The notes under the pieces were generated by a model. The model saw only the letters and a program-made list of their open reading frames with translations, was not told where the DNA came from and searched no databases. Of a stretch of 64,000 nt of DNA, positions 1-64,000 are shown one piece after another (within the stretch, counting starts at the first letter, position 1; every line of letters starts with the position of its first letter). The translations under genes and the position numbers were made by a program. Origin of the DNA: Flavivirga amylovorans (lineage in GTDB: Bacteria > Bacteroidota > Bacteroidia > Flavobacteriales > Flavobacteriaceae); NCBI RefSeq assembly GCF_030540875.1, contig NZ_JAUOEM010000001.1, forward strand, positions 682,001-746,000, written 5' to 3'.

Positions 1-1
1 A

Positions 2-475
2 TTATTCAAGTCTATGACACATGGTAGTTTACATAGGAATTTCATGGGATATACTGCATCTAAAACACAAGCTATGATTGGCTTGGGTGTATCATCAATT
101 AGTGATAGTTGGTATGGATTTGCTCAAAATGTTAAAAGTATTGAAGCTTATTATGATTTATTAAAGGATGATATTTTGCCAGTTTATAGAGGGCATATTC
201 TCAATGAAGAAGATCTAATTATCAGAAAACATATTCTTAATTTAATGTGTCGTTTTAAAACAACCTGGACTCAAGATCATCTTTATTTTGACGAATTACC
301 AGAAGTTATGATCCGATTAAAAGAAATGGAAATAGACGGTTTACTAAATATGAGTTCAAATACCATTGAGATAACTAAAAAAGGACAGCCGTTTGTTAGG
401 AACATCTGTATGGCTTTCGATGTATTATTGCAAAGAAAACAACCAGATACCCAGTTATTTTCAATGACAGTTTAA
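2..475 (+). CDS. hemN: oxygen-independent coproporphyrinogen III oxidase HemN, C-terminal part (5' end outside window)
   Basis: The open frame enters from the left edge and ends at a TAA at 473-475. The visible 157 residues match the C-terminal region of HemN: a LHRNFMGYT segment, then GLGVSSIS, AQN and a terminal RNICMAFD motif. HemN is a radical-SAM enzyme that decarboxylates coproporphyrinogen III without oxygen in haem synthesis; its CxxxCxC cluster site lies upstream of the window. The location next to the cbb3 oxidase block and an Fnr-type regulator fits a low-oxygen role. No start can be chosen. Identification is from family motifs only. Confidence 0.9.
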   Translation, partial: LFKSMTHGSLHRNFMGYTASKTQAMIGLGVSSISDSWYGFAQNVKSIEAYYDLLKDDILPVYRGHILNEEDLIIRKHILNLMCRFKTTWTQDHLYFDELPEVMIRLKEMEIDGLLNMSSNTIEITKKGQPFVRNICMAFDVLLQRKQPDTQLFSMTV

Positions 476-558
476 TTTAAAGAATGCTTGATGCTTGAGA
501 AGAGATGTATATTAATATTAACCTCTCCGTTTAAAAGGGGAACTTAAATCTACAAATT

Positions 559-1395
559 ATGAAGAAGATTATTGTACCGATAGATTTTTCTGAACACTCA
601 GAATACGCTTTAAATACTGCAGCAAAATTAGCTAAAAAGAATAACGCTGAATTATTGGCGCTACATATGTTAGAAATGTCTGAAGTTATGCTTACAGCTG
701 GAGGAGAAGAACCTCAGAAAGTGATTTATTTTTTAAAATTGGCAGAACAAAGATTCGAAGATTTTCTTAAAAAAGATTATTTAAAAGATATTAAAGTAAC
801 CCCAATAGTTAAGCACTTTAAAGTGTTTAGTGAAGTTAATGAAATTGCAAAGAAGTATGATGCCGACCTTATCGTTATGGGGTCTCATGGTGCTAGTGGT
901 GTTAAGGAGTTCTTTATTGGATCTAATACAGAACGTGTGGTAAGAAATGCAGATATTCCAGTGTTGGTTGTTAAGAATCATGTCCCTCAAATTAATTTTG
1001 AAGTAGTTGCTTATGCATGCGACTTTTCCGAAGATTCTATAAAAACATACTTGGATGCTGTTAAAATATTTGAAAAAATGGGTTCTAAAATGTATTTGGT
1101 TTATGTGAATTTACCAAATGACAAGTTTAGAAATTCTTTAGAAATAGAAAGGCTTGCTGTTAATTTCTTTACTAAAGCTGAAGGAAACCTAGATAGAATG
1201 GATGATGTTTATTATACTTCAGATTATAGCGTTGAAGATGGAATTTTAAGTTCTTCAATTAAAATTGGAGCCGATTTAATTGCTATTCCAACACATGGAA
1301 GAAAAGGGTTATCACATTTTTTCCAAGGAAGTGTCGGGGAAGATGTTGCTAATCATTCAACATTGCCCGTTATAACATTTAAAATTAAAAGTTAA
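559..1395 (+). CDS. universal stress protein, two tandem UspA domains
   Basis: This 278-residue cytoplasmic protein has two UspA-type alpha/beta domains (about 1-140 and 145-278). The first begins MKKIIVPIDFSEHSEYAL and carries the ATP-loop signature MGSHGASGV...GSNTERV. The second has a matching PTHGRKGL...GSVGEDV loop. Both therefore keep the G-x2-G-x9-G(S/T) pattern of ATP-binding Usp proteins. It lies 83 bp after hemN on the same strand, with no clear promoter between, so read-through from hemN is possible. A strong hairpin terminator follows. The physiological role is not shown by the sequence; similar tandem Usps often accompany oxygen-limitation genes. Confidence 0.88.
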   Translation: MKKIIVPIDFSEHSEYALNTAAKLAKKNNAELLALHMLEMSEVMLTAGGEEPQKVIYFLKLAEQRFEDFLKKDYLKDIKVTPIVKHFKVFSEVNEIAKKYDADLIVMGSHGASGVKEFFIGSNTERVVRNADIPVLVVKNHVPQINFEVVAYACDFSEDSIKTYLDAVKIFEKMGSKMYLVYVNLPNDKFRNSLEIERLAVNFFTKAEGNLDRMDDVYYTSDYSVEDGILSSSIKIGADLIAIPTHGRKGLSHFFQGSVGEDVANHSTLPVITFKIKS

Positions 1396-1426
1396 TTAAG
1401 TAAGTTAGTAATATTTTTATTTGAGC

Positions 1427-1470
1427 ACAGACGGTCTAAGGTAAATCCCTTAGACCGTCTGTTGTTTTAT
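1427..1470 (+). terminator. rho-independent terminator after the universal stress gene
   Basis: A perfect 15-bp stem (ACAGACGGTCTAAGG at 1427-1441 and its complement at 1448-1462) encloses a 6-nt loop and is followed by TTGTTTTAT. It sits between convergent genes and may also stop transcription of the cyclase gene from the other side, although the T-run is better on the plus strand. Confidence 0.85.
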
Positions 1471-1505
1471 GGGTTATTACACAAATGATTAATCACTTGT
1501 AGCAG

Positions 1506-2342
1506 TTATTTCTTTTCATCGGTCACGATGGCTACTATTCTTAAAGGTGCTCCGGTTCCTCCTTCAATTTTCATAGGTAAGGCAATAATTTCAAATCCAC
1601 TTAGAGGTAATTTATCCAGATTAGTAAGATTCTCAAAAGCAGGAATCTTTTGTTCAAGAAGTGTTACATGGCTTTTGAAATATTCAGATTGACCATAATC
1701 AATACTAGGCGTATCAATACCAATAGCATTAATATTACGATTTTTAACTAACCATTCAGCTGCTTCAGGTGAAAGACCAGGAAAATGCAATAGCTTTACG
1801 GCATCCTCTCCGCGTTTATCGGTTCCTAAGTATTTGATTTTGTCAGAGTAATATTTTGAAAACCCAGTTTGGATTAAAACGATACTTCCATCTGGAATTG
1901 TATTGCCTTGACTTATTTCCCAGGCTTTAAAATCTTCTATACTTACTAGGTAGTCAGGATTGTTGATGGCTTTTGAATATACATCAATCTTGACAGCGGG
2001 TCCAATTAATTTTTCTAGAGGTATTTCGTCCACTGTTTGTCCGTTTTCCACAAAGTGAATTGGAGCATCTATATGAGTTCCGCCATGTTCTGCAGTACAG
2101 AAATTATTAGCTGAATAATAATATCCTTTATCTGTTTGCCCTCTATACACAGTATCTAATTCAAATTCCTTTGACGTTACCCAATAAATAGTTTTATCGG
2201 AATAGGTATGAGATAAATCGATGATATTTTTTTCAAGGTTTTTTGGTTGTGTAGTAACAGTGGTTTTTTCTTCGGAAGAAGGTTTGTCATTACAGGCCAT
2301 TAAGGTTAAAAATAATAGTGTGTAAAAAATAAGTGTTTTCAT
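1506..2342 (-). CDS. cyclase-family (kynurenine formamidase-like) metal hydrolase, lipoprotein
   Basis: A 278-residue protein with a lipoprotein signal (MKTLIFYTLLFLTLMAC, lipobox Cys17), so probably membrane-anchored outside the cytoplasm. The mature part has the cyclase-family fold (PF04199): DLSHTYSDKTIYW near residue 43 and the metal-binding signature HGGTHIDAPIHF near 85-97, then GSIVLIQTGFSKYY and a C-terminal GIDTPSIDYG. Known members hydrolyse N-formylkynurenine, isatin or similar amides using Mn or Zn. The substrate here cannot be told, and there is no kynurenine pathway gene nearby. It appears monocistronic and convergent with the stress-protein gene. Confidence 0.8.
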   Translation of the reverse strand: MKTLIFYTLLFLTLMACNDKPSSEEKTTVTTQPKNLEKNIIDLSHTYSDKTIYWVTSKEFELDTVYRGQTDKGYYYSANNFCTAEHGGTHIDAPIHFVENGQTVDEIPLEKLIGPAVKIDVYSKAINNPDYLVSIEDFKAWEISQGNTIPDGSIVLIQTGFSKYYSDKIKYLGTDKRGEDAVKLLHFPGLSPEAAEWLVKNRNINAIGIDTPSIDYGQSEYFKSHVTLLEQKIPAFENLTNLDKLPLSGFEIIALPMKIEGGTGAPLRIVAIVTDEKK

Positions 2343-2476
2343 TTGATATAGTGTGTTAGTAGTAAGTTTTTATTTTGATAGTTTATTTCTTTTTAAGAAT
2401 GTATTAAATGCTATTTGTATATCACCTGTAAAATATTTTTTTGCTAAAAGCATTGTAGTAACGGATCCTTTATTAT

Positions 2477-2624
2477 GAACTCATTTAGACTTTTTCAATT
2501 TGCTAAAAAATTGCTGTTTTTGTCTTTTTTTCCTTCCGTAGCTCTGCTATACAACTCAAAAAACTCTTCAACATAGGCAAAAACTTCTAATTTTCGCTTA
2601 AATCCAAAAAGTCTAAATGAGTTC
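2477..2624. repeat. MITE-like foldback element, copy 1
   Basis: This 148-bp sequence is bounded by perfect 19-bp terminal inverted repeats (GAACTCATTTAGACTTTTT at 2477-2495, its complement at 2606-2624). Its interior closely matches the element at 22413-22571, including a CGTAGC-TCT-GCTA apex and the ACATAGGCAAAAACTTC block. It has no coding capacity and the whole element can fold into one imperfect hairpin. It lies in the 889-bp gene-poor stretch 2343-3231. The rest of that stretch holds AT-rich sequence, a 9-bp inverted repeat at about 2737-2758, and the coding remnant at 2813-2989. Confidence 0.8.
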
Positions 2625-2812
2625 TATCATTAAATAAGATAAAACCATTCTCATAGATCTTAATTGTAAGATGATTTTTCCTGAATTGATGATGTACTTG
2701 TTTTTATTTAAAATAATTGAGAAACGTTTTTAATTCAATTACTTTACTAAAAGTAATTAAATTTAAGAAATAAACAAAAATGAAACCATAAGGATGTTAT
2801 AATTTAAGGTAT

Positions 2813-2989
2813 TCAATTTGTTTTTAGTTCATAATCAATGTAGTTGGAGGTAATGTACCCATAGCCAATTAATTTAGCATTCCCTATGTTTACAACACCA
2901 CGAGAAGTATCCAAAGCTGTTGCAATGCCATTTTGTTGGTATATTTTGTTTACGACACAATCGCCAGCGATCGTTAAATGTCTGTCATG
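2813..2989 (-). pseudogene. 3' remnant of an unidentified gene
   Basis: Read on the minus strand, an open frame of about 58 codons ends in TGA at 2813-2815 and has protein-like composition (HDRHLTIAGDCVVNKIYQQN, then GIATALDTSRGVVNIGNAKL, then IGYGYITSNYIDYELKTN). It has no start codon and meets an in-frame stop just upstream near 3001, so it looks like the tail of a gene whose 5' part is gone. The AGDCVV..IY...GI pattern faintly recalls FAD-binding oxidoreductases, but I do not claim that assignment. It could be a chance open frame. Confidence 0.35.
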
Positions 2990-3231
2990 TTTTTTGTTGT
3001 ATTAATTTAAAAAACATAGAAAAAAGTAAAAATAGCCAACAGAATACAAAACTTCAATCCTTAAAGCTTATACCATTTCTACATCCAAATGACCGTAATA
3101 AAACGCTCTTTTCTCCTTTCTACTTCAACATAAAAAGAAACCGTAACTAAGGCTATGCTTTATCTTTCTATTTTGTATAAAGAAAAAAAATCCTCATTTT
3201 CTTTTACAGTAATTTCAATGCAGAAATGGTA

Positions 3232-3933
3232 TTAGTGACATTCAATAGCACTAGAAATACTATCAATAACGGGAGCTGGTGATACATATGGTATGCCAAG
3301 GCCTAAACCACGAATGATAAAAAGCAATCCAATAAAAATAACAAAAACTGGAATTGCTTTTTGTATGTTTTGTCTAGCAGTTCCTTTTAAAAAATTACTA
3401 AAATATATAGCAGAGGTCATTAATGGTATGGTGCCTAAACCAAAAAGAGCCATGTAGAGGCTGCCTTTAAATGTATCTCCACCAGCAATAGCTCCAAATA
3501 AAGCCATATAAACAAGTCCGCAAGGTAAAAAACCGTTTAAAAAACCAATAGTTAAAAAGGTATCGGCAGTTTTCTTTTTTAAAGCTTTACCTAAGGCAGA
3601 TTTTACTTTAGATATGAGTTTATAAATAGGTTTTGAAATATTGTATTTGTTGAATGTTTTTTGTGGAATTAAAACAACCAATATCATTAAGATACCAGTA
3701 ATAATGGAGAGTTGTTGTTGAAACCCAAAAATATACAAGCTCTTGCCAATGAGTCCAAATACCAAGCCAATCATGCTGTAAGCTAATAGCCTGCCAACAT
3801 GATACATTGTGATTTGTGATACTTTTTTATAAGCATTTGTTCGATCTAAAGGAAGCATAAATGCAATAGGACCACACATCCCCAGACAGTGGAAACTTCC
3901 TAAAAGCCCTAATACAAATGCTGAAATGAGCAT
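3232..3933 (-). CDS. SafE/TauE-like (UreH-type) membrane protein of the cbb3 oxidase operon
   Basis: A 233-residue polytopic membrane protein with about six hydrophobic segments. It opens with FVLGLLGSFHCLGMCGPIAF and has a second GFLNGFLPCGLVYMALFGA element, the paired Cys/Pro-containing repeats typical of DsbD_2/UreH-type sulfite-exporter relatives. In Bacteroidota and Proteobacteria this family is the usual last gene of cco operons and is thought to help copper supply or maturation of the oxidase; that function is inferred from context. It starts 2 nt after the ccoH stop, so the genes are translationally coupled. Confidence 0.82.
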   Translation of the reverse strand: MLISAFVLGLLGSFHCLGMCGPIAFMLPLDRTNAYKKVSQITMYHVGRLLAYSMIGLVFGLIGKSLYIFGFQQQLSIITGILMILVVLIPQKTFNKYNISKPIYKLISKVKSALGKALKKKTADTFLTIGFLNGFLPCGLVYMALFGAIAGGDTFKGSLYMALFGLGTIPLMTSAIYFSNFLKGTARQNIQKAIPVFVIFIGLLFIIRGLGLGIPYVSPAPVIDSISSAIECH

Positions 3934-3935
3934 GT

Positions 3936-4382
3936 TTAATAATTAATAGATTCTTTAAATAAATATGATTTTCCGTTGTATTGCCAATCTATTTTAATGT
4001 TCCAACGACCATCTACCAAACGATTGTCAGGTATGAGCAAAGTGGGTTTAGATAATGAAATAGCAGTATCAAAATCTAAATGTTTGTTAGATGGTCTGTA
4101 TAGGAACACATTTCCTGTGATTTTGTTAAAATCAATCGTATCGGGGAAACTAATTATTAGCCCTTCAACTGATTTTTTATATGTGATATTTTTATTTAAG
4201 TGTTTTGCGTTTTTTAGTTTGTCAATGTCTTTTTGATATTCTAATTCTTCAGCATAATAATCCTCTGTGACTAAATCATGACTGTATGCATCATCTACAT
4301 TCATTGTAATAATGAAGTACATTATAAAGCTTATAAAACCTATAAAAGCAATTACAATTCCTGTTCCCCAGTTTATTTTCAT
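3936..4382 (-). CDS. ccoH: FixH/CcoH-family cbb3 oxidase assembly protein
   Basis: A 148-residue protein with one N-terminal membrane anchor (residues 6-27, IVIAFIGFISFIMYFIITMNV) and an extracytoplasmic beta-sandwich-like domain. The segment after the anchor, HDLVTEDYYAEELEYQKDID, is the FixH signature. CcoH stabilises the CcoNOP complex during assembly and interacts with subunit CcoN. It is 2 nt upstream of the SafE gene and 50 nt downstream of the acetyltransferase gene that separates it from ccoG. Confidence 0.87.
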   Translation of the reverse strand: MKINWGTGIVIAFIGFISFIMYFIITMNVDDAYSHDLVTEDYYAEELEYQKDIDKLKNAKHLNKNITYKKSVEGLIISFPDTIDFNKITGNVFLYRPSNKHLDFDTAISLSKPTLLIPDNRLVDGRWNIKIDWQYNGKSYLFKESINY

Positions 4383-4432
4383 GATTTCTTATTTTTATAA
4401 TTCTGAATTTATTTCAGAACGTCATTTTTCTT

Positions 4433-5212
4433 TTAATTTAATTTCAAAGCTTTTTCCATTACTTTGTCATATCTTGAATCCATACAAACACTAATATCGG
4501 TCGTTATAAACTTACCATTATAAAACAGACTGAAAATTGTTGCTGGACTTGGCGCATTTTGCGCCTGTTCCATAGATTCTAGCTTAATTATCTTAAGTGG
4601 TAGGTTTCTGTTTTTTGCCGTTTCTACTAAAGAGTTTTTTGAATGAAACTCTGCAAAAGGACACCGATTTGAATAATAAACAACAACGCCATTTTTTTCA
4701 GAGCATTCCCCACTTTTAACGGACTCATTAAAAACAGGAGATGTTGCATTTTTTGTTATTTTTTTTACCAAAAGGCTAAAACCACTTGAAATTCTTTCTA
4801 CCTCTTCAAAACCTTGATTGAGAAACCATTTTGTATCACTCATAAAGTGAAATTTCTTAGTACCAACTACGGTTACTAGACCATCTTTATGTTGATTCTT
4901 AGCATCCTCAATAGCAGTTCCTAATAATGCTTTTCCATAGCCATTACGCTTATATTTTCCAGACACCCAAAAGCAATTAATATTTATATAGTTTTCAGCT
5001 TTAATAGGAATCCAGGCATTTTCAGCTGGGCCATATTCTATAAATACTTTCGCTCTTTCATCAATTCTGCGAAAAACATATCCGTTATTAAATTCTTTAG
5101 TTAACCAATCTTTTTTGGCTTGATAGCTATCAATACATTTCTTATCGGATATAGCACAGCAAATATGCTCTGTTGAAATAGTATCTGAATTTAAATTGAT
5201 TAGCCGTTTCAT
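4433..5212 (-). CDS. GNAT acetyltransferase with C-terminal YoaP-type domain
   Basis: A 259-residue two-domain protein. Residues about 1-155 form a GNAT acetyltransferase, with the acetyl-CoA loop in KYKRNGYGKALLGTA and a following GFEEVERISSGF strand. Residues about 165-259 form a thioredoxin-like YoaP domain (VVVYYSNRCPFAEFH, then SPATIFSLFYNGKFITTDI). The family is widespread in Firmicutes and Bacteroidota, but its substrate is unknown to me. It sits 8 nt after ccoG and 50 nt before ccoH, inside the cbb3 accessory operon, where no such gene is part of the classical set. Whether it acts on the oxidase or is a passenger is open. Confidence 0.78.
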   Translation of the reverse strand: MKRLINLNSDTISTEHICCAISDKKCIDSYQAKKDWLTKEFNNGYVFRRIDERAKVFIEYGPAENAWIPIKAENYININCFWVSGKYKRNGYGKALLGTAIEDAKNQHKDGLVTVVGTKKFHFMSDTKWFLNQGFEEVERISSGFSLLVKKITKNATSPVFNESVKSGECSEKNGVVVYYSNRCPFAEFHSKNSLVETAKNRNLPLKIIKLESMEQAQNAPSPATIFSLFYNGKFITTDISVCMDSRYDKVMEKALKLN

Positions 5213-5220
5213 TTTAATAC

Positions 5221-6645
5221 TTATTTATAGCTCCTTGGCCCTAAAAAATTAGCTGTTGTCGTTTCAATTAATGTATCACTTTTGTATACGCCTATTTTTA
5301 TTTTATTTCTGTCGCCTGTTAAAGCGGCGTTATTAATCTCAATAAATAAGGTGCCTTCTGCAATTCCCTGACGTGGTACTATAAAGCTATCGTGAGTAGC
5401 CACTAATTTTAAATCACCTTTATGGGACATTAATTTAAAACTTACATCATTAATATCGTTTGTAGTTTTGTTTACCAACTTATAGGTAAATACATTACTA
5501 ATTACGTTATTTTCTTTGTGTTCATATAATTGCCCTGGTAGTCTTAAAACATTAGCCTCCACATCGTTTCTTAAAAATAACATACCAATTAGTAAGCCTA
5601 TCATTATAGAAAGGACTGCTATGTAGCCTTTCATTCTGGCTGTTAATTTAAAAGGAGCTTTTTTTTCTATATTTTCTTCACTAGCATATCTAATTAATCC
5701 TTTCGGTAGATTAATACTTTCCATGATATGGTCACATTCGTCGATACAAGCGGTACAATTAACACATTCTAGCTGTGTACCATTTCTAATATCAATTCCA
5801 GTAGGACATACGTTGACACATTGAAAACAATCAATACAATCGCCATGTCCTAAAGCATTTCGGTCTTCATTTTTTCTGAATTTCTTTCTACCATTTTCAG
5901 CCTCACCACGTTTATGATCGTATGCTACAACAACAGATTTTGTATCTAAAAGAGCACCTTGTAATCTTCCATAAGGACAAGCTATAATGCATACTTGCTC
6001 TCTAAACCATGCAAAAACAAAATAGAATACAGCTGTAAAAATAATTAATGAAATAAGTGTGCTTACATGACTAAAAGGGCCATCGATTATATACTGAATA
6101 AGTTCATCGCTTCCTATTAAATAAGCTAAAAACACATTAGCTATAACGAAAGAAATGATAAGAAATATAATTAGCTTTAATCCTTTTTTTCTGATTTTTT
6201 CGGCGTTCCATGGTTGTTTTGATAAACGGATTTGTTTTCCTCTATCTCCTTCAATCCAATATTCAATTCTACGGAAAACCATTTCCATAAAAATGGTTTG
6301 CGGACAAATCCATCCGCAGAAAATACGACCAAAGGCTACGGTGAATAGTGTGATGAAAACAACACCAATAATCATTGAGACAACAAATAAATGAAAGTCT
6401 TGTGGCCAAAACGGAAATCCAAAAATATTAAAACGACGTTCTAATACATTGAACATTAAAAACTGATTCCCATTTGTTTTTATAAAAGGGGACAGTAATA
6501 AAAAAGCAAGCAATCCATAACTGACCCATTTGCGATATTTATAAAATTTACCGCTAGGTTTTTTTGGAAATACCCAGGCACGTTTACCTTCTTCGGTAAC
6601 CGTAGCTATTGAGTCTCTAAATATTTCGTTTTCTGGGGTTTCCAA
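5221..6645 (-). CDS. ccoG: cbb3 oxidase accessory protein CcoG (FixG/RdxA), polyferredoxin
   Basis: A 474-residue membrane protein with about five transmembrane segments and two 4Fe-4S ferredoxin motifs (CIDCFQCVNVCP and CVNCTACIDECD, around residues 260-310). The FCGWICPQ and CIIACPYGRLQG segments are also diagnostic of CcoG. A C-terminal FixG immunoglobulin-like domain follows the last membrane helix (about 350-474). CcoG is a cupric reductase needed to feed Cu(I) to CcoN. It lies downstream of ccoP with a 134-bp gap that contains a degenerate repeat of the ccoP tail. Confidence 0.93.
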   Translation of the reverse strand: METPENEIFRDSIATVTEEGKRAWVFPKKPSGKFYKYRKWVSYGLLAFLLLSPFIKTNGNQFLMFNVLERRFNIFGFPFWPQDFHLFVVSMIIGVVFITLFTVAFGRIFCGWICPQTIFMEMVFRRIEYWIEGDRGKQIRLSKQPWNAEKIRKKGLKLIIFLIISFVIANVFLAYLIGSDELIQYIIDGPFSHVSTLISLIIFTAVFYFVFAWFREQVCIIACPYGRLQGALLDTKSVVVAYDHKRGEAENGRKKFRKNEDRNALGHGDCIDCFQCVNVCPTGIDIRNGTQLECVNCTACIDECDHIMESINLPKGLIRYASEENIEKKAPFKLTARMKGYIAVLSIMIGLLIGMLFLRNDVEANVLRLPGQLYEHKENNVISNVFTYKLVNKTTNDINDVSFKLMSHKGDLKLVATHDSFIVPRQGIAEGTLFIEINNAALTGDRNKIKIGVYKSDTLIETTTANFLGPRSYK

Positions 6646-6670
6646 AGTTATTTCTTTTCTACACTAGATT

Positions 6671-6736
6671 TTATTCTTCATTTTCTGTTACCCATACTTC
6701 ACCTTCTGGTGCTTTTGGGTTTGCTGGCGTAGTGGA
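6671..6736 (-). pseudogene. vestigial duplicate of the ccoP 3' end
   Basis: In the gap between ccoP and ccoG the minus strand encodes STTPANPKAPEGEVWVTENE, one further E and a stop at 6671-6673. This matches the CcoP C-terminal segment DTTPANPKAPEGDVWVDENV. The match extends over roughly 65 bp at DNA level but in a different frame from ccoP, and there is no start codon. Next to it (6745-6767) is GACCTGTCAGGTTTTCCAAC, resembling half of a dispersed flavobacterial repeat. It is best read as a relic of a duplication or recombination event. Confidence 0.7.
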
Positions 6737-6779
6737 TTTTTTTAGACCTGTCAGGTTTTCCAACTTAGTTTAGTTTGTG

Positions 6780-7700
6780 TTAATCTGTTATAATCTCCTG
6801 AATCGTTTCCGTTGGTACTTCTACATTTTCATCCACCCATACATCACCTTCTGGTGCTTTAGGATTAGCAGGCGTTGTGTCCTGTAATGTTAAAACATAA
6901 CTTGAAACTTGCGCAATTTGCAAAGGTTTTAATTGTTGTTTCCATGCAATCATCCCTTTACCAGAACGCCCGCCTTCAGAAACGGTTCTGAAAACATTCT
7001 TGATACCACCACCTAAAATCCAATTTGGATCTGTTAAATTCGGACCAATACCACCGCCACCATCAGCCATATGGCAAGCAACGCATGTTGTTTCGAAAAT
7101 AGATTTACCTGCATTTAAGTCGGCAGCTTCAGTAAGAACGGTAACCGTGTTTATATCTACTAAATCTTTAGCTGTCTTTTTATAAGCTTCAATAGCTGTT
7201 CTTGCTTCGGCTAGTTCTGTTTCTAATTCATCAATTTGAGTATCTCCATTAAAAACATGATATTTCAATAAATAAACTGCAGCGAAAACTATAGAAATGT
7301 AAAACCCATATAGCCACCATGGCGGAAGGTTATTATCTAATTCTTTTATGCCATCGTAATTGTGGTCTAAAATAATTTCGCCTTCTTCTTCAAGTGGTTT
7401 TTGACCAAGAAGTTTTATATATATGTTTTTTAGCCAAGTAAATTCATATTTTTTCTCTTTTTCTTCTAAAAACCGTGCTTTGGCCTCTTCATCTAATCTG
7501 TGAAGCATCACATTTTCTAAAGCCCCTACAATGGCTTCAATAGCAATTAAAATAAGGAGAACTAGTAATAAGAATAATGAAACGGCTGGATATTCTATAA
7601 ATGCTGGTTTATTGCCTGAGTCTATAAAGAATTCTACGGCTCCGAAAATAATAAAGAATACTATAGGAACTCGTATCCAAGATGGGATTAATTTTTTCAT
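6780..7700 (-). CDS. ccoP: cbb3-type cytochrome c oxidase subunit III (CcoP), mono-haem form
   Basis: A 306-residue membrane-anchored cytochrome c. Two hydrophobic helices occur near residues 10-60, a further one near 128-145 (PPWWLYGFYISIVFAAVYLL), then a periplasmic cytochrome c domain. Only one haem-binding motif is present (CVACH, C206-H210), with the axial Met expected in GKGMIAW. Classical CcoP has two CxxCH motifs, so this is the shorter form. CcoP passes electrons from soluble or bound cytochromes to CcoO. The preceding gene is the small ccoQ; the acidic tail ends in a segment copied again downstream. Confidence 0.93.
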   Translation of the reverse strand: MKKLIPSWIRVPIVFFIIFGAVEFFIDSGNKPAFIEYPAVSLFLLLVLLILIAIEAIVGALENVMLHRLDEEAKARFLEEKEKKYEFTWLKNIYIKLLGQKPLEEEGEIILDHNYDGIKELDNNLPPWWLYGFYISIVFAAVYLLKYHVFNGDTQIDELETELAEARTAIEAYKKTAKDLVDINTVTVLTEAADLNAGKSIFETTCVACHMADGGGGIGPNLTDPNWILGGGIKNVFRTVSEGGRSGKGMIAWKQQLKPLQIAQVSSYVLTLQDTTPANPKAPEGDVWVDENVEVPTETIQEIITD

Positions 7701-7785
7701 TTGATGGTTTTTTTATTGTTTTTTAATGGACAAATGTAACCTCCGATTCTATTCAGCTGTAAATTCATATTTTGAATAGTCGGTT

Positions 7786-7971
7786 TCATGATATATCGTC
7801 GTTTTGGTTATCTAAAGGAATATTACTTACGGTTTTTATATAGTCTTTTTTAGCGGTAACTACCCACCAAAAAAGGGCTACAAAAAAGATGAAAAAGATG
7901 AGTAAAGAGATCATCGGATAAATTTCGATGCCTGTAATACTCTCCATATGATTTTTTACAAATTTTAACAT
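7786..7971 (-). CDS. ccoQ: cbb3 oxidase small subunit, CcoQ/FixQ-like
   Basis: A 61-residue protein with one central transmembrane helix (about 20-41, PMISLLIFFIFFVALFWWVV) and a short charged tail, which is the size and shape of CcoQ. CcoQ stabilises the CcoP interaction with the core complex. It is located 19 nt after ccoNO and 85 nt before ccoP, the canonical position. Sequence conservation in this family is low, so the assignment relies on position and topology. Confidence 0.8.
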   Translation of the reverse strand: MLKFVKNHMESITGIEIYPMISLLIFFIFFVALFWWVVTAKKDYIKTVSNIPLDNQNDDIS

Positions 7972-7990
7972 GCTTGTTGGTTTTTGATGG

Positions 7991-10183
7991 TTATTGTTGT
8001 GCTGTTTCTACTTTAATATCGGTTCCTAAACGTTGTAAATAGGCTATAAGCGCTACAATTTCTCTATTTTTCATTTCGATAAAGTCTTCTCCATTATCTG
8101 AAGCATATTTTTTATCAGCTTCATATGTTTTGGCAAAATCAGGATCTGTATAAAGGTTTTGCTCTATTTTTGCTCCTTGTGCTAACATGTCTTTCTGTGC
8201 ATTAGTAATGTCTTCTTCTGTATAAGGAACACCTAATGTTACCATAGCTTCCATTTTAGCTTCAGTCATCGATTTATCCAATTTACTACTGCTACCAGTT
8301 ATCAACCAAGGGTAACGCGGCATGATAGATCCAGACGATGTACTTTGAGGGTCGTACATGTGGTTAAAGTGCCAATTGTCTGAGTATTTGCCTCCTAATC
8401 TGTGTAAGTCTGGTCCCGTACGTTTACTTCCCCAAAGGAATGGATGATCGTAAACAAACTCACCAGCTTTGGAGTATTCCCCATAACGTTCTACTTCACT
8501 TCTAAAAGGTCGAATCATCTGTGAATGACAACCTACACAGCCTTCCCGAATATATATATCACGCCCTTCTAATTCTAAAGGTGTATAGGGTTTTACACTG
8601 GCTATGGTTGGAATATTAGATTTTACCATAATGGTTGGTACAATTTGGATAACACCACCAATTAAAATAGCAACGGTTGCTAAAAGTGTTAATTGGATAG
8701 GTCTGCGTTCTAACCAAGTGTGCCATCCTTCACTAGCAGTACGTCTTTTAGTAACACGTTCGAGTGCTGGAGCTTCAGCTAATTCATTTTCAACCTTGCT
8801 ACCTTGCTTGATAGTAACAATAACATTGTAAACCATGATTAACATTCCTGTAAGGAATAAGGTGCCTCCAATGGCACGCATCCAATACATAGGCATGATT
8901 TCTGTTACGGTCTCTAAGAAGTTACCGTAAACTAATGTACCATCAGGATTGAATTGTTTCCACATACTTGCTTGAGTAAAACCAGCAACATATAATGGTA
9001 AAGCATACATGATGATACCTAGTGTACCAATCCAAAAATGCAGGTTGGCTAATCCAACAGAGAATAGTTTTGTTTTGAAAAGCTTAGGGACTAACCAGTA
9101 TATCATACCAAAGGTTAGAAAACCGTTCCATGCTAAAGCCCCTACGTGTACATGTGCAATAATCCAATCTGTAAAGTGAGCAATAGCATTAACGTTTTTA
9201 AGTGATAGGGTAGGACCTTCAAATGTGGCCATGCCATAACCTGTAATGGCTATCACCATAAATTTTAAAACTGGGTCTGTACGTACTTTATCCCAGGCTC
9301 CTCTAAGCGTTAAAAGCCCATTTATCATACCGCCCCAAGAAGGCATTAATAACATGACAGAAAATGCCACACCTAAGTTTTGTGCCCATTCTGGTAAGGC
9401 TGTATATAATAGGTGATGCGGTCCTGCCCAGATGTATATAAAGATTAATGACCAGAAGTGAACAATAGATAATCTATATGAGTATACAGGTCGGTTAGCC
9501 GCTTTAGGTATAAAGTAATACATTAAACCTAAAAAAGGTGTGGTTAAAAAGAATGCCACTGCATTATGTCCATACCACCATTGTACCAGAGCATCTTGTA
9601 CACCTGCATATACCGAGTAGCTTTTTAAAGCACTCACGGGTAATTCTAAACTGTTAAAAATATGAAGTACAGCAACAGTCACAAAAGTTGCTATGTAAAA
9701 CCAGATAGCAACATACAAGTGGCGTTGTCTTCTTTTTAGAATGGTACCAATTAAATTCCATCCAAAAACAACCCAAATAACAGCAATAGCAATATCAAAC
9801 GGCCACTCTAACTCGGCATATTCTTTAGATGTTGTATAACCTAAAGGTAATGTGATTGCTGCACCTACTATAATAAGTTGCCAGCCCCAGAAATTTATTT
9901 TACTTAAGGTATCATTAAACATTCTGGCTTTTAATAGACGTTGCGTAGAGTAATAAACGCCCGCGAAAATAGCATTACCAACAAAAGCAAAAATTACGGC
10001 ATTGGTGTGCAATGGTCTTAATCGACCAAAACTAAGCCATGAAATACCATCGGTAAGATTAGGGAATAAAAACATAAATGCTAGTAGCAAGCCTACCAAC
10101 ATACCCACTACGCCCCAAAGCATGGTGGCGTATATGAAATTTTTAACGATCTTATTATCGTAATGAAATTGCTGCATTTCCAT
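7991..10183 (-). CDS. ccoNO: fused cbb3 oxidase subunits I and II (CcoN-CcoO)
   Basis: A 730-residue fusion. Residues about 1-490 are the haem-copper oxidase subunit CcoN with some twelve membrane helices and the conserved histidines in [25 protein letters not shown] and GPHHLLY. Residues about 505-730 are CcoO, a membrane-anchored monohaem cytochrome c with CVGCH at 549-553 and SIMPRYPWL. The CcoN-CcoO fusion is known in Bacteroidota. The enzyme reduces oxygen to water with very high affinity and pumps protons. It follows ccoS by 9 nt and shares that operon's promoter. Confidence 0.96.
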
Positions 10184-10192
10184 AATTATAGT

Positions 10193-10378
10193 TTAATCTT
10201 TTTTGGTTAGTATTGTTTTATCGGAATTGTCTTTAACGAGTTCGTCTTCAAATAGCATTCTTACTGAAGGCGTATAACTATCGTCATACTGTCCTTTTTT
10301 TACAGCTACAATAAAGGCTATAAAGAAACCAACAGCTACAATGATGCTTATAGCTAATAAAATATAAATAACACTCAT
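10193..10378 (-). CDS. ccoS: cbb3 oxidase assembly protein CcoS
   Basis: A 61-residue single-span protein (helix about 4-26, IYILLAISIIVAVGFFIAFIVA) followed by the short CcoS tail with YDDSYTPSVRMLFED. CcoS is needed for cofactor (haem/copper) insertion into CcoN. Here it is the first gene of the operon, 9 nt ahead of ccoNO, and the Fnr-type promoter at 10399-10442 lies directly upstream. Confidence 0.9.
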   Translation of the reverse strand: MSVIYILLAISIIVAVGFFIAFIVAVKKGQYDDSYTPSVRMLFEDELVKDNSDKTILTKKD

Positions 10379-10398
10379 ACCTACTTGAAGTTATGGTT

Positions 10399-10442
10399 CA
10401 AAATTACTGTCATACCTATTGTTAAAAAATGACTTTTGTCAT
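10399..10442 (-). promoter_or_regulatory. Fnr/Crp-box promoter of the ccoS-NOQPG operon
   Basis: A perfect palindrome ATGAC-TTTT-GTCAT occupies 10429-10442. Read on the minus strand, a TAATTTTG -7 box lies at 10406-10399. The palindrome centre is 29.5 bp from the start of the -7 box, placing it near -42 from the predicted transcription start, the position of class II activators. The same spacing occurs in three other promoters of this window. Confidence 0.8.
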
Positions 10443-10455
10443 GTTCTATATCTTA

Positions 10456-12831
10456 TTAATTTAGTTTCCTTCCTGAAATATTTGTTGCTATGGTTGTAAA
10501 AGCGACTATACTAATAGAACTAAGCGGCATTAATATCGCTGCTACAACTGGAGCCAACTGACCCGTTACCGCAAAATAGAGTCCGATACTATTATATATG
10601 AATGATAGTAAAAAGCTCCATTTTATAATTTTTATAGCTGATTTAGATAGTTTTATATAATTAAATAATTGGTTGAATTTTGAAGCGTCTAAAATGGCAT
10701 CGCAGGCAGGGGAAAACACGTTTACATTTTCTGAAATAGCTATCCCAACATTACTTTGTGCCAAAGCACCAGCATCGTTTAATCCATCACCTATCATTAA
10801 GACATTAGCGCCTTCGTTTTGATGGTATTTAATGTATTCTAATTTGTCTTCTGGTTTCTGATTGAAAAGTAACTTTGTTTTAGTAGGGAGTAACTTGGTT
10901 AAGTTCTCTTTTTCACCTGCATTATCGCCAGATAGAATGACTAGATCATACTCTTTTTTAAGCGTATTAAACAGTTGTGAGATGCCTTTTCTATAGGCAT
11001 TGTAGAATGTAAACTTGCCTTTGTATTGATTGTTAGTGCTTACATGCACTGTGGTATTTAATGTTGCTGTATCACTTGTATGACCAACAAAAGAAGCAGA
11101 TCCTATTTTTATGTTATCATCTTTGTGTTTTGCTTCAATGCCTTTTCCTAAAAATTCTTCATAGGTGTCTAAAGTGAGAATATCATGCTTATTCAAGATA
11201 TTATATAAGGATCTGCTTAATGGATGATTAGATCCTCGTAATGTACTTTTTAATAAGGTTTCTTCATCTAAAGAAAGCTCAGAACCTTCATAATTTATAG
11301 ACGTTTCTTTGTTTGCTGTTATTGTGCCAGTTTTATCAAAAATGATGGTGTTTATTTTTGCCAATTGTTCAATGACGCTGGCATTTTTCAAATAGAATTT
11401 TTTCTTGCCTAGAATTCGCAATATGTTTCCAAAAGTGAAAGGAGCCGATAGGGCAATGGCACACGGACATGCGATGATTAATACCGAAGTAAATACATTT
11501 AGTGCTTTACTAGGGTCTGTTAATAACCAAAATGAAGTGGCGGTTAATGCGATTAGTAAAATAGCAATCGTGAAGCGTTTACTAATACTATTGGTAATGT
11601 TTGTAAATGATAGTTCTTTGTCTTTTTTAAATACATCATTACTCCAAAGTTGAGTTAGGTAACTTTGTTCCACCGATTTTAATACATCAACTTCAATACT
11701 ACCATCTAATTGTTTTCCACCAGCAAACAATTTGTCGCCTGATTGTTTTGAGACTGTTTTAGATTCACCCGTAACAAAGCTATAATCTATACGTGCTGTT
11801 CCTTTGATTAAAATACAGTCTACAGGAATAAGTTCCTCATTTCTAATGAGTAATCGATTGCCTTTTTCAATATCGTATACTTGTATGGATTCTTCTGTAC
11901 CTTCTAATGTTATTTTTGTAATCCCAATAGGAAAATATGATTTGTAATCGCGTTCAAAGGATAAAAAAGTGTATGTTTTTTGTTGGAAAAACTTTCCTAG
12001 TAATAAAAAGAAGATAAGCCCAGTTAAGCTATCAAAAAAGCCAGAGCCGGCATCAAAAATAATTTCAGCAGAACTTCTAACAAATAATACTAAAACACCT
12101 AGAGCAATGGGGACATCAATATTTAAAATTTTTGACCGAAGTCCTTTAAATGCAGAAATAAAATAATCTTGTGCTGAATAAAAAACAACAGGAAGTGAAA
12201 AGAAAAACATCAACCATCTAAAAAGAGGTTTATACTTTTCTATCCAAAATCCATCCACTTGAAAGTACTCTGGAAATGATAAAAACATCACGTTTCCAAA
12301 AGCAAATCCAGCAATTCCTAATTTATATATTAAGGATCTATCTACATGTTTTTTACCAACACTATAATCGTCTAAACTTATAAAGGGTTCGTAACCAATG
12401 CTACTTAATAATGCTACGAGATTTTTTAATGTAAGTGATTCGCTATTAAAAGTAACTCGCACATTTTTTTTGCCAAAATTTACTACAGATGAGCTAATCG
12501 CTGGATTTAGTTTGTTTAAATTCTCCAAAATCCAAATACAAGAACTACAGTGTATATGTGGAATATATAATGTAACGATTTGAGTATCGTCGTTATTAAA
12601 TTCCAGTAATTGTTCTACAATTTTTGCATTATCTAAAAAATTGTATTTGCCTTCTACATCTTTAGGAGTTGCACCAGGGGCTTGCTGTAAATCGTAGTAA
12701 CAGGTTAAATCGTTTATAGAGAAGATTTCATAAACCGTCTTACAGCCATTACAACAAAATGACTTATTGTCAAATGTAATTGTAGAGGATGTAGCATCTA
12801 ACCCACAATGAAAACATGTGTTATTGCTCAT
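10456..12831 (-). CDS. ccoI: copper-transporting P-type ATPase for cbb3 oxidase (CcoI/FixI)
   Basis: A 791-residue P1B-type ATPase. The N-terminus has a Cys-rich FixI-type domain (CFHCG at 6-10, CCNGC at 26-30) and an HMA domain with HCSSC at 94-98. Then come membrane helices, the metal-translocating CPC motif at 455-457, the phosphorylated Asp499 in DKTGT, and GDGLNDAGAL. CcoI exports or delivers copper for the CcoN binuclear centre. It is separated from ccoS by 77 bp holding an Fnr-type promoter, so it can be transcribed independently, and it is divergent from the Crp/Fnr gene. Confidence 0.94.
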   Translation of the reverse strand: MSNNTCFHCGLDATSSTITFDNKSFCCNGCKTVYEIFSINDLTCYYDLQQAPGATPKDVEGKYNFLDNAKIVEQLLEFNNDDTQIVTLYIPHIHCSSCIWILENLNKLNPAISSSVVNFGKKNVRVTFNSESLTLKNLVALLSSIGYEPFISLDDYSVGKKHVDRSLIYKLGIAGFAFGNVMFLSFPEYFQVDGFWIEKYKPLFRWLMFFFSLPVVFYSAQDYFISAFKGLRSKILNIDVPIALGVLVLFVRSSAEIIFDAGSGFFDSLTGLIFFLLLGKFFQQKTYTFLSFERDYKSYFPIGITKITLEGTEESIQVYDIEKGNRLLIRNEELIPVDCILIKGTARIDYSFVTGESKTVSKQSGDKLFAGGKQLDGSIEVDVLKSVEQSYLTQLWSNDVFKKDKELSFTNITNSISKRFTIAILLIALTATSFWLLTDPSKALNVFTSVLIIACPCAIALSAPFTFGNILRILGKKKFYLKNASVIEQLAKINTIIFDKTGTITANKETSINYEGSELSLDEETLLKSTLRGSNHPLSRSLYNILNKHDILTLDTYEEFLGKGIEAKHKDDNIKIGSASFVGHTSDTATLNTTVHVSTNNQYKGKFTFYNAYRKGISQLFNTLKKEYDLVILSGDNAGEKENLTKLLPTKTKLLFNQKPEDKLEYIKYHQNEGANVLMIGDGLNDAGALAQSNVGIAISENVNVFSPACDAILDASKFNQLFNYIKLSKSAIKIIKWSFLLSFIYNSIGLYFAVTGQLAPVVAAILMPLSSISIVAFTTIATNISGRKLN

Positions 12832-12857
12832 TTTTATTTGCTCATTTATACCTAATA

Positions 12858-12901
12858 CAAAGGTTGTGACTTAATGATTGTTTTAATATGATAATTGTCA
12901 T
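12858..12901 (-). promoter_or_regulatory. Fnr/Crp-box promoter of ccoI, in the ccoI-fnr divergent region
   Basis: The near-palindrome ATGAT-AATT-GTCAT lies at 12888-12901. On the minus strand an AACCTTTG box (one mismatch to TAnnTTTG) spans 12865-12858. Centre-to-box distance is 29.5 bp, as in the other three sites. The same box is only about 40 bp before the start codon of the regulator gene on the plus strand, so the regulator could also act on itself. Confidence 0.7.
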
Positions 12902-12938
12902 GTTTTCTTTATTTTTACATACTTAGTTATTAATTATT

Positions 12939-13616
12939 ATGGGCAAGTGCGAACAATGTATTATTAAACAGTTTAATTCTCTTAAGTCTTTGACTAAAGA
13001 TGAGTTAGTACGTATTTCTAATTGTAAAACCTCTCACATTATAAAAAAGGGGACTGTTATTTTTGAAGAAGGAGATGCTATAAATGGCGTTTATTGCGTT
13101 AAAGATGGTATTTGTAAACTTTCTAAATTAAGTGAAAACGGTAAGGATCAAATAGTGAAAATGGTTGTTAAAGGCCAATTACTGGGGCAGCGTTCTCTTA
13201 TAAGTGACGAGAATTCTAATTTACAAGCAACGGCCTTAAATGATATGGAAGTTTGTTTTATTCCTAAGAGTGAAATCATTGCAGACCTTCAAAAGAATCC
13301 GAAGTTTTCATTTGATGTATTGAAAGAAATGGCACATGATTTAAAGGAAGCTGATGATATTATAGTTAATATGGCTCAAAAATCGGTGAGACAACGATTA
13401 GCAGAAGCTTTAATATATATACATAATAGTTTTGGAGTGAATCCAGATGGTACACTTAGTGTTTTATTATCTCGTGAAGATTTTGCCAACATTGTTGGTA
13501 CTGCTACAGAGTCGGCAATACGGGTTTTATCTCAATTTAAAAAGGAAGGACTTATTTCTACTATTGGTAAGCAAATAAAGATTGAAAGTATAGAAGGTTT
13601 AAAACGGATAGAATAA
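12939..13616 (+). CDS. Crp/Fnr-family transcriptional regulator
   Basis: A 225-residue regulator with a cyclic-nucleotide-binding-type beta-roll (about 25-125, including GTVIFEEGD and GQLLGQRSL) and a C-terminal winged helix-turn-helix (about 150-215, LSREDFANIVGTATESAIRVL). Cysteines at 4 and 7 (CEQC), 29, 53 and 59 could bind an iron-sulfur cluster for oxygen sensing as in FNR, but the spacing is not that of E. coli FNR and I cannot prove it. Divergent from ccoI and adjacent to the cco operon, it is the best candidate for reading the TGAY-N4-RTCA boxes of this window. A bidirectional terminator follows. Confidence 0.88.
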   Translation: MGKCEQCIIKQFNSLKSLTKDELVRISNCKTSHIIKKGTVIFEEGDAINGVYCVKDGICKLSKLSENGKDQIVKMVVKGQLLGQRSLISDENSNLQATALNDMEVCFIPKSEIIADLQKNPKFSFDVLKEMAHDLKEADDIIVNMAQKSVRQRLAEALIYIHNSFGVNPDGTLSVLLSREDFANIVGTATESAIRVLSQFKKEGLISTIGKQIKIESIEGLKRIE

Positions 13617-13641
13617 AGATGTTCACCATTCTATTAAAATA

Positions 13642-13676
13642 AAAAAACGCTCTGAAATTTTCAGAGCGTTTTTGCT
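13642..13676. terminator. bidirectional rho-independent terminator
   Basis: An AAAAACGCTCTGAAA stem and its complement with a T-run on each side lie between the convergent Crp/Fnr gene and the S9 peptidase gene. The stem is perfect over about 15 bp. Confidence 0.88.
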
Positions 13677-13680
13677 TTTT

Positions 13681-15627
13681 TTAGCTTTCAGTTTCTGCTT
13701 CTATTTCTTTTACGGGAATTTCACCATCTACAGGAGCATTTTCTTTTTTAAGATACGTGTCTAAAAAGTTGAGTATGCTACTATAAGCTTCAATTTGATT
13801 TTCTTTTTTCACAAAACCATGACCTTCATCTTCAAATAAAACGTATTCTACAGGAATACCATTTTTACGAACACCAGCCACAATTTCATCAGATTCTACT
13901 TGTAAAACTCTAGGGTCTTTAGCACCTTGTAAAACAATCAAAGGTTTGGTTACTTTATCGGTGTGGAATAGGGGAGATATTTTACGTAATCTTACTGAGT
14001 CTGCTGTATGCGGATTACCCAATTCTTTGTAAAGAGCCTCTTTAAAAGATTCCCACCATGGCGGAATGCTTTTAAGTGTGCGTAGCCAGTTTGTAACCCC
14101 AAATATATTAACTCCTACAGCAAATTCCTCTGGAGTATAAGTCAATGCAGCCATCGTCATATATCCACCATAAGACCCACCCATAATACCAATTTTACTA
14201 GCATCAATTTGTGGCTGTGAGGCTAACCAATTTTTACCTTCTACACAATCTTGTAAATCTTTTTCACCATGATTGAGATCATCCATTTGGAAAAACGTTT
14301 TACCGTATCCGCTGCTTCCACGATTATTTACTGCCAAAACTGCATAACCATGATTAACAAGGTATTGTGTTAAAGAATTAAAATTTTGCCTGCTTTGCCC
14401 TCCAGGGCCACCATGTACTAGAACTAGAGCAGGAACTTTATCTTCAGCCGAAGCCTGATGTGGTAAATAATAAATCGCAGGAATTTCTACACCATCAAAA
14501 GACTTATATCTGATTACTTTAGCTGTTACTAAATGATTGGCATCAATGTCTTTATTGAGTACATCTGTAAGTTGGTGTAATTCTTTAGAGGCAAGGTTGT
14601 ATATAAACAAATTTGAGGGACTATTGGAACCACCAACATACATACGCATCATGGTTTCGTCTCTAGAAATCCCCACACTGGTTATACTACCATTTTGAAA
14701 ATCGGGAAGCTCCAAGTTTTTACCAGAAGCCATATCCATTATTTCTATAACGTTTTTAGCATCTTCATTTATAAAACTTACCATGTATTTCTCATTATGA
14801 GTAAAATAAATACCGCTTACATCCCAAGATCTTTCTAAAACTTTTTTCCTTTCGCCTGTAGCGATATTATATTTCATAACATATGAAAACTCAGCGCCAT
14901 CATCTGTAGTATAATAAAGTGTTTTGCTATCTAAAGAGAAATCTTCAGCAGAATTACTACTTTGGTTTTCGTTGACTTTGGTAAGTGATTTATCTGTTCT
15001 ATTATAGATAAAAATATCACTGTCGTTTGTGTTAATCGTTTTGCTTAAAGCCAAGAGGTTTTTATCACTAGAAATAGCATTAAAGCTATAGCCTTTATCA
15101 TTTTGATAAATGAGTTTAGAAGACAGATCCTCAACAGTCATTTCATAAACATCCATATAACGCTTGTCTCTTTTATTAGAACCATAAATAAAGCTTTTTC
15201 CATCGTGAGACCATCCATAAAAAGAAGCTCTGGCTCCCTCGTCTGGTGTTAGTTCTGTAATAGTGCCGTCAATGTCTCGTAAATAGATATGATAAATTTC
15301 ATCGCCATTACCATCGGCTCTATATAACATGCGTTCATCATTTGGAAAATAAGAAATACCAAAAACAGATGAAGAATCTGATGTCGTTATAGGCGTAAAG
15401 TCACCACCACTAGATGGCACTGTGTACATGTTATAAATTCCAGATCGATTACTGGACACTAATAATTTTGATTTGTCCGGAGAAAAACTTCCTCCACCTA
15501 CAGCTTCATTATCCATGAACTGTTCAATCGTGTACTCTTTTAAATTAAGAGCGACTTCTTTTGTTTGTTTTTCTTTTTTACAAGAGATAAACAAAACCAA
15601 AAGGACTAAAGTTACTAGTTTATTCAT
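13681..15627 (-). CDS. S9-family serine peptidase, lipoprotein (prolyl oligopeptidase-like)
   Basis: A 648-residue protein. It has a lipoprotein signal (MNKLVTLVLLVLFISC, Cys16), a beta-propeller region with WD40/PD40-like repeats (about 35-370; for example SPDKSKLLVSS, YFPNDERML, SWDVSGIYF) and a C-terminal alpha/beta hydrolase. The catalytic triad is visible as Ser485 in GGSYGGY, Asp571 in GAKDPR and His603 in DEGHGF. Such enzymes cleave short peptides outside the cytoplasm. It starts 2 nt after the stop of the BNR-repeat gene and is therefore co-transcribed with it. The C-terminal acidic tail is unusual but low-complexity. Confidence 0.9.
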   Translation of the reverse strand: MNKLVTLVLLVLFISCKKEKQTKEVALNLKEYTIEQFMDNEAVGGGSFSPDKSKLLVSSNRSGIYNMYTVPSSGGDFTPITTSDSSSVFGISYFPNDERMLYRADGNGDEIYHIYLRDIDGTITELTPDEGARASFYGWSHDGKSFIYGSNKRDKRYMDVYEMTVEDLSSKLIYQNDKGYSFNAISSDKNLLALSKTINTNDSDIFIYNRTDKSLTKVNENQSSNSAEDFSLDSKTLYYTTDDGAEFSYVMKYNIATGERKKVLERSWDVSGIYFTHNEKYMVSFINEDAKNVIEIMDMASGKNLELPDFQNGSITSVGISRDETMMRMYVGGSNSPSNLFIYNLASKELHQLTDVLNKDIDANHLVTAKVIRYKSFDGVEIPAIYYLPHQASAEDKVPALVLVHGGPGGQSRQNFNSLTQYLVNHGYAVLAVNNRGSSGYGKTFFQMDDLNHGEKDLQDCVEGKNWLASQPQIDASKIGIMGGSYGGYMTMAALTYTPEEFAVGVNIFGVTNWLRTLKSIPPWWESFKEALYKELGNPHTADSVRLRKISPLFHTDKVTKPLIVLQGAKDPRVLQVESDEIVAGVRKNGIPVEYVLFEDEGHGFVKKENQIEAYSSILNFLDTYLKKENAPVDGEIPVKEIEAETES

Positions 15628-15629
15628 AT

Positions 15630-18600
15630 TTAATTGATTTTAAATGATTTTACATCTTTGAAAGGAGAGAGTTTTATGTTTTCAATTGAATTTTTGTAGG
15701 ATTTCCAGTCTTCATTAAAAAAAGTATTTGTTTTATCAAGCCCAATTTTTAAAGCGTCTTTCGCATGTTTTATAAGTGTAGTTTCAGTTGAGGTTAATCC
15801 ATTTTGTCTGGATTGAACATAACCATTTGCTGAACTAATACGCTGATTAATATTAACTTCGGGATTACGTGTTATACCTTGCCTTTTATCTTCTTTTCCT
15901 AAAAACAAATTAATGATATCGTCAATTTTTTTAACAATATCTTTTGACGCTTTTATTTGATCTTTATATGATTCTGTATCTAATTTTTTTAATTCAGATT
16001 GATATTTTTTAGCAATTTGTTTGCTTTCTACTAGTTGTTTTATAGCATCAGTCATAGTTTGTATCATGCTTTCAATATTTTTTGAAGCCTGATAAACCTC
16101 GTTGATTGCGTTATCAGATTTATTTAAACGGGGGTCATTCTCGATCGTGATTATTTCTTCGGAAGTTTGATCTCCAAAAGCCAATACTATTTTATAAGTC
16201 CCAGGTTTTACTCTAGTGCCTCTTGGTTCATTTTTATTTTTATTAATTTTTCGAGATGGTCTTTGTGGTCCTTTTTCATTCATGTGCCAGATCCATTTAT
16301 GCAGCCCTGTTTCTTTATGTGCTTTTCGTTTTAATGTTCTTATTAAATGCTCTCCATCATAAATTTTCATAGTTAGGGAATCCCATTTAACCTGAACTTG
16401 ATTCAGGTGCTCATCCACTGTGTCGTCAGTATCACCAGCATCTTCTTTATTATCTTCATCAGACGATTCTTTTTTATCAATGGTTACATAATAGGAAATT
16501 GACGCACCAGATTTTCTGTTTTCTCCATGATACATCGCATCACCTCCAAAACGAGTTCCTGTTGGTTGTTGATAGGCAGCCATGTAAGCCGTGGGTGGCT
16601 GAAATAATTCTAATTTCTGATTAAGGATTTGCTGATTCTTAGCAATGGCTCGCAATGGACGTATATCGTCTAAAACCCATGCCGCACGACCAAAAGTTCC
16701 AATAATTAAATCGTGTTCGCGAGGGTGAATAATTAAATCTTTTACAGGAACAGTAGGAAAGCCTTGCGTCCATTTTATCCATGTATTCCCGGCATCAAGT
16801 GAGATGTATAGACCATCATCTGTTCCTAAAAATAATAGGTTTGGGTTTTCAAGATCTTCTACGATTGATAATGTATAGCTTTTTACATCTTTATCATCTA
16901 CAATACGTTGCCATGTTTTTCCATAATTCTTTGTCCTATAAGCGTAAGGAGTATAGTTAAAACGCCTATAATCATTGGCTATTAAAAGAGCTTCACCTTT
17001 ATTTTTATTAGACGCTTTTATTTGAGGAATCCAACTTCCAGAAGGTAAGTCTTTAATATTTTTTGTGACATCTGTATACGTTTGTCCGCCATTTTGAGTA
17101 ATATGCACGCGACCATCATCTGTACCAATCCAAAGCATATCTTTTTCTAAAGGAGAGGGTTCAATAACTAAAATGGTGCAATGATTCTCTGCCCCAGTGG
17201 CATCTAAGGTTAATCCTCCACTTTCGCTTTGCTTTTGTTTTTCGAGATCATTTGTTGTTAAATCTTCAGAAATAACGATCCATGTCAAGCCTTTGTCGGT
17301 TGATTTATGAACAAATTGACTTCCAAAATACAAGGTGCTAGAATCAAAAGGATCAATATTAATAGCCGAATTCCAATTAAACCTAAGTTTTACTTTGGCA
17401 TCAGGATGTGTTGGTTTTACAGTATAATTATTTCCAGTTTCAGAATCGTATCTACTTACATAACCTTGTTGACTCATAGACCAGCCAAAACGTGAATCTT
17501 CTTTGTCTGGAACCACATCAAAACCATCACCAAAGCTTATTTCTTGCCAGTAGGAATTTCTAATACCTTGCGAGCGCCACACATATGCAGGGCCTTTCCA
17601 AGAACCATTGTCTTGCATACCACCGTATACATTATAAGGAATATCATTATCGACATTTATATGATAAAATTGAGCTACAGGTAAGTTTCCAATGAAACGC
17701 CAAGTTTTACCACCGTCTTTAGTGATATTTAATCCGCCATCATTACCATCTATCATAAAATTACCATTGGTAGGGTGTATCCACCAAGCATGATGATCTG
17801 GGTGAATACCATTGTCTGTACCATAAGCAGGCATGAGTTGCGAAAAGTTCTTACCACCATCTTGGCTAACATTTACATAGGTATATATACTGAAAATTCG
17901 ATTTTCATTTTGAGGATCTACATAGATTTCAGAATAATAAAAAGGGCGATTACCAATACCGCTTTTATCATTTACTTTTTTCCATTTAAATCCGCCATCT
18001 TCACTTTTATATAACGCATTTTTTTTAGCTTCAACTAGTGCGTAAATAATATTAGGTTTATTTGCAGCAATAGCAATACCTATACGTCCTAAGTTTCCTT
18101 TTGGTAAACCATCTTCATCAGTTAGTTTTTTCCAGGTTTCACCACCATCGTGCGTTATATGTAAACCAGAACCTTCACCACCAGAGTTGAAAAACCAAGG
18201 ATCACGTTTATGTTCCCACATCGCAGCAATGAGTTTATTGGGATTCGTAGGATCCATAACTAAATCTGCAGCTCCAGTTTTATTGTTAACAAATAATATG
18301 TTGTTCCAGGTTTTACCACCATCTGTTGTTTTATAAACACCACGTTCTGGATGTATGCCCCAAGGAGAACCAATAGCAGCTACATAAACAATATTTGGAT
18401 TTGTAGGGTCTATAATAACACGGTGTATATGGCGAGTTTGTTCCAGTCCCATTGATTTCCAATGTTTACCACCGTCTAGCGATTTGTAAATACCATAACC
18501 ACCATTTAAACTGTTTCTTGGATTACCTTCTCCGGTTCCAGCCCAAATAACACTTGGGTTAGATTGTTGAATGGCAATGGCTCCAATGGAAGCAGTAACT

Positions 18601-18845
18601 TCTTTATCGAAAATAGGTTCCCATTTAATACCTCCCGAAGTAGATTTCCATATCCCTCCCGAAGCTGTTCCTACATACATGATATCTGGGCTAGTATGTA
18701 CAACATCAATGGCTGTAACACGACCAGACATACCACCAGGTCCAATATTACGTGGTTGCATGTTTTTTAATAAATCCATTGATAATTCTTGGCTAAATAG
18801 AGGTGTCATTACCAGAAAAAGTAACAACAGGGGAAGTTTTTTCAT
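15630..18845 (-). CDS. secreted BNR/sortilin-like beta-propeller protein
   Basis: A 1071-residue protein with a Sec signal peptide (MKKLPLLLLFLVMTPLFSQ). It has many S-x-D-x-G-x-T-W repeats (GGIKWEP, DGGKHW, DGGKTWNN, DGGETWKKL, DGGFKWKK, DAGNTWIKW), as in BNR/Asp-box and VPS10/sortilin propellers, over about 40-740. A C-terminal region (about 900-1040) is rich in charged helices. Homologues in Bacteroidota are annotated as glycosyl hydrolases, but the repeats alone do not prove enzyme activity. It is the first gene of a two-gene operon with the S9 peptidase, which suggests joint action on extracellular protein. Confidence 0.85.
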   Translation of the reverse strand: MKKLPLLLLFLVMTPLFSQELSMDLLKNMQPRNIGPGGMSGRVTAIDVVHTSPDIMYVGTASGGIWKSTSGGIKWEPIFDKEVTASIGAIAIQQSNPSVIWAGTGEGNPRNSLNGGYGIYKSLDGGKHWKSMGLEQTRHIHRVIIDPTNPNIVYVAAIGSPWGIHPERGVYKTTDGGKTWNNILFVNNKTGAADLVMDPTNPNKLIAAMWEHKRDPWFFNSGGEGSGLHITHDGGETWKKLTDEDGLPKGNLGRIGIAIAANKPNIIYALVEAKKNALYKSEDGGFKWKKVNDKSGIGNRPFYYSEIYVDPQNENRIFSIYTYVNVSQDGGKNFSQLMPAYGTDNGIHPDHHAWWIHPTNGNFMIDGNDGGLNITKDGGKTWRFIGNLPVAQFYHINVDNDIPYNVYGGMQDNGSWKGPAYVWRSQGIRNSYWQEISFGDGFDVVPDKEDSRFGWSMSQQGYVSRYDSETGNNYTVKPTHPDAKVKLRFNWNSAINIDPFDSSTLYFGSQFVHKSTDKGLTWIVISEDLTTNDLEKQKQSESGGLTLDATGAENHCTILVIEPSPLEKDMLWIGTDDGRVHITQNGGQTYTDVTKNIKDLPSGSWIPQIKASNKNKGEALLIANDYRRFNYTPYAYRTKNYGKTWQRIVDDKDVKSYTLSIVEDLENPNLLFLGTDDGLYISLDAGNTWIKWTQGFPTVPVKDLIIHPREHDLIIGTFGRAAWVLDDIRPLRAIAKNQQILNQKLELFQPPTAYMAAYQQPTGTRFGGDAMYHGENRKSGASISYYVTIDKKESSDEDNKEDAGDTDDTVDEHLNQVQVKWDSLTMKIYDGEHLIRTLKRKAHKETGLHKWIWHMNEKGPQRPSRKINKNKNEPRGTRVKPGTYKIVLAFGDQTSEEIITIENDPRLNKSDNAINEVYQASKNIESMIQTMTDAIKQLVESKQIAKKYQSELKKLDTESYKDQIKASKDIVKKIDDIINLFLGKEDKRQGITRNPEVNINQRISSANGYVQSRQNGLTSTETTLIKHAKDALKIGLDKTNTFFNEDWKSYKNSIENIKLSPFKDVKSFKIN

Positions 18846-18952
18846 TGTTTAAATTTTACTCGCTCTAAAATAGTGAAAACTTATGACAGCATTAATTAAA
18901 TAAATGTTAATGCTTTTAACATATAATTTAATTGTAGTATTTTTATAAAGCT

Positions 18953-20083
18953 ATGACAAATGATAAAAATTCAAGAAAAGGATTCATATTTAAACCGTAT
19001 GAAACACCTTATCAATCTCCTTTTGATAAAATTTTTGAAGTCTTCAAAGAACTCATTACGCATACTTCGGGCGATTTTGATGAAGCTATTGACTGGTTAA
19101 GAGAATTAGATAAGGAATATAAACTCACTACTGATGACTATTCTATAGACGATTTTATAGAAGACTTAAAAAAGAAAGGTTACATAAAAGAAGAGATAGA
19201 ACCTGATGGTAATGGGAGTATGGCGATTACGGCAAAAACAGAACGTGCCATTCGTCAGCAGGCATTAGATCATATTTTCGGGAAGATTAAGCGCAGTGGT
19301 CAAGGAAATCATAAAAGCAAAGGGGTAGGCGTTGGAGATGAGCATACAGGAGATTTTAGAAACTATCAATTTGGTGATGCTTTAGATAAAGTATCTATGA
19401 CCGAAAGTTTAAAAAATGCTCAGATTAATCACGGTATTGGGGACTTTAATTTATCTGAAGAAGATTTAGTAGTTGAAGAAACACTTCATAAATCACAAAT
19501 GAGTACTGTGTTAATGATTGATATTAGTCACAGTATGATTCTTTATGGAGAAGATCGGATTACGCCTGCTAAAAGAGTCGCTATGGCATTAGCTGAATTG
19601 ATTACGACCCGCTATCCAAAAGACACTTTAGATATTTTAGTATTTGGAAATGATGCGTGGCAGATTGAAATTAAAGATTTACCTTATTTAAAGGTAGGGC
19701 CATATCATACCAATACTGTAGCTGGATTGCAACTTGCAATGGATTTACTCCGAAGAAAAAGAAATACTAATAAACAAATTTTTATGATCACCGATGGAAA
19801 ACCAAGTTGCTTGCGTTTACCAGATGGTGAGTATTACAAAAATAGTAATGGTTTAGATAAACATATTGTGAATAAGTGTTATGCCATGGCACAACAAGCA
19901 AGACGTTTGCATATTCCTATTACAACATTTATGATTGCTCAAGACAATTATTTAATGCAATTTGTAAGAGAGTTTACTTATGCTAACCAAGGGAAAGCAT
20001 TTTATACAGGATTAAAAGGATTGGGTGAAATGATTTTTGAAGATTATGAAACAAATAGGAAGAAACGTATTAGGGGTAGTTAA
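18953..20083 (+). CDS. VWA-domain protein, partner of a MoxR/chelatase-like ATPase
   Basis: A 376-residue soluble protein with a helical N-terminal half and a von Willebrand A domain (about 180-370). The MIDAS motif DISHS is at 190-194, followed by GKAxT-like positions and MITDGKPS. VWA proteins paired with MoxR/ChlI-type AAA ATPases act as metal-insertion or protein-remodelling devices; the target is unknown. The ATPase gene lies downstream on the same strand but is now separated by a DUF559 gene and repeats. The VWA stop-codon region is duplicated at 20626-20716. Confidence 0.85.
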   Translation: MTNDKNSRKGFIFKPYETPYQSPFDKIFEVFKELITHTSGDFDEAIDWLRELDKEYKLTTDDYSIDDFIEDLKKKGYIKEEIEPDGNGSMAITAKTERAIRQQALDHIFGKIKRSGQGNHKSKGVGVGDEHTGDFRNYQFGDALDKVSMTESLKNAQINHGIGDFNLSEEDLVVEETLHKSQMSTVLMIDISHSMILYGEDRITPAKRVAMALAELITTRYPKDTLDILVFGNDAWQIEIKDLPYLKVGPYHTNTVAGLQLAMDLLRRKRNTNKQIFMITDGKPSCLRLPDGEYYKNSNGLDKHIVNKCYAMAQQARRLHIPITTFMIAQDNYLMQFVREFTYANQGKAFYTGLKGLGEMIFEDYETNRKKRIRGS

Positions 20084-20158
20084 AAACACAAATTGAACTT
20101 GTTCCTCCCTTATTTTTTAAGGGAGGTGGATTTTCAGAATGAAAATTCGGAGGGTTAA
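20067..20158 (+). repeat. direct repeat copy A flanking the DUF559 cassette (left)
   Basis: About 92 bp running from the last codons of the VWA gene (ATTAGGGGTAGTTAA) through AAATTGAACTTGTTCCT and a CCTCCCTTA/TAAGGGAGG hairpin (20104-20126) to AATTCGGAGGGTTAA. It aligns along its length with 20626-20716, with the best match in the first 38 bp. The hairpin-plus-TCGGAGG portion is also present inverted on the other side of the DUF559 gene (20531-20591). Confidence 0.75.
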
Positions 20159-20169
20159 AAAATATTATA

Positions 20170-20529
20170 TTGGAAAACAAAATTCATTCATTAAAATATC
20201 TAAAGGAAAAGCGTGCAGAATTAAGGCAGTCTTTAACTCCAGCAGAAGCCTTTTTATGGAAACATTTAAAAGCAAGACAATTTGAGGGGAGAAGGTTTAA
20301 TAGACAGCATAGCATAAAAAATTATATAGTTGATTTTTATTGTGCAAAAGAAAGATTAATAATAGAACTAGACGGCGAAATTCATAATAATGAAATCGCT
20401 CAAGAAAAAGATAGAAAAAGAACAAAAACTTTGGAAGAACTAGGGTATAATGTAATTAGGTTTGAAAATAAAATGGTGTTTGAAAATTTAGCATCTGTTT
20501 TTATGGAGATAAAAGCTAATTTTAAATAA
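20170..20529 (+). CDS. DUF559 endonuclease-like protein
   Basis: A 119-residue protein of the DUF559 family, which has the Vsr-like PD-(D/E)XK nuclease fold. Visible core residues are LTPAEAFLWKHLKARQ (about 20-35), the acidic pair in NYIVDFYC and IIELDGEIHNN, and a terminal GYNVIRFENKMVF. It starts with TTG at 20170; no in-frame ATG precedes the conserved region. The gene interrupts the vwa-moxR pair and is bracketed by palindromic inverted flanks and an outer direct repeat. The substrate is unknown. These genes are dispersed in many Bacteroidota genomes, and mobility here is an inference. Confidence 0.82.
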   Translation: MENKIHSLKYLKEKRAELRQSLTPAEAFLWKHLKARQFEGRRFNRQHSIKNYIVDFYCAKERLIIELDGEIHNNEIAQEKDRKRTKTLEELGYNVIRFENKMVFENLASVFMEIKANFK

Positions 20530-20530
20530 A

Positions 20531-20592
20531 ACTCCTCTTTCTTCCGATTTAAAAAAATCGAAATTCATCTCCTCTTTAATTAAAGAGGAGAG
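20531..20592. repeat. palindromic flank downstream of the DUF559 gene
   Basis: The block contains CTTCCGATTT..AAATCGAA and a perfect 24-bp palindrome (TCTCCTCTTTAA and complement, 20568-20591). It resembles the reverse complement of the flank upstream of the gene (20104-20154: CCTCCCTTA hairpin then TTCGGAGG). The DUF559 gene therefore sits between imperfect inverted repeats. Confidence 0.65.
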
Positions 20593-20625
20593 TATTATAA
20601 TTAAACTATAGAGTTAATAAGAAAA

Positions 20626-20716
20626 GTATATTAGAGGTCGTTAAAAACATAAATTGAACTTGTTCCTACTTTTCAAAAAGAGAGAAGGATTTTTCAAAGA
20701 AAATTCGGAAGGTTAA
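20626..20716 (+). repeat. direct repeat copy B flanking the DUF559 cassette (right), includes relic VWA stop region
   Basis: The segment begins ATTAGAGGTCGTTAAAAA, which corresponds to the VWA gene's final codons (IRG-x-stop), continues with AAATTGAACTTGTTCCT and ends AAATTCGGAAGGTTAA. It is the diverged second copy of 20067-20158. The remaining part of this 358-bp gap (20717-20887) is AT-rich and has a TTCTATAATCTAA block (20851-20863) that recurs inverted at 28027-28039. Confidence 0.75.
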
Positions 20717-20887
20717 TAAACAGGATGCTAAAAATGCACATATAAGTTTTAGTATTAAATAATAAGAATTGGAATAGAAATTAGGCAAAATAATATAAAG
20801 GAAGTTAGAATATAGAACATAGAAAGTGGATATAGTAATTTAAGTCTATTTTCTATAATCTAAGATCTCATTTCTAAAAAAATATAT

Positions 20888-22354
20888 ATGGAAATAAAAA
20901 ACATAAAAACACTAGGAGATTTAAAAAAGGCTGAATATCAATCAAAATCTATTAAAGATGAATTGAGAGATAATCTAATTCAGAAAATAAAAAATAAAGA
21001 AACAACTTTTGAAGGCGTTCATGGTTATGAAAATACCGTAATTCCTGAGCTAGAACGTGCTATTTTATCACGTCATAATATCAATCTTTTAGGCTTAAGA
21101 GGACAGGCAAAAACGCGTTTGGCTCGTTTAATGTTGAATCTATTAGACGAATATATACCTTATGTTACAGGCTCTGAAATTAACGACGATCCGTTGCAAC
21201 CTATTTCAAGATTTGCAATAGAATTGATAAAAGAAAAAGGAGACGGCACACCAATTTCCTGGTTGCATAGAAGTGAACGTTTTGCAGAAAAATTGGCAAC
21301 GCCAGATGTTACTGTTGCAGATATTATTGGTGATGTAGACCCTATTAAAGCTGCTAATTTGAAATTAAGTTATGCAGATGATAGAGTGATTCATTATGGG
21401 ATGATTCCCAGAGCCAATCGTTGCATATTTGTGATTAATGAATTACCTGATTTGCAAGCAAGAATCCAGGTAGCCTTATTTAATATTTTACAAGAAGGAG
21501 ATATTCAAATTAGAGGCTTTAAATTGCGCTTACCTCTTGATATGCAATTTGTATTCACGGCCAATCCAGAAGATTATACAAATAGAGGAAGTATAGTAAC
21601 ACCTCTAAAAGATAGAATAGGTTCCCAAATTTTGACGCATTATCCTGTAAATATTGAAACAGCCAGATTAATAACGGAACAAGAAGCTAAGTTGGTAGAA
21701 GGTCAAAAACATACTGTTTTAGTGCCAGATTTAGCCAGAGATTTATTAGAACAAATTGTTTTTGAAGCTCGGGAAAATGATTTTATTGATGCAAAAAGTG
21801 GTGTTAGCGCCCGATTAAGTATTACTGCTTTGGAAAATTTGTTAAGTACTGCCGAACGTAGAGCTTTAATATCGGGAGATAAGATTACCATGTTGCGTTT
21901 GAGTGATTTTGTTGGTATTATTCCATCTATTACAGGAAAAGTAGAATTGGTTTATGAAGGTGAGCAGGAAGGAGCAGCAACAGTTGCTTATAATTTGATA
22001 GGAGAAGCTGTTAAGAGTTTATTCGATGAATTTTTTCCAAAGATTGAAAAACTAAAAAGACAAGATGACGAAAGCCCTTATGATGATATTATATCTTGGT
22101 TTTTTAATCAGAAAGATGGTTTTGAATTGTTAGATGATTTACGTGATAAAGAATATAGAAGTTTGTTGGATTCTATTACGCCTTTAGATGATTTGTTAGG
22201 GGAGTATCAACCTAATTTATCGAAACCAGATAGTTATTTCGTAAAGGAGTTTGTACTCTGGGCACTTGCAGAATTTAAGCAATTAAGTAAAAAAAGGTAC
22301 ACCGAAGGAATCCAATTTAAAGATCCTTATGGTAGTTTTATTAGTGGTATTTAG
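20888..22354 (+). CDS. MoxR/magnesium-chelatase-like AAA+ ATPase
   Basis: A 488-residue ATPase. The P-loop region reads GLRGQAKT at 69-76, with Ala where most Walker A motifs have Gly before Lys. Walker B is in CIFVINELPDL (about 179-189), followed by QEGDIQIRGF, sensor FVFTANPEDY and the arginine-finger region TPLKDRIGSQI. The architecture fits the ChlI/MoxR group that works with VWA proteins to remodel or load metal into targets. The partner VWA gene is upstream, separated by the DUF559 insertion. The 158-residue C-terminal part after the lid has no recognised domain. Confidence 0.86.
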   Translation: MEIKNIKTLGDLKKAEYQSKSIKDELRDNLIQKIKNKETTFEGVHGYENTVIPELERAILSRHNINLLGLRGQAKTRLARLMLNLLDEYIPYVTGSEINDDPLQPISRFAIELIKEKGDGTPISWLHRSERFAEKLATPDVTVADIIGDVDPIKAANLKLSYADDRVIHYGMIPRANRCIFVINELPDLQARIQVALFNILQEGDIQIRGFKLRLPLDMQFVFTANPEDYTNRGSIVTPLKDRIGSQILTHYPVNIETARLITEQEAKLVEGQKHTVLVPDLARDLLEQIVFEARENDFIDAKSGVSARLSITALENLLSTAERRALISGDKITMLRLSDFVGIIPSITGKVELVYEGEQEGAATVAYNLIGEAVKSLFDEFFPKIEKLKRQDDESPYDDIISWFFNQKDGFELLDDLRDKEYRSLLDSITPLDDLLGEYQPNLSKPDSYFVKEFVLWALAEFKQLSKKRYTEGIQFKDPYGSFISGI

Positions 22355-22412
22355 AAACTAGGTTTTATACCAAATAAAAATCTGGTTTGTAGATTCATAA
22401 CCTATATATTAA

Positions 22413-22571
22413 GAACTCATTTAGACTTTTTCAATTTGCTACAAAATGGCTGTTTTCAGCTCTGTTTTTGTCTTTTTTTTCTTCCGTAGCTCTGCTATGC
22501 AACTCAAAAAAGTCTTCAACATAGGCAAAAACTTCTAATTTTCGCTTAAATCCAAAATTCTAAATGAGTTC
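22413..22571. repeat. MITE-like foldback element, copy 2
   Basis: A 159-bp relative of 2477-2624 with terminal inverted repeats GAACTCATTTAGA (22413-22425) and TCTAAATGAGTTC at the right end. It is flanked by TTAA on both sides, a possible 4-bp target duplication. It has an extra CAGCTCTG insertion relative to copy 1, and CGTAGC-TCT-GCTATG forms the hairpin apex. It lies in the 390-bp gap 22355-22744; the rest of the gap holds the hairpin at 22584 and plain AT-rich sequence. Confidence 0.82.
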
Positions 22572-22583
22572 TTAATAAAAAAA

Positions 22584-22628
22584 GGCAGTATCCAAAATTC
22601 TGTTTACCCAAAATTTTGGATACTGTCT
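22584..22628. terminator. long-stem hairpin, terminator-like on the minus strand
   Basis: A 14-bp perfect stem (CAGTATCCAAAATT at 22586-22599, complement at 22612-22625) with a 12-nt loop. The T-run (complement of AAAAAAA at 22577-22583) follows the stem only on the minus strand, so it would stop antisense read-through from the YdeI/M1 operon. It directly abuts the MITE-like element and could belong to another repeat. Confidence 0.55.
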
Positions 22629-22744
22629 CATTTAAGTAGTAGTATTTACTTTTAAGGAATCTATTTAAGGATCTTTATTTATTATGAATTAAGATCTGAT
22701 TAGTAGATCAATAACGTATATAAGATAACGAAAATAGCTCCACC

Positions 22745-23182
22745 ATGAAAAAACGTTATCCTACTACCGTTTGTTTGTTTCTATTACTTGTGAGTTTTTC
22801 CAGCGCTCAAATTTCAGAAGTAACCTTTTTAAACAGAGATTCAACATTTACAGGTGCTTATTCGACTATAGGTATGACTTCAAATGCTAAAAATTTTGTA
22901 GATAACAGTAATACTTATAATCCAATAAAAAAAACGTCTTTAAGTGTTACTGAATTGGAAGATGTCTCTTTTGATACAGGTATTAATTCAGTTCAATATT
23001 ACTTGTTTATAAGTTTTAGAGTTAGCGAACATAGAACAATTAATTTATTTTCAATAAACGGTAATAAGGTGTTAAGTAAAACAGTAAATACTTCTGAAAT
23101 AGAATTAGATATTAGCCACTTAAGTAATGGTCTTTATTTTTTGAATATAGAGAAGGAGAATTTTAAGATTATAAAACTATAA
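22745..23182 (+). CDS. small secreted protein with T9SS type A sorting domain
   Basis: A 145-residue protein with an N-terminal Sec signal (MKKRYPTTVCLFLLLVSFSSAQ), a short non-conserved middle and a C-terminal T9SS type A domain of about 65 residues (INLFSINGNKVLSKT, IELDISHLSNGLYFLNI, then a KIIKL end). It is predicted to be exported by the type IX secretion system and attached to the cell surface or released. The cargo part is only about 55 residues, so the function is unknown. It ends 3 nt before the convergent YdeI-like gene. Confidence 0.8.
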   Translation: MKKRYPTTVCLFLLLVSFSSAQISEVTFLNRDSTFTGAYSTIGMTSNAKNFVDNSNTYNPIKKTSLSVTELEDVSFDTGINSVQYYLFISFRVSEHRTINLFSINGNKVLSKTVNTSEIELDISHLSNGLYFLNIEKENFKIIKL

Positions 23183-23185
23183 GTT

Positions 23186-23758
23186 TTACCAAGTCCCTCT
23201 ATCTTTTATATTAGCTTCACATAGTCTGATAATTTCAACAATACGTTTTTGCTTAGTGTCTTCCCTTTTGGCTTGATTTAACCAATACAAGTAATTTTTT
23301 CTGTAAGAAGGTGCAAAGTTATTATAGTTATTAAAGGCTGTGGGGTTTTTATCAAATGCTAATTGAAGGGCTTCTGGTATGATACCTTTTTCAACACTGT
23401 CTAAAGCTGTCCATGAACCATTTTTCTTTCCAATTTCAATAATTTTATACCCACTTTTGTGCATTAAATTATTAGCAGTTAGCTCTTTTACATATCTTTT
23501 ATTTAGAGCACTCCATACACTTTTTGGATTTCTTGGAGTGAAGCGTTGTCTTCTTTTTCCATTACCCAAGCTTTTTACTGTAGAATCGATCCAACCGTAG
23601 CAGAGAGCAACTTTTACAGCTTCTTCCCATCGCATGGAAGGCTCTTTACTTTCTACTTTATAAAAAATAAGATAAATAACTTTAGAAGTATCATGATTTT
23701 TGTGTAACCAATCTCGCCATTCTGTATCTGTTTTAAAATATAGCTCGATAGTTTCCAC
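23186..23758 (-). CDS. YdeI/OmpD-associated (OmdA) family protein
   Basis: A 190-residue soluble protein. It shows the family's WRDWLHKNHDTSKVIYLIFYK opening, the MRWEEAVKVALCYGWIDSTVK core, the RRQRFTPRNPKSVWSALNK stretch and the C-terminal helical OmdA part (NNFAPSYRKNYLYWLNQAKR) with RIVEII. Members are linked to resistance to peptides or bacteriocins in enterobacteria, but no biochemical activity is known. It begins 2 nt after the M1 peptidase stop, so it is the second gene of an operon. Confidence 0.82.
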   Translation of the reverse strand: METIELYFKTDTEWRDWLHKNHDTSKVIYLIFYKVESKEPSMRWEEAVKVALCYGWIDSTVKSLGNGKRRQRFTPRNPKSVWSALNKRYVKELTANNLMHKSGYKIIEIGKKNGSWTALDSVEKGIIPEALQLAFDKNPTAFNNYNNFAPSYRKNYLYWLNQAKREDTKQKRIVEIIRLCEANIKDRGTW

Positions 23759-23760
23759 TT

Positions 23761-25419
23761 TTATAATTTTTTTACTTCAACATAAAAATCTTTATCTACT
23801 TCAAAAGAAATGATTCTTAAATCGGATGACATCGTTTTCCAATCAGGTTTTGGAAATAACCATTGGTCACTTCCATTAATTTTCACCTGAACAGGCATAT
23901 CAAATTTATCAACAATATTTGTCCAACGATATTTTAATTTGTTTTTATCAATAGTATACTCAAGTGTTGGAATTTTTGTGGTTCTTAGGTACTGATTAAA
24001 AAATTCTGTTAGATCAATTTCAGTTTTTTCACTTAAATAGTTTTCAATTTGTTGCGTAGTGACCGTCTGGTGAAAAAAGTCTTTATTTAATCCGCGTAAA
24101 ATTTGTCGCCATTTTTCATCATCTTCGATAAGTTGTCTAAGCGTATGTAACATGTTTGCACCTTTAAAATACATATCACTAGAACCTTCTTTATTAACAT
24201 TGTAATGACCAATTAGAGGTTTGTCATTTAAAATATTTTTACGTGTACCGATCACATATTCAGCTGCAGCTTCTTTACCATAATAGTAATCTAAAAACAG
24301 ATTTTCCGAATACGTTGTAAAGCTCTCATGTATCCACATGTCAGCAATATCTTTGTTGGTAATGTTATTAGCAAACCATTCATGTCCAGATTCATGTACA
24401 ATAACAAAATCAAATTTTAACCCCCATCCTGTCCCTGATAAATCACTACCTAAATAACCGTTTTTATATTCATTTCCATAAGTCACAGAGCTTTGATGTT
24501 CCATACCTAAATAAGGCACTTCAACCAGTTTAAAACTATCTGCGTAAAACGGGTATTGACCAAACCAATGTTCAAAAGCCTTCATCATTTTGGGAACATC
24601 TTTAAAGTGTTCTTTAGCTTTTTCTAAATTATCTTTTAATACATAATAGTTTAAGTCTAAATGACCTCCTTGGCCATTATAAACTTCAGAGAAATTAGCA
24701 TAATCGCCAATATTTATATTAATTCCGTAATTATTTATAGGGCTTTTAACAAACCAACTATATGTTTTTGAATCGGTATATTGTTCTACACGCCTTAATC
24801 TACCATTGGAAACATTCATTAAGTTTTTAGGAACATTCACACTAATAAGCATGCTGTCTACTTCATCGTACATATGATCCTTACAAGGCCACCACACACT
24901 AGCACCTAACCCCTGGCAAGACGATGCAATAAAATGGTTTCCGTTTTGGTCTTTTTTCCATGAAATACCACCATCCCAAGGTGCTTTAATTGCTTCCCTT
25001 GGATTGCCTTCATAATGAACTTCAATAGTGTTTACGTCTCCTATTTTTTGCTTTTCAATTAGACTAATAAAATGCGCATTACCATCATGCTTTATTTTTA
25101 AATCTTTACCGTTCTGTGTTGCTTTAGTAAGATTTAAGGGTGTTTGTAAATCAACTTGCATAATAGAAAAGTCTTCTAAAACAGTATATTGAATCGTATT
25201 CTTTCCAGAAATGAATTTTTTATCAGGATCTACTTTAATATCTAAATGATAATAGTTTAAATCCCACCAAGAACGTTCAGGGGTTATAGAACCTCTTAAA
25301 GTGTCTTGTCTGGTGAAATTATTTTTCTCTGAAAGTAATGCCTGAGCGTTTAAGGAAACACATGAAATTACTAAGAGAACACATAATACATATAAGCGAT
25401 GAGCCATTTTTTCAATCAT
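23761..25419 (-). CDS. secreted M1-family zinc aminopeptidase
   Basis: A 552-residue peptidase with an N-terminal hydrophobic signal (about 6-25, RLYVLCVLLVISCVSLNAQA). The gluzincin site is intact: HESGH at 342-346 with the third zinc ligand Glu365 exactly 18 residues on (HESFTTYSE), preceded by the substrate-binding exopeptidase motif LGMEHQS. M1 enzymes remove N-terminal residues from peptides; a secreted form fits nutrient scavenging. The protein ends soon after the helical domain, so it lacks the large C-terminal domain of aminopeptidase N. It is co-transcribed with the YdeI-like gene. Confidence 0.9.
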   Translation of the reverse strand: MIEKMAHRLYVLCVLLVISCVSLNAQALLSEKNNFTRQDTLRGSITPERSWWDLNYYHLDIKVDPDKKFISGKNTIQYTVLEDFSIMQVDLQTPLNLTKATQNGKDLKIKHDGNAHFISLIEKQKIGDVNTIEVHYEGNPREAIKAPWDGGISWKKDQNGNHFIASSCQGLGASVWWPCKDHMYDEVDSMLISVNVPKNLMNVSNGRLRRVEQYTDSKTYSWFVKSPINNYGININIGDYANFSEVYNGQGGHLDLNYYVLKDNLEKAKEHFKDVPKMMKAFEHWFGQYPFYADSFKLVEVPYLGMEHQSSVTYGNEYKNGYLGSDLSGTGWGLKFDFVIVHESGHEWFANNITNKDIADMWIHESFTTYSENLFLDYYYGKEAAAEYVIGTRKNILNDKPLIGHYNVNKEGSSDMYFKGANMLHTLRQLIEDDEKWRQILRGLNKDFFHQTVTTQQIENYLSEKTEIDLTEFFNQYLRTTKIPTLEYTIDKNKLKYRWTNIVDKFDMPVQVKINGSDQWLFPKPDWKTMSSDLRIISFEVDKDFYVEVKKL

Positions 25420-25532
25420 TCTTCAAAACTAAATAAAAAGGTTCTTAATTATTTGTTAATATTTATAATTTAATCTCTTAAGACTTATTAGGAAATACAA
25501 CAACCCTTTCTTTAGAAAACTAAATTATGAGT

Positions 25533-26015
25533 TCATTTAGTGTAATTAAACTTAACCGTTTCTATAGAACCATTTTTTTGTTCTATATCAACATATACGT
25601 TCATTTCGTTTTCATTTACTTTTTCAAAAGACATACCTTCAAATGTTACCTTATTAACGGTTATTTCTTTAAGAGGAAAATCTACTGTTTCATCTTTTGT
25701 TTCCCAGCCTTTTAAATCGTTATCAAAGTGTTTTAATTGAAGTATGAGTGTGTTTTCTACTTCGCGAATTATTTCAATTTCATAAAAAGACACTTTTTCA
25801 TCATTTATTAGTTTAAAACTAGCCATCATGGAGCCTCCAGAGGGTTCACTCCAATTTTCTTCTGTTCGACCTCCAAATGCTTCTCCTTTCCAATTACCAG
25901 CAATCCAAGAAATGTTTTCTAATTTTGGTTCTAATGTTTTCTCAACTTGAGCCTTACAAGGCAAACTAAAAAGAGAGATCATCATAACTAGCATTACTAC
26001 AATAGATCTTTTCAT
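25533..26015 (-). CDS. secreted DUF6265-type protein
   Basis: A 160-residue protein with a signal peptide (MKRSIVVMLVMMISLFSLPCKAQ) and a beta-rich domain beginning ISWIAGNWKGEAFGGRTEENW, followed by GGSMMASFKL and FYEIEIIRE. The W-x-G-x-W opening is that of the DUF6265/lipocalin-like export group, whose function is unknown. It stands alone between the fad operon terminator and the M1 peptidase gene. Confidence 0.7.
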   Translation of the reverse strand: MKRSIVVMLVMMISLFSLPCKAQVEKTLEPKLENISWIAGNWKGEAFGGRTEENWSEPSGGSMMASFKLINDEKVSFYEIEIIREVENTLILQLKHFDNDLKGWETKDETVDFPLKEITVNKVTFEGMSFEKVNENEMNVYVDIEQKNGSIETVKFNYTK

Positions 26016-26120
26016 AATTTTTTAATTTTTAAATGAGTTTATATCATTAAGACGTTTGTAATGATTAAAAAAGGGACATTTTTTGGAATTTTAACAAACA
26101 CTAAATTATACAAAAAAAAG

Positions 26121-26157
26121 AAAAACGCCTCAGAAATAAATTTCCGGAGCGTTTTAG
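26121..26157 (-). terminator. rho-independent terminator of the beta-oxidation operon
   Basis: The stem AAAACGC-CTC with complement GAG-CGTTTT (26122-26155) is slightly imperfect and is followed on the minus strand by TTTTTCTTTTTTTTG. It lies 33 nt after the acyl-CoA dehydrogenase stop. Confidence 0.75.
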
Positions 26158-26189
26158 AATTGAGTTAGTCACAAATTATATTGTTTATA

Positions 26190-28001
26190 CTAAAAGCAGT
26201 ATTTATTTTCTTTAATCACTTTTTCAGCAATGATATGTCTTAATTCAATGATGTTTGGCATATTAACATATTTAATATAGCGTTTTAAGCCCATAAGCAT
26301 CATACGTTGTTCATCGCCTGTAGAGAATGAAATAATAGAATGTTTACCAGCAGTTTCAATAACATCAATAGCATGGAACAAGTTTAATTTTGCCATGGCT
26401 ATTTGCTCTTTTGTATTATCTTTTCCTTCTTTTTTAACCATTTTTTCAGCACGAAGAATAGCACTTTCAGCTAAATAAATCTGGATTAATATATCTGACG
26501 ATGCCAACATGAGTTGTTGCTGTTCTTCAATTTTCTCACCATATTTCTGTAAAGCAGCTCCAGCTACCATCAAGAATAGTTTTTTAAGGTTCTTTATGAT
26601 ATTTTTTTCTTCAGAAAATAATTCGGAATAATCAGGTACATCAAATGAAGGAATACCAACCAATTCATCTTTAACTGCCATAGCTGGAGTTAATACATCA
26701 ACATGACCTTTCATGGCTTTTTTGATAAGCATACCTATTGAAAGCATTCTGTTTATTTCGTTAGTCCCTTCATAAATTCTTGCTATACGAGCATCTCTCC
26801 ATGCAGATTCAATGGGTGTTTCTTCAGAGAACCCCATACCTCCAAATATTTGAATCCCTTCATCTGTACATCTTTGGGTGTATTCTGAAACAGCTACTTT
26901 TAAGATAGAACATTCAATCGCATATTCTTCAACGCCTTTTAATTCGGCTTCCTGATGGGTGTCTTTTCCGTTATGTTTCCTGAGTTCTATGCGATCTTCA
27001 ATATTTTTTGCAGCTCTATAACTGGCTGCTTCTCCTACCCAGCAATTAGTTGCCATTTCTGCTATTTTTTGGCGAATGGCACCAAAACTAGAGATAGGTG
27101 TTTTAAATTGAATACGCTCGTTGGCATATTTCACAGATTCCGTTATAACACGACGTTGTGCATCTAAACATGCAGCAGCGAGTTTTATTCGTCCCACATT
27201 AAGAGCGTTCATAGCTATTTTGAACCCATTGCCTCTTGTTGATAACATATTTTCAATAGGAACTACGGTTTCATTAAAGAATACCTGGCGTGTAGAAGAG
27301 GCACGAATACCTAGTTTATGCTCTTCTTCACCCATGGTAATACCATTTGGGTTTTCAGGATCGTATTCTATGATAAATCCAGTAATATTTTTATCATCTT
27401 CTATGCGCGCAAAAACAATCATTAAACTACAAAAGCCCGCATTTGAAATCCACATTTTTTGCCCAGTAATACGATAACTTTTACCATCGGCAGAGAGTAT
27501 TGCTTTTGTTTTACCTGAGTTAGCATCACTACCAGCACTTGGTTCGGTTAGGCAATACGAGCCAAACCATTCACCAGAAGCCAATTTTGGTACATATTTT
27601 TTCTTTTGTTCTTCGGTTCCGTATAAAGTAATAGGCATGGTTCCAATTCCAGTATGCGCACCAAAAGCTGTACTAAAAGAACCAGTAGCTCCAGAAATAT
27701 AATCACAAACAAGCATCGTATCTACAAATCCCATACCCATGCCCCCATATTCTTCTGGAACAGAAACACTCAAAAAACCAAGTTCACCAGCTTTTTGCAT
27801 GCATGATTCTGTTAGGGCATAATCTTTTTTCTCGAATTGTGCTTTATTTGCCCAAATTTCTCTATCAACAAATTCAGTCACAGCTTCTTTCATCATCAAT
27901 TGATCTTCATTGAAATCTTCTGGAGTAAAAATGTCTTCACAATTAGTGTCTTTTACTAAGAACTGTCCGCCACGTAGTATATCTTTTTCTGATGTTTCCA
28001 T
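26190..28001 (-). CDS. acyl-CoA dehydrogenase
   Basis: A 603-residue flavoenzyme for the first step of beta-oxidation. It has the ACAD N-terminal helical domain (about 30-150), the FAD/substrate signature CLTEPSAGSDANSGKTKA, the middle beta domain (GQKMWISNAGF), and a C-terminal domain with IQIFGGMGFSEETPIE and RDARIARIYEGTNEI. About 170 extra C-terminal residues, as in long-chain ACADs of the VLCAD type, may give membrane or oligomer contacts. It is the last gene of the marR-fadB-fadA operon, separated from fadA by a four-helix-bundle gene. Confidence 0.93.
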   Translation of the reverse strand: METSEKDILRGGQFLVKDTNCEDIFTPEDFNEDQLMMKEAVTEFVDREIWANKAQFEKKDYALTESCMQKAGELGFLSVSVPEEYGGMGMGFVDTMLVCDYISGATGSFSTAFGAHTGIGTMPITLYGTEEQKKKYVPKLASGEWFGSYCLTEPSAGSDANSGKTKAILSADGKSYRITGQKMWISNAGFCSLMIVFARIEDDKNITGFIIEYDPENPNGITMGEEEHKLGIRASSTRQVFFNETVVPIENMLSTRGNGFKIAMNALNVGRIKLAAACLDAQRRVITESVKYANERIQFKTPISSFGAIRQKIAEMATNCWVGEAASYRAAKNIEDRIELRKHNGKDTHQEAELKGVEEYAIECSILKVAVSEYTQRCTDEGIQIFGGMGFSEETPIESAWRDARIARIYEGTNEINRMLSIGMLIKKAMKGHVDVLTPAMAVKDELVGIPSFDVPDYSELFSEEKNIIKNLKKLFLMVAGAALQKYGEKIEEQQQLMLASSDILIQIYLAESAILRAEKMVKKEGKDNTKEQIAMAKLNLFHAIDVIETAGKHSIISFSTGDEQRMMLMGLKRYIKYVNMPNIIELRHIIAEKVIKENKYCF

Positions 28002-28055
28002 TTTATTTGAGGTTTATAATAGATTTTTAGATTATAGAAGAAAGAAAAAAGACCT

Positions 28056-28418
28056 TTAATTTAGGCTGTTTTGAAATCCCATTGTCATTCTTTGGAATTC
28101 TTCTATTTTTCCTTCTAGTGTATTTAATATTATTTTGTTTATATATTTTCTATGATGTGCTACTAATAATTGTGTTCCTAATTCAAAAGATGAGCCTAAA
28201 GAGATATCTAAAAAATGACTAAAAGATTTGTCTGTTCTGGCTGAACCTTCAGCAATGTTGCTAGGTATTGAAACAGAGCATCTGCTTATTTGAGAACTTA
28301 AATCGAATCTTTCATGTTTTGGAAAATCTAACAAGATATCAGATACATTATTTGTAATCTCTAAACCGAGTTTCCAAATTTTTAAATTTTTATAATTATG
28401 TCTTTGTTTAGCACACAT
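28056..28418 (-). CDS. four-helix-bundle protein (23S rRNA-intervening-sequence type)
   Basis: A 120-residue helical protein of the family first found in 23S rRNA intervening sequences: KNLKIWKLGLEI, YDLSSQIRRA-like FDLSSQISRCSVSIPSNIAEGSARTD, and FLDISLGSSFELGTQL. The function is unknown; the family is scattered through Bacteroidota genomes, usually near repeats. Here it lies between fadA and the acyl-CoA dehydrogenase gene on the same strand, flanked on each side by TTTTCTTT..TCTATAAT-like sequence in opposite orientation (28027-28047 and 28428-28466), which suggests that it arrived as a unit. Confidence 0.85.
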   Translation of the reverse strand: MCAKQRHNYKNLKIWKLGLEITNNVSDILLDFPKHERFDLSSQISRCSVSIPSNIAEGSARTDKSFSHFLDISLGSSFELGTQLLVAHHRKYINKIILNTLEGKIEEFQRMTMGFQNSLN

Positions 28419-28471
28419 TTTAAAATCTATTTTCTTTTATCTATAATTCTCTTCTCTCTATAGTTTTATTA

Positions 28472-29662
28472 TTAATTAAGAAATTCAAATATGCCACAAG
28501 CTCCTTGACCAGTTCCGACACACATTGTAACGGCTCCATATTTTCCTTTCATGTTACGTTTACGCATTTCATCAAATAGTTGAACTGAAAGTTTTGCTCC
28601 AGTACAACCTAAAGGATGGCCTAGTGCAATGGCACCTCCATTTACATTTATAATATCTGGGTTGAGGTTTAATTCTCTAATTACTGCTAAAGATTGTGAA
28701 GCGAATGCTTCATTTAATTCGATGAGTTCTAAATCAGATTGTTGTAGACCAGCTTGCTTTAATGCTTTTGGAATGGCTTTTACAGGACCAATTCCCATGA
28801 TACGAGGTTCTACACCTGCTGCTGCATAGTTGACTAAACGTGCAATAGGTTCTAGATTTAATTCTTTTACCATATCTTCACTCATCACCATAACAAAGGC
28901 AGCTCCATCACTCATTTGAGATGAATTTCCCGCAGTTACACTGCCACCAGCAGCAAATACAGCTCGTAATTTTGCTAAAGCTTCTTTGCTAGTCCCGGCA
29001 CGTGGTCCCTCATCTTTTGTTACAGTATAGGATTTGGTAGCTTTCTTTCCATTAGAATCAATATAAGTTTGTTCTACTTCAATAGGCACAATTTGATCTT
29101 GAAAACGGTTTTCAGCTTGTGCTTTTAAAGCTTTCATATGTGAATTGTATGCAAATGCATCTTGATCTTCACGAGATACTTTAAATTGGTTGGCAACAGC
29201 TTCGGCTGTATTTCCCATACCCCAATAATAATCTTCATGGCCAGCTTTTACAATGTCATAATTTAATTCAGGTTTAAACCCCGTCATTGGGACTGCGCTC
29301 ATACTTTCTGCACCTCCTGCTATAATACAATCAGCCATTCCGGATTGTATTTTTGCTGTAGCAATACCAATAGTTTCGATACCTGACGAGCAAAAACGAT
29401 TTACCGTAACTCCAGGAACATCCACACTATTTAATCCCATTAAAGAGATAAGACGTGCCATATTTAATCCCTGAGCTCCTTCTGGCATGGCATTACCAAC
29501 AATAACATCATCTATGCGGGTTTTGTCTAATTGTGGCAATTCCTTCATCATATATTGAATGGTTTCTGCAGCCAATTCATCGGTTCTTTTAAAACGAAAG
29601 ACACCTTTTGGAGCTTTTCCGACTGCTGTTCTGTATGCTTTTACTATATATGCTTGTTTCAT
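28472..29662 (-). CDS. fadA: acetyl-CoA C-acyltransferase (3-ketoacyl-CoA thiolase)
   Basis: A 396-residue thiolase with the nucleophile Cys in VNRFCSSGIETI (about residue 88), the ELNEAFASQ motif, and the C-terminal GGAIALGHPLGCTGAKL and MCVGTGQGACGIFEF with His and Cys catalytic residues. It performs the last step of beta-oxidation, releasing acetyl-CoA. It follows fadB by about 113 bp that hold two GC-rich hairpins and precedes the four-helix-bundle gene. Confidence 0.94.
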   Translation of the reverse strand: MKQAYIVKAYRTAVGKAPKGVFRFKRTDELAAETIQYMMKELPQLDKTRIDDVIVGNAMPEGAQGLNMARLISLMGLNSVDVPGVTVNRFCSSGIETIGIATAKIQSGMADCIIAGGAESMSAVPMTGFKPELNYDIVKAGHEDYYWGMGNTAEAVANQFKVSREDQDAFAYNSHMKALKAQAENRFQDQIVPIEVEQTYIDSNGKKATKSYTVTKDEGPRAGTSKEALAKLRAVFAAGGSVTAGNSSQMSDGAAFVMVMSEDMVKELNLEPIARLVNYAAAGVEPRIMGIGPVKAIPKALKQAGLQQSDLELIELNEAFASQSLAVIRELNLNPDIINVNGGAIALGHPLGCTGAKLSVQLFDEMRKRNMKGKYGAVTMCVGTGQGACGIFEFLN

Positions 29663-29674
29663 TCCTCTCCCTAG

Positions 29675-29763
29675 CCCTCTCCAAAGGAGAGGGGACTGTT
29701 ACGGGTTTGTTTTTTAGTTATACATTATATTTATCTTTTAAAGCACCTCCCTTTTGGGGAGGT
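29675..29763. repeat. pair of palindromic hairpin repeats between fadB and fadA
   Basis: Two GC-rich hairpins occur in AT-rich surroundings: CCCTCTCC-AAA-GGAGAGGG (29675-29693) and ACCTCCC-TTTTG-GGGAGGT (29745-29763), the second followed by a TTGGGTGGGGATTC tail. They resemble dispersed REP-type sequences common in flavobacteria and share the CCTCCC/GGGAGG core with the flank of the DUF559 gene (20104-20126). As transcribed structures they may stabilise or separate the fadB and fadA messages. Confidence 0.7.
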
Positions 29764-29775
29764 TGGGTGGGGATT

Positions 29776-32184
29776 CTAATTTCTCAACGGTTTCCCAGTC
29801 GTTAACATATGCTGTATACGTTCTAACGTTTTACGCTCTGTACATAAGCTTAGGAAAGCTTCACGTTCAAGATCTAACAAGTATTGTTCACTAACTAGAG
29901 TTGGTTCGGATAAATCACCTCCAGCCATGACGTAAGCTAACTTGTTTGCTATTTTATGGTCATGCTCACTTATATAGTTTGCAGCTTCCATAGAATCTGT
30001 TCCCACTAAAAACATACCTAATGCTTGTTTTCCAAGTACTTTCACATCTTTTCGTTTTACCGGTTGTGTGTAACCAGCTTCTGCCATTAATTTAGCATGC
30101 GCTTTTGCTGTTGCTATTTGTCTGTCCTTATTGATAACGACTATATCTTTTCCTTTTTGAAGTACACCCATATCGAAAGCTTCATAAGCAGATGTTGCAA
30201 CTTTGGCCATACCAATAGTTAGGAAGTATTCTTGCAGCGTATTTAATTCCACATCTCCTTTTCTAAACGTATCAGAAGCCCTTAGAGCCATTTCTTTAGA
30301 ACCAGCTCCTCCAGGAATAACACCAACACCAAACTCTACCAGTCCAATATAAGTTTCTGCAGCAGCTACTACTTTATCGGCATGCATAGATAATTCACAA
30401 GCACCTCCTAAAGACATACCATGTGGCACTGAAATAGTTGGAATAGATGAGTAGCGCATGCGCATCATCGTATCTTGAAAATACTTAATAGCGGCATTAA
30501 GTTCATCATATTCTTGCTCAACTGCCATCATAAATATCATACCAATATTGGCACCAACTGAGAAGTTGGCACTTTGATTGCCAATAATTAACCCCTGATA
30601 ATCTTTTTCTGCTAAATCAATAGCTTTATTCAGTCCAGCTAAAACGTCACCACCTATGGTGTTCATTTTAGATTGGAATTCACAGTTTAATATGCCATCT
30701 CCTAAATCTTCGATAACAACACCTGAGTTTTTAAAGACTTCATTAGATTTTCTAATATTGTCTAAAATGATAAATGCGTCCTGACCTGGGATTTTTTCTT
30801 GTGTTTTCTTCGGTATGTCGTAAGCATAACTAGCACCTTCTTTAATAGAATAAAATGATTTACTGCCAGATGCAAGCATATCGTTTACCCAAGAAGCAGG
30901 AGCTAAACCTTCAGCTTCCATTATTTCTATACCTTTTTCTACACCAATAGCATCCCAAATTTGAAAGGGACCATGTTCCCAGCCAAAACCAGCTTTCATG
31001 GCGTCATCAATCTTATATAATTCGTCTGTTATCTCTGGAATACGATTTGAAACGTATGCAAATAAGGCAGCAAAACTTCTTCTGTAAAATTCGCCAGCTT
31101 TATCCTTACCAGAAACCAGGACTTTAAACCGGTCTACAACTTTATCAATGGTTTTAGTTAGTTCTAAAGTGGCAAATTTGGCTTTTATGGCAGAACGATA
31201 TTCTAAAGTGTTTAAATCCAATGATAGGATTTCTTTTTTACCTTCAGCCGATACGGTTTTTTTATAAAAGCCTTGTTTTGTTTTACTTCCTAACCATTTA
31301 TTTTCCATCATATTGTTGATGAAATCTGGTAATTTAAAAAGCTCTAAGCGTTCATCTTCTTTGCAGTTTTCTGCAATGCCATTTGCTACGTGTACTAAAG
31401 TATCTAAGCCAACAACATCAACAGTTCTAAATGTTGCAGATTTTGGTCTGCCTATAACAGGACCTGATAATTTATCAACTTCTTCAATGGTTAACCCTAT
31501 GTCTTTAACAGCATGGAATAAACTCATGATACTAAAGATACCGATACGATTTCCTATAAAAGCAGGAGTATCTTTGGCAACCACAGAAGTTTTTCCAAGG
31601 AATTGCTCCCCATAACTATTAAGGAATTCTAAAACTGAAGTATCCGTTTTAGGACCAGGAATTATTTCGAATAATTTTAAGTAACGGGCAGGGTTAAAAA
31701 AGTGTGTTCCGCAGAAATGTTTCTGAAAGTCTTCACTACGGCCTTTACTCATAAACTTAATAGGAATGCCAGATGTATTACTGGTAATTAAAGTACCTGG
31801 GGTTCTATGTTTTTCAAGTGACTCAAAAACTTGTTGCTTTATGTCTAATCGTTCAACGACTACTTCCATAATCCAATCAACATCGGCCACTTTTGCAATA
31901 TCGTCTTCCAGATTACCAGTTGTAATACGATTTGCAAATTTGGAATGGTATATTGGTGAAGGCTTCGATTTTAATGAGGCAGTTAGGGCATCATTAACCA
32001 ATCTATTTCTTACTACTTTGTCTTCAAGAGTATAACCTTTAGATTTCTCTTTGTCATTCAATTCTCTTGGTACGATGTCTAGTAATAAAACATCTACGCC
32101 AATATTAGCGAAATGACATGCAATACCACTTCCCATAATACCAGAACCTATAATGGCTACTTTTTTTATTCTACGTTTACTCAT
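29776..32184 (-). CDS. fadB: 3-hydroxyacyl-CoA dehydrogenase / enoyl-CoA hydratase fusion
   Basis: An 802-residue bifunctional enzyme. The dehydrogenase is N-terminal: Rossmann motif GSGIMGSGIACHFA near residue 13, HFFNPARYLKL near 160 and the C-terminal 3HCDH helical domains up to about 480. The enoyl-CoA hydratase/isomerase domain is C-terminal (about 500-700, GANIGMIF and PHGMSLGGACEL). This order is the reverse of E. coli FadB and is common in Bacteroidota. It catalyses the two middle steps of beta-oxidation. It starts 9 nt after the marR stop, so it is coupled to the regulator. Confidence 0.93.
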   Translation of the reverse strand: MSKRRIKKVAIIGSGIMGSGIACHFANIGVDVLLLDIVPRELNDKEKSKGYTLEDKVVRNRLVNDALTASLKSKPSPIYHSKFANRITTGNLEDDIAKVADVDWIMEVVVERLDIKQQVFESLEKHRTPGTLITSNTSGIPIKFMSKGRSEDFQKHFCGTHFFNPARYLKLFEIIPGPKTDTSVLEFLNSYGEQFLGKTSVVAKDTPAFIGNRIGIFSIMSLFHAVKDIGLTIEEVDKLSGPVIGRPKSATFRTVDVVGLDTLVHVANGIAENCKEDERLELFKLPDFINNMMENKWLGSKTKQGFYKKTVSAEGKKEILSLDLNTLEYRSAIKAKFATLELTKTIDKVVDRFKVLVSGKDKAGEFYRRSFAALFAYVSNRIPEITDELYKIDDAMKAGFGWEHGPFQIWDAIGVEKGIEIMEAEGLAPASWVNDMLASGSKSFYSIKEGASYAYDIPKKTQEKIPGQDAFIILDNIRKSNEVFKNSGVVIEDLGDGILNCEFQSKMNTIGGDVLAGLNKAIDLAEKDYQGLIIGNQSANFSVGANIGMIFMMAVEQEYDELNAAIKYFQDTMMRMRYSSIPTISVPHGMSLGGACELSMHADKVVAAAETYIGLVEFGVGVIPGGAGSKEMALRASDTFRKGDVELNTLQEYFLTIGMAKVATSAYEAFDMGVLQKGKDIVVINKDRQIATAKAHAKLMAEAGYTQPVKRKDVKVLGKQALGMFLVGTDSMEAANYISEHDHKIANKLAYVMAGGDLSEPTLVSEQYLLDLEREAFLSLCTERKTLERIQHMLTTGKPLRN

Positions 32185-32193
32185 TTTATACTA

Positions 32194-32637
32194 CTAATCG
32201 TTTTGATTATATATTTTTTTATTTGAAACCATATCATTAATAACTTCAGCGACTTCATAAAAACTGTTTAATTTTTCTTCTGAAACCTTACTTTTTATAG
32301 CTTCATTAAATGTTAAAACCTTTTCTCTTGAATAAGCTCTTTTTTCAAGACCAAAATCTGTGAGAGAAATGATAACACCTCGACCATCTTTGGGATTAGG
32401 TTTGCGTTCAATAAGTCCTTTAGATTCCATAGTCTTTAATATTCTTGATAGACTGGTAGCTTCCATTCCCATTTTTGGTCCTAAAGCTGTAGAAGGTGTC
32501 CCTTCTTCTCGATCTATACTTAATAAAGTAAAGCCTGTTGCCATTGTACTTTCAAATTTAGCAGCCTCTTCATTGTACATTTTTTGCACCGCAAGCCACG
32601 TCGTTCTTAATATATAGTCAATAGTTTTGTCTTTCAT
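32194..32637 (-). CDS. MarR-family transcriptional regulator of the fatty-acid operon
   Basis: A 147-residue winged-helix regulator with typical MarR parts: dimerisation helices at both ends, recognition region MEATSLSRILKTMESKGLIER, and wing NPKDGRGVIISLTDFGLEK. It is the first gene of the operon marR-fadB-fadA-(four-helix bundle)-acyl-CoA dehydrogenase. A 20-bp near-perfect palindrome directly upstream is a likely operator, so it probably represses the whole operon and responds to an acyl-CoA or fatty acid. The ligand is not known. Confidence 0.88.
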   Translation of the reverse strand: MKDKTIDYILRTTWLAVQKMYNEEAAKFESTMATGFTLLSIDREEGTPSTALGPKMGMEATSLSRILKTMESKGLIERKPNPKDGRGVIISLTDFGLEKRAYSREKVLTFNEAIKSKVSEEKLNSFYEVAEVINDMVSNKKIYNQND

Positions 32638-32654
32638 ATTATTTAGTTGTTGAC

Positions 32655-32690
32655 CAAATATATGAAAAATTTATTATGCACGCATAATAA
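32655..32690 (-). promoter_or_regulatory. promoter and probable MarR operator
   Basis: On the minus strand a TATATTTG -7 box lies at 32662-32655. Immediately upstream is the palindrome TTATTATGC-AC-GCATAATAA (32671-32690), perfect over two 9-bp arms and covering the -33 region. Binding there would block RNA polymerase, which fits autorepression by MarR. Confidence 0.75.
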
Positions 32691-32755
32691 ATTGTGTAAA
32701 AATTAACACAAACTTGTTGAGAGAGTTATTAAAAATGTGTTTTGTGATTTTTAAG

Positions 32756-34525
32756 CTATGGTCTGTAGATTTTTTCTATTAAATCGACATACTTAGCTTT
32801 AATCACTTTTCTTTTCATTTTTAAGGTAGGTGTTAAATGGCCAGCATCAATTGACCAAACATCTGGGGTTATTTCGAATTTTTTTATTTGTTCCCACTTA
32901 CCAAAATTTTCATTAGCACTATCAATTTCTTCTTGAATACGGGCTAATAATTGGGGGTTAGTGATAATGTCATTTTTAGATTGAAAAGTAATATTGTGTC
33001 TCCTTGCCCATTCTTCAACAAATTCAAAATTAAGTTGAATTAATGCAGCAGGCATTTTTTCGCCTTCACCAATAATCATAATCTGTTCAATAAATCTTGA
33101 TTGTTTAAATTCATTTTCTAATAACGTAGGTGCTACATATTTTCCTCCAGATGTTTTGAACATTTCTTTTTTACGATCGGTAATTTTTAAGAAATTGTCG
33201 TTATCAACTTCTCCAATATCACCTGTATGGAAATAATTTCCAGTCATGACTTCATTCGTTTTTTCTGGATCTTTAAAATAGCCAAGCATCACGTTGGGAC
33301 CTTTAACTAGAATTTCTCCATCGTCTGCTATTTTAACTTCAACGTTTTCTATAATGCGTCCAACGGTTCCAATCTTAATACCTCCATTAAATGGACAGTT
33401 TACAGAAACAACAGGAGATGTTTCTGTTAATCCATAACCTTCAAGTATAGGCATTCCCGCAGCAGAAAATACTCTAATTAATCGCTGTTGTAATGCTGCA
33501 CTACCAGATACTAAGGTGTTAATATTTCCTCCTAAAGCATCTCGCCATTTATTAAAAATAAGTTTATTCGCTATTTTTAATTGAAATTCATACCACCATC
33601 CATTTTTACCATAAGGTTCAAACTTTAAGCCTAAATTAACAGCCCAGAAAAATAAAGCTTTTTTAATACCTTTTAATTCAGCACCTTTTGCGATAATTTT
33701 ATCATACATTTTTTCATAAAGCCTAGGGACAGCTGTCATGATATGTGGTTTAACATCTTTTAAGTTATCACTTATCGTTTCAATACTTTCAGCAAAATAT
33801 ATTTCTGTACCACAATATTGATATAGATATAATATGATTCTTTCAAAAACATGACATATGGGTAAAAAACTTAAGGCTTTAGATTTACCCATTTCTAAAG
33901 GAACTCGAGAGATACTATCCAATACGTTAGATACTAGATTGTTATGAGATAACATAACACCTTTTGGTTTGCCAGTGGTACCTGAGGTATAAATTAAAGT
34001 AGCTAGATCATTTGGTTTAACAGCATCTTTTCTTAAGTCAACTTCGTTTTGATTACCTGAGTCTTCGCCTAATTTTAAGACTTCTTTCCAGCTTTTTTCA
34101 CCTTTAACATCATTAAAAGTGTAAACACCTTTAAGTTTCGTATTGCCTTTAATAGTATTTAGTTTTTCCAAAACCTCAACATCAGAAACGAAACAATAAA
34201 TTGCCTCAGAATGGTTTAAAATGTATTCGTAATCTTCTGCAGCTATCGTTGGATAAATAGGTACATTCTGTGCACCAGTTTGCAGTACTCCAATATCTAA
34301 AACATTCCATTCCGTTCTATTTGTTGAAGAAATAACAGCTATTTTATCATTTGGTTGGATACCTAAACGTAATAAACCTCTACTAATAGCATTTGCCTGG
34401 TTAACGTATTCTTGAGTTGAGATAGAAAGCCATTCACCGTTCTGTTTAGAAGTGAGTGCTTTATCTAAATTATAAGTCTCTAATTGATAGTAAGGAAAAT
34501 CAAAAATTCTTGTAACGTCTGCCAT
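32756..34525 (-). CDS. long-chain fatty-acid--CoA ligase (AMP-binding)
   Basis: A 589-residue adenylate-forming enzyme. The P-loop motif is LIYTSGTTGKPKGVMLSH (about 175-192). A conserved GYGLTETSPVV motif (about 365) binds adenine, and the hinge follows YFHTGDIGEVDNDNFLKITDRKKEMFKTSGGKYVAP. It activates long-chain fatty acids to acyl-CoA for beta-oxidation in the adjacent operon. It is transcribed separately from marR, with a 118-bp gap. Confidence 0.92.
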   Translation of the reverse strand: MADVTRIFDFPYYQLETYNLDKALTSKQNGEWLSISTQEYVNQANAISRGLLRLGIQPNDKIAVISSTNRTEWNVLDIGVLQTGAQNVPIYPTIAAEDYEYILNHSEAIYCFVSDVEVLEKLNTIKGNTKLKGVYTFNDVKGEKSWKEVLKLGEDSGNQNEVDLRKDAVKPNDLATLIYTSGTTGKPKGVMLSHNNLVSNVLDSISRVPLEMGKSKALSFLPICHVFERIILYLYQYCGTEIYFAESIETISDNLKDVKPHIMTAVPRLYEKMYDKIIAKGAELKGIKKALFFWAVNLGLKFEPYGKNGWWYEFQLKIANKLIFNKWRDALGGNINTLVSGSAALQQRLIRVFSAAGMPILEGYGLTETSPVVSVNCPFNGGIKIGTVGRIIENVEVKIADDGEILVKGPNVMLGYFKDPEKTNEVMTGNYFHTGDIGEVDNDNFLKITDRKKEMFKTSGGKYVAPTLLENEFKQSRFIEQIMIIGEGEKMPAALIQLNFEFVEEWARRHNITFQSKNDIITNPQLLARIQEEIDSANENFGKWEQIKKFEITPDVWSIDAGHLTPTLKMKRKVIKAKYVDLIEKIYRP

Positions 34526-34972
34526 TTGCTATTTAAAGGTTTCTTGTATTGCAAAATATGAAATTAAAAATGATTTTCAAATTGAGTTAGTAAAATAGAA
34601 TTTAATATAGCACTTTCTAAATATCTTGATGATTTTAAAATTTCTAATTTCAGTAGGTTATTTTTTGTCGTTAAATAACTCAAGTAAATCAATTTCTTTT
34701 GAATTATTATGAAAATCACATCTAATTTAGGGTAAAAAATATCAAAATATCATAAAAAATGTGTCGTTATTGAATATTTAACATATTTAGAAGTGAAAAG
34801 TTTGAAAATTTTATTATTAGACTCTTGCAACTCAAACGTTTTCGTGAAAACCCTAATGAAAAATACTTGGGTTTACTGACAATTGTCAGTTTTATTATTA
34901 GGTCCAGTATATACCTTTGATATAGTAAAACAAGCATGATTATTCTAAAAATATTAATAAAAAATAAATACC
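34526..34972. other. 447-bp divergent region between acyl-CoA ligase and pflB
   Basis: No gene is seen. The left two thirds are AT-rich without recognisable elements. The right part contains the Fnr-type promoter of pflB, leaving an untranslated leader of about 48 nt before the pflB start. Confidence 0.7.
34875..34919 (+). promoter_or_regulatory. Fnr/Crp-box promoter of pflB
   Basis: A perfect 16-bp palindrome ACTGACAATTGTCAGT (34875-34890) is followed by a perfect TACCTTTG -7 box at 34912-34919. The centre-to-box distance is 29.5 bp, identical to the ccoS, ccoI and ppdK promoters, and it places the activator site near -42. Confidence 0.82.
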
Positions 34973-37198
34973 ATGGAAGTAAAACAATTTAACTACGGAA
35001 TTTGGACTGAGAAAGTCAATGTAAGGGATTTTGTTATTAATAACATTACTCCTTATCACGGAACTTCAGAATTTTTGGTTGGACCAAGTGAAAAAACTCA
35101 AAAATTATGGGATGTATGTAAAGATGCTACTAAAGAGGAACGACAAAATAATGGTGTGCGTTCGGTAGATACCGAAACAGTTTCTACAGTTAGTGCTTTT
35201 GATGCAGGATATATTGATAGAGATAATGAAGTCATTGTAGGACTGCAAACAGACGAATTATTAAAACGAACTATGAAACCTTTTGGAGGTTTTAAAGTTG
35301 TTCAAAAAGCATTAGAGGAACAAGGTGTAAAACCTAATGAAAACTTAACAGAATTATTTTCTAAATATGTTAAAACGCATAATGATGGTGTGTTTGATGC
35401 CTATAATGCCGAAATTAAAAAATACCGTTCATTAGGTTTCTTAACAGGATTACCAGACAACTATGCTCGTGGTAGGATAATTGGTGATTATCGTCGTGTT
35501 GCTTTATACGGAATAGACTTCTTGATTAAATCTAAACAAGAAGATTTATCAAACATAGAAGGACCAATGAGTGATGCTGTTATTCGTTTGCGAGAAGAAG
35601 TTTCTGAGCAAATAAAAGCATTGAAAGAAATAATTGAATTGGGAGCTAAATATGATTTAGACTTAACGCGTCCTGCAGAAAACGCAAAAGAAGCGGTACA
35701 ATGGACCTATATGGCATACTTAGCTGCCGTGAAAGAGCAAGATGGTGCGGCTATGTCTTTAGGTAATGTATCTACATTTTTAGATATCTATATTGAGAAT
35801 GATTTACAGGAAGGTCTTATTACTGAGGAAGAAGCTCAGGAATATATAGATCAGTTTGTTATGAAACTACGTATGGTACGTCATTTAAGAATGAGTGCTT
35901 ATGATGAAATTTTTGCGGGAGATCCAACTTGGGTAACTGAAGCTATTGGTGGTATGTTTGAAGATGGAAGGACTAAGGTTACTAAAACCTCTTTCCGTTT
36001 CTTGAACACCTTATATAACTTAGGACCTTCACCAGAACCAAATATGACCATTCTTTGGTCTGAAGATCTACCACAAAACTTTAAAGATTTTTGTGCCAAA
36101 GTATCTATTGATACATCATCAATTCAATTTGAAAATGATGCTCTAATGAGAGCGAGTAGAGGATCTGATGATTACGGAATAGCATGTTGTGTATCTCACC
36201 AAGCGTTAGGAAAATCAATTCAGTTCTTTGGAGCACGTACAAACTTAGCTAAAACATTATTGTTAGCTATTAATGGAGGACGTTGTGAAATAACAGGAAC
36301 TCAAATGGTAGATGGTATTGAGCCATGCGATTGTGAGTACTTAGATTTCGACAAAGTTATGGCTAATTTTAAAATAGCTATGAAAGAAGTAGCACGTGTT
36401 TATAATGATTCTATGAATATTATTCACTACATGCACGATAAATATTATTATGAAAAAGCTCAAATGGCATTAATTGATACAAACCCAAGTATTAATATTG
36501 CTTACGGTATAGCAGGTTTATCAATTGTAGCAGATTCATTGTCTGCCATTAAATATGCTAAGGTTAAACCTATTAGAAATGAAGAAGGGCTAACTGTTGA
36601 TTTTAAAATAGAAGGGGAGTTCCCATGCTATGGTAATGATGACGATAGAGTGGATGTATTGGCTGCTAAAGCTGTTGCAGATTTTAATGATGAATTAAAA
36701 GAGCTAGCAGTTTACAAAAATGCGGAACCAACCATGTCAGTGTTAACTATCACATCTAATGTGGTATATGGAAAGAAAACAGGAGCAACACCAGATGGTA
36801 GATCTAAAGGCGTTCCATTTGCACCAGGTGCTAACCCAATGCATGGTCGTGATTCTCAAGGAGCCATCGCATCGTTGAACTCAGTTGCTAAAATAGATTA
36901 TAAAGATTCTCTAGATGGTATTTCAAATACATTCTCAATAGTACCAAAATCTTTAGGAGCTAATGATGAAGATAGAATTGAAAATTTAGCAACCATTTTA
37001 GATGGCTATTTCTCTAAAAATGCACAACATATTAATATTAATGTGCTGAACAAAGAGACGTTAATTGATGCTATGGATCATCCGGAAGAATATCCACAAT
37101 TAACAATTCGTGTGTCTGGTTATGCTGTTAATTTCGTAAGATTAACTAAAGAACAGCAACTGGAAGTTATTACACGTTCTTTCCACGAATCCATGTAG
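34973..37198 (+). CDS. pflB: formate C-acetyltransferase (pyruvate formate-lyase)
   Basis: A 741-residue glycyl-radical enzyme that converts pyruvate and CoA to acetyl-CoA and formate without oxygen. The two catalytic cysteines C405-C406 (IACCVSH) and the glycyl-radical site Gly716 in RVSGYAVNF are intact. The length matches the PflB family. It is the first gene of a fermentative cluster with its activase and an OFA-family transporter. Possession of PFL next to a cbb3 oxidase block suggests a facultative, microaerobic lifestyle. Confidence 0.96.
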
Positions 37199-37216
37199 TT
37201 TTATTAATATTTTTAA

Positions 37217-37255
37217 GTATCTGCAAAAGAAGTTCCATACTTCTTTTGCGGATAC
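37217..37255 (+). promoter_or_regulatory. 17-bp intercistronic hairpin overlapping the pflA start
   Basis: GTATCTGCAAAAGAAGT (37217-37233) pairs with 37239-37255 (one G-U pair) around a 5-nt loop. The downstream arm contains the only usual start codon in the pflA frame, TTG at 37246. There is no T-run, so a message-processing or translation-control role is more likely than termination. Confidence 0.65.
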
Positions 37256-38025
37256 TAAATTTAAAAAGTGGTCTTATCAAAACAGAAGAAAACATATTAA
37301 GAGTACACTCTATTGAATCCTTTGGAACACATGATGGTCCTGGAATTCGTATGGTTATATTTTTACAAGGGTGTAAATTAAAATGTCTGTATTGTCATAA
37401 TCCAGATACTATTGAAACGTCTGGAGGTACCTTATACCATATAGAAGAATTGGTTAAGATGGCGGTAAAGGAAAAAGCCTATTTTGGCAAAAAAGGAGGC
37501 GTTACAGTATCTGGTGGAGAACCTTTATTACAATCTAAAGAATTAGTGCCTTTTTTTAAAAGATTAAAGGAAGAAGGTATTCATACGAATATCGATACGA
37601 ATGGTAGAATACTGAATCATTTCACAGAAGATTTATTAGATAGTTACGCAGATTTAGTCATGTTGGATATTAAGCATATGACAGAGGAAGGTTATGAAGC
37701 CATAACGGGGATGCGTAATAAAGAAACTGCTTTTAATTTTGCCAAGCATAGAGAAGCATCAGGAAAAAAAATGTGGTTAAGGTATGTGTTGATACCAGAA
37801 ATTACTAATAAGCCTGAGCTTTTACATCAAATGGGAGCGTATTTTAAAGATTATAAAACTATTGAAAAGATTGAGTTGCAACCCTATCACAAACTAGGGA
37901 TTCATAAATGGGACGCTTTAGGTTGGGATTATAAACTGAAAGATGCACGCGAAAATACAGAAGAAGAGGTAGATGCAGCAGTCGAGATTTTAAAAAATTA
38001 TTTCAAAGAAGTTAAAGTAAATTAA
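37246..38025 (+). CDS. pflA: pyruvate formate-lyase-activating enzyme
   Basis: A radical-SAM enzyme of up to 259 residues that installs the glycyl radical on PflB. The cluster motif CKLKCLYC (CxxxCxxC) is near residue 44-51, with VHSIESFGTHDGPGIR before it and TVSGGEPLLQ after it. No ATG or GTG exists in frame upstream of the conserved part; TTG 37246 is the only usual choice and adds about 18 residues compared with E. coli PflA. The start is therefore uncertain. It is located 47 nt after pflB. Confidence 0.92.
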   Translation: MRILNLKSGLIKTEENILRVHSIESFGTHDGPGIRMVIFLQGCKLKCLYCHNPDTIETSGGTLYHIEELVKMAVKEKAYFGKKGGVTVSGGEPLLQSKELVPFFKRLKEEGIHTNIDTNGRILNHFTEDLLDSYADLVMLDIKHMTEEGYEAITGMRNKETAFNFAKHREASGKKMWLRYVLIPEITNKPELLHQMGAYFKDYKTIEKIELQPYHKLGIHKWDALGWDYKLKDARENTEEEVDAAVEILKNYFKEVKVN

Positions 38026-38062
38026 AAAGTGTTGCTAGAGTCAACACTCAAATATAAATATT

Positions 38063-39319
38063 ATGCAAACACAAAAACTTAAAAACCGTTGGTTGATAGC
38101 TGCGTCTGCAGTAGGGATTCATATTTCGATTGGGTCTGTTTATGCGTATTCGGTTATGACCAATCCGGTTAAAGATATTTTTGATGTTGATGGAAGTGTT
38201 ATAAAATGGGCTTTTAAAATAGCTATTTTACTATTAGGACTATCGGCAGCGTTTTTAGGAAGATGGGTAGAAAAAGTAGGACCTAAAGTAAGTGGTACAA
38301 CAGCAGGGCTGTTTTATGGAGTAGGTATTTTGGGTTCCGGATTAGCCGTACAATTTGAATCATTAATCCTCTTTTATTTATGCTATGGCGTTATTGGAGG
38401 GATTGGTTTAGGCTTAGGATACATTACACCAGTGAGTACCTTGGTAAAGTGGTTTCCAGACAGGCGTGGTTTAGCTACGGGAATGGCTATTATGGGATTT
38501 GGTTTTGCAGCCTTAATTTTTGGACCAGTGATGCAATCTCTTTTTGATGCTGTAGGCGTATCCAATGCCTTTTACATTTTAGGAATTATATATATGGTAT
38601 TAATATTGTCTTCTGCAAGATATATTGAAAGACCACCAGAAGGCTATATGCCAGATGGGTTTAAGCCAGGAGAAGGTAAAACTATAAAAGCAGATATGGC
38701 AAATATTGATGCAAATGCTTCTCTAAAAACGCCACGCTTTTATTATATCTGGATTATGATGTTTATTAATATTGCTTGTGGTATTGCTATTATATCGGCA
38801 GCAAGTCCGATGATGCAGGAAAAATTAAATTATACGCCTATGGAAGCAGCAGCAATAGTAGGTTTAATAGGTGTATTTAATGGCTTAGGTAGAATTATGT
38901 GGTCTAGCCTTTCAGATTATTTAGGGCGTGCCAATACATACATTATATTCTTTGCTTTTCAAATTCTGGCTTTCTTTTTCCTACCGAAAATTTCTATGGA
39001 ATTAGCCTTCTTGGTTGTCTTATTTACAGTTATTACCATGTATGGTGGTGGATTTGCAACCTTACCAGCATTCTTAGGAGATTTATTTGGAACCAAACAA
39101 TTAGGAGCTATTCACGGTATGGTATTAGCTGCCTGGGGATTAGCAGGTGTTGTAGGGCCTACAATTTACGATGTTGTTAAAAATGCCACAGGATCGTTAG
39201 ATGCCACCTTAGAAGTTTTTGCAGGCTTATTCGTTATTGCATTAATCGTATCATTATTGATGAAGCGTACGGTAAATAAAGCGTATAAAAAAATAGATAA
39301 AAAATTGAATTTTGCCTAA
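38063..39319 (+). CDS. OFA-family MFS transporter (oxalate/formate antiporter type)
   Basis: A 418-residue major facilitator with about twelve membrane helices. It has the OFA signatures NRWLIAASAVGIHISIGSVY at the start, GIGLGLGYITPVSTLVKWFPDRRGLATG in the first half, and GRIMWSSLSDYLGR after the central loop (about 190-215). OFA members move oxalate, formate, lactate or related monocarboxylates. Its position 37 nt after pflA suggests formate or another fermentation acid, but the substrate is not shown by sequence. Confidence 0.87.
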   Translation: MQTQKLKNRWLIAASAVGIHISIGSVYAYSVMTNPVKDIFDVDGSVIKWAFKIAILLLGLSAAFLGRWVEKVGPKVSGTTAGLFYGVGILGSGLAVQFESLILFYLCYGVIGGIGLGLGYITPVSTLVKWFPDRRGLATGMAIMGFGFAALIFGPVMQSLFDAVGVSNAFYILGIIYMVLILSSARYIERPPEGYMPDGFKPGEGKTIKADMANIDANASLKTPRFYYIWIMMFINIACGIAIISAASPMMQEKLNYTPMEAAAIVGLIGVFNGLGRIMWSSLSDYLGRANTYIIFFAFQILAFFFLPKISMELAFLVVLFTVITMYGGGFATLPAFLGDLFGTKQLGAIHGMVLAAWGLAGVVGPTIYDVVKNATGSLDATLEVFAGLFVIALIVSLLMKRTVNKAYKKIDKKLNFA

Positions 39320-39351
39320 ACAGCATCATTTTATTATGTCTTAGTCGAGAG

Positions 39352-39383
39352 AAGCACTTTCATTTATTTGAAGGTGCTTTTTT
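39352..39383. terminator. rho-independent terminator after the pfl cluster
   Basis: The stem AAGCACTTTCA (39352-39362) pairs with TGAAGGTGCTT (39369-39379), followed by TTTTTT. It stands between convergent genes. Confidence 0.82.
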
Positions 39384-39412
39384 CATTTATTTGAGTGTGC
39401 CTTTAAAGCGTA

Positions 39413-40069
39413 TTATTTTATTCGCGACTTTATAAATTTGAATTGTCCATTATGGTTAGATTCATGTTCGCATACATGAAACCATTTACAGTAGTTGTTT
39501 GTGGGACCCCATGGAAAATCATTATCAACAGACATCAACCATGTATCATCGCGATTTGCAAACTCTTTCATTGTGTTTTCTCTTACTTCAGAAAGATGAT
39601 TTAAATAATAATCGAAGTTATTTCCTTTAATTTCTTTTCTTGCTTTTTCACCCAAACCAGAAGCTACATTCCATTTATCGGCATCTTCTTTAGACCAATC
39701 TCCCCATTTTTTATTTTCAAATGTATGAATTTGATAAAAGCGTTCTGTAGCAGCTAAGTGCATAAGCATGGCTCCAATAGTATTCGCATTTTCGTCAATT
39801 AAAAAATCCAAATCGGATATACTCATATCTTTTACTGGATTAAGAATAACCATTCGCATCCAGTTCATCATAGAAACTAGTGTTCCTAATTGAGGTGTAA
39901 AGCCTTCTTTAGGACCAACAATATTAATATCATTTTCCTGAGAGACATTACCAAGAGGCTTTAGGTGTGGTGCCGCAAATAGGCTAGTGGTTCCAAGAGT
40001 TCCGATAGTTAATAAAGAAGATGTTTTAATGAAATTTCTTCTGTTTACTGATTTTAGTTCGTTTTCCAT
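39413..40069 (-). CDS. Tat-exported DinB-like protein
   Basis: A protein of about 218 residues with a twin-arginine signal (NRRNFIKTSSLLTIGTLGTTS near residue 9) and a helical domain resembling the DinB/YfiT superfamily: LVSMMNWMRMVIL, HLAATERFYQI and a C-terminal HVCEHESNHNGQFKFIK that supplies metal-binding histidines. DinB-fold proteins often bind Zn or Ni; the substrate is unknown. The start is set at ATG 40069 so that the Arg pair follows a short n-region; an in-frame ATG at 40093 would add eight residues. Tat export suggests folding or metal loading before transport. Confidence 0.75.
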   Translation of the reverse strand: MENELKSVNRRNFIKTSSLLTIGTLGTTSLFAAPHLKPLGNVSQENDINIVGPKEGFTPQLGTLVSMMNWMRMVILNPVKDMSISDLDFLIDENANTIGAMLMHLAATERFYQIHTFENKKWGDWSKEDADKWNVASGLGEKARKEIKGNNFDYYLNHLSEVRENTMKEFANRDDTWLMSVDNDFPWGPTNNYCKWFHVCEHESNHNGQFKFIKSRIK

Positions 40070-40101
40070 GATGACGATATTTATGTATCTCATAAATTTA
40101 C

Positions 40102-40255
40102 TTATTTATTTCCAGAATCCATTTTTTGCATTTTTAAAAACTCTTGATCAAAGAGAAACTTCACCTTGTCTTCCGTAAAGGGAACAATCACTAATAAACT
40201 AAGTTGTGTTGAGTTTAGGTGTTTAATGAAATGAATTTTAATACTAAAAACATGT
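40102..40255 (-). pseudogene. possible 3' coding remnant upstream of the DinB-like gene
   Basis: The minus strand has an open frame ending in TAA at 40102-40104, with a protein-like end (VPFTEDKVKFLFDQEFLKMQ then KMDSGNK), but no start codon and a stop upstream near 40260. It may be the tail of a lost gene. Alternatively it is chance coding character in the ppdK upstream region. Confidence 0.3.
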
Positions 40256-40283
40256 AATTTTTAAAGTATAAAGTGCTTATAAC

Positions 40284-40327
40284 ATGACTTTTATCATGGT
40301 AATTCCCTCTTTAAATTTTTACTTTTA
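40284..40327 (+). promoter_or_regulatory. Fnr/Crp-box promoter of ppdK
   Basis: ATGAC-TTTT-ATCAT lies at 40284-40297. A TACTTTTA box (one mismatch to TAnnTTTG) is at 40320-40327, again 29.5 bp from the palindrome centre. The expected start point is about 30 nt ahead of the ppdK ATG. Confidence 0.75.
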
Positions 40328-40365
40328 AAAGACTTTTTAGAATAAGAAATTTAATAACAATAATT

Positions 40366-43095
40366 ATGGAAATACTTGAAAATGTAAAGGCTCGAGTTTT
40401 CAAATTTGGAAACAAAACTGCCGATGGAAACAGTACAATGAAAAATCTTTTAGGAGGTAAAGGTGCAAATTTGGCAGAAATGAGTTCAATAGGAATACCA
40501 GTTCCACCAGGATTTACAATTACAACAGAAGTTTGTACAGAATATAATTTATTAGGAAAGGAAGCTGTTGTGGCATTGATTAAAGAAGAGGTAGAAGCAT
40601 CTATAGCCAACATAGAAACTCAAATGGAAACTTCTTTCGGAGATAAGGATAATCCATTATTAGTATCTGTACGTTCTGGAGCTAGAGTATCTATGCCAGG
40701 CATGATGGATACCGTTCTTAACTTAGGTATGAATGATGAGGTGGTACTTGGATTGGCTCAGAAAACAAATAACGAGCAATTTGCTTGGGATTCTTACCGT
40801 CGTTTTATTCAAATGTATGGAGGAGTGGTTTTAGGCATGAAACCAGCGTCAAAGGAAGATATAGATCCTTTCGAGGAAATTATGGAAGACCTTAAAGAAA
40901 AAAGAGGCATTCAATTAGATACCGAATTTACTGTACAGGATTTAAAAGATCTTGTTTACGATTTTAAGCGTAAAGTTAAAAAGAGAACAGGATTAGACTT
41001 TCCAACAGATCCATGGGAGCAGCTTTGGGGCGCAATTATCGCTGTGTTTAATAGTTGGAATGGAGATAGAGCGGTTTACTATAGAAATATGAATGGTTAT
41101 CCTGCAGATTGGGGTACGGCTGTAAATGTGCAGGCTATGGTTTATGGAAATATGGGAGATAATTCAGGAACTGGTGTATGTTTTACACGTGATGCGGGAA
41201 CAGGAGAAAATGTATTTAATGGTGAATATTTAATTAATGCTCAAGGAGAAGATGTAGTTGCTGGTGTTAGAACGCCTCAACAAATTACAAAATTGGGGTC
41301 ACAACGTTGGGCGGAATTAGCTAAAATTGATGAAGCAGATAGAAGAGAAAATTACCCTTCGTTGGAAGAGCTAATGCCATCTATTTTTAATGAGTTGAAC
41401 ACCTACCAAGATATTCTGGAATTGCATTACCGAGATATGCAGGATATGGAATTTACAATGCAGAATGGTAAACTTTGGATTCTTCAGACAAGAAATGGAA
41501 AACGTACAGGTGCCGCTATGGTAAAAATAGCTATGGACTTACTAAAAGAAGGCATGATTGATGAAAAAGAAGCCTTACTCTTAATAGAACCAAATAAGTT
41601 AGATGAACTCTTGCATCCAATTTTCGACCCAAGAGCGCTTAAAAGAGCAAATGTTATTGCTCAAGGCTTACCTGCTTCACCTGGTGCTGCTACCGGTAAA
41701 ATTGTCTTTTTTGCTGATGAAGCAAATAAGTACAAAAGCAGCATTTTAGTTAGAATAGAAACATCTCCTGAAGATTTAGAAGGAATGAACATAGCCAAGG
41801 GCATATTAACTGCCCGAGGCGGGATGACTTCACATGCTGCAGTTGTTGCAAGAGGTATGGGGAAATGCTGTATTTCTGGAGCAGGAGCTTTGAAGATTAA
41901 TTATAAAAAGAGAACCCTTACTGTAGATGGCCATGAATATCATGAAGGCGATTGGATTTCATTAAATGGTTCTACGGGTAATATTATAGAAGGAAAAGTA
42001 GCAACGAGAGAACCAGAGTTGGGAGGTGAGTTTGCTGAAATTATGAAACTAGCAGATAAGTATGGTGTTATTAAAATTAGAACAAATGCCGATAGCCCAA
42101 AAGATGCTAAAGTGGCTCGTAGTTTTGGTGCTCAGGGTATTGGTTTAACAAGAACAGAACATATGTTCTTTGAACTTGACAGAATCAAAGCGATGCGGGA
42201 AATGATTTTAGCAGATACCGTAAAAGGGAGAAAACAAGCTTTAGAAGATCTATTGCCAATGCAGCGTGCAGATTTTGAAGGTATTTTTGAGGCCATGGAA
42301 GGATACGCAGTAACGATTCGATTATTAGACCCACCATTACACGAGTTTGTACCTCACCAATTGGCAACCCAAAAAGAGCTTGCCGAAGACATGCATATTT
42401 CTTTACAGGCTGTTAAAAATAAAGTAGCAGAATTGGAAGAGTTCAATCCGATGTTAGGACATAGAGGATGCCGATTGGGGAATACCTATCCGGAAATTAC
42501 CGAAATGCAAACCCGAGCTATTATTGAAGCTGCACTTAACCTAAAAGAACGTGGTATTATTTGTAAACCAGAAATTATGGTACCATTAGTAGGAACTGTT
42601 AAAGAGTTTGAAGCTCAAGAACAGATTATTAGAACGACAGCTACTACTATTTTTGAAGAACGCAATGATACTGTTGAATATTTAGTAGGTACTATGATAG
42701 AGATCCCCAGAGCAGCATTAATGGCAGATTTAATTGCAGAAAAAGCCGATTTCTTCTCTTTCGGAACGAATGATTTAACACAAATGACCTTCGGTTACTC
42801 TCGTGATGATGCTAGTAAGTTTTTACCAATTTATATTGAAAAAGGCATCTTAAAAGTAGATCCTTTTGAGGTCATAGATCAAGAAGGTGTAGGGCAGTTA
42901 GTTAAAATGGGAACAGAAAAAGGTAGAGTGTCCAAACCAAATTTAAAGGTTGGTATTTGTGGAGAACACGGTGGTGAACCAAATTCTATTGAGTTTTTCT
43001 ATAATACAGGAATGGACTATGTGAGTTGTTCGCCTTATAGAGTGCCAATTGCCAGATTAGTTTCAGCACAGGCAGCTATAAAAGCAACTTTATGA
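40366..43095 (+). CDS. ppdK: pyruvate, phosphate dikinase
   Basis: A 909-residue enzyme interconverting pyruvate + ATP + Pi and PEP + AMP + PPi. It has an N-terminal ATP-grasp domain (GGKGANLAEM, SVRSGARVSMPGMMDTVLNLG), the swivelling phosphohistidine domain with His490 in GGMTSHAAVVARG, and a C-terminal TIM barrel with the catalytic Cys865 in GICGEHGGEP. Full family length. The Fnr-type promoter links it to the pfl and cco genes, which suggests use of PPi-linked glycolysis or PEP/pyruvate balancing when oxygen is low; that physiological reading is inference. Confidence 0.96.
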   Translation: MEILENVKARVFKFGNKTADGNSTMKNLLGGKGANLAEMSSIGIPVPPGFTITTEVCTEYNLLGKEAVVALIKEEVEASIANIETQMETSFGDKDNPLLVSVRSGARVSMPGMMDTVLNLGMNDEVVLGLAQKTNNEQFAWDSYRRFIQMYGGVVLGMKPASKEDIDPFEEIMEDLKEKRGIQLDTEFTVQDLKDLVYDFKRKVKKRTGLDFPTDPWEQLWGAIIAVFNSWNGDRAVYYRNMNGYPADWGTAVNVQAMVYGNMGDNSGTGVCFTRDAGTGENVFNGEYLINAQGEDVVAGVRTPQQITKLGSQRWAELAKIDEADRRENYPSLEELMPSIFNELNTYQDILELHYRDMQDMEFTMQNGKLWILQTRNGKRTGAAMVKIAMDLLKEGMIDEKEALLLIEPNKLDELLHPIFDPRALKRANVIAQGLPASPGAATGKIVFFADEANKYKSSILVRIETSPEDLEGMNIAKGILTARGGMTSHAAVVARGMGKCCISGAGALKINYKKRTLTVDGHEYHEGDWISLNGSTGNIIEGKVATREPELGGEFAEIMKLADKYGVIKIRTNADSPKDAKVARSFGAQGIGLTRTEHMFFELDRIKAMREMILADTVKGRKQALEDLLPMQRADFEGIFEAMEGYAVTIRLLDPPLHEFVPHQLATQKELAEDMHISLQAVKNKVAELEEFNPMLGHRGCRLGNTYPEITEMQTRAIIEAALNLKERGIICKPEIMVPLVGTVKEFEAQEQIIRTTATTIFEERNDTVEYLVGTMIEIPRAALMADLIAEKADFFSFGTNDLTQMTFGYSRDDASKFLPIYIEKGILKVDPFEVIDQEGVGQLVKMGTEKGRVSKPNLKVGICGEHGGEPNSIEFFYNTGMDYVSCSPYRVPIARLVSAQAAIKATL

Positions 43096-43110
43096 CACTT
43101 CCTTTTGACT

Positions 43111-43152
43111 TATAAAAGCCCGAAGTAGCATATTTACTTAGGGCTTTTATTT
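43111..43152. terminator. bidirectional terminator between ppdK and purL
   Basis: TAAAAGCCC (43113-43121) pairs with GGGCTTTTA (43141-43149), with an inner AAGTA/TACTT stem. T-runs lie on both sides and the genes are convergent. Confidence 0.85.
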
Positions 43153-43168
43153 TTAGATTTTTATAAAA

Positions 43169-46100
43169 CTAGTTATTTTCAATCCACTTTCTGGCATTAA
43201 CGAAAGCTTCCAGCCATGGGGACACCTCGTCTTTACGTCCATCAGGGTAATTTGCCCAATTCCATTGGAATGTAGAACGCTCTATATGTGGCATCGTTAC
43301 TAAGTGTCTTCCCGTTTTATCACTCATCATAGCCGTGTTAAAATCAGATCCATTTGGATTATGAGGATATCCTTCATAACCATATTTTGCAACAATATGA
43401 TATTTATCTTCTGTATATGGTAAATTGAACTTTCCTTCACCATGTGAAATCCAAACGCCTAAAGTGCTTCCAGCAAGTGTTGAAAGCATTACAGAATCGT
43501 TTTCTTGAATTTTGACTGATGTAAATGAACTTTCGTGCTTATGAGAATCGTTATAAGTCATTTTGCCATGAACGTCATGCTCTGGGTTTATAAGGTCTAA
43601 TTCCATCCAAAGCTGACACCCATTACAAATACCAACAGATAAAGTATCTTCCCTTGCAAAGAAATCTTTAATAACTTTATTTGCCTTTTCGTTGTATTTA
43701 ATAGCACCTGCCCAACCTTTAGCCGAACCTAAAACATCGGAGTTGCTAAAACCACCAACAGCACCTAAAAACTGAATATCTTCAAGAGTTTCACGACCAG
43801 AAATTAAATCGGTCATATGTACATCTTTTACATCAAAACCAGCTAAATACATGGCATTTGCCATTTCACGCTCCGAATTACTACCTTTTTCACGTAGTAT
43901 AGCCGCTTTTGGACGTCTTGTCTCCTCGAGCGCAGTCGAGAGGTTGTCAAGAGGTCTCGACTGCGCTCGACCTGACAACATATCTTCTAATTTTCCAGTA
44001 AACTGTTTTGGGAATGTGTATTGTAAAGGCTGATTTTTGTAATTATTGAATCTGTCTTCTGCTAAATTATTAGCAGTTTGCTTTTGATCTAATAAGAATG
44101 ATGTCTTATACCAAACATCTCTCATGTCAGCAATGTCAAAAGAGAAATGATCTTCGTTATTTTTGATATTTAAAGTTGCAGTGTTATTTACCGTTCCTAT
44201 ATTAAAAAACTCAATATTATTTTCAGACAAAATCGTTTCTATTGATGCATCACCTTGAAAAACAATTCCTGAATTTTCAGAGAATAAAACTTTTATAGAA
44301 TCTTCTTCATTCAAAACAGAGATATCAAAATCTGCGCCTAAATTAATATCGGCAAAACACATCTCTAACAACGTAGTAATTAATCCACCAGAAGCAACAT
44401 CGTGTCCAGCAGAAATTTTATCAGTTTTAATTAAATTTTGAATGGTATTAAAAGTATCTTTTACAAAAGTTGAGTTTTTTACATCTGGAGCTTCACTTCC
44501 AATGGTATTTAAAACTTGATTAAAAGAACTTCCTCCTAATTTAAAAGTATCTTGAGAGATATTAATATAATAGATGTTTTGACCATTTTGTTTTAAAACA
44601 GGTTCTACAACTTTAGAGATTTCATTACAATTTGCAGCCGCAGAAATAATAACGGTTCCAGGAGAAATAACATCTCCGTCTTTATATTTCTGTTTCATAG
44701 AAAGCGAATCTTTTCCAGTTGGAACATTGATTCCTAAATCAATTGAAAATTCTGAAATAGCTTTAACTGCATTATATAAACGAGCATCTTCACCTTCATT
44801 TTTACAAGGCCACATCCAGTTTGCAGAAAGAGAAACTGAAGCTAAGTTATCTTTTAAAGGTGCCCAAATTAGGTTCGTTAAAGCTTCGGTAATTGAATTT
44901 CTACTGCCTGCTTCTGGATGAATTAATCCAGAAATAGGTGAGTGACCAATAGAAGTAGCAATACCTTCTTTCCCGTTATAATCTAATGCCATAACGCCAA
45001 CATTATTTAACGGAATTTGTAAGGGGCCGACACATTGTTGTTTGGCTACTTTACCACCAACACATCTATCTACCTTATTCGTTAACCAATCTTTACAGGC
45101 TACAGCTTCTAATTGTAAAACTTGTTCTAAATAGATTTGTAAATTCTTGGTTTTATATCTTGAGTTTTTATAATTTCTTTTAACTGTTTTATCTGTTAAA
45201 ATAGTTTTAGGAGAACTTCCAAACATGTCTTCCATTGCTAAATCCATCGGTTTATTACCTTTGGTTTTAGATTGGAACGTAAAGCGATCGTCTCCTGTAA
45301 CATCACCAACAGTATATATTGGAGAGCGTTCACGATCGGCTATTTTATTTAATGTTTCTATATGTTCTTCGGCAATAACAAGTCCCATACGTTCTTGAGA
45401 TTCATTACCAATAATTTCTTTATCTGAAAGCGTTGGATCTCCAACGGGTAAAGCATCTAAATCTATTTTTCCACCTGTATCTTCAACAAGCTCAGATAGA
45501 CAATTTAAGTGACCACCAGCACCATGATCGTGAATAGATACAATAAAGTTCTCTTCACTTTCTACCATACCACGAACAGCATTAGCAGCACGTTTTTGCA
45601 TTTCCGGATTAGAACGTTGTACAGCGTTTAACTCGATACCCGAAGCAAACTCACCAGTATCAGCTGAAGATACCGCAGCACCACCCATACCAATGCGGTA
45701 ATTTTCACCACCAAGAATAACTATTTTATCACCAGTTTTTGGTGTATCTTTTAAAGCTTGATCTGCTTTGCCATAACCAATCCCGCCTGCTTGCATGATA
45801 ACTTTATCGAAACCAAGTTTTCTTGCAGCTGATTCACTAGAAGCAGCATTTTCTTCGTGTTCAAAAGTTAATACCGAACCACAGATTAGAGGTTGTCCAA
45901 ATTTATTACCAAAATCTGATGCTCCATTAGACGCTTTTATCAAAATATCCATTGGCGTTTGGTATAACCAATCTCTTGCTTCAAATTTTTCTTCCCAAGG
46001 TCTGTTTTCTTCTAAACGAGAATAAGACGTCATGTAAACCGCAGTTCCCGCTAAAGGAATAGAACCCTTGCCGCCAGCAAGTCTATCTCTAATTTCTCCA

Positions 46101-46897
46101 CCAGAACCCGTTGCTGCACCGTTAAAAGGCTCAACTGTAGTTGGAAAGTTATGTGTTTCTGCTTTAAGCGAAATAACAGATTCGAATGCTTCTGTAGTAT
46201 AATAATCGGGAATATCGGCACGTTTTGGTGCAAATTGCTCCACTTTCGGCCCTTTTACAAAAGCCACATTATCTTTATAAGCAGACACAATATCGTTAGG
46301 ATTAGCTTCTGATGTTTGCCTTATCATTTTAAAAAGCGATACAGGCTTTTCTTCTCCATCAATAACAAACGTTCCATTAAATATTTTGTGTCGACAGTGT
46401 TCTGAATTTACTTGCGAAAATCCAAAAACCTCAGAATCGGTTAATGGTCTGCCTATTTTTTTAGAAACACCTTCTAAATATTCAACTTCTTCATTACTTA
46501 ATGATAAGCCTTCTTGTTTATTGTAAGCTGAAATATCTTCAATGTCAAGAATTGTTTCTGGTTGAATATCAATCGTAAAGGAATTTTGATTTAATCCATT
46601 GAATTTCTCTGAAATCATTGGATCAAATGCTTTAAAGTCTTCAGAAACCCTTTCGAATTCTTCAATTCTAATGATGTCAGAAATCCCCATGTTCTGAGTG
46701 ATTTCTACAGCATTTGTACTCCAAGGTGTTATCATGGCTGCACGCGGACCAACAAAAAAAGCATCGAGTGATGCTTGTTCTATTTTTGGCTGGTTGCCAA
46801 ATAACCACGTTAATTTTGAAGTGGTTTCAGTTGATAATTCTTTTGTTGTTTGAACAGCAAATACTTTGCTGGTTACGTTTCCAAAGAAATGAATCAT
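43169..46897 (-). CDS. purL: phosphoribosylformylglycinamidine synthase, large single-chain form with in-frame repeat insertion
   Basis: A 1242-residue purine biosynthesis enzyme (FGAR + Gln + ATP to FGAM). It has the FGAM synthase domains with the ATP site and HNFPTTVEPFNGAATGSGGEIRD near residue 235, a second synthase half (VPTGKDSLSMKQKY), and a C-terminal glutamine amidotransferase with SVGICNGCQL nucleophile Cys and the HGEGKF plus PHIERS region. Between the synthase half and the amidotransferase, residues about 974-992 (LSGRAQSRPLDNLSTALEE) are encoded by a GC-rich palindrome foreign to the gene. The frame stays open, so the protein is presumably functional. Confidence 0.95.
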   Translation of the reverse strand: MIHFFGNVTSKVFAVQTTKELSTETTSKLTWLFGNQPKIEQASLDAFFVGPRAAMITPWSTNAVEITQNMGISDIIRIEEFERVSEDFKAFDPMISEKFNGLNQNSFTIDIQPETILDIEDISAYNKQEGLSLSNEEVEYLEGVSKKIGRPLTDSEVFGFSQVNSEHCRHKIFNGTFVIDGEEKPVSLFKMIRQTSEANPNDIVSAYKDNVAFVKGPKVEQFAPKRADIPDYYTTEAFESVISLKAETHNFPTTVEPFNGAATGSGGEIRDRLAGGKGSIPLAGTAVYMTSYSRLEENRPWEEKFEARDWLYQTPMDILIKASNGASDFGNKFGQPLICGSVLTFEHEENAASSESAARKLGFDKVIMQAGGIGYGKADQALKDTPKTGDKIVILGGENYRIGMGGAAVSSADTGEFASGIELNAVQRSNPEMQKRAANAVRGMVESEENFIVSIHDHGAGGHLNCLSELVEDTGGKIDLDALPVGDPTLSDKEIIGNESQERMGLVIAEEHIETLNKIADRERSPIYTVGDVTGDDRFTFQSKTKGNKPMDLAMEDMFGSSPKTILTDKTVKRNYKNSRYKTKNLQIYLEQVLQLEAVACKDWLTNKVDRCVGGKVAKQQCVGPLQIPLNNVGVMALDYNGKEGIATSIGHSPISGLIHPEAGSRNSITEALTNLIWAPLKDNLASVSLSANWMWPCKNEGEDARLYNAVKAISEFSIDLGINVPTGKDSLSMKQKYKDGDVISPGTVIISAAANCNEISKVVEPVLKQNGQNIYYINISQDTFKLGGSSFNQVLNTIGSEAPDVKNSTFVKDTFNTIQNLIKTDKISAGHDVASGGLITTLLEMCFADINLGADFDISVLNEEDSIKVLFSENSGIVFQGDASIETILSENNIEFFNIGTVNNTATLNIKNNEDHFSFDIADMRDVWYKTSFLLDQKQTANNLAEDRFNNYKNQPLQYTFPKQFTGKLEDMLSGRAQSRPLDNLSTALEETRRPKAAILREKGSNSEREMANAMYLAGFDVKDVHMTDLISGRETLEDIQFLGAVGGFSNSDVLGSAKGWAGAIKYNEKANKVIKDFFAREDTLSVGICNGCQLWMELDLINPEHDVHGKMTYNDSHKHESSFTSVKIQENDSVMLSTLAGSTLGVWISHGEGKFNLPYTEDKYHIVAKYGYEGYPHNPNGSDFNTAMMSDKTGRHLVTMPHIERSTFQWNWANYPDGRKDEVSPWLEAFVNARKWIENN
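43922..43978. repeat. GC-rich palindromic repeat inserted in frame in purL
   Basis: TCGAGCGCAGTCGAGA (43926-43941) and its exact complement (43955-43970) surround a 13-nt centre. TTGTCA in the centre also pairs with TGACAA at 43973-43978. The sequence is far richer in G+C than its surroundings and resembles the CTCGACTGCGCTCGA-type repeats that I know from intergenic regions of flavobacteria. The length preserves the purL frame. Confidence 0.85.
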
Positions 46898-46930
46898 TAT
46901 GTCTTGATTTGTGTGTGTTTAAAGAAAGTG

Positions 46931-46964
46931 CAAATTTACTTCTTTTTAGTCGAATTTCTTGCAA
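46931..46964 (-). promoter_or_regulatory. promoter of purL
   Basis: On the minus strand TTG (46964-46962), a 23-bp spacer and TAAATTTG (46938-46931) match the Bacteroidota promoter form, about 34 bp before the start codon. No purine-type riboswitch structure was recognised in the short leader. Confidence 0.7.
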
Positions 46965-47029
46965 AAATATGAAAGGGAAAACAAGAGTTATTCACGAGGT
47001 TTTAAACATAGGAAATTACCTTGTTTTTC

Positions 47030-47059
47030 AAGCAAAAAAATGCAAACCATTTGGTTTGC
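47030..47059 (-). terminator. terminator of the DUF6934-like two-gene operon
   Basis: GCAAACC (47042-47048) pairs with GGTTTGC (47053-47059) around a 4-nt loop, followed on the minus strand by ATTTTTTTGC. It lies about 36 nt after the small gene's stop. Confidence 0.7.
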
Positions 47060-47094
47060 TGTTATCTCAATATTTCATGTTGTAAGTAGCTGTT

Positions 47095-47265
47095 TTAAAT
47101 CGGGAGTGATTTAATATTGCTTAATGTCTTTTTAGCTAATTCTATTTTTTCTGGAAACAATTCTTTGCCTTTAATATCTTTGGCAATACTAGATAGCCTC
47201 TCTTTTGTCGTTTTTGACATAGAAAGTACTTTTGTAGCTTTTAGTATATGTTTTTTTTGTCCCAT
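47095..47265 (-). CDS. small basic protein (56 residues), partner of the DUF6934-like gene
   Basis: A complete 57-codon frame from ATG (47263-47265) to TAA (47095-47097): MGQKKHILKATKVLSMSKTT, then KERLSSIAKDIKGKELFPEK, then IELAKKTLSNIKSLPI. It is lysine-rich, probably helical, and has no signal peptide. It starts 26 nt after the DUF6934-like stop and is followed by a terminator, so the two genes form a small operon. I do not recognise the family. The tight pairing recalls toxin-antitoxin layouts, but nothing in the sequence proves that. Confidence 0.7.
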   Translation of the reverse strand: MGQKKHILKATKVLSMSKTTKERLSSIAKDIKGKELFPEKIELAKKTLSNIKSLPI

Positions 47266-47291
47266 TTTTCTAAATGTTATACAAATTTACT

Positions 47292-47834
47292 TCATTTTTT
47301 CTTAAAAACCAAAATGCCAATATATTCATTTTCAGATGTATATTGGGCTAGCGTCGCTTTTTTTTCGTTTTTCAACCCTAAAAAGACATACTCTTTACTT
47401 AATTCAACGAAATTTCTATCTAGGTAGTATCTGTAAGTTTTAATTCTTCTGTTAAAATTTTTACAGACATCATCACAGTGCTTTTTGCAATTGGTCTTGC
47501 AAAGTTCTTTGAATTTATGAGCACTATCGCTGCCTTGTACCCAAATTGCAGCATCTTCATTTTCTTTAAAGAATTGAGGAATCGTATTTAATACGGTACT
47601 AAATACTTTTCTCATGTCTCCATTATTACTATTTGAGTCATCAAAAATATTACCATTTTCTTCATTGTAATCTCCAAACCCTAAATTATAGATAACTTTT
47701 CCATTTCTTTTAGCCACTGGCGTATATTCAATCGCTTTAATGATTGATTTGTGCCCTTTACTTTCAAATAGATACTGGATTTTTCTTGTTCTTGACTTAA
47801 GAAGCTCGGTTTTATAGGCAGGTATGTTGTTCAA
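47292..47834 (-). CDS. DUF6934-like protein
   Basis: A 180-residue soluble protein resembling DUF6934: YLFESKGHKSIIKAIEYTPV near 27-46, YNLGFGDY, DDSNSNNGDMRKVFSTVLNTI and WVQGSDSAHKFKELC, then a helical part with RIKTYRYYL and a C-terminal YTSENEYIGILVFKKK. The family has no known function to me. Translation begins with TTG (47834-47832); the next in-frame Met is around residue 74, past the conserved core. A TACCTTTG -7 box lies 20 nt upstream. The gene leads a two-gene operon with the 56-residue ORF. Confidence 0.7.
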   Translation of the reverse strand: MNNIPAYKTELLKSRTRKIQYLFESKGHKSIIKAIEYTPVAKRNGKVIYNLGFGDYNEENGNIFDDSNSNNGDMRKVFSTVLNTIPQFFKENEDAAIWVQGSDSAHKFKELCKTNCKKHCDDVCKNFNRRIKTYRYYLDRNFVELSKEYVFLGLKNEKKATLAQYTSENEYIGILVFKKK

Positions 47835-48156
47835 TATCTGAGGCTTTTACATTCAAAGGTAATACTTTTCATATAATTTGTTGATTTGAGTATGTTGCTC
47901 AAAATTATACTATTTTAAGAGTCTATGTGGAAAAATGTTATTTTTTTGATTGATATCAATGATATAATTTCTGTTTTAAAACATTTTAAATGTATGATTA
48001 TCAATTTTTAATTTAATGAAAAAGACAAAGTAGTAAACGATAAAAGGTGAAGGTAAGTTCTTAAAAAAATAACCCCCAAAGCTAATGCTTTGGGGGCTCA
48101 TTTAATTGTCTTGCATTATATTAACCATCAACTATTGTGCAAGACATTAAATACTT
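47835..48156. other. 322-bp intergenic stretch with promoter and terminator
   Basis: No gene is seen. On the minus strand the TACCTTTG box at 47861-47854 is the probable promoter of the DUF6934-like gene. The hairpin at 48073-48096 is the terminator of the upstream TonB-receptor-like gene. The remainder is AT-rich. Confidence 0.65.
48064..48098 (-). terminator. terminator of the beta-barrel receptor gene
   Basis: CCCCCAAAGC (48073-48082) pairs with GCTTTGGGGG (48087-48096) around TAAT and is followed on the minus strand by TTATTTTTTTAA. Confidence 0.85.
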
Positions 48157-50637
48157 TTAAAGGAAACCTCCGCTTCCAGATTTAGTGTTTTTATCTCTTT
48201 GTTTTCTACTTAAAGCACGGTATTTACCACCTCCAAATCGGTATGATAATGCAATATTCCATGTGTTGCTTTCCCAATTAAAATCTCCAAATGAAGGGAA
48301 TGGTGTATCAGCTTCGAATTCAAATTGCATCGTATTAAAAATATCATTGTAGTTAAAGCTAAAAGTAGCTCGATTGTTTTCCAAGAAACTGTAGCGTAAA
48401 CCTGTGTTAACCATAAACATGGGTTTCCTGGTAAACTGAATGCCTTTTTCTTCTCCACGGTACATAGAAAACAAGGATACACTTAATTTTTTCGAAACCT
48501 TAAAATTATTAAACAGTCTAAGGTTCCATATAACATTAGTTACCTCGGTTTTTGTGCTTTCAATATCGGCTTCTGTAGCATTCTCTATATCGGTGGTATT
48601 TATAAACTCTGTTATACCATTTTGAGTTTGCGAATATAAATCAAAGCTTCCGTTTAGACTCCACCATTTTGCAGGACGATAATTAGAAGATAATTCAATA
48701 CCAAAGGCAGAAGTATTGTCAAAATTATCAAAAGATAAAATAGCATTAGCAGCAGGTATATTAGTTCTATCTATTCTTACAGATCTACTAATGTTGTCTT
48801 CAATAATTCTGTAAAAAACGCCAGCAGTTATACTACCATTTTTTAATTGTCTGGTATAATTTGTTTCTATAGAATTAGTGAATTGTGGTAATAGCTCTGG
48901 GTTTCCAAAAGAAGAAATACGTGGTGTGCTCCATTCTCTTATAGGGTTTATTTGTTGTAAACCTGGTCTGTCAACACGGCGACTAAAACTTAATTGATAC
49001 GAGTTTTTATCAGAAGCAGTATAGGTTAAAAAAGCAGATGGATATACTTGAAAATAATCATTTTTAAAAGGGATTAATTCTGTGGTATTGTTATTAAAAA
49101 TGCTTAAAGCATCTGCAGTCTCATCAACATGTTCAATACGTGCCCCAACTTGATAATTCCATTTTTCTAATTTTTTAGAAAACGTAAAGTATGCAGAATA
49201 AATATCTCTACGGTATTCAAAATCGGTACTAGGGGTTGGTATGATATCGCCTTCACTAGAAAACGTTTGGCCTGTCGACATATAATTGATGTCAGAATCA
49301 AATAAAAGTGCTTGTAAACCAGCTTCAATTTTTGTTTTTTCGTTTACAGGTTTAACGTAGTCTATATTAACTGTTGTTTGATTACGTTCTGTATCGACAT
49401 TATCAACATAGTTTGGTGGAAAGCTAAAATTGACAAAGTTGAAATTGGCAATTTCGTTCTGCTCAAAATCATTATAGTCTATTTCAATTTCTAATGTCTC
49501 ATCTTCATCATTAAATTTGTGTTTATATGCGAGGTTGTATTGTCCAGAATTATTGTCAGAGTTATTGTTAAACAACTGGCTTTGTGAAGTATTGCTAGGG
49601 AAATTTATTAAAGTATTACCAAAACCGCGGCCATCAAAGATATTTTGATTAGTGAATAATGAAAGGGTGTTTTTGTCATTCATATAAAAATCAACACCAA
49701 CTTTATATAAGTGTGATTTATTGTTGTTTCCAAATTTAAAATCCTGTCTTGAATTATCATCTAAACGCTCAATATTTCCGAAGTTATCAAAGTTGCCAAT
49801 ATTATTTCCATAGTTACCGTAAAAGTTGAATTTCCCATTTCGATAATTCATATCGATTGAACTGTTGAATTTTGCAAAAATTTCTTTTGTCAATCCAATA
49901 TTAAAATTGCCATTAAAACCTTGCTGCGTATTTTTATGCAATTTAATATTGATGATGCCGCTCATTCCTTCAGGATTGTATTTAGCAGAAGGATTTGTTA
50001 TTAATTCAATTTGTTTAATAGACGTTGATGGTATTTGTTTTAATAATTGAGCAATTGGAACGTTACTTAATTTACCATCAATCATAACGCGTACATTTTC
50101 ATTGCCTCGAAGACTAATATTCCCAGTTTGCTGGTCTACATTTACAGATGGAATATTATTCATAATATCACTTGCAGATGCACCAGCAGTTGTTAGGTCT
50201 TTGCCAATTGTAATTATTTTTCTGTCTACTTTTTGCTGAATAGTTGATACTTCTGCAACTACAGTTACAGCATCCAAACCTTCGGTTTCTTCTTCAAGCA
50301 AAATATTCCCCAGATTAATAATATAGTTTCCTTTGCCAAGAATAACTTCTTTGTTTACTGTTTTATAGCCAATATATTGTATACTGACTATGAGTTTTCC
50401 CTCTGCTACTTTTTCAATCTTAAAAGTACCATCATCTTGAGAAATACCTCCTGTTGAGATAGCTCCTTTCGCATTTTTAATTACGATGTTTACATAAGGT
50501 AAGGGTTGATTAAGTTTTGCGTCTAATACTTTTCCGAATATAGTACCCGTTTTATCGGCTTTTTTTTCGGGATCTGTTGCAGATGCATTTGTAGGTATTG
50601 AAAATAATAAAATGCATACTAAAAATAGTTTGTACAT
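48157..50637 (-). CDS. outer-membrane beta-barrel protein (TonB-receptor-like, carboxypeptidase-regulatory N-domain)
   Basis: An 826-residue outer-membrane protein. A signal peptide (MYKLFLVCILLFSIPTNASA) is followed by a carboxypeptidase-regulatory-like beta domain (about 30-115, IFGKVLDAKLNQPLPYVNIV). Next is a plug region (about 135-220, DIMNNIPSVNVDQQTGNISL, IELITNPSAKYNPEGMSGII), then a long barrel ending in a beta strand of the OMP_b-brl_3 type. The start is set at ATG 50637 because it gives a clean signal peptide; an in-frame ATG at 50670 would add 11 polar residues. The substrate is unknown; no SusD or TonB gene is adjacent. Confidence 0.85.
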   Translation of the reverse strand: MYKLFLVCILLFSIPTNASATDPEKKADKTGTIFGKVLDAKLNQPLPYVNIVIKNAKGAISTGGISQDDGTFKIEKVAEGKLIVSIQYIGYKTVNKEVILGKGNYIINLGNILLEEETEGLDAVTVVAEVSTIQQKVDRKIITIGKDLTTAGASASDIMNNIPSVNVDQQTGNISLRGNENVRVMIDGKLSNVPIAQLLKQIPSTSIKQIELITNPSAKYNPEGMSGIINIKLHKNTQQGFNGNFNIGLTKEIFAKFNSSIDMNYRNGKFNFYGNYGNNIGNFDNFGNIERLDDNSRQDFKFGNNNKSHLYKVGVDFYMNDKNTLSLFTNQNIFDGRGFGNTLINFPSNTSQSQLFNNNSDNNSGQYNLAYKHKFNDEDETLEIEIDYNDFEQNEIANFNFVNFSFPPNYVDNVDTERNQTTVNIDYVKPVNEKTKIEAGLQALLFDSDINYMSTGQTFSSEGDIIPTPSTDFEYRRDIYSAYFTFSKKLEKWNYQVGARIEHVDETADALSIFNNNTTELIPFKNDYFQVYPSAFLTYTASDKNSYQLSFSRRVDRPGLQQINPIREWSTPRISSFGNPELLPQFTNSIETNYTRQLKNGSITAGVFYRIIEDNISRSVRIDRTNIPAANAILSFDNFDNTSAFGIELSSNYRPAKWWSLNGSFDLYSQTQNGITEFINTTDIENATEADIESTKTEVTNVIWNLRLFNNFKVSKKLSVSLFSMYRGEEKGIQFTRKPMFMVNTGLRYSFLENNRATFSFNYNDIFNTMQFEFEADTPFPSFGDFNWESNTWNIALSYRFGGGKYRALSRKQRDKNTKSGSGGFL

Positions 50638-50737
50638 TGTCGATTCGATTTTTTTGATTGATGAGTTCATTAATAAATAGACGTCTTAGCATTATTTATG
50701 TTACTATAATTTTTTTGCCTTAACATTTTTTTAACAC

Positions 50738-51100
50738 ATGAAAAAGAAAACACTAGTGCTGGGTGCATCATTAAAACCAAATAGATATTCCAATTATGCT
50801 ATACAAAGATTGGTAGCAAATAAGTTTGAGACCGTCGCTTTTGGCTTGAAAAAAGGAGACATTTCGGGAATATTGATTGATACTGAGTTATTACCCTACA
50901 AAGATGTACATACGGTAACATTGTATCTAAATTCTAAGAGACAGAAAGATTACTACAACTATGTTGTATCGTTAAAACCAGAACGTGTTATTTTCAATCC
51001 AGGAACAGAAAATCCAGAATTTTATAAAATTTTAAAAGAAAATAATATTCTTTTTGAAGCAGCTTGTACGTTAGTTTTACTTTCTACGAATCAATATTAG
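50738..51100 (+). CDS. CoA-binding domain protein
   Basis: A 120-residue Rossmann-fold protein of the CoA-binding group (PF13380): [18 protein letters not shown] near the N-terminus, a middle [18 protein letters not shown] and [16 protein letters not shown], then ACTLVLL. Members bind CoA or similar nucleotides; the role is unknown. Its last 24 nt overlap the 3' end of the convergent symporter gene. Confidence 0.85.
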
Positions 51101-52534
51101 TCCCAGAAATGTAATGAGTCCATTAATTATTAAAAGCTCGTAGCCAATAACATAACCTCCAATTTGTTCGGCTGGAATTTTCCCAATTAAATAAGAAAGT
51201 ATTACAGATATTAGTGTAACGATCCAAACGTATTTATCGGTCACTTTAAATTTGGTGAAAATTCCAAAAGCAAATAATCCAAGTAAAGGTCCGTAGGTAT
51301 AACCGGCAACTTTTAAAAGATTGTCAATAACATTACTATCTAAAATGTATTTAAAAGCGACAATAACAAAAATAAGTACAATACTCATTAAAACATGAAC
51401 TTGTTTTCGTAGCCCTTTTTGTTTAGACTCATCAATTTTTTCGATTCCTAAAAAGTCAACACAAAAAGAAGTTGTTAGTGATGTTAAAGCACTATCAGCA
51501 CTGCTATAAGCAGCCGCTATTAAACCTAATAAAAACACCACCGATAAAGAAACACTTAAACCTCCATTTAATGCTATTTCTGGGAAGAGTAAATCTGTTT
51601 TTAACTTGCCGTCTAGCATAGGAGTTGCAATATTAAATTTATCAGCATAAATAAAAAGGAGTGCTCCAAGCAGTAAGAAGATAAAATTGACAACAACTAG
51701 AACTAAGCTAAAGGAAACCATATTCTTTTGTGCATCCCTAAGGGTTTTGCAGGTTAGGTTTTTTTGCATCATATCTTGATCTAATCCTGTCATGCAAATG
51801 GCAATAAACATACCGCCTAGAAAGGATTTTACAAGATGATTTTTTGCTAAAAAAGATTCAGTAAAAAAAGTTTTATTGTATGTCGCTAATTCATCGGAAG
51901 CTAAAAATTCTGAAAAACTCCATCCCAATTTATCGGTAATTAATATAATAGCTATAATAACAGCAACAAGCATAAATAAGGTTTGTAAAGTATCTGTCCA
52001 GACAATCGTTTTAATACCTCCTTTATAAGTGTACAGCCATATTAATAAGATTGAAATTGTTACAGTACCCCAAAATGGAAAACCATAAGCATCAAAAACA
52101 AATTTTTGTAAAACAATGGCAACCAGATATAATCGAAAAGAAGCACCTAATACTCTTGATATAAAAAAGAAAAAAGCACCCGTTTTATAACTAACTATTC
52201 CAAAACGAGTTTCCAAATATTGATATATTGAAATGACATTAAGTTTATAATATATAGGAAGCAATATATAAGCTATGACAAAGTACCCAGCTAAATATCC
52301 AAAAACGACTTGCATGTAGCTAAATTGTGAGGCTTCAACCCAGCCTGGGACAGAAATAAATGTGACTCCAGAAAGTGATGCCCCTATCATTCCAAAAGCT
52401 ACAACAAACCAAGGAGATTGTCTTTTAGCTTTAAAGAAGTTTTCATTTGAATCCTCTTTACCAGTTATGTATGATATAAGAATAAGTACTCCAAAATAAG
52501 CTGCTATAAGTAGCATGATTTGTGTTGCAGACAT
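51077..52534 (-). CDS. sodium:solute symporter (SSS family)
   Basis: A 485-residue inner-membrane transporter with about 13 helices. SSS-family marks include [16 protein letters not shown] near residue 50, QYLETRFG near 105, [15 protein letters not shown] near 170, and [18 protein letters not shown] near 340. The substrate (sugar, amino acid or other) is not evident. It is monocistronic and overlaps the CoA-binding gene convergently by 24 bp. Confidence 0.9.
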
Positions 52535-52656
52535 TGAATAAATTTTAAATGTTGAAATTACAAATATTAAATTTCAAATTCCAAATGAAGTATGTGAATT
52601 TAAAAGAGTTGATGAAAATTAGTGAATTTCGGGTCTAAATGTTAAATTCGCAGCAA

Positions 52657-53274
52657 ATGGAATTTTCATCTAGACTATTAGAGCGTGCAGTAAACGAAAT
52701 GTCTCAATTACCAGGAATTGGTAAGCGAACAGCGTTGCGTTTGGTATTACATATACTAAGGCAGCCAAAAGAGCAAACTGTGGCTCTATCGGAGGCCTTA
52801 CAAGCTATGCGTAATGAAGTTAAATTTTGTAGCTCATGCCATAATATAAGTGATCAGGATTTATGTGAACTATGTGCTAATCCAAATAGAGACAGTAGTA
52901 CTATTTGTATTGTCGAGGACATTAAGGATGTAATGGCTATAGAAAATACAAGTTCATTTAAAGGTACATACCATGTTTTAGGAGGTAAAATTTCACCTAT
53001 GGATGGTATTGGTCCACATGATTTGAATATAGAATCTTTAGTAAAAAAAGTTAAAGAAGGCACAATAAATGAACTTATATTTGCATTGAGCTCGACTATG
53101 GAAGGAGATACCACCAATTTTTATATTTATAAACAAATTCAAGAATACCAAATTTTCACATCTACCATAGCAAGAGGTATCTCTGTTGGTGATGAATTGG
53201 AATATGCAGATGAAATTACTTTAGGTAGAAGTATTGTAAATAGAATTCCATTTGAAACCTCTTTAAAGCACTAA
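52657..53274 (+). CDS. recR: recombination protein RecR
   Basis: A 205-residue DNA-repair protein of the RecFOR pathway. It has a helix-hairpin-helix ([20 protein letters not shown]), a zinc finger [16 protein letters not shown], and a Toprim domain with [13 protein letters not shown]. RecR loads RecA on gapped DNA with RecO. The start is placed at ATG 52657 ([12 protein letters not shown]), as homologues begin; an in-frame ATG at 52639 would add six residues. The stop is directly followed by the TTG start of the phosphoribosyltransferase gene. Confidence 0.94.
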
Positions 53275-53880
53275 TTGGAAGTTATTACTATAAATAATGA
53301 AACTTTTTCTAGAAAAAGTACTGAATTAATTTCTCAAATAGATTTTAATCCAGATATTATTGTAGGTATTCTAAATGGAGGAGGTTATGTGGTTAATGAA
53401 ATCAAAAATGAAAAAAGGTTTGAGCATGTTCAATTTGAATCAATAAAACTTCAAAGAGATAATAGGTTGAAAAATAATTATTTCACCAGACTTATATTAA
53501 AACGGTTACCTTATAGTATTACAAATTGGCTTAGAGTATATGAGTCTAATAAAGCAAAAAAAGCAATTGAAACTTTAAACTTAGAGAACTTATCCAATAG
53601 TGGTATTAATTTTAAATTTAATTCAAATTCAAAAAAAACTGTTGATAATATTCTTATAATTGATGATGCTATAGATACAGGCAAAACTATGTTTATTGCC
53701 AAAAAATATTTAATCAAAAGATTTCCTGAAGCGAAAATTAAAACAGCAGTAATTTCTTGGACCATAGAAAAATCAATTATAGTGCCAGATTATTATTTGT
53801 TTAAAAATAGTTTAGTTCGATATCCGTGGTCTAAAGATTATAAAGAAAAAGATTTTGAAAAAAAAAGCTTTAGTAGTTGA
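53275..53880 (+). CDS. phosphoribosyltransferase-like protein
   Basis: A 201-residue protein with the type I PRTase fold: IIVGILNGGGYVVNEI near residue 28 and the PRPP-binding loop NILIIDDAIDTGKTM near 125-139. The base specificity cannot be read. It begins with TTG immediately after the recR stop; no in-frame Met precedes the core. Its 3' end overlaps the HAD gene by 26 nt. The coupled PRTase-HAD pair suggests one pathway acting on a phosphoribosyl compound, but no named pathway fits. Confidence 0.78.
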   Translation: MEVITINNETFSRKSTELISQIDFNPDIIVGILNGGGYVVNEIKNEKRFEHVQFESIKLQRDNRLKNNYFTRLILKRLPYSITNWLRVYESNKAKKAIETLNLENLSNSGINFKFNSNSKKTVDNILIIDDAIDTGKTMFIAKKYLIKRFPEAKIKTAVISWTIEKSIIVPDYYLFKNSLVRYPWSKDYKEKDFEKKSFSS

Positions 53881-54463
53881 TTTAGATGGAACACTATATA
53901 CAATAAATACGTTTCATTACTTCATAAAATACCTCATTAAATTTTGTGTAAAACATATTAAAATAATCTTGCTTGTTAAGTTATGTGCTGCAATCGGTTC
54001 CAGATTATATGTGTCTCATGATAAAATGAAGTATAACATATTAAAACTACTAAAAAATAGAAATGATATCAATTATGGAGCTTTTGTAAATTCTATTTCG
54101 TCTAAAAAACGATTTATTCCACATCTTCAAGATACTATTTTTCATGTTAAAATATTAGCAACAGCTGCCCCATCATGTTATGCAAATATTATAGCGAAAA
54201 ATGAAGGTTTAGTTTGTTTGGGTACAGATTTTCCATATACTAAGTTTGCCCAAAATTTTGAAAATAGTAAAATCAATAAAAAAGAAAATGTTTTAAAATA
54301 CTTAGAAAACCAAAACATTTACGAAATTGATACATTTGTTACCGATCACATAGATGATTTACCAATTATAAAAATAGCAACAAATAATATTATTATAAAC
54401 CCTCATAAAGAATTATTAAATATTCTAAAACAAAATTCAATTTCTTTTGAAGTAATAAATTAA
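53855..54463 (+). CDS. HAD-superfamily hydrolase
   Basis: A 202-residue phosphatase-like protein. Motif I is VVDLDGTLY with Asp9 and Asp11, motif II is near ILATAAPS, Lys is in KKENVLKY, and motif IV is TDHIDDLPII. A hydrophobic helix pair at about 22-50 forms a cap region that could touch the membrane. The start is TTG at 53855, inside the PRTase reading frame (26-nt overlap), implying translational coupling. Base composition is slightly more AT-rich than its neighbours. Confidence 0.78.
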   Translation: MKKKALVVDLDGTLYTINTFHYFIKYLIKFCVKHIKIILLVKLCAAIGSRLYVSHDKMKYNILKLLKNRNDINYGAFVNSISSKKRFIPHLQDTIFHVKILATAAPSCYANIIAKNEGLVCLGTDFPYTKFAQNFENSKINKKENVLKYLENQNIYEIDTFVTDHIDDLPIIKIATNNIIINPHKELLNILKQNSISFEVIN

Positions 54464-54552
54464 AGGTTTTAACTTTACCGAGAAACAAAAAAGGAATAAT
54501 TGAAAATGATTATTTAATTAGGAATAATTTAAAATAAAATCACTTTTTTTAT

Positions 54553-54560
54553 TAATTTTG
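54553..54560 (+). promoter_or_regulatory. probable -7 box upstream of the E2 gene
   Basis: TAATTTTG matches the TAnnTTTG consensus 37 bp before the start codon. No clear TTG at the expected upstream distance. Confidence 0.5.
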
Positions 54561-54597
54561 CATTCAAAATAAAAAAAACAAGTATTACGTTATTAAT

Positions 54598-55923
54598 ATG
54601 GCAAAGTTTGAACTTAAATTACCGAAAATGGGTGAGAGTGTTGCAGAAGCAACAATAACATCTTGGTTAAAGGAGATTGGAGATACTATCGAAATGGATG
54701 AGCCTGTTTTAGAAATAGCAACAGATAAAGTAGATAGTGAGGTGCCAAGTGAAGTTGATGGTGTTTTAGTTGAGAAGTTTTTTAATGTAGATGATGTTGT
54801 TAAAGTAGGTGAGGTCATTGCTGTTATTGAAATAGAAGGCGATAGTGATTTAGTAAATGAAGGAGATGCAGTTGTTGGCGAAGAAGTTGAGTCTAAAGAA
54901 GAAGCTGTTGGGCAATTAGAAGAAGCTATTACTATAGCTAAAGAAACAGTTGCACCTATAGCTTCAAATGATGAGCGTTTTTATTCACCGCTTGTTAAAA
55001 ATATAGCGAAGCAAGAGGGAATTAATCAAGAAGAGTTAGATGCTATTTCTGGTAGTGGAAAAGATGGACGTGTTACTAAGAATGATATTCTCGGTTATAT
55101 GGAAAATAGAGAAAGTGCTAAAAAAGAACAAGTTGTACAAAATAATGCATCTGTTGTTCAATCTATACCTGTAGAGAAATCAAAGACTGCTATAGCTCCA
55201 GTAGTTTCTAGTGGAGAGGATGACATAATAGAAATGACTAGAATGGGCAAAATTATTGCGCATCATATGGTTGAGTCTATACAAAAATCGGCACATGTAC
55301 AAAGTTTTATTGAAGCTGATGTTACCAAAATATGGAACTGGAGGAAGAAGGTAAAGGATGGGTTTATGAAACGTGAAGGTGAGAATTTAACCTTTACACC
55401 AATTTTTATGGAAGCCATAGCTAAAGCACTTCGTGATTTCCCAATGATGAATATTTCATTACAAGGGGATACCATTGTGAAAAAGAAAAATATTAATCTA
55501 GGTATGGCAGCTGCATTGCCAGATGGTAATTTAATAGTACCAGTTATAAAAAATGCTGATCAACTTAATTTAGTTGGTATGACTAAACAAGTTAACGATT
55601 TAGCAAACAGAGCACGATTAAATAAGTTAAAACCAGATGATATTCAGGGAGGTACTTACACTGTAACTAATGTAGGAACATTTGGTAGTATTATGGGAAC
55701 CCCAATAATAAACCAGCCACAAGTTGGTATATTGGCGCTTGGAGCAATTAGAAAAGTACCAGCTGTAATTGAAACCCCAGAAGGTGATTTTATAGGAATT
55801 CGTTATAGAATGTTTTTATCTCACTCATACGATCATCGTGTCGTTAATGGAGCGCTTGGAGGGCAGTTTGTAAAATCAGTAAAAGACTATCTCGAAGCTT
55901 GGGATAGTGATAGAGAAATATAA
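54598..55923 (+). CDS. 2-oxo acid dehydrogenase E2 acyltransferase (lipoyl-bearing)
   Basis: A 441-residue E2 subunit. It has one lipoyl domain with Lys44 in DKVDSEVPS, a peripheral-subunit-binding domain (about 126-165, YSPLVKNIAKQEGI...GRVTKNDIL), and the catalytic domain (about 210-441). The active-site signature reads HRVVNG at 413-418: His413 is present but the usual HxxxDG Asp is Asn417. A similar variant may occur in related Bacteroidota E2s. E1 and E3 genes are not adjacent, so whether it serves branched-chain or another 2-oxo acid is open; branched-chain is my guess from the overall look. Confidence 0.9.
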   Translation: MAKFELKLPKMGESVAEATITSWLKEIGDTIEMDEPVLEIATDKVDSEVPSEVDGVLVEKFFNVDDVVKVGEVIAVIEIEGDSDLVNEGDAVVGEEVESKEEAVGQLEEAITIAKETVAPIASNDERFYSPLVKNIAKQEGINQEELDAISGSGKDGRVTKNDILGYMENRESAKKEQVVQNNASVVQSIPVEKSKTAIAPVVSSGEDDIIEMTRMGKIIAHHMVESIQKSAHVQSFIEADVTKIWNWRKKVKDGFMKREGENLTFTPIFMEAIAKALRDFPMMNISLQGDTIVKKKNINLGMAAALPDGNLIVPVIKNADQLNLVGMTKQVNDLANRARLNKLKPDDIQGGTYTVTNVGTFGSIMGTPIINQPQVGILALGAIRKVPAVIETPEGDFIGIRYRMFLSHSYDHRVVNGALGGQFVKSVKDYLEAWDSDREI

Positions 55924-55944
55924 TTTTTAAAAATAAATGTATAA

Positions 55945-55975
55945 AAAACCAACTTTAAAACAGTTGGTTTTTTTG
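55945..55975 (+). terminator. terminator of the E2 gene
   Basis: AAAACCAACT pairs with AGTTGGTTTT around TTAAAAC, followed by TTTTG; a perfect 10-bp stem. Confidence 0.85.
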
Positions 55976-56027
55976 TTTCTACACTTTGCAATTTACTATC
56001 TTTACATCTTAATCAATAATTACTTAA

Positions 56028-56801
56028 ATGCAGCTAAGCCTCACTAAACCCATTTGTTTCTTCGATTTAGAGACAACAGGAGTAAACATCTCAAAAGATA
56101 GGGTTGTTGAAATTTCTATTCTTAAAGTGTTTCCTAACGGAACGGAAGAAAGCAAAACATGGTTGGTAAACCCAGAAATGAAAATACCAAAGGAGGTTGT
56201 AGAAATTCATGGTATTACCGATGAAAAAGTTGCTAACGAACCAACATTTAAAGAATTGGCCAAAGAGATTTATAACATGATTAAAGATTCAGATTTAGGT
56301 GGGTTTAATTCTAATAGATTTGATATCCCTTTATTGGCCGAAGAGATGTTGCGTGCAGATATTGATTTTGACATGAAAAACCGTTTAGCTATAGATGTAC
56401 AAACTATTTTTCATAAAATGGAACAACGTACGTTAAGTGCTGCGTATAAATTTTACTGTGACGAAAATCTGGATGGTGCGCACAGTGCAGAAGCAGACAC
56501 TAAAGCCACTTACGAGGTCTTAAAAGCACAAATCGAGAAGTATGATGAAGTAGAAAATAACACGAAGTTTTTAGCTGAGTTTAGTTCAAGAAAAAAATTC
56601 GCAGATTTTGCTGGCTTTATAGCATATAATAAAGAAGGAGTTGAATGTTTTTCTTTTGGAAAACATAAAGGCAAGTTAGTTACAGACGTATTAGAAAAAG
56701 AACCAGGATATTTTGGATGGTTGCTAAATGCTGATTTTCCTTTGTATACTAAAAAAGTACTAACAAGTATAAAACTTAGAAACTTTAATAACAAATTATA
56801 A
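56028..56801 (+). CDS. DEDDh 3'-5' exonuclease (DNA polymerase III epsilon-like)
   Basis: A 257-residue nuclease. Exonuclease motif I is FFDLETTG with Asp13 and Glu15. Motif II is in GFNSNRFDIPLL, and motif III is HSAEADTKATYEV with His and Asp. A C-terminal region (about 195-257, FSFGKHKGKLVTDVLEKEPGYFGWLL) resembles the small exonuclease-associated domain found in Bacteroidota homologues. It could proofread or act in repair. It is likely read with the following FAA-hydrolase gene, although a repeat lies between them. Confidence 0.88.
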   Translation: MQLSLTKPICFFDLETTGVNISKDRVVEISILKVFPNGTEESKTWLVNPEMKIPKEVVEIHGITDEKVANEPTFKELAKEIYNMIKDSDLGGFNSNRFDIPLLAEEMLRADIDFDMKNRLAIDVQTIFHKMEQRTLSAAYKFYCDENLDGAHSAEADTKATYEVLKAQIEKYDEVENNTKFLAEFSSRKKFADFAGFIAYNKEGVECFSFGKHKGKLVTDVLEKEPGYFGWLLNADFPLYTKKVLTSIKLRNFNNKL

Positions 56802-56807
56802 CGATTT

Positions 56808-56888
56808 TGTCATTCCTGCGAAGGTAGGAATCCATTTAATTATCGAATTATGACCAAAAAGTAGATTCTTGCTTTGGCAGGAATGACA
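56808..56888. repeat. 81-bp repeat with TGTCATTCCTGC terminal inverted repeats
   Basis: TGTCATTCCTGC (56808-56819) and its exact complement (56877-56888) bound an AT-rich centre that also holds a GGTAGGAATC half-copy. The same core, TGTCATTCCTG, returns at 60939-60949 after ftsY. Its right end runs into the start region of the FAA-hydrolase gene. Confidence 0.7.
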
Positions 56889-56894
56889 GAAGAT

Positions 56895-57506
56895 ATGAAA
56901 CTTATTTGCATAGGTCGGAATTATACCGAACACATTAAAGAATTAGAAAATGAAAAACCGACAGACCCTGTGGTTTTTTTGAAGCCTGATACGGCAATTT
57001 TGTTGAAAAAACAGCCCTTTTTTATTCCAGATTTCTCAAACGATGTACATCATGAGGTTGAAATTTTGGTAAAAATTAACAGGGTAGGGAAGTATATTGA
57101 TAGAAAATTTGCACATAAATATTATAAGGAAATTGGTTTAGGAATTGATTTTACAGCTCGTGATTTGCAAAGTCAATTAAAGGCTAAAGGGTTGCCGTGG
57201 GATAAGGCTAAAGCTTTTGATGGTGCTGCAGTGATAGGTAGTTGGTTGGACGTAGGTGACTTTAAAGATATCAATAATATCAATTTTTCCTTGCAAAAAA
57301 ATGATCATGTTGTCCAAAAAGGTAATACGAGTCTTATGTTATGGAAAATTAACGAATTGATAGAATATGTGTCAAAATATTTTACTTTAAAGATAGGAGA
57401 TATTATCTTTACGGGCACACCAGCAGGTGTTGGCAAAGTAATAGCTAATGATAAATTAAAAGGTTTTATAGACGATAAAGAAATGTTTTCAATAACAGTA
57501 AAATAA
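56895..57506 (+). CDS. fumarylacetoacetate hydrolase-family protein
   Basis: A 203-residue metal-dependent hydrolase/isomerase of the FAH family: MKLICIGRNYTEHIKEL start, HHEVEILVKI and the metal ligands in EVE, GIDFTARDLQ, and the C-terminal GDIIFTGTPAGVG. Relatives act as fumarylpyruvate or acylpyruvate hydrolases or oxaloacetate tautomerase; no aromatic-degradation neighbours are present. ATG 56895 is chosen because homologues start there; upstream in-frame codons (TTG 56874, ATG 56883) derive from the repeat. The next gene starts directly after the stop. Confidence 0.88.
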   Translation: MKLICIGRNYTEHIKELENEKPTDPVVFLKPDTAILLKKQPFFIPDFSNDVHHEVEILVKINRVGKYIDRKFAHKYYKEIGLGIDFTARDLQSQLKAKGLPWDKAKAFDGAAVIGSWLDVGDFKDINNINFSLQKNDHVVQKGNTSLMLWKINELIEYVSKYFTLKIGDIIFTGTPAGVGKVIANDKLKGFIDDKEMFSITVK

Positions 57507-57848
57507 ATGGAGCAACATTACAAATTAATTAGAGTACGAGAGCTAGCGGATAATGATGAAGATTTTATAAAAACTTTAGCTGAGACTTTTTTAGAAGAAG
57601 TCCCAGAAGATGCAGAACGATTAAAAAAAGCAGTAGCTGAAGGAGATTGTTTTAATGCTTATCAAGCAGCCCATAAAATGAAGCCGACAGTAGATTTGTT
57701 CGAATTAGGAGTGTTAGATATATTAATTGAAGTTCAAGATTGGGGTAAATTTGAAAAGCGAGATTTAGATATTACGTCTCAGTTAAAAACTGTTTTAGAT
57801 GCAGTAGATATGGCTGTAGCAGAAATAAGATCAGATTTTAACTTATAA
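57507..57848 (+). CDS. Hpt-domain (histidine phosphotransfer) protein
   Basis: A 113-residue all-helical protein with the Hpt signature AYQAAHKMKPTVDLFEL; the phospho-accepting residue should be His56. It would pass phosphate between a hybrid histidine kinase and a response regulator, neither of which is nearby. The start ATG directly follows the FAA-hydrolase stop, and its stop overlaps the cinA start by one base (TAATG), so the three genes form one operon. Confidence 0.85.
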   Translation: MEQHYKLIRVRELADNDEDFIKTLAETFLEEVPEDAERLKKAVAEGDCFNAYQAAHKMKPTVDLFELGVLDILIEVQDWGKFEKRDLDITSQLKTVLDAVDMAVAEIRSDFNL

Positions 57849-59098
57849 TGTTAGCCGAAATAATTACTATTGGAGATGAGCTTCTTATAGGACAAGTTAT
57901 AGATACCAATTCAGTATTTATTGCAAAACAACTCAACAAAATTGGCGTATCTGTTTACCAAATAACATCTGTTCAAGATGATAAATCACATATCTTAAAA
58001 GCTTTAAAAGAAGCTGAAAACAATGTGGATATTGTTATTCTTACTGGAGGTTTAGGGCCAACAAAAGATGATATTACCAAAAAAACAATAGCTGAATATT
58101 TTAACGATACTTTAATTAAAGATGATTCAGTTTTGGATAATATTGAATACATCTGGCGAAACTATGTAGGAGGAGCACTTTTGCAAGTAAATAAAGATCA
58201 AGCCTTAGTGCCATCAAAAGCACAGGTGCTAATGAACAAACTAGGCACGGCGCCTGGTATGTGGTTGGAAAAAGATGATAAAGTTTTTGTGTCACTTCCC
58301 GGTGTACCCTATGAAATGAATGCATTGATTGAGCATCAGGTAGTCCCTAAACTAAAAGAAAAATATAACTGTCCTTTTATTTTGCATAAAACGTTATTAG
58401 TATACGGTTTAGGTGAAAGTGCATTAGCAGATAGAATAGAATCTTGGGAAGATGCCCTGCCTGAGCATGTTAAATTGGCATACTTGCCAAGTTTAGGTTT
58501 AATGAGGTTACGATTATCAACAAAAGGATTTAATGAAGAACTGGTTAAAGAAGATGTTCAAAAAGAAATAGGCAAAGTATTACCTTTAATCAAAGATGAG
58601 TTTTTTGGTTTTGAAGATGAAGAAGGATCGGTTGAAACAGTTATTTCTAAGCGCTTAACCAAAATAGGAAAAACATTAGCAATTGCCGAAAGTTGTACAG
58701 GAGGAACAGTTGCAGAACGGTTTACTGTTAATCCGGGGGCTTCAGCTTACTTTAATGGAGGTGTCGTAACATATTCAACAGAATCTAAAATTAATGTTTT
58801 AGGTGTTTCAAAAAATGACATTGAAACACATTCTGTAGTTAGTTCTGAAGTAGTAGAATCTATGGCACAAAATGCCTTGCGATTATTTCAATCAGATTTT
58901 GCCGTAGCAACAACAGGAAATGCAGGGCCTACTAAAGGGGATTCCGATGCAGAAGTAGGAACTGTTTTTATAGGAATTGCTACAAAAAATGGTGTGTATT
59001 CCGAAGGGTTTAACTTTGGAAATCACCGCGTAAAAGTGATAAATAAAGCGGTAAATAAAGCATTGGAAATGTTACTGAAAGAAATTTTTAAAAATTGA
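57848..59098 (+). CDS. cinA: CinA-like competence/damage-inducible protein (nicotinamide-nucleotide amidase type)
   Basis: A 416-residue two-domain protein. The N-terminal MoCF-like domain (about 1-170) has ITIGDELLIGQVIDTNS and TGGLGPTKDDITKKTIAEYF. The C-terminal CinA domain (about 265-416) has IAESCTGGTVAERFTVNPGAS, SAYFNGGVVTYS and ATTGNAGPTKG. The known activities of this family are ADP-ribose pyrophosphatase and NMN deamidase in NAD recycling. It is coupled to the Hpt gene by a TAATG overlap. Confidence 0.93.
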   Translation: MLAEIITIGDELLIGQVIDTNSVFIAKQLNKIGVSVYQITSVQDDKSHILKALKEAENNVDIVILTGGLGPTKDDITKKTIAEYFNDTLIKDDSVLDNIEYIWRNYVGGALLQVNKDQALVPSKAQVLMNKLGTAPGMWLEKDDKVFVSLPGVPYEMNALIEHQVVPKLKEKYNCPFILHKTLLVYGLGESALADRIESWEDALPEHVKLAYLPSLGLMRLRLSTKGFNEELVKEDVQKEIGKVLPLIKDEFFGFEDEEGSVETVISKRLTKIGKTLAIAESCTGGTVAERFTVNPGASAYFNGGVVTYSTESKINVLGVSKNDIETHSVVSSEVVESMAQNALRLFQSDFAVATTGNAGPTKGDSDAEVGTVFIGIATKNGVYSEGFNFGNHRVKVINKAVNKALEMLLKEIFKN

Positions 59099-59109
59099 TT
59101 AGATTTAGG

Positions 59110-59139
59110 TTGCTGTAAATTAAAGAATTTGTATATTTG
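59110..59139 (+). promoter_or_regulatory. promoter of the rpmB-rpmG-DUF4295 operon
   Basis: TTG (59110-59112), 19-bp spacer and TATATTTG (59132-59139): a full match to the Bacteroidota housekeeping promoter. The start point would be about 35 nt ahead of rpmB. Confidence 0.85.
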
Positions 59140-59180
59140 CACCTCGATTTTAAGCAACAAAAAAATTAAAGTTATATATC

Positions 59181-59417
59181 ATGTCAAGAGTTTGTGAACT
59201 TACAGGAAAGAAGGCGATGGTTGGAAACAATGTTTCTCATGCATTAAACAGAACAAAACGTAAATTTAATGCGAATTTGTTAAAGAAACGTTTTTACATT
59301 CCAGAAGAAGACAACTGGATAACTTTAAAAGTTTCTGCATCTGCTTTAAAAACTATTAACAAAATAGGTATATCCGCAGCAATTAAGGAAGCAAAATCTA
59401 AAGGATTTTTAAAATAA
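59181..59417 (+). CDS. rpmB: 50S ribosomal protein L28
   Basis: A 78-residue basic protein with the L28 opening [27 protein letters not shown] and the [28 protein letters not shown] core. It binds 23S rRNA in the large subunit. It is first in the operon rpmB-rpmG-DUF4295, ahead of ftsY, the usual Bacteroidota order. Confidence 0.97.
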
Positions 59418-59441
59418 TAGCTGTATTTAATAAGTAAAGAA

Positions 59442-59624
59442 ATGGCAAAGAGAGGTAATAGAATACAAGTAATTTTAGAATGTACAGAGCATAAAGAGTC
59501 TGGACAACCAGGAACTTCTAGATACATTACTACTAAGAATAAAAAGAATACGCCAGATAGAATGGAAATTAAAAAATTTAATCCTATTCTTAAACGTATG
59601 ACAGTTCATAAAGAGATAAAATAA
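59442..59624 (+). CDS. rpmG: 50S ribosomal protein L33
   Basis: A 60-residue basic protein with the L33 pattern [35 protein letters not shown] and [17 protein letters not shown]. The zinc-binding CxxC pairs of some L33 forms are absent, so this is the zinc-free type. It sits 24 nt after rpmB. Confidence 0.97.
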
Positions 59625-59630
59625 TAAGTC

Positions 59631-59783
59631 ATGGCAAAGAAATCAGTAGCATCATTACAAACTGGATCTAAAAGATTAACAAAAGCTATCAAGATGGTAA
59701 AGTCTCCAAAAACTGGAGCTTACATGTTTGTTGAATCCATTATGAATCCAGAACAAGTTAACGACTTTTTTAAGAAAAACTAA
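59631..59783 (+). CDS. DUF4295 protein (small ribosome-associated candidate)
   Basis: A complete 50-residue frame from ATG 59631 to TAA 59781-59783: MAKKSVASLQTGSKRLTKAI, then KMVKSPKTGAYMFVESIMNP and EQVNDFFKKN. This is the DUF4295 family, found almost only in Bacteroidota, always between rpmG and ftsY. Its size, charge and position suggest a ribosomal or ribosome-associated protein; the exact role is unknown to me. It starts 6 nt after the rpmG stop. Confidence 0.9.
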   Translation: MAKKSVASLQTGSKRLTKAIKMVKSPKTGAYMFVESIMNPEQVNDFFKKN

Positions 59784-59806
59784 AACAGTACGTTTCAAAA
59801 TATTAT

Positions 59807-59838
59807 AAGCTGCTTTCTTTTCAGGAAGCAGCTTTTTA
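59807..59838 (+). terminator. terminator after DUF4295
   Basis: AAGCTGCTTTC (59807-59817) pairs with GGAAGCAGCTT (59824-59834), one G-U pair, followed by TTT. ftsY is therefore probably transcribed separately or by partial read-through. Confidence 0.8.
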
Positions 59839-59977
59839 TGTTTATATTTGGAAGGTTTTTCTGCCGTAATAGCAGTCAAAATTTATGGTGCGAAAATTGC
59901 CATTAATAATTTGAGCATAATCATATGGGACAAGGTTTTGCTGTTATCAATAAACAACAATCAAATAAGCTTAAAGA

Positions 59978-60931
59978 ATGAGTTTTTTTAAAAAAATATT
60001 TTCTTCAGAAAAAAAAGAAACCTTAGATAAAGGTTTAGAAAAATCTAAATCCACTTTTTTTGGAAAATTAAGTAAAGCCGTAGCAGGAAAATCTAAAGTA
60101 GATGATGAGGTTTTAGATGATCTTGAAGAAATATTAGTATCTAGTGATGTTGGCGTAAATACAACACTTAAAATTATAGAACGTATAGAAGAGCGTGTTT
60201 CTAAAGATAAATACTTAGGGACAGAAGAACTTAATGTTATTCTTCGTGAAGAAATTGCAGGTTTATTAAATGAAACAAATTTAGGAGAAGAAACAGAATT
60301 TGTTGTTCCAAGAGATAAAAAACCATACGTAATAATGGTCGTTGGCGTTAATGGAGTTGGAAAAACAACGACTATAGGTAAGTTGGCCTATCAATTTAAA
60401 AAACAAGGTTTAAAGGTTGTATTAGGTGCGGCAGATACGTTTAGAGCTGCTGCCATAGACCAATTACAAGTTTGGGCAGATAGAGTAGGTATACCCATTA
60501 TTAAACAATCTATGGGTAGTGACCCTGCATCCGTAGCATTCGATACTTTAGAGAGTGCGGTGACACAAGATGCTGATGTTGTTATTATAGATACTGCAGG
60601 ACGTTTGCATAATAAAGTGAATTTAATGAATGAGCTTACTAAGGTAAAGCGTGTCATGCAAAAAGTGGTAGATAATACACCTAATGATGTATTACTAGTT
60701 TTAGATGGATCTACTGGTCAAAATGCATTCGAACAAGCAAAACAGTTTACAGCAGCAACAGAGGTTACATCATTGGCAGTTACAAAACTAGACGGAACAG
60801 CAAAAGGAGGTGTCGTCATTGGTATTTCAGACCAGTTTAAAATTCCAGTAAAATATATAGGAGTAGGAGAAGGCATTGAGGATTTACAAGTATTCAACAA
60901 ATTTGAGTTTGTAGATTCGTTTTTTAAATGA
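59978..60931 (+). CDS. ftsY: signal recognition particle receptor FtsY
   Basis: A 317-residue SRP GTPase with a short N-terminal basic segment, the four-helix N domain (about 25-100) and the G domain. The P-loop GVNGVGKTT is at 123-131, followed by DTFRAAAIDQL, DTAGRLHNK, VTKLDGTAKGG and GVGEGIEDLQVF. It brings ribosome-nascent chain complexes to the SecYEG translocon. It lacks the long acidic A domain of E. coli FtsY, as usual in Bacteroidota. Confidence 0.96.
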   Translation: MSFFKKIFSSEKKETLDKGLEKSKSTFFGKLSKAVAGKSKVDDEVLDDLEEILVSSDVGVNTTLKIIERIEERVSKDKYLGTEELNVILREEIAGLLNETNLGEETEFVVPRDKKPYVIMVVGVNGVGKTTTIGKLAYQFKKQGLKVVLGAADTFRAAAIDQLQVWADRVGIPIIKQSMGSDPASVAFDTLESAVTQDADVVIIDTAGRLHNKVNLMNELTKVKRVMQKVVDNTPNDVLLVLDGSTGQNAFEQAKQFTAATEVTSLAVTKLDGTAKGGVVIGISDQFKIPVKYIGVGEGIEDLQVFNKFEFVDSFFK

Positions 60932-60941
60932 TCATTTTGTC

Positions 60942-60966
60942 ATTCCTGTGGAGACAGGAATTTCTT
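60942..60966 (+). terminator. repeat-derived hairpin acting as ftsY terminator
   Basis: ATTCCTGT-GGAG-ACAGGAAT (60942-60961) followed by TTCTTTTT. The left part TGTCATTCCTG matches the repeat at 56808, so the terminator appears to be built from a dispersed repeat. Confidence 0.65.
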
Positions 60967-60978
60967 TTTAGATATGAA

Positions 60979-61218
60979 ATGGCTTTAATATTTACTCATA
61001 ATCTTCTAATCAAAACATCTTCAAAAGCAGTCTTTAATGCCGTTACACTGCCAGAGCGTCTAAATAATTGGTGGATATTAAAAGGCTCAAGAATTCTTAA
61101 GTTAGATTCAGGATACAATTTGAATTTTACAGATGTTTATAATTGGTTTGGTAAGGTTTCTGAAGTAAAAAATAATGGAATCCTCCATTTAAAAATTACA
61201 GACTCAGAATTCAATTAA
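60979..61218 (+). pseudogene. truncated SRPBCC/AHSA1-like gene
   Basis: A 79-residue frame from ATG 60979 begins like an activator-of-Hsp90 type SRPBCC protein (LLIKTSSKAVFNAVTLPERL, NNWWILKGSRILKL, NFTDVYNWFGKVSEV). It stops at TAA 61216-61218, about halfway through the usual 140-150 residues, without the C-terminal helix that closes the hydrophobic pocket. The stop lies inside the 3' end of the convergent serine-hydrolase gene (8-nt overlap), which suggests a deletion or rearrangement joint there. It could still be expressed but is unlikely to fold as the full domain. Confidence 0.65.
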
Positions 61219-62284
61219 TCAAAGCATTTATTTTCTCCCATAAATCCTTATCGAAAGATGATAAGGCAAAATTGATATTATCAGCAGCATGTCCCATTCT
61301 AATGACTACTAGTTTTTTACTGGGAACGATATAAATTTTTTGATCATTTTTCCCCAAAGCAGCGTACATGTCAGCTGGAGCGTTTGGGACTAATTCACCA
61401 TTAAATTCTAATTGACTAGCTGGCAAATGATAAGATGATTTTCCATTTAACCACCATAAATAGCCATACGATTGATTAATATTTTGTGATGTATTAGTGG
61501 CTTCATTTAAAAAGTTTTCAGGAATTATTGGAATGTTTTCCCATGTGCCATTAGCATAAATTAATAAACCAAAACGAGCCATACTACGCGTATTACTCCA
61601 ATAAACACTAAAATCATTCGAATTTATCCATGCTCCGGTCATACCAATTTTGTCTCTCAATTTTGTGTTAAAATAGTTAGACCAACTTTGATTACTGGCT
61701 TGAGCAACCACATCTTGCATTTTTACATAAACATTATGATAAGCCCATCTTGCACCAGCATCTGCTATATATTTAAGATTTATAGGGGAAACACTATCTC
61801 CTAAGCCATCATCCAGACCAGAATTCATAGATAATAAGTTTTTACAAGTAATTAAATTCTCTTTTTCTAAAGTAGCACTCGTCCAACCTGTTCCTAAATA
61901 ATCGGAAACTCTATTATTTATATTTATTAACCCTTCATTTTGTGCAATTCCAGAAATAGCCGTAGTTAATGTTTTACCTGCACTTGCCCAATACCATGGC
62001 GATGTTGCTGTATGATTATTAAAATATTGCTCAACTACAATTTTGCCATCATGCAGGATTATAAAGCTCTTTGTGTTTTTATCTTCTAAATAGTCCAATA
62101 GAGGTTGTAAAGCAGAGTCATTCCATTCTAAATCTGCAAAGGATTTGGTTTCCCAGATATCAGAATCTATAGGAGGAAAATAAAGAATATTATTTATAGG
62201 TTCTGGAGATGTTGGGGAGTCGTCTTTCGAGCAACTAAATAAAACCATCAAGATAAATAATGGGATGCAGGTCATGTTTTTCAT
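61211..62284 (-). CDS. serine hydrolase of the beta-lactamase/penicillin-binding class C family, lipoprotein
   Basis: A 357-residue protein with a lipoprotein signal (lipobox LFSC, Cys18) and a low-complexity linker. The DD-peptidase-like domain has the nucleophile in SAGK at 101-104, a tyrosine motif near RWAYHN (about 190) and a C-terminal RMGHA where the family has its HTG/KTG strand. Members are esterases, peptidases or beta-lactam-interacting proteins; the substrate cannot be told. Being monocistronic, it faces the truncated SRPBCC gene. Confidence 0.87.
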   Translation of the reverse strand: MKNMTCIPLFILMVLFSCSKDDSPTSPEPINNILYFPPIDSDIWETKSFADLEWNDSALQPLLDYLEDKNTKSFIILHDGKIVVEQYFNNHTATSPWYWASAGKTLTTAISGIAQNEGLININNRVSDYLGTGWTSATLEKENLITCKNLLSMNSGLDDGLGDSVSPINLKYIADAGARWAYHNVYVKMQDVVAQASNQSWSNYFNTKLRDKIGMTGAWINSNDFSVYWSNTRSMARFGLLIYANGTWENIPIIPENFLNEATNTSQNINQSYGYLWWLNGKSSYHLPASQLEFNGELVPNAPADMYAALGKNDQKIYIVPSKKLVVIRMGHAADNINFALSSFDKDLWEKINALIN

Positions 62285-62340
62285 AGCTGTAGGTTTAATA
62301 ATTAAGACCTCTAAATATATAAAAGGTTTAATTAAGGTTG

Positions 62341-62348
62341 TATCTTTG
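62341..62348 (+). promoter_or_regulatory. probable -7 box of rimO
   Basis: TATCTTTG matches TAnnTTTG, 59 bp before the rimO start; a convincing TTG element at the proper distance was not found. Confidence 0.5.
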
Positions 62349-62407
62349 CGCCCTGAATTGATTACCGTTATTAATTAAAAAGATTTCCACATGCGTGGAA
62401 AAATAGT

Positions 62408-63712
62408 ATGCGCACAAAAACTCTTAAGAAAAACAAGATAAATGTTGTAACTCTTGGTTGTAGTAAAAATGTTTACGACAGTGAAGTGTTGATGGGGCAG
62501 CTTAAAGCTAGTGGCAAAGATGTTGTTCATGAAGAAGAAGGAAATATTGTAGTTATTAATACTTGTGGATTTATTAATAATGCAAAAGAAGAAAGTGTGA
62601 ATACCATTTTAGAATTCATGCAAAAAAAGGAAGCGGGAGATGTTGATAAGGTATTCGTTACAGGCTGTTTAAGTGAACGTTATAAACCAGACCTACAAAA
62701 AGAAATTCCAAATGTAGATGCATATTTTGGTACAACAGAATTGCCTCATTTACTTAAAGCTTTAGGAGCAGATTATAAGCATGAATTAATAGGGGAGCGT
62801 TTAACAACAACACCTAAGAATTATGCTTACTTAAAGATTGCTGAAGGTTGTGACAGACCATGTAGTTTTTGTGCTATTCCTATCATGAGAGGAAAGCATA
62901 GAAGTACGCCCATTGAGGAGATTGTTATTGAAGCTGAAAAATTAGCAGCCAATGGTGTTAAAGAACTTATTTTGATAGCTCAAGATTTAACCTATTACGG
63001 ATTAGATTTGTATAAAAAAAGAAACTTAGCTGAGCTATTGGAAGCTTTAGTGAAAGTGGATGGTGTAGAATGGATTCGTTTACATTATGCGTTTCCAACA
63101 GGTTTCCCGATGGATGTTTTAGATGTTATGAATCGAGAGCCAAAAGTTTGTAATTATTTAGATATTCCATTGCAACATATTTCTGATGCTATTTTAAAAA
63201 GCATGCGTCGTGGTACTACTAAAGAGAAAACAACCAAGTTGCTTAAAGACTTTAGAGCAGCTGTTCCAGATATGACCATCAGAACAACACTTATTGTAGG
63301 GTATCCTGGAGAAACGGAAGAAGATTTTCAAACATTAAAACAGTGGGTTACCGATATGCGTTTTGAGCGTTTAGGTTGTTTTACATATTCTCATGAAGAA
63401 AACACGCATGCGTACAATTTAGAAGATGATGTGCCAGAAGAGGTAAAGATTGATCGTGCTAACCAGATTATGGAGATACAATCACAGATTTCTTGGGAAC
63501 TCAATCAAGAAAAAATAGGAAAAACCTTTAAAGTGGTTATTGATAGGAAAGAAGGCAACTATTTTATAGGACGTACCGAATATGATTCACCAGATGTCGA
63601 TAATGAAGTATTAATTGATGCTACTAAAACATATTTAAAGACAGGAGAGTTTGCGACTGTGAAAATTATTGAAGCCGAAGATTTTGATTTATATGGAGAG
63701 GTTACTGTCTAA
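62408..63712 (+). CDS. rimO: ribosomal protein S12 methylthiotransferase RimO
   Basis: A 434-residue radical-SAM enzyme that methylthiolates an aspartate of ribosomal protein S12. The N-terminal UPF0004 cluster uses Cys18, Cys53 and Cys87 (TLGCSKN, NTCGFI, TGCLSE). The radical-SAM cluster is CDRPCSFC with Cys148, Cys152 and Cys155. A C-terminal TRAM domain (about 370-434) closes the protein. The order and spacing match RimO rather than MiaB. A short 5' extension (MRTKTLKKNK) precedes the conserved part. Confidence 0.95.
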   Translation: MRTKTLKKNKINVVTLGCSKNVYDSEVLMGQLKASGKDVVHEEEGNIVVINTCGFINNAKEESVNTILEFMQKKEAGDVDKVFVTGCLSERYKPDLQKEIPNVDAYFGTTELPHLLKALGADYKHELIGERLTTTPKNYAYLKIAEGCDRPCSFCAIPIMRGKHRSTPIEEIVIEAEKLAANGVKELILIAQDLTYYGLDLYKKRNLAELLEALVKVDGVEWIRLHYAFPTGFPMDVLDVMNREPKVCNYLDIPLQHISDAILKSMRRGTTKEKTTKLLKDFRAAVPDMTIRTTLIVGYPGETEEDFQTLKQWVTDMRFERLGCFTYSHEENTHAYNLEDDVPEEVKIDRANQIMEIQSQISWELNQEKIGKTFKVVIDRKEGNYFIGRTEYDSPDVDNEVLIDATKTYLKTGEFATVKIIEAEDFDLYGEVTV

Positions 63713-63805
63713 CAGTTTAAGTTTCTATACAATGACAATTATAAATATTCTCCCCGAAGTTTAACGGAAAGTCTCGTCATAATTATTTGTATTCTTAGTA
63801 TTACT

Positions 63806-63839
63806 TTGTTTTAAGTAAACTAATTAGTTACTATTTTTG
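63806..63839 (+). promoter_or_regulatory. promoter of the gene at the right edge
   Basis: TTG (63806-63808), 23-bp spacer and TATTTTTG (63832-63839) match the Bacteroidota promoter form 16 bp before the ATG at 63855. Confidence 0.65.
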
Positions 63840-63854
63840 AAGAAATACCTCTGT

Positions 63855-64000
63855 ATGTATTCAAATAATTTTTTAGATTTTTTAAATAGTATAAGTTCCA
63901 GTCCACTACGAGTACTAGATAGGTCTATCCCTAACTCAAAATATATACCTTTAGATTTATCAGAGTCTAACAAAGCTTTAAATAGTGTAGATGTCTCATC
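63855..64000 (+). CDS. unidentified protein, N-terminal part (runs off window)
   Basis: An open frame from ATG 63855 reaches the window end: MYSNNFLDFLNSISSSPLRV, then LDRSIPNSKYIPLDLSESNK and ALNSVDVS. A well-placed promoter precedes it. There is no signal peptide or membrane segment in the visible 48 residues. I do not recognise the family, and the rest is needed to judge it. Confidence 0.55.
   Translation, partial: MYSNNFLDFLNSISSSPLRVLDRSIPNSKYIPLDLSESNKALNSVDVS

Follow-up and report, generated by a model that had tools for sequence, protein, structure and literature searches.

The window, a 64,000-nucleotide stretch of the Flavivirga amylovorans genome, carries purL as one intact open reading frame that holds a 61-bp palindromic element (Table 1). 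Five Pfam families score over cut-off in the product (FGAR-AT_N, FGAR-AT_linker, AIRS_C, FGAR-AT PurM_N-like and GATase_5), and its relatives with a solved structure are 1t3t and 6jt9. An earlier note, made from the letters alone, had placed a palindromic block in frame in purL before the amidotransferase domain. The fold, the arms, the single frame of 1242 residues and the Pfam domains confirm this position.

Table 1. Features of purL and its insert in the window
Feature	Position	Strand	Description
purL, formylglycinamide ribonucleotide amidotransferase	43169-46897	minus	one intact open frame, 1242 aa
Glutaminase domain GATase_5 (Pfam)	43181-43915	minus	residues 995-1239, immediately 3' of the insert
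REPIN-like element, A family, 61 bp	43918-43978	minus	encodes LSGRAQSRPLDNLSTALEET, residues 974-993 plus base 1 of codon 994
REP 1 of the pair (purL reading direction)	43952-43978	minus	TTGTCAGGTCGAGCGCAGTCGAGACCT
Spacer between the two REPs	43948-43951	minus	CTTG, shorter than the spacers of genomic pairs seen
REP 2 of the pair	43918-43947	minus	ACAACCTCTCGACTGCGCTCGAGGAGACAA

The two exact 16-bp complementary arms reported in that note were found as TCGAGCGCAGTCGAGA (43926-43941) and TCTCGACTGCGCTCGA (43955-43970), and arm pairing reaches 24 nt in all (43918-43941 with 43955-43978, 88% complementary). The block had been given as 43922 to 43978. Its right end holds; on the left the element starts four bases earlier, at 43918, because its second half ends in GGAGACAA. 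As single-stranded DNA, positions 43915-43985 fold with -22.9 kcal/mol (z -6.1), and none of 200 shuffles folded equally well. The outer stem of this fold joins TTGTC (43918-43922) to GACAA (43974-43978). The second pairing proposed earlier is corrected accordingly: if the loop TTGTCA paired with TGACAA, this would be an alternative to the outer stem, and the two are mutually exclusive. The block is GC-rich and unlike the gene around it, as had been noted, with a GC content of 0.60 in 43922-43978 (residues 974-992) versus 0.35 across the remaining purL. With up to two mismatches, TCGACTGCGCTCGA matches the window twice, against a mean of 0.02 in 100 shuffles. PurL of this strain gains about 18 polar residues from the element, which probably has no dedicated function.

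A palindromic repeat throughout the genome

The element belongs to a family with many copies in its own genome. We found 22 places with the core CTCGACTGCGCTCGA and 54 with the wider core YTCGACTGCGCTCRR, and no match for the reversed pattern. At many of the 22 printed core places there is a further, inverted copy, often degenerate, and the purL copy likewise consists of two REPs in inverted orientation. Two pieces, of 27 and 30 bases, together make up 57 of the element's 61 bases and recur exactly elsewhere: REP 1 with 27 of its 27 bases at one place (L015) and with 26 at two more (L002 and L007), all three outside long ORFs, and REP 2 with 30 of 30 at another (L010). Only five of the 54 core places lie well inside long ORFs, in four genes: purL (two places), gltX, mtaB and alpha-2-macroglobulin. 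Of the other 49, four are no more than 10 codons from where a stop-to-stop frame of 118-390 aa starts, and these probably lie upstream of the real start. Based on the 54 core places, the empty reversed control and the small number well inside long ORFs, we call the repeat REPIN-like: it is a genome-wide palindromic repeat of two REPs head to head. The earlier note had likened the block to intergenic flavobacterial repeats. The copies in the genome and the relatives with a short linker support this reading of the insert as an in-frame repeat of intergenic type, and the absence of further copies is excluded by the many that the genome search found.

Six Y1_Tnp genes are present in the genome. 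The REP-like 12-mer TCGACTNCGCTY has no match in the stretches of 4.2-4.5 kb around them, so no mobilising enzyme was identified; a RAYT beside the repeats, considered as a candidate, was found around none of the six and was rejected. The tetranucleotide GTAG is absent from the foot of the REPs, whose ends are TTGTCAGG and GGAGACAA. The element in the window begins with TTGTC. Among the printed inserts of families B and D (described below), a CGTC start is found in 7 of 10 and 2 of 5, respectively. One Y1_Tnp-like frame (L028, G000 C11:141203) continues without a stop into a second sequence, giving an open frame of 496 aa that may reflect a fusion or a lost stop. The second part appears to resemble a coproporphyrinogen III oxidase.

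Repeat families in the PurL linker of relatives

We compared the PurL linker in 80 named loci, which are the best matches to the PurL of the window and not a random sample, in 12 congeners including the own genome, and in 27 further loci from among the best matches of a family search covering 397 genomes, at least 379 of them with a match. Another 40 stretches were added, most of them picked for a long match, and the set is thus enriched for long linkers. Removal of ten repeat rows gave 145 distinct rows (the hydropathy and hairpin counts used 146, with one unlabelled repeat row extra); L185, L194, L195, L196 and L199 were left out of the rows for family scoring. Rows were labelled by comparing linker DNA with a family consensus, using cut-offs above the scores of all 1500 shuffles and of 1147 purL stretches elsewhere, and the labels rest on sequence similarity in short linkers. 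Rows labelled E and G are weaker than those of families A to D. The E consensus was built from the purL inserts themselves, and that of G is an assumed one.

Many relatives have a short linker of 11-13 residues between the FTG motif and PKAA, for instance TGKLPEISGKR. Repeats were labelled in 53 of the 145 distinct rows (17 A, 20 B including three C/B joins, 8 D, 3 E, 3 G and 2 C), and 92 rows are without a labelled repeat. In the sets that were not picked by linker length, labels were assigned to 19 of the 80 named loci and to 6 of the 12 congeners (G000, G003, G004, G005, G006 and G011). Setting E and G aside leaves 47 of 145 rows, 16 of 80 named loci and 5 of 12 congeners. The A family is that of the element in the window. 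The B (GTCATTGCGAG...ACGAAGCAATCT...CCTCGCAATGAC), C (GTCATTCAGAGCG.AGCGAAGAATCT) and D (TCGAGTGATT...AATCGTATCGAG) repeats differ from it in sequence. The earlier note had missed both that several unrelated families occupy this one linker across the family and that the insert of the window is common to other species.

The linkers also differ in how much of an element they contain. The left half of C is joined to the right half of B in L048, L090 and L152, six rows (L061, L066, L112, L170, L172 and L182) have a partial element only, and in L144 and L044, as read from their sequences, a second element is nested in the first. For L144 and L203 (G127 C43), the nested unit appears to be a second palindromic pair within an A element, in a linker of 46 residues that is still in frame. 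Unlabelled linkers longer than 13 aa were counted as having none, and some, such as L085, L157 and L181, may hide further remnants. A further family, with a putative consensus of the CCCCAACCCC/GGGG type, may be present at this site in L171, L175 and L118, whose linkers resemble such a repeat (L171 has LTPNPSPKERGAR).

Repeats of these families also occur in host genomes. Across 41 genomes, which include the host genomes for 24 of the 53 labelled rows (but not that of L038) and were searched for families A to D, we found the A core in 37, B in 12, C in 20 and D in 28; the reversed controls gave 0. Some hosts speak against this reading of the inserts. The strict B pattern had no match in G014 and G026, though the purL of both has B-type DNA. 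With the strict pattern, D in G006 was found in its purL copy only. G013 has one B copy besides that in purL, and G031 a single A core.

On a PurL tree of 115 rows, made with the linker excluded, we counted at least 28 changes between presence and absence and at least 33 changes of family; this is a quick tree, on which 41 of 112 inner branches are open. Across Flavobacteriaceae, elements from several unrelated families have probably entered this linker, and over time they were nested, joined to one another, shortened or lost. The PurL of the window and that of G005 group apart from those of the other congeners, so that the genus is split on this tree. The split hints that purL has recombined or been transferred within the family, and purL itself may therefore have moved.

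The frame in which the repeats are read is a polar one. In 48 of the 53 labelled rows it is the most hydrophilic open frame, and all 53 have at least one other open frame; because the rows are related, these counts are descriptive and 48 of 53 does not amount to 53 trials. Mean GRAVY values of the families range from -1.08 to -1.83, versus -1.27 for 57 short unlabelled linkers. A hairpin with z at or below -2 is present in 20 of the 53 labelled rows, in 2 of the 57 short unlabelled rows and in 3 of the 36 longer unlabelled rows, and the hairpins are strong in the window, L140, L146 and L168. On whether relatives encode the same peptide with non-palindromic DNA, as the earlier note had asked, the answer is divided: full inserts keep much of the palindrome, whereas the shortened or decayed forms in L110, L111, L112 and L153 are without it, a loss that we read as decay. 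The polar frame and the weakened hairpins fit a filter acting on the protein together with decay of the palindrome. A model of the C-terminal 702 residues has a mean pLDDT of 67.8 and a pTM of 0.53, with the linker below 50, and this low confidence suggests that the linker is disordered but gives no measure of its surface exposure.

The shared A insert and competing explanations

The insert of the window is not unique to its strain, a point that the earlier note had wanted checked for residues 974-992: inserts that are near-identical or can be recognised as the same, with the same spacer, are found in the purL of six other species. Allowing up to two mismatches, the A spacer signature occurs once per genome, in purL only, in 8 of the 32 genomes searched, with one match of the reversed control (in G029). 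As G016 and G124 do not differ in sequence or in coordinates, the eight carriers represent seven species. The inserts of the window and L140 agree in 88 of 90 bases, compared with 77% of 270 flanking bases and 12 of 26 four-fold sites; other pairs of A inserts agree less, down to 75 of 90 for the window and L055. Six A carriers were compared at the third positions of equal residues, L144 with its nested element being set aside. Identity is 0.96 in the left arm, 0.82 in the loop and 0.92 in the right arm, versus 0.52 and 0.55 in the ten codons on each side and 0.44-0.78 further out. The repeat parts of B and D inserts also have raised third-position identity (0.79-0.93), and unlabelled linkers have no excess (0.64 and 0.60). 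The spacers of the B inserts do not match each other (aa identity 0.25), so that, judging from these sequences, the B copies may be independent landings.

Seven independent landings of one mobile A copy are disfavoured, since all matches to the spacer signature in the 32 genomes lie in purL. With its single spacer, the full A insert of the seven species looks like one sequence identical by descent, and therefore not every presence of a repeat is an independent landing. How one 61-bp copy, sharp at its edges, came to be in seven distant purL genes that are not sisters needs an explanation of its own, and our data do not separate recent horizontal movement from vertical descent combined with gene conversion by genomic repeats.

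The element is an in-frame copy of a genome-wide repeat, and we think it probable that a tolerant, probably disordered linker keeps those landings of several families that are read in a polar frame. Palindromic elements would arrive by transposition-like copying, and most landings in coding DNA would be lost. Those in the PurL linker, between the synthetase and glutaminase domains, would survive where they are in frame and give a polar peptide, presumably leaving the activity of the enzyme unharmed. The clustering is most likely due to tolerance of the linker and not to a special target. The third-codon identity of the A inserts speaks against this model: it lies so far above the nearest flanks that it is not expected of a neutral old insert. 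The apparent common descent of the A insert in seven species, the lack of a REP-like 12-mer around the six Y1_Tnp genes and the hosts with no strict-pattern match outside purL (B in G014 and G026, D in G006) also count against it. A preferred landing site, with the 61-bp A element moving as a unit with sharp ends between the purL genes of different genera in the manner of a homing element, is an unlikely alternative. If it were true, purL would be the reservoir for a translated mini-element that spreads horizontally and has no transposase itself.

Somewhat less likely still is one ancient insertion of the A element, inherited vertically, often lost, and kept alike by gene conversion with genomic repeats or by selection at the DNA level. 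It would account for the 4-base spacer and the frame that seven species share, always once per genome and in purL only, as well as for the conserved third positions of arms and loop and a paired change from CCTC..GAGG to CCTT..AAGG in L040, L042 and L055. However, the A carriers are scattered on the PurL tree (6 changes for 7 rows) and a single clade of carriers was rejected on that quick tree (delta lnL 302, p-AU 3e-72), a rejection that leaves the species history unsettled given that purL may itself have moved. This scenario also leaves the differing sequences of B, C and D unexplained, and the lack of excess third-position identity in unlabelled linkers speaks against it. It is very improbable that palindromes were recruited to purL for a function of the hairpin, for example to make translation pause between two domains. 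The strong hairpins named above are in line with such a role, as is the synonymous conservation in excess that A, B and D inserts have in their repeat parts, but z is above -2 in 33 of the 53 labelled rows with the in-frame peptide still present, most distinct rows (92 of 145) do without a labelled repeat, and the polar character of the frame in use suggests a filter at the protein level. An ordinary variable linker that resembles repeats by chance is hardly conceivable. Relatives that have no repeats do show free variation in the linker, and most rows carry no label, but the cut-offs lie above every shuffle and every purL control stretch, and for the element in the window the exact recurrence of nearly all its bases in its own genome already contradicts chance.

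Related systems and other in-frame sites

Palindromic elements of Rickettsia, for which the original works are reportedly those of Ogata from 2000 and 2002, resemble the present element in lying in frame inside a conserved ORF, here purL. Such repeats are translated inside housekeeping genes, and in R. conorii nearly half of the palindromic elements are in ORFs, according to the consulted part of PMC10969869. In the genome studied here, which belongs to another phylum, the share is not large (5 of 54 core places). The parallel with Rickettsia drawn in the earlier note is supported by the known kind of element (PMC3733652 and PMC10969869, each in the part consulted).

GTAG/CGTC REPs are short palindromes or dimers, mostly intergenic, some of which are read in frame as 20-30 residues (PMC3733652, in the part consulted). 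The same part of that paper describes recB of two Xanthomonas species with different REPs at about the same site; this is one same-site gene in two species, and the other genes are hit elsewhere, whereas here several unrelated families share one linker in many genera. The words 'purL' and 'Flavobacter' do not appear in its main text (supplements aside). REPs have been defined as seldom overlapping coding regions (PMC12306157, in part), and the present repeat is REP-like in being a short palindrome with many copies (54 core places), mostly extragenic (49 of 54 not well inside long ORFs). As in the REPIN/REP systems with RAYT described in the portion of PMC6006769 at hand, two REPs stand head to head, copies are dispersed and Y1_Tnp genes are present; unlike in these systems, no REP-like site is seen around the six Y1_Tnp genes and the ends are TTGTC, not GTAG. 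Inverted repeats also occur inside functional protein genes of nematomorph mitochondria (PMC6649704, partial text). There both arms encode conserved protein, while here the repeat is an addition in a linker.

In-frame REPs were thus already known, and what is new is the convergence of several families on one linker of a core enzyme. No paper on purL inserts was found by title or abstract start among the best matches in the open-access literature, which is not proof of absence. The linker offers a natural experiment on the origin of new protein segments, in which repeats of several unrelated families have become protein at one place of a core biosynthetic enzyme and empty, full, half, nested and decayed states stand side by side. 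It makes testable what governs the tolerance of a mobile repeat in a protein (frame, polarity or disorder), and whether repeats choose the site or selection spares it.

Half-repeats of the A family are also found in frame in gltX, mtaB and alpha-2-macroglobulin (L129, G000 C6:4075; L128, G000 C2:57129; L122, G000 C1:276263). Judged by match length, the gltX insert is present in 5 of the 12 genomes of the genus (549 versus 525 nt) and the longer mtaB form in 6 of 12 (630 versus 615 nt) and in six other relatives. We read 15 of 30 gltX loci, including 3 of the 5 long loci of the genus, and 28 of 30 mtaB loci by eye, without family scoring, and recognised only A-type repeats or decay-like forms. 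Having seen no several-family pattern by eye, we rejected gltX and mtaB as hot spots equal to the PurL linker. In some congeners the gltX and mtaB peptides are kept while the repeat DNA has changed. The mtaB stretch is longer in the distant relatives L268, L278, L283 and L289, for which a repeat is a candidate origin.
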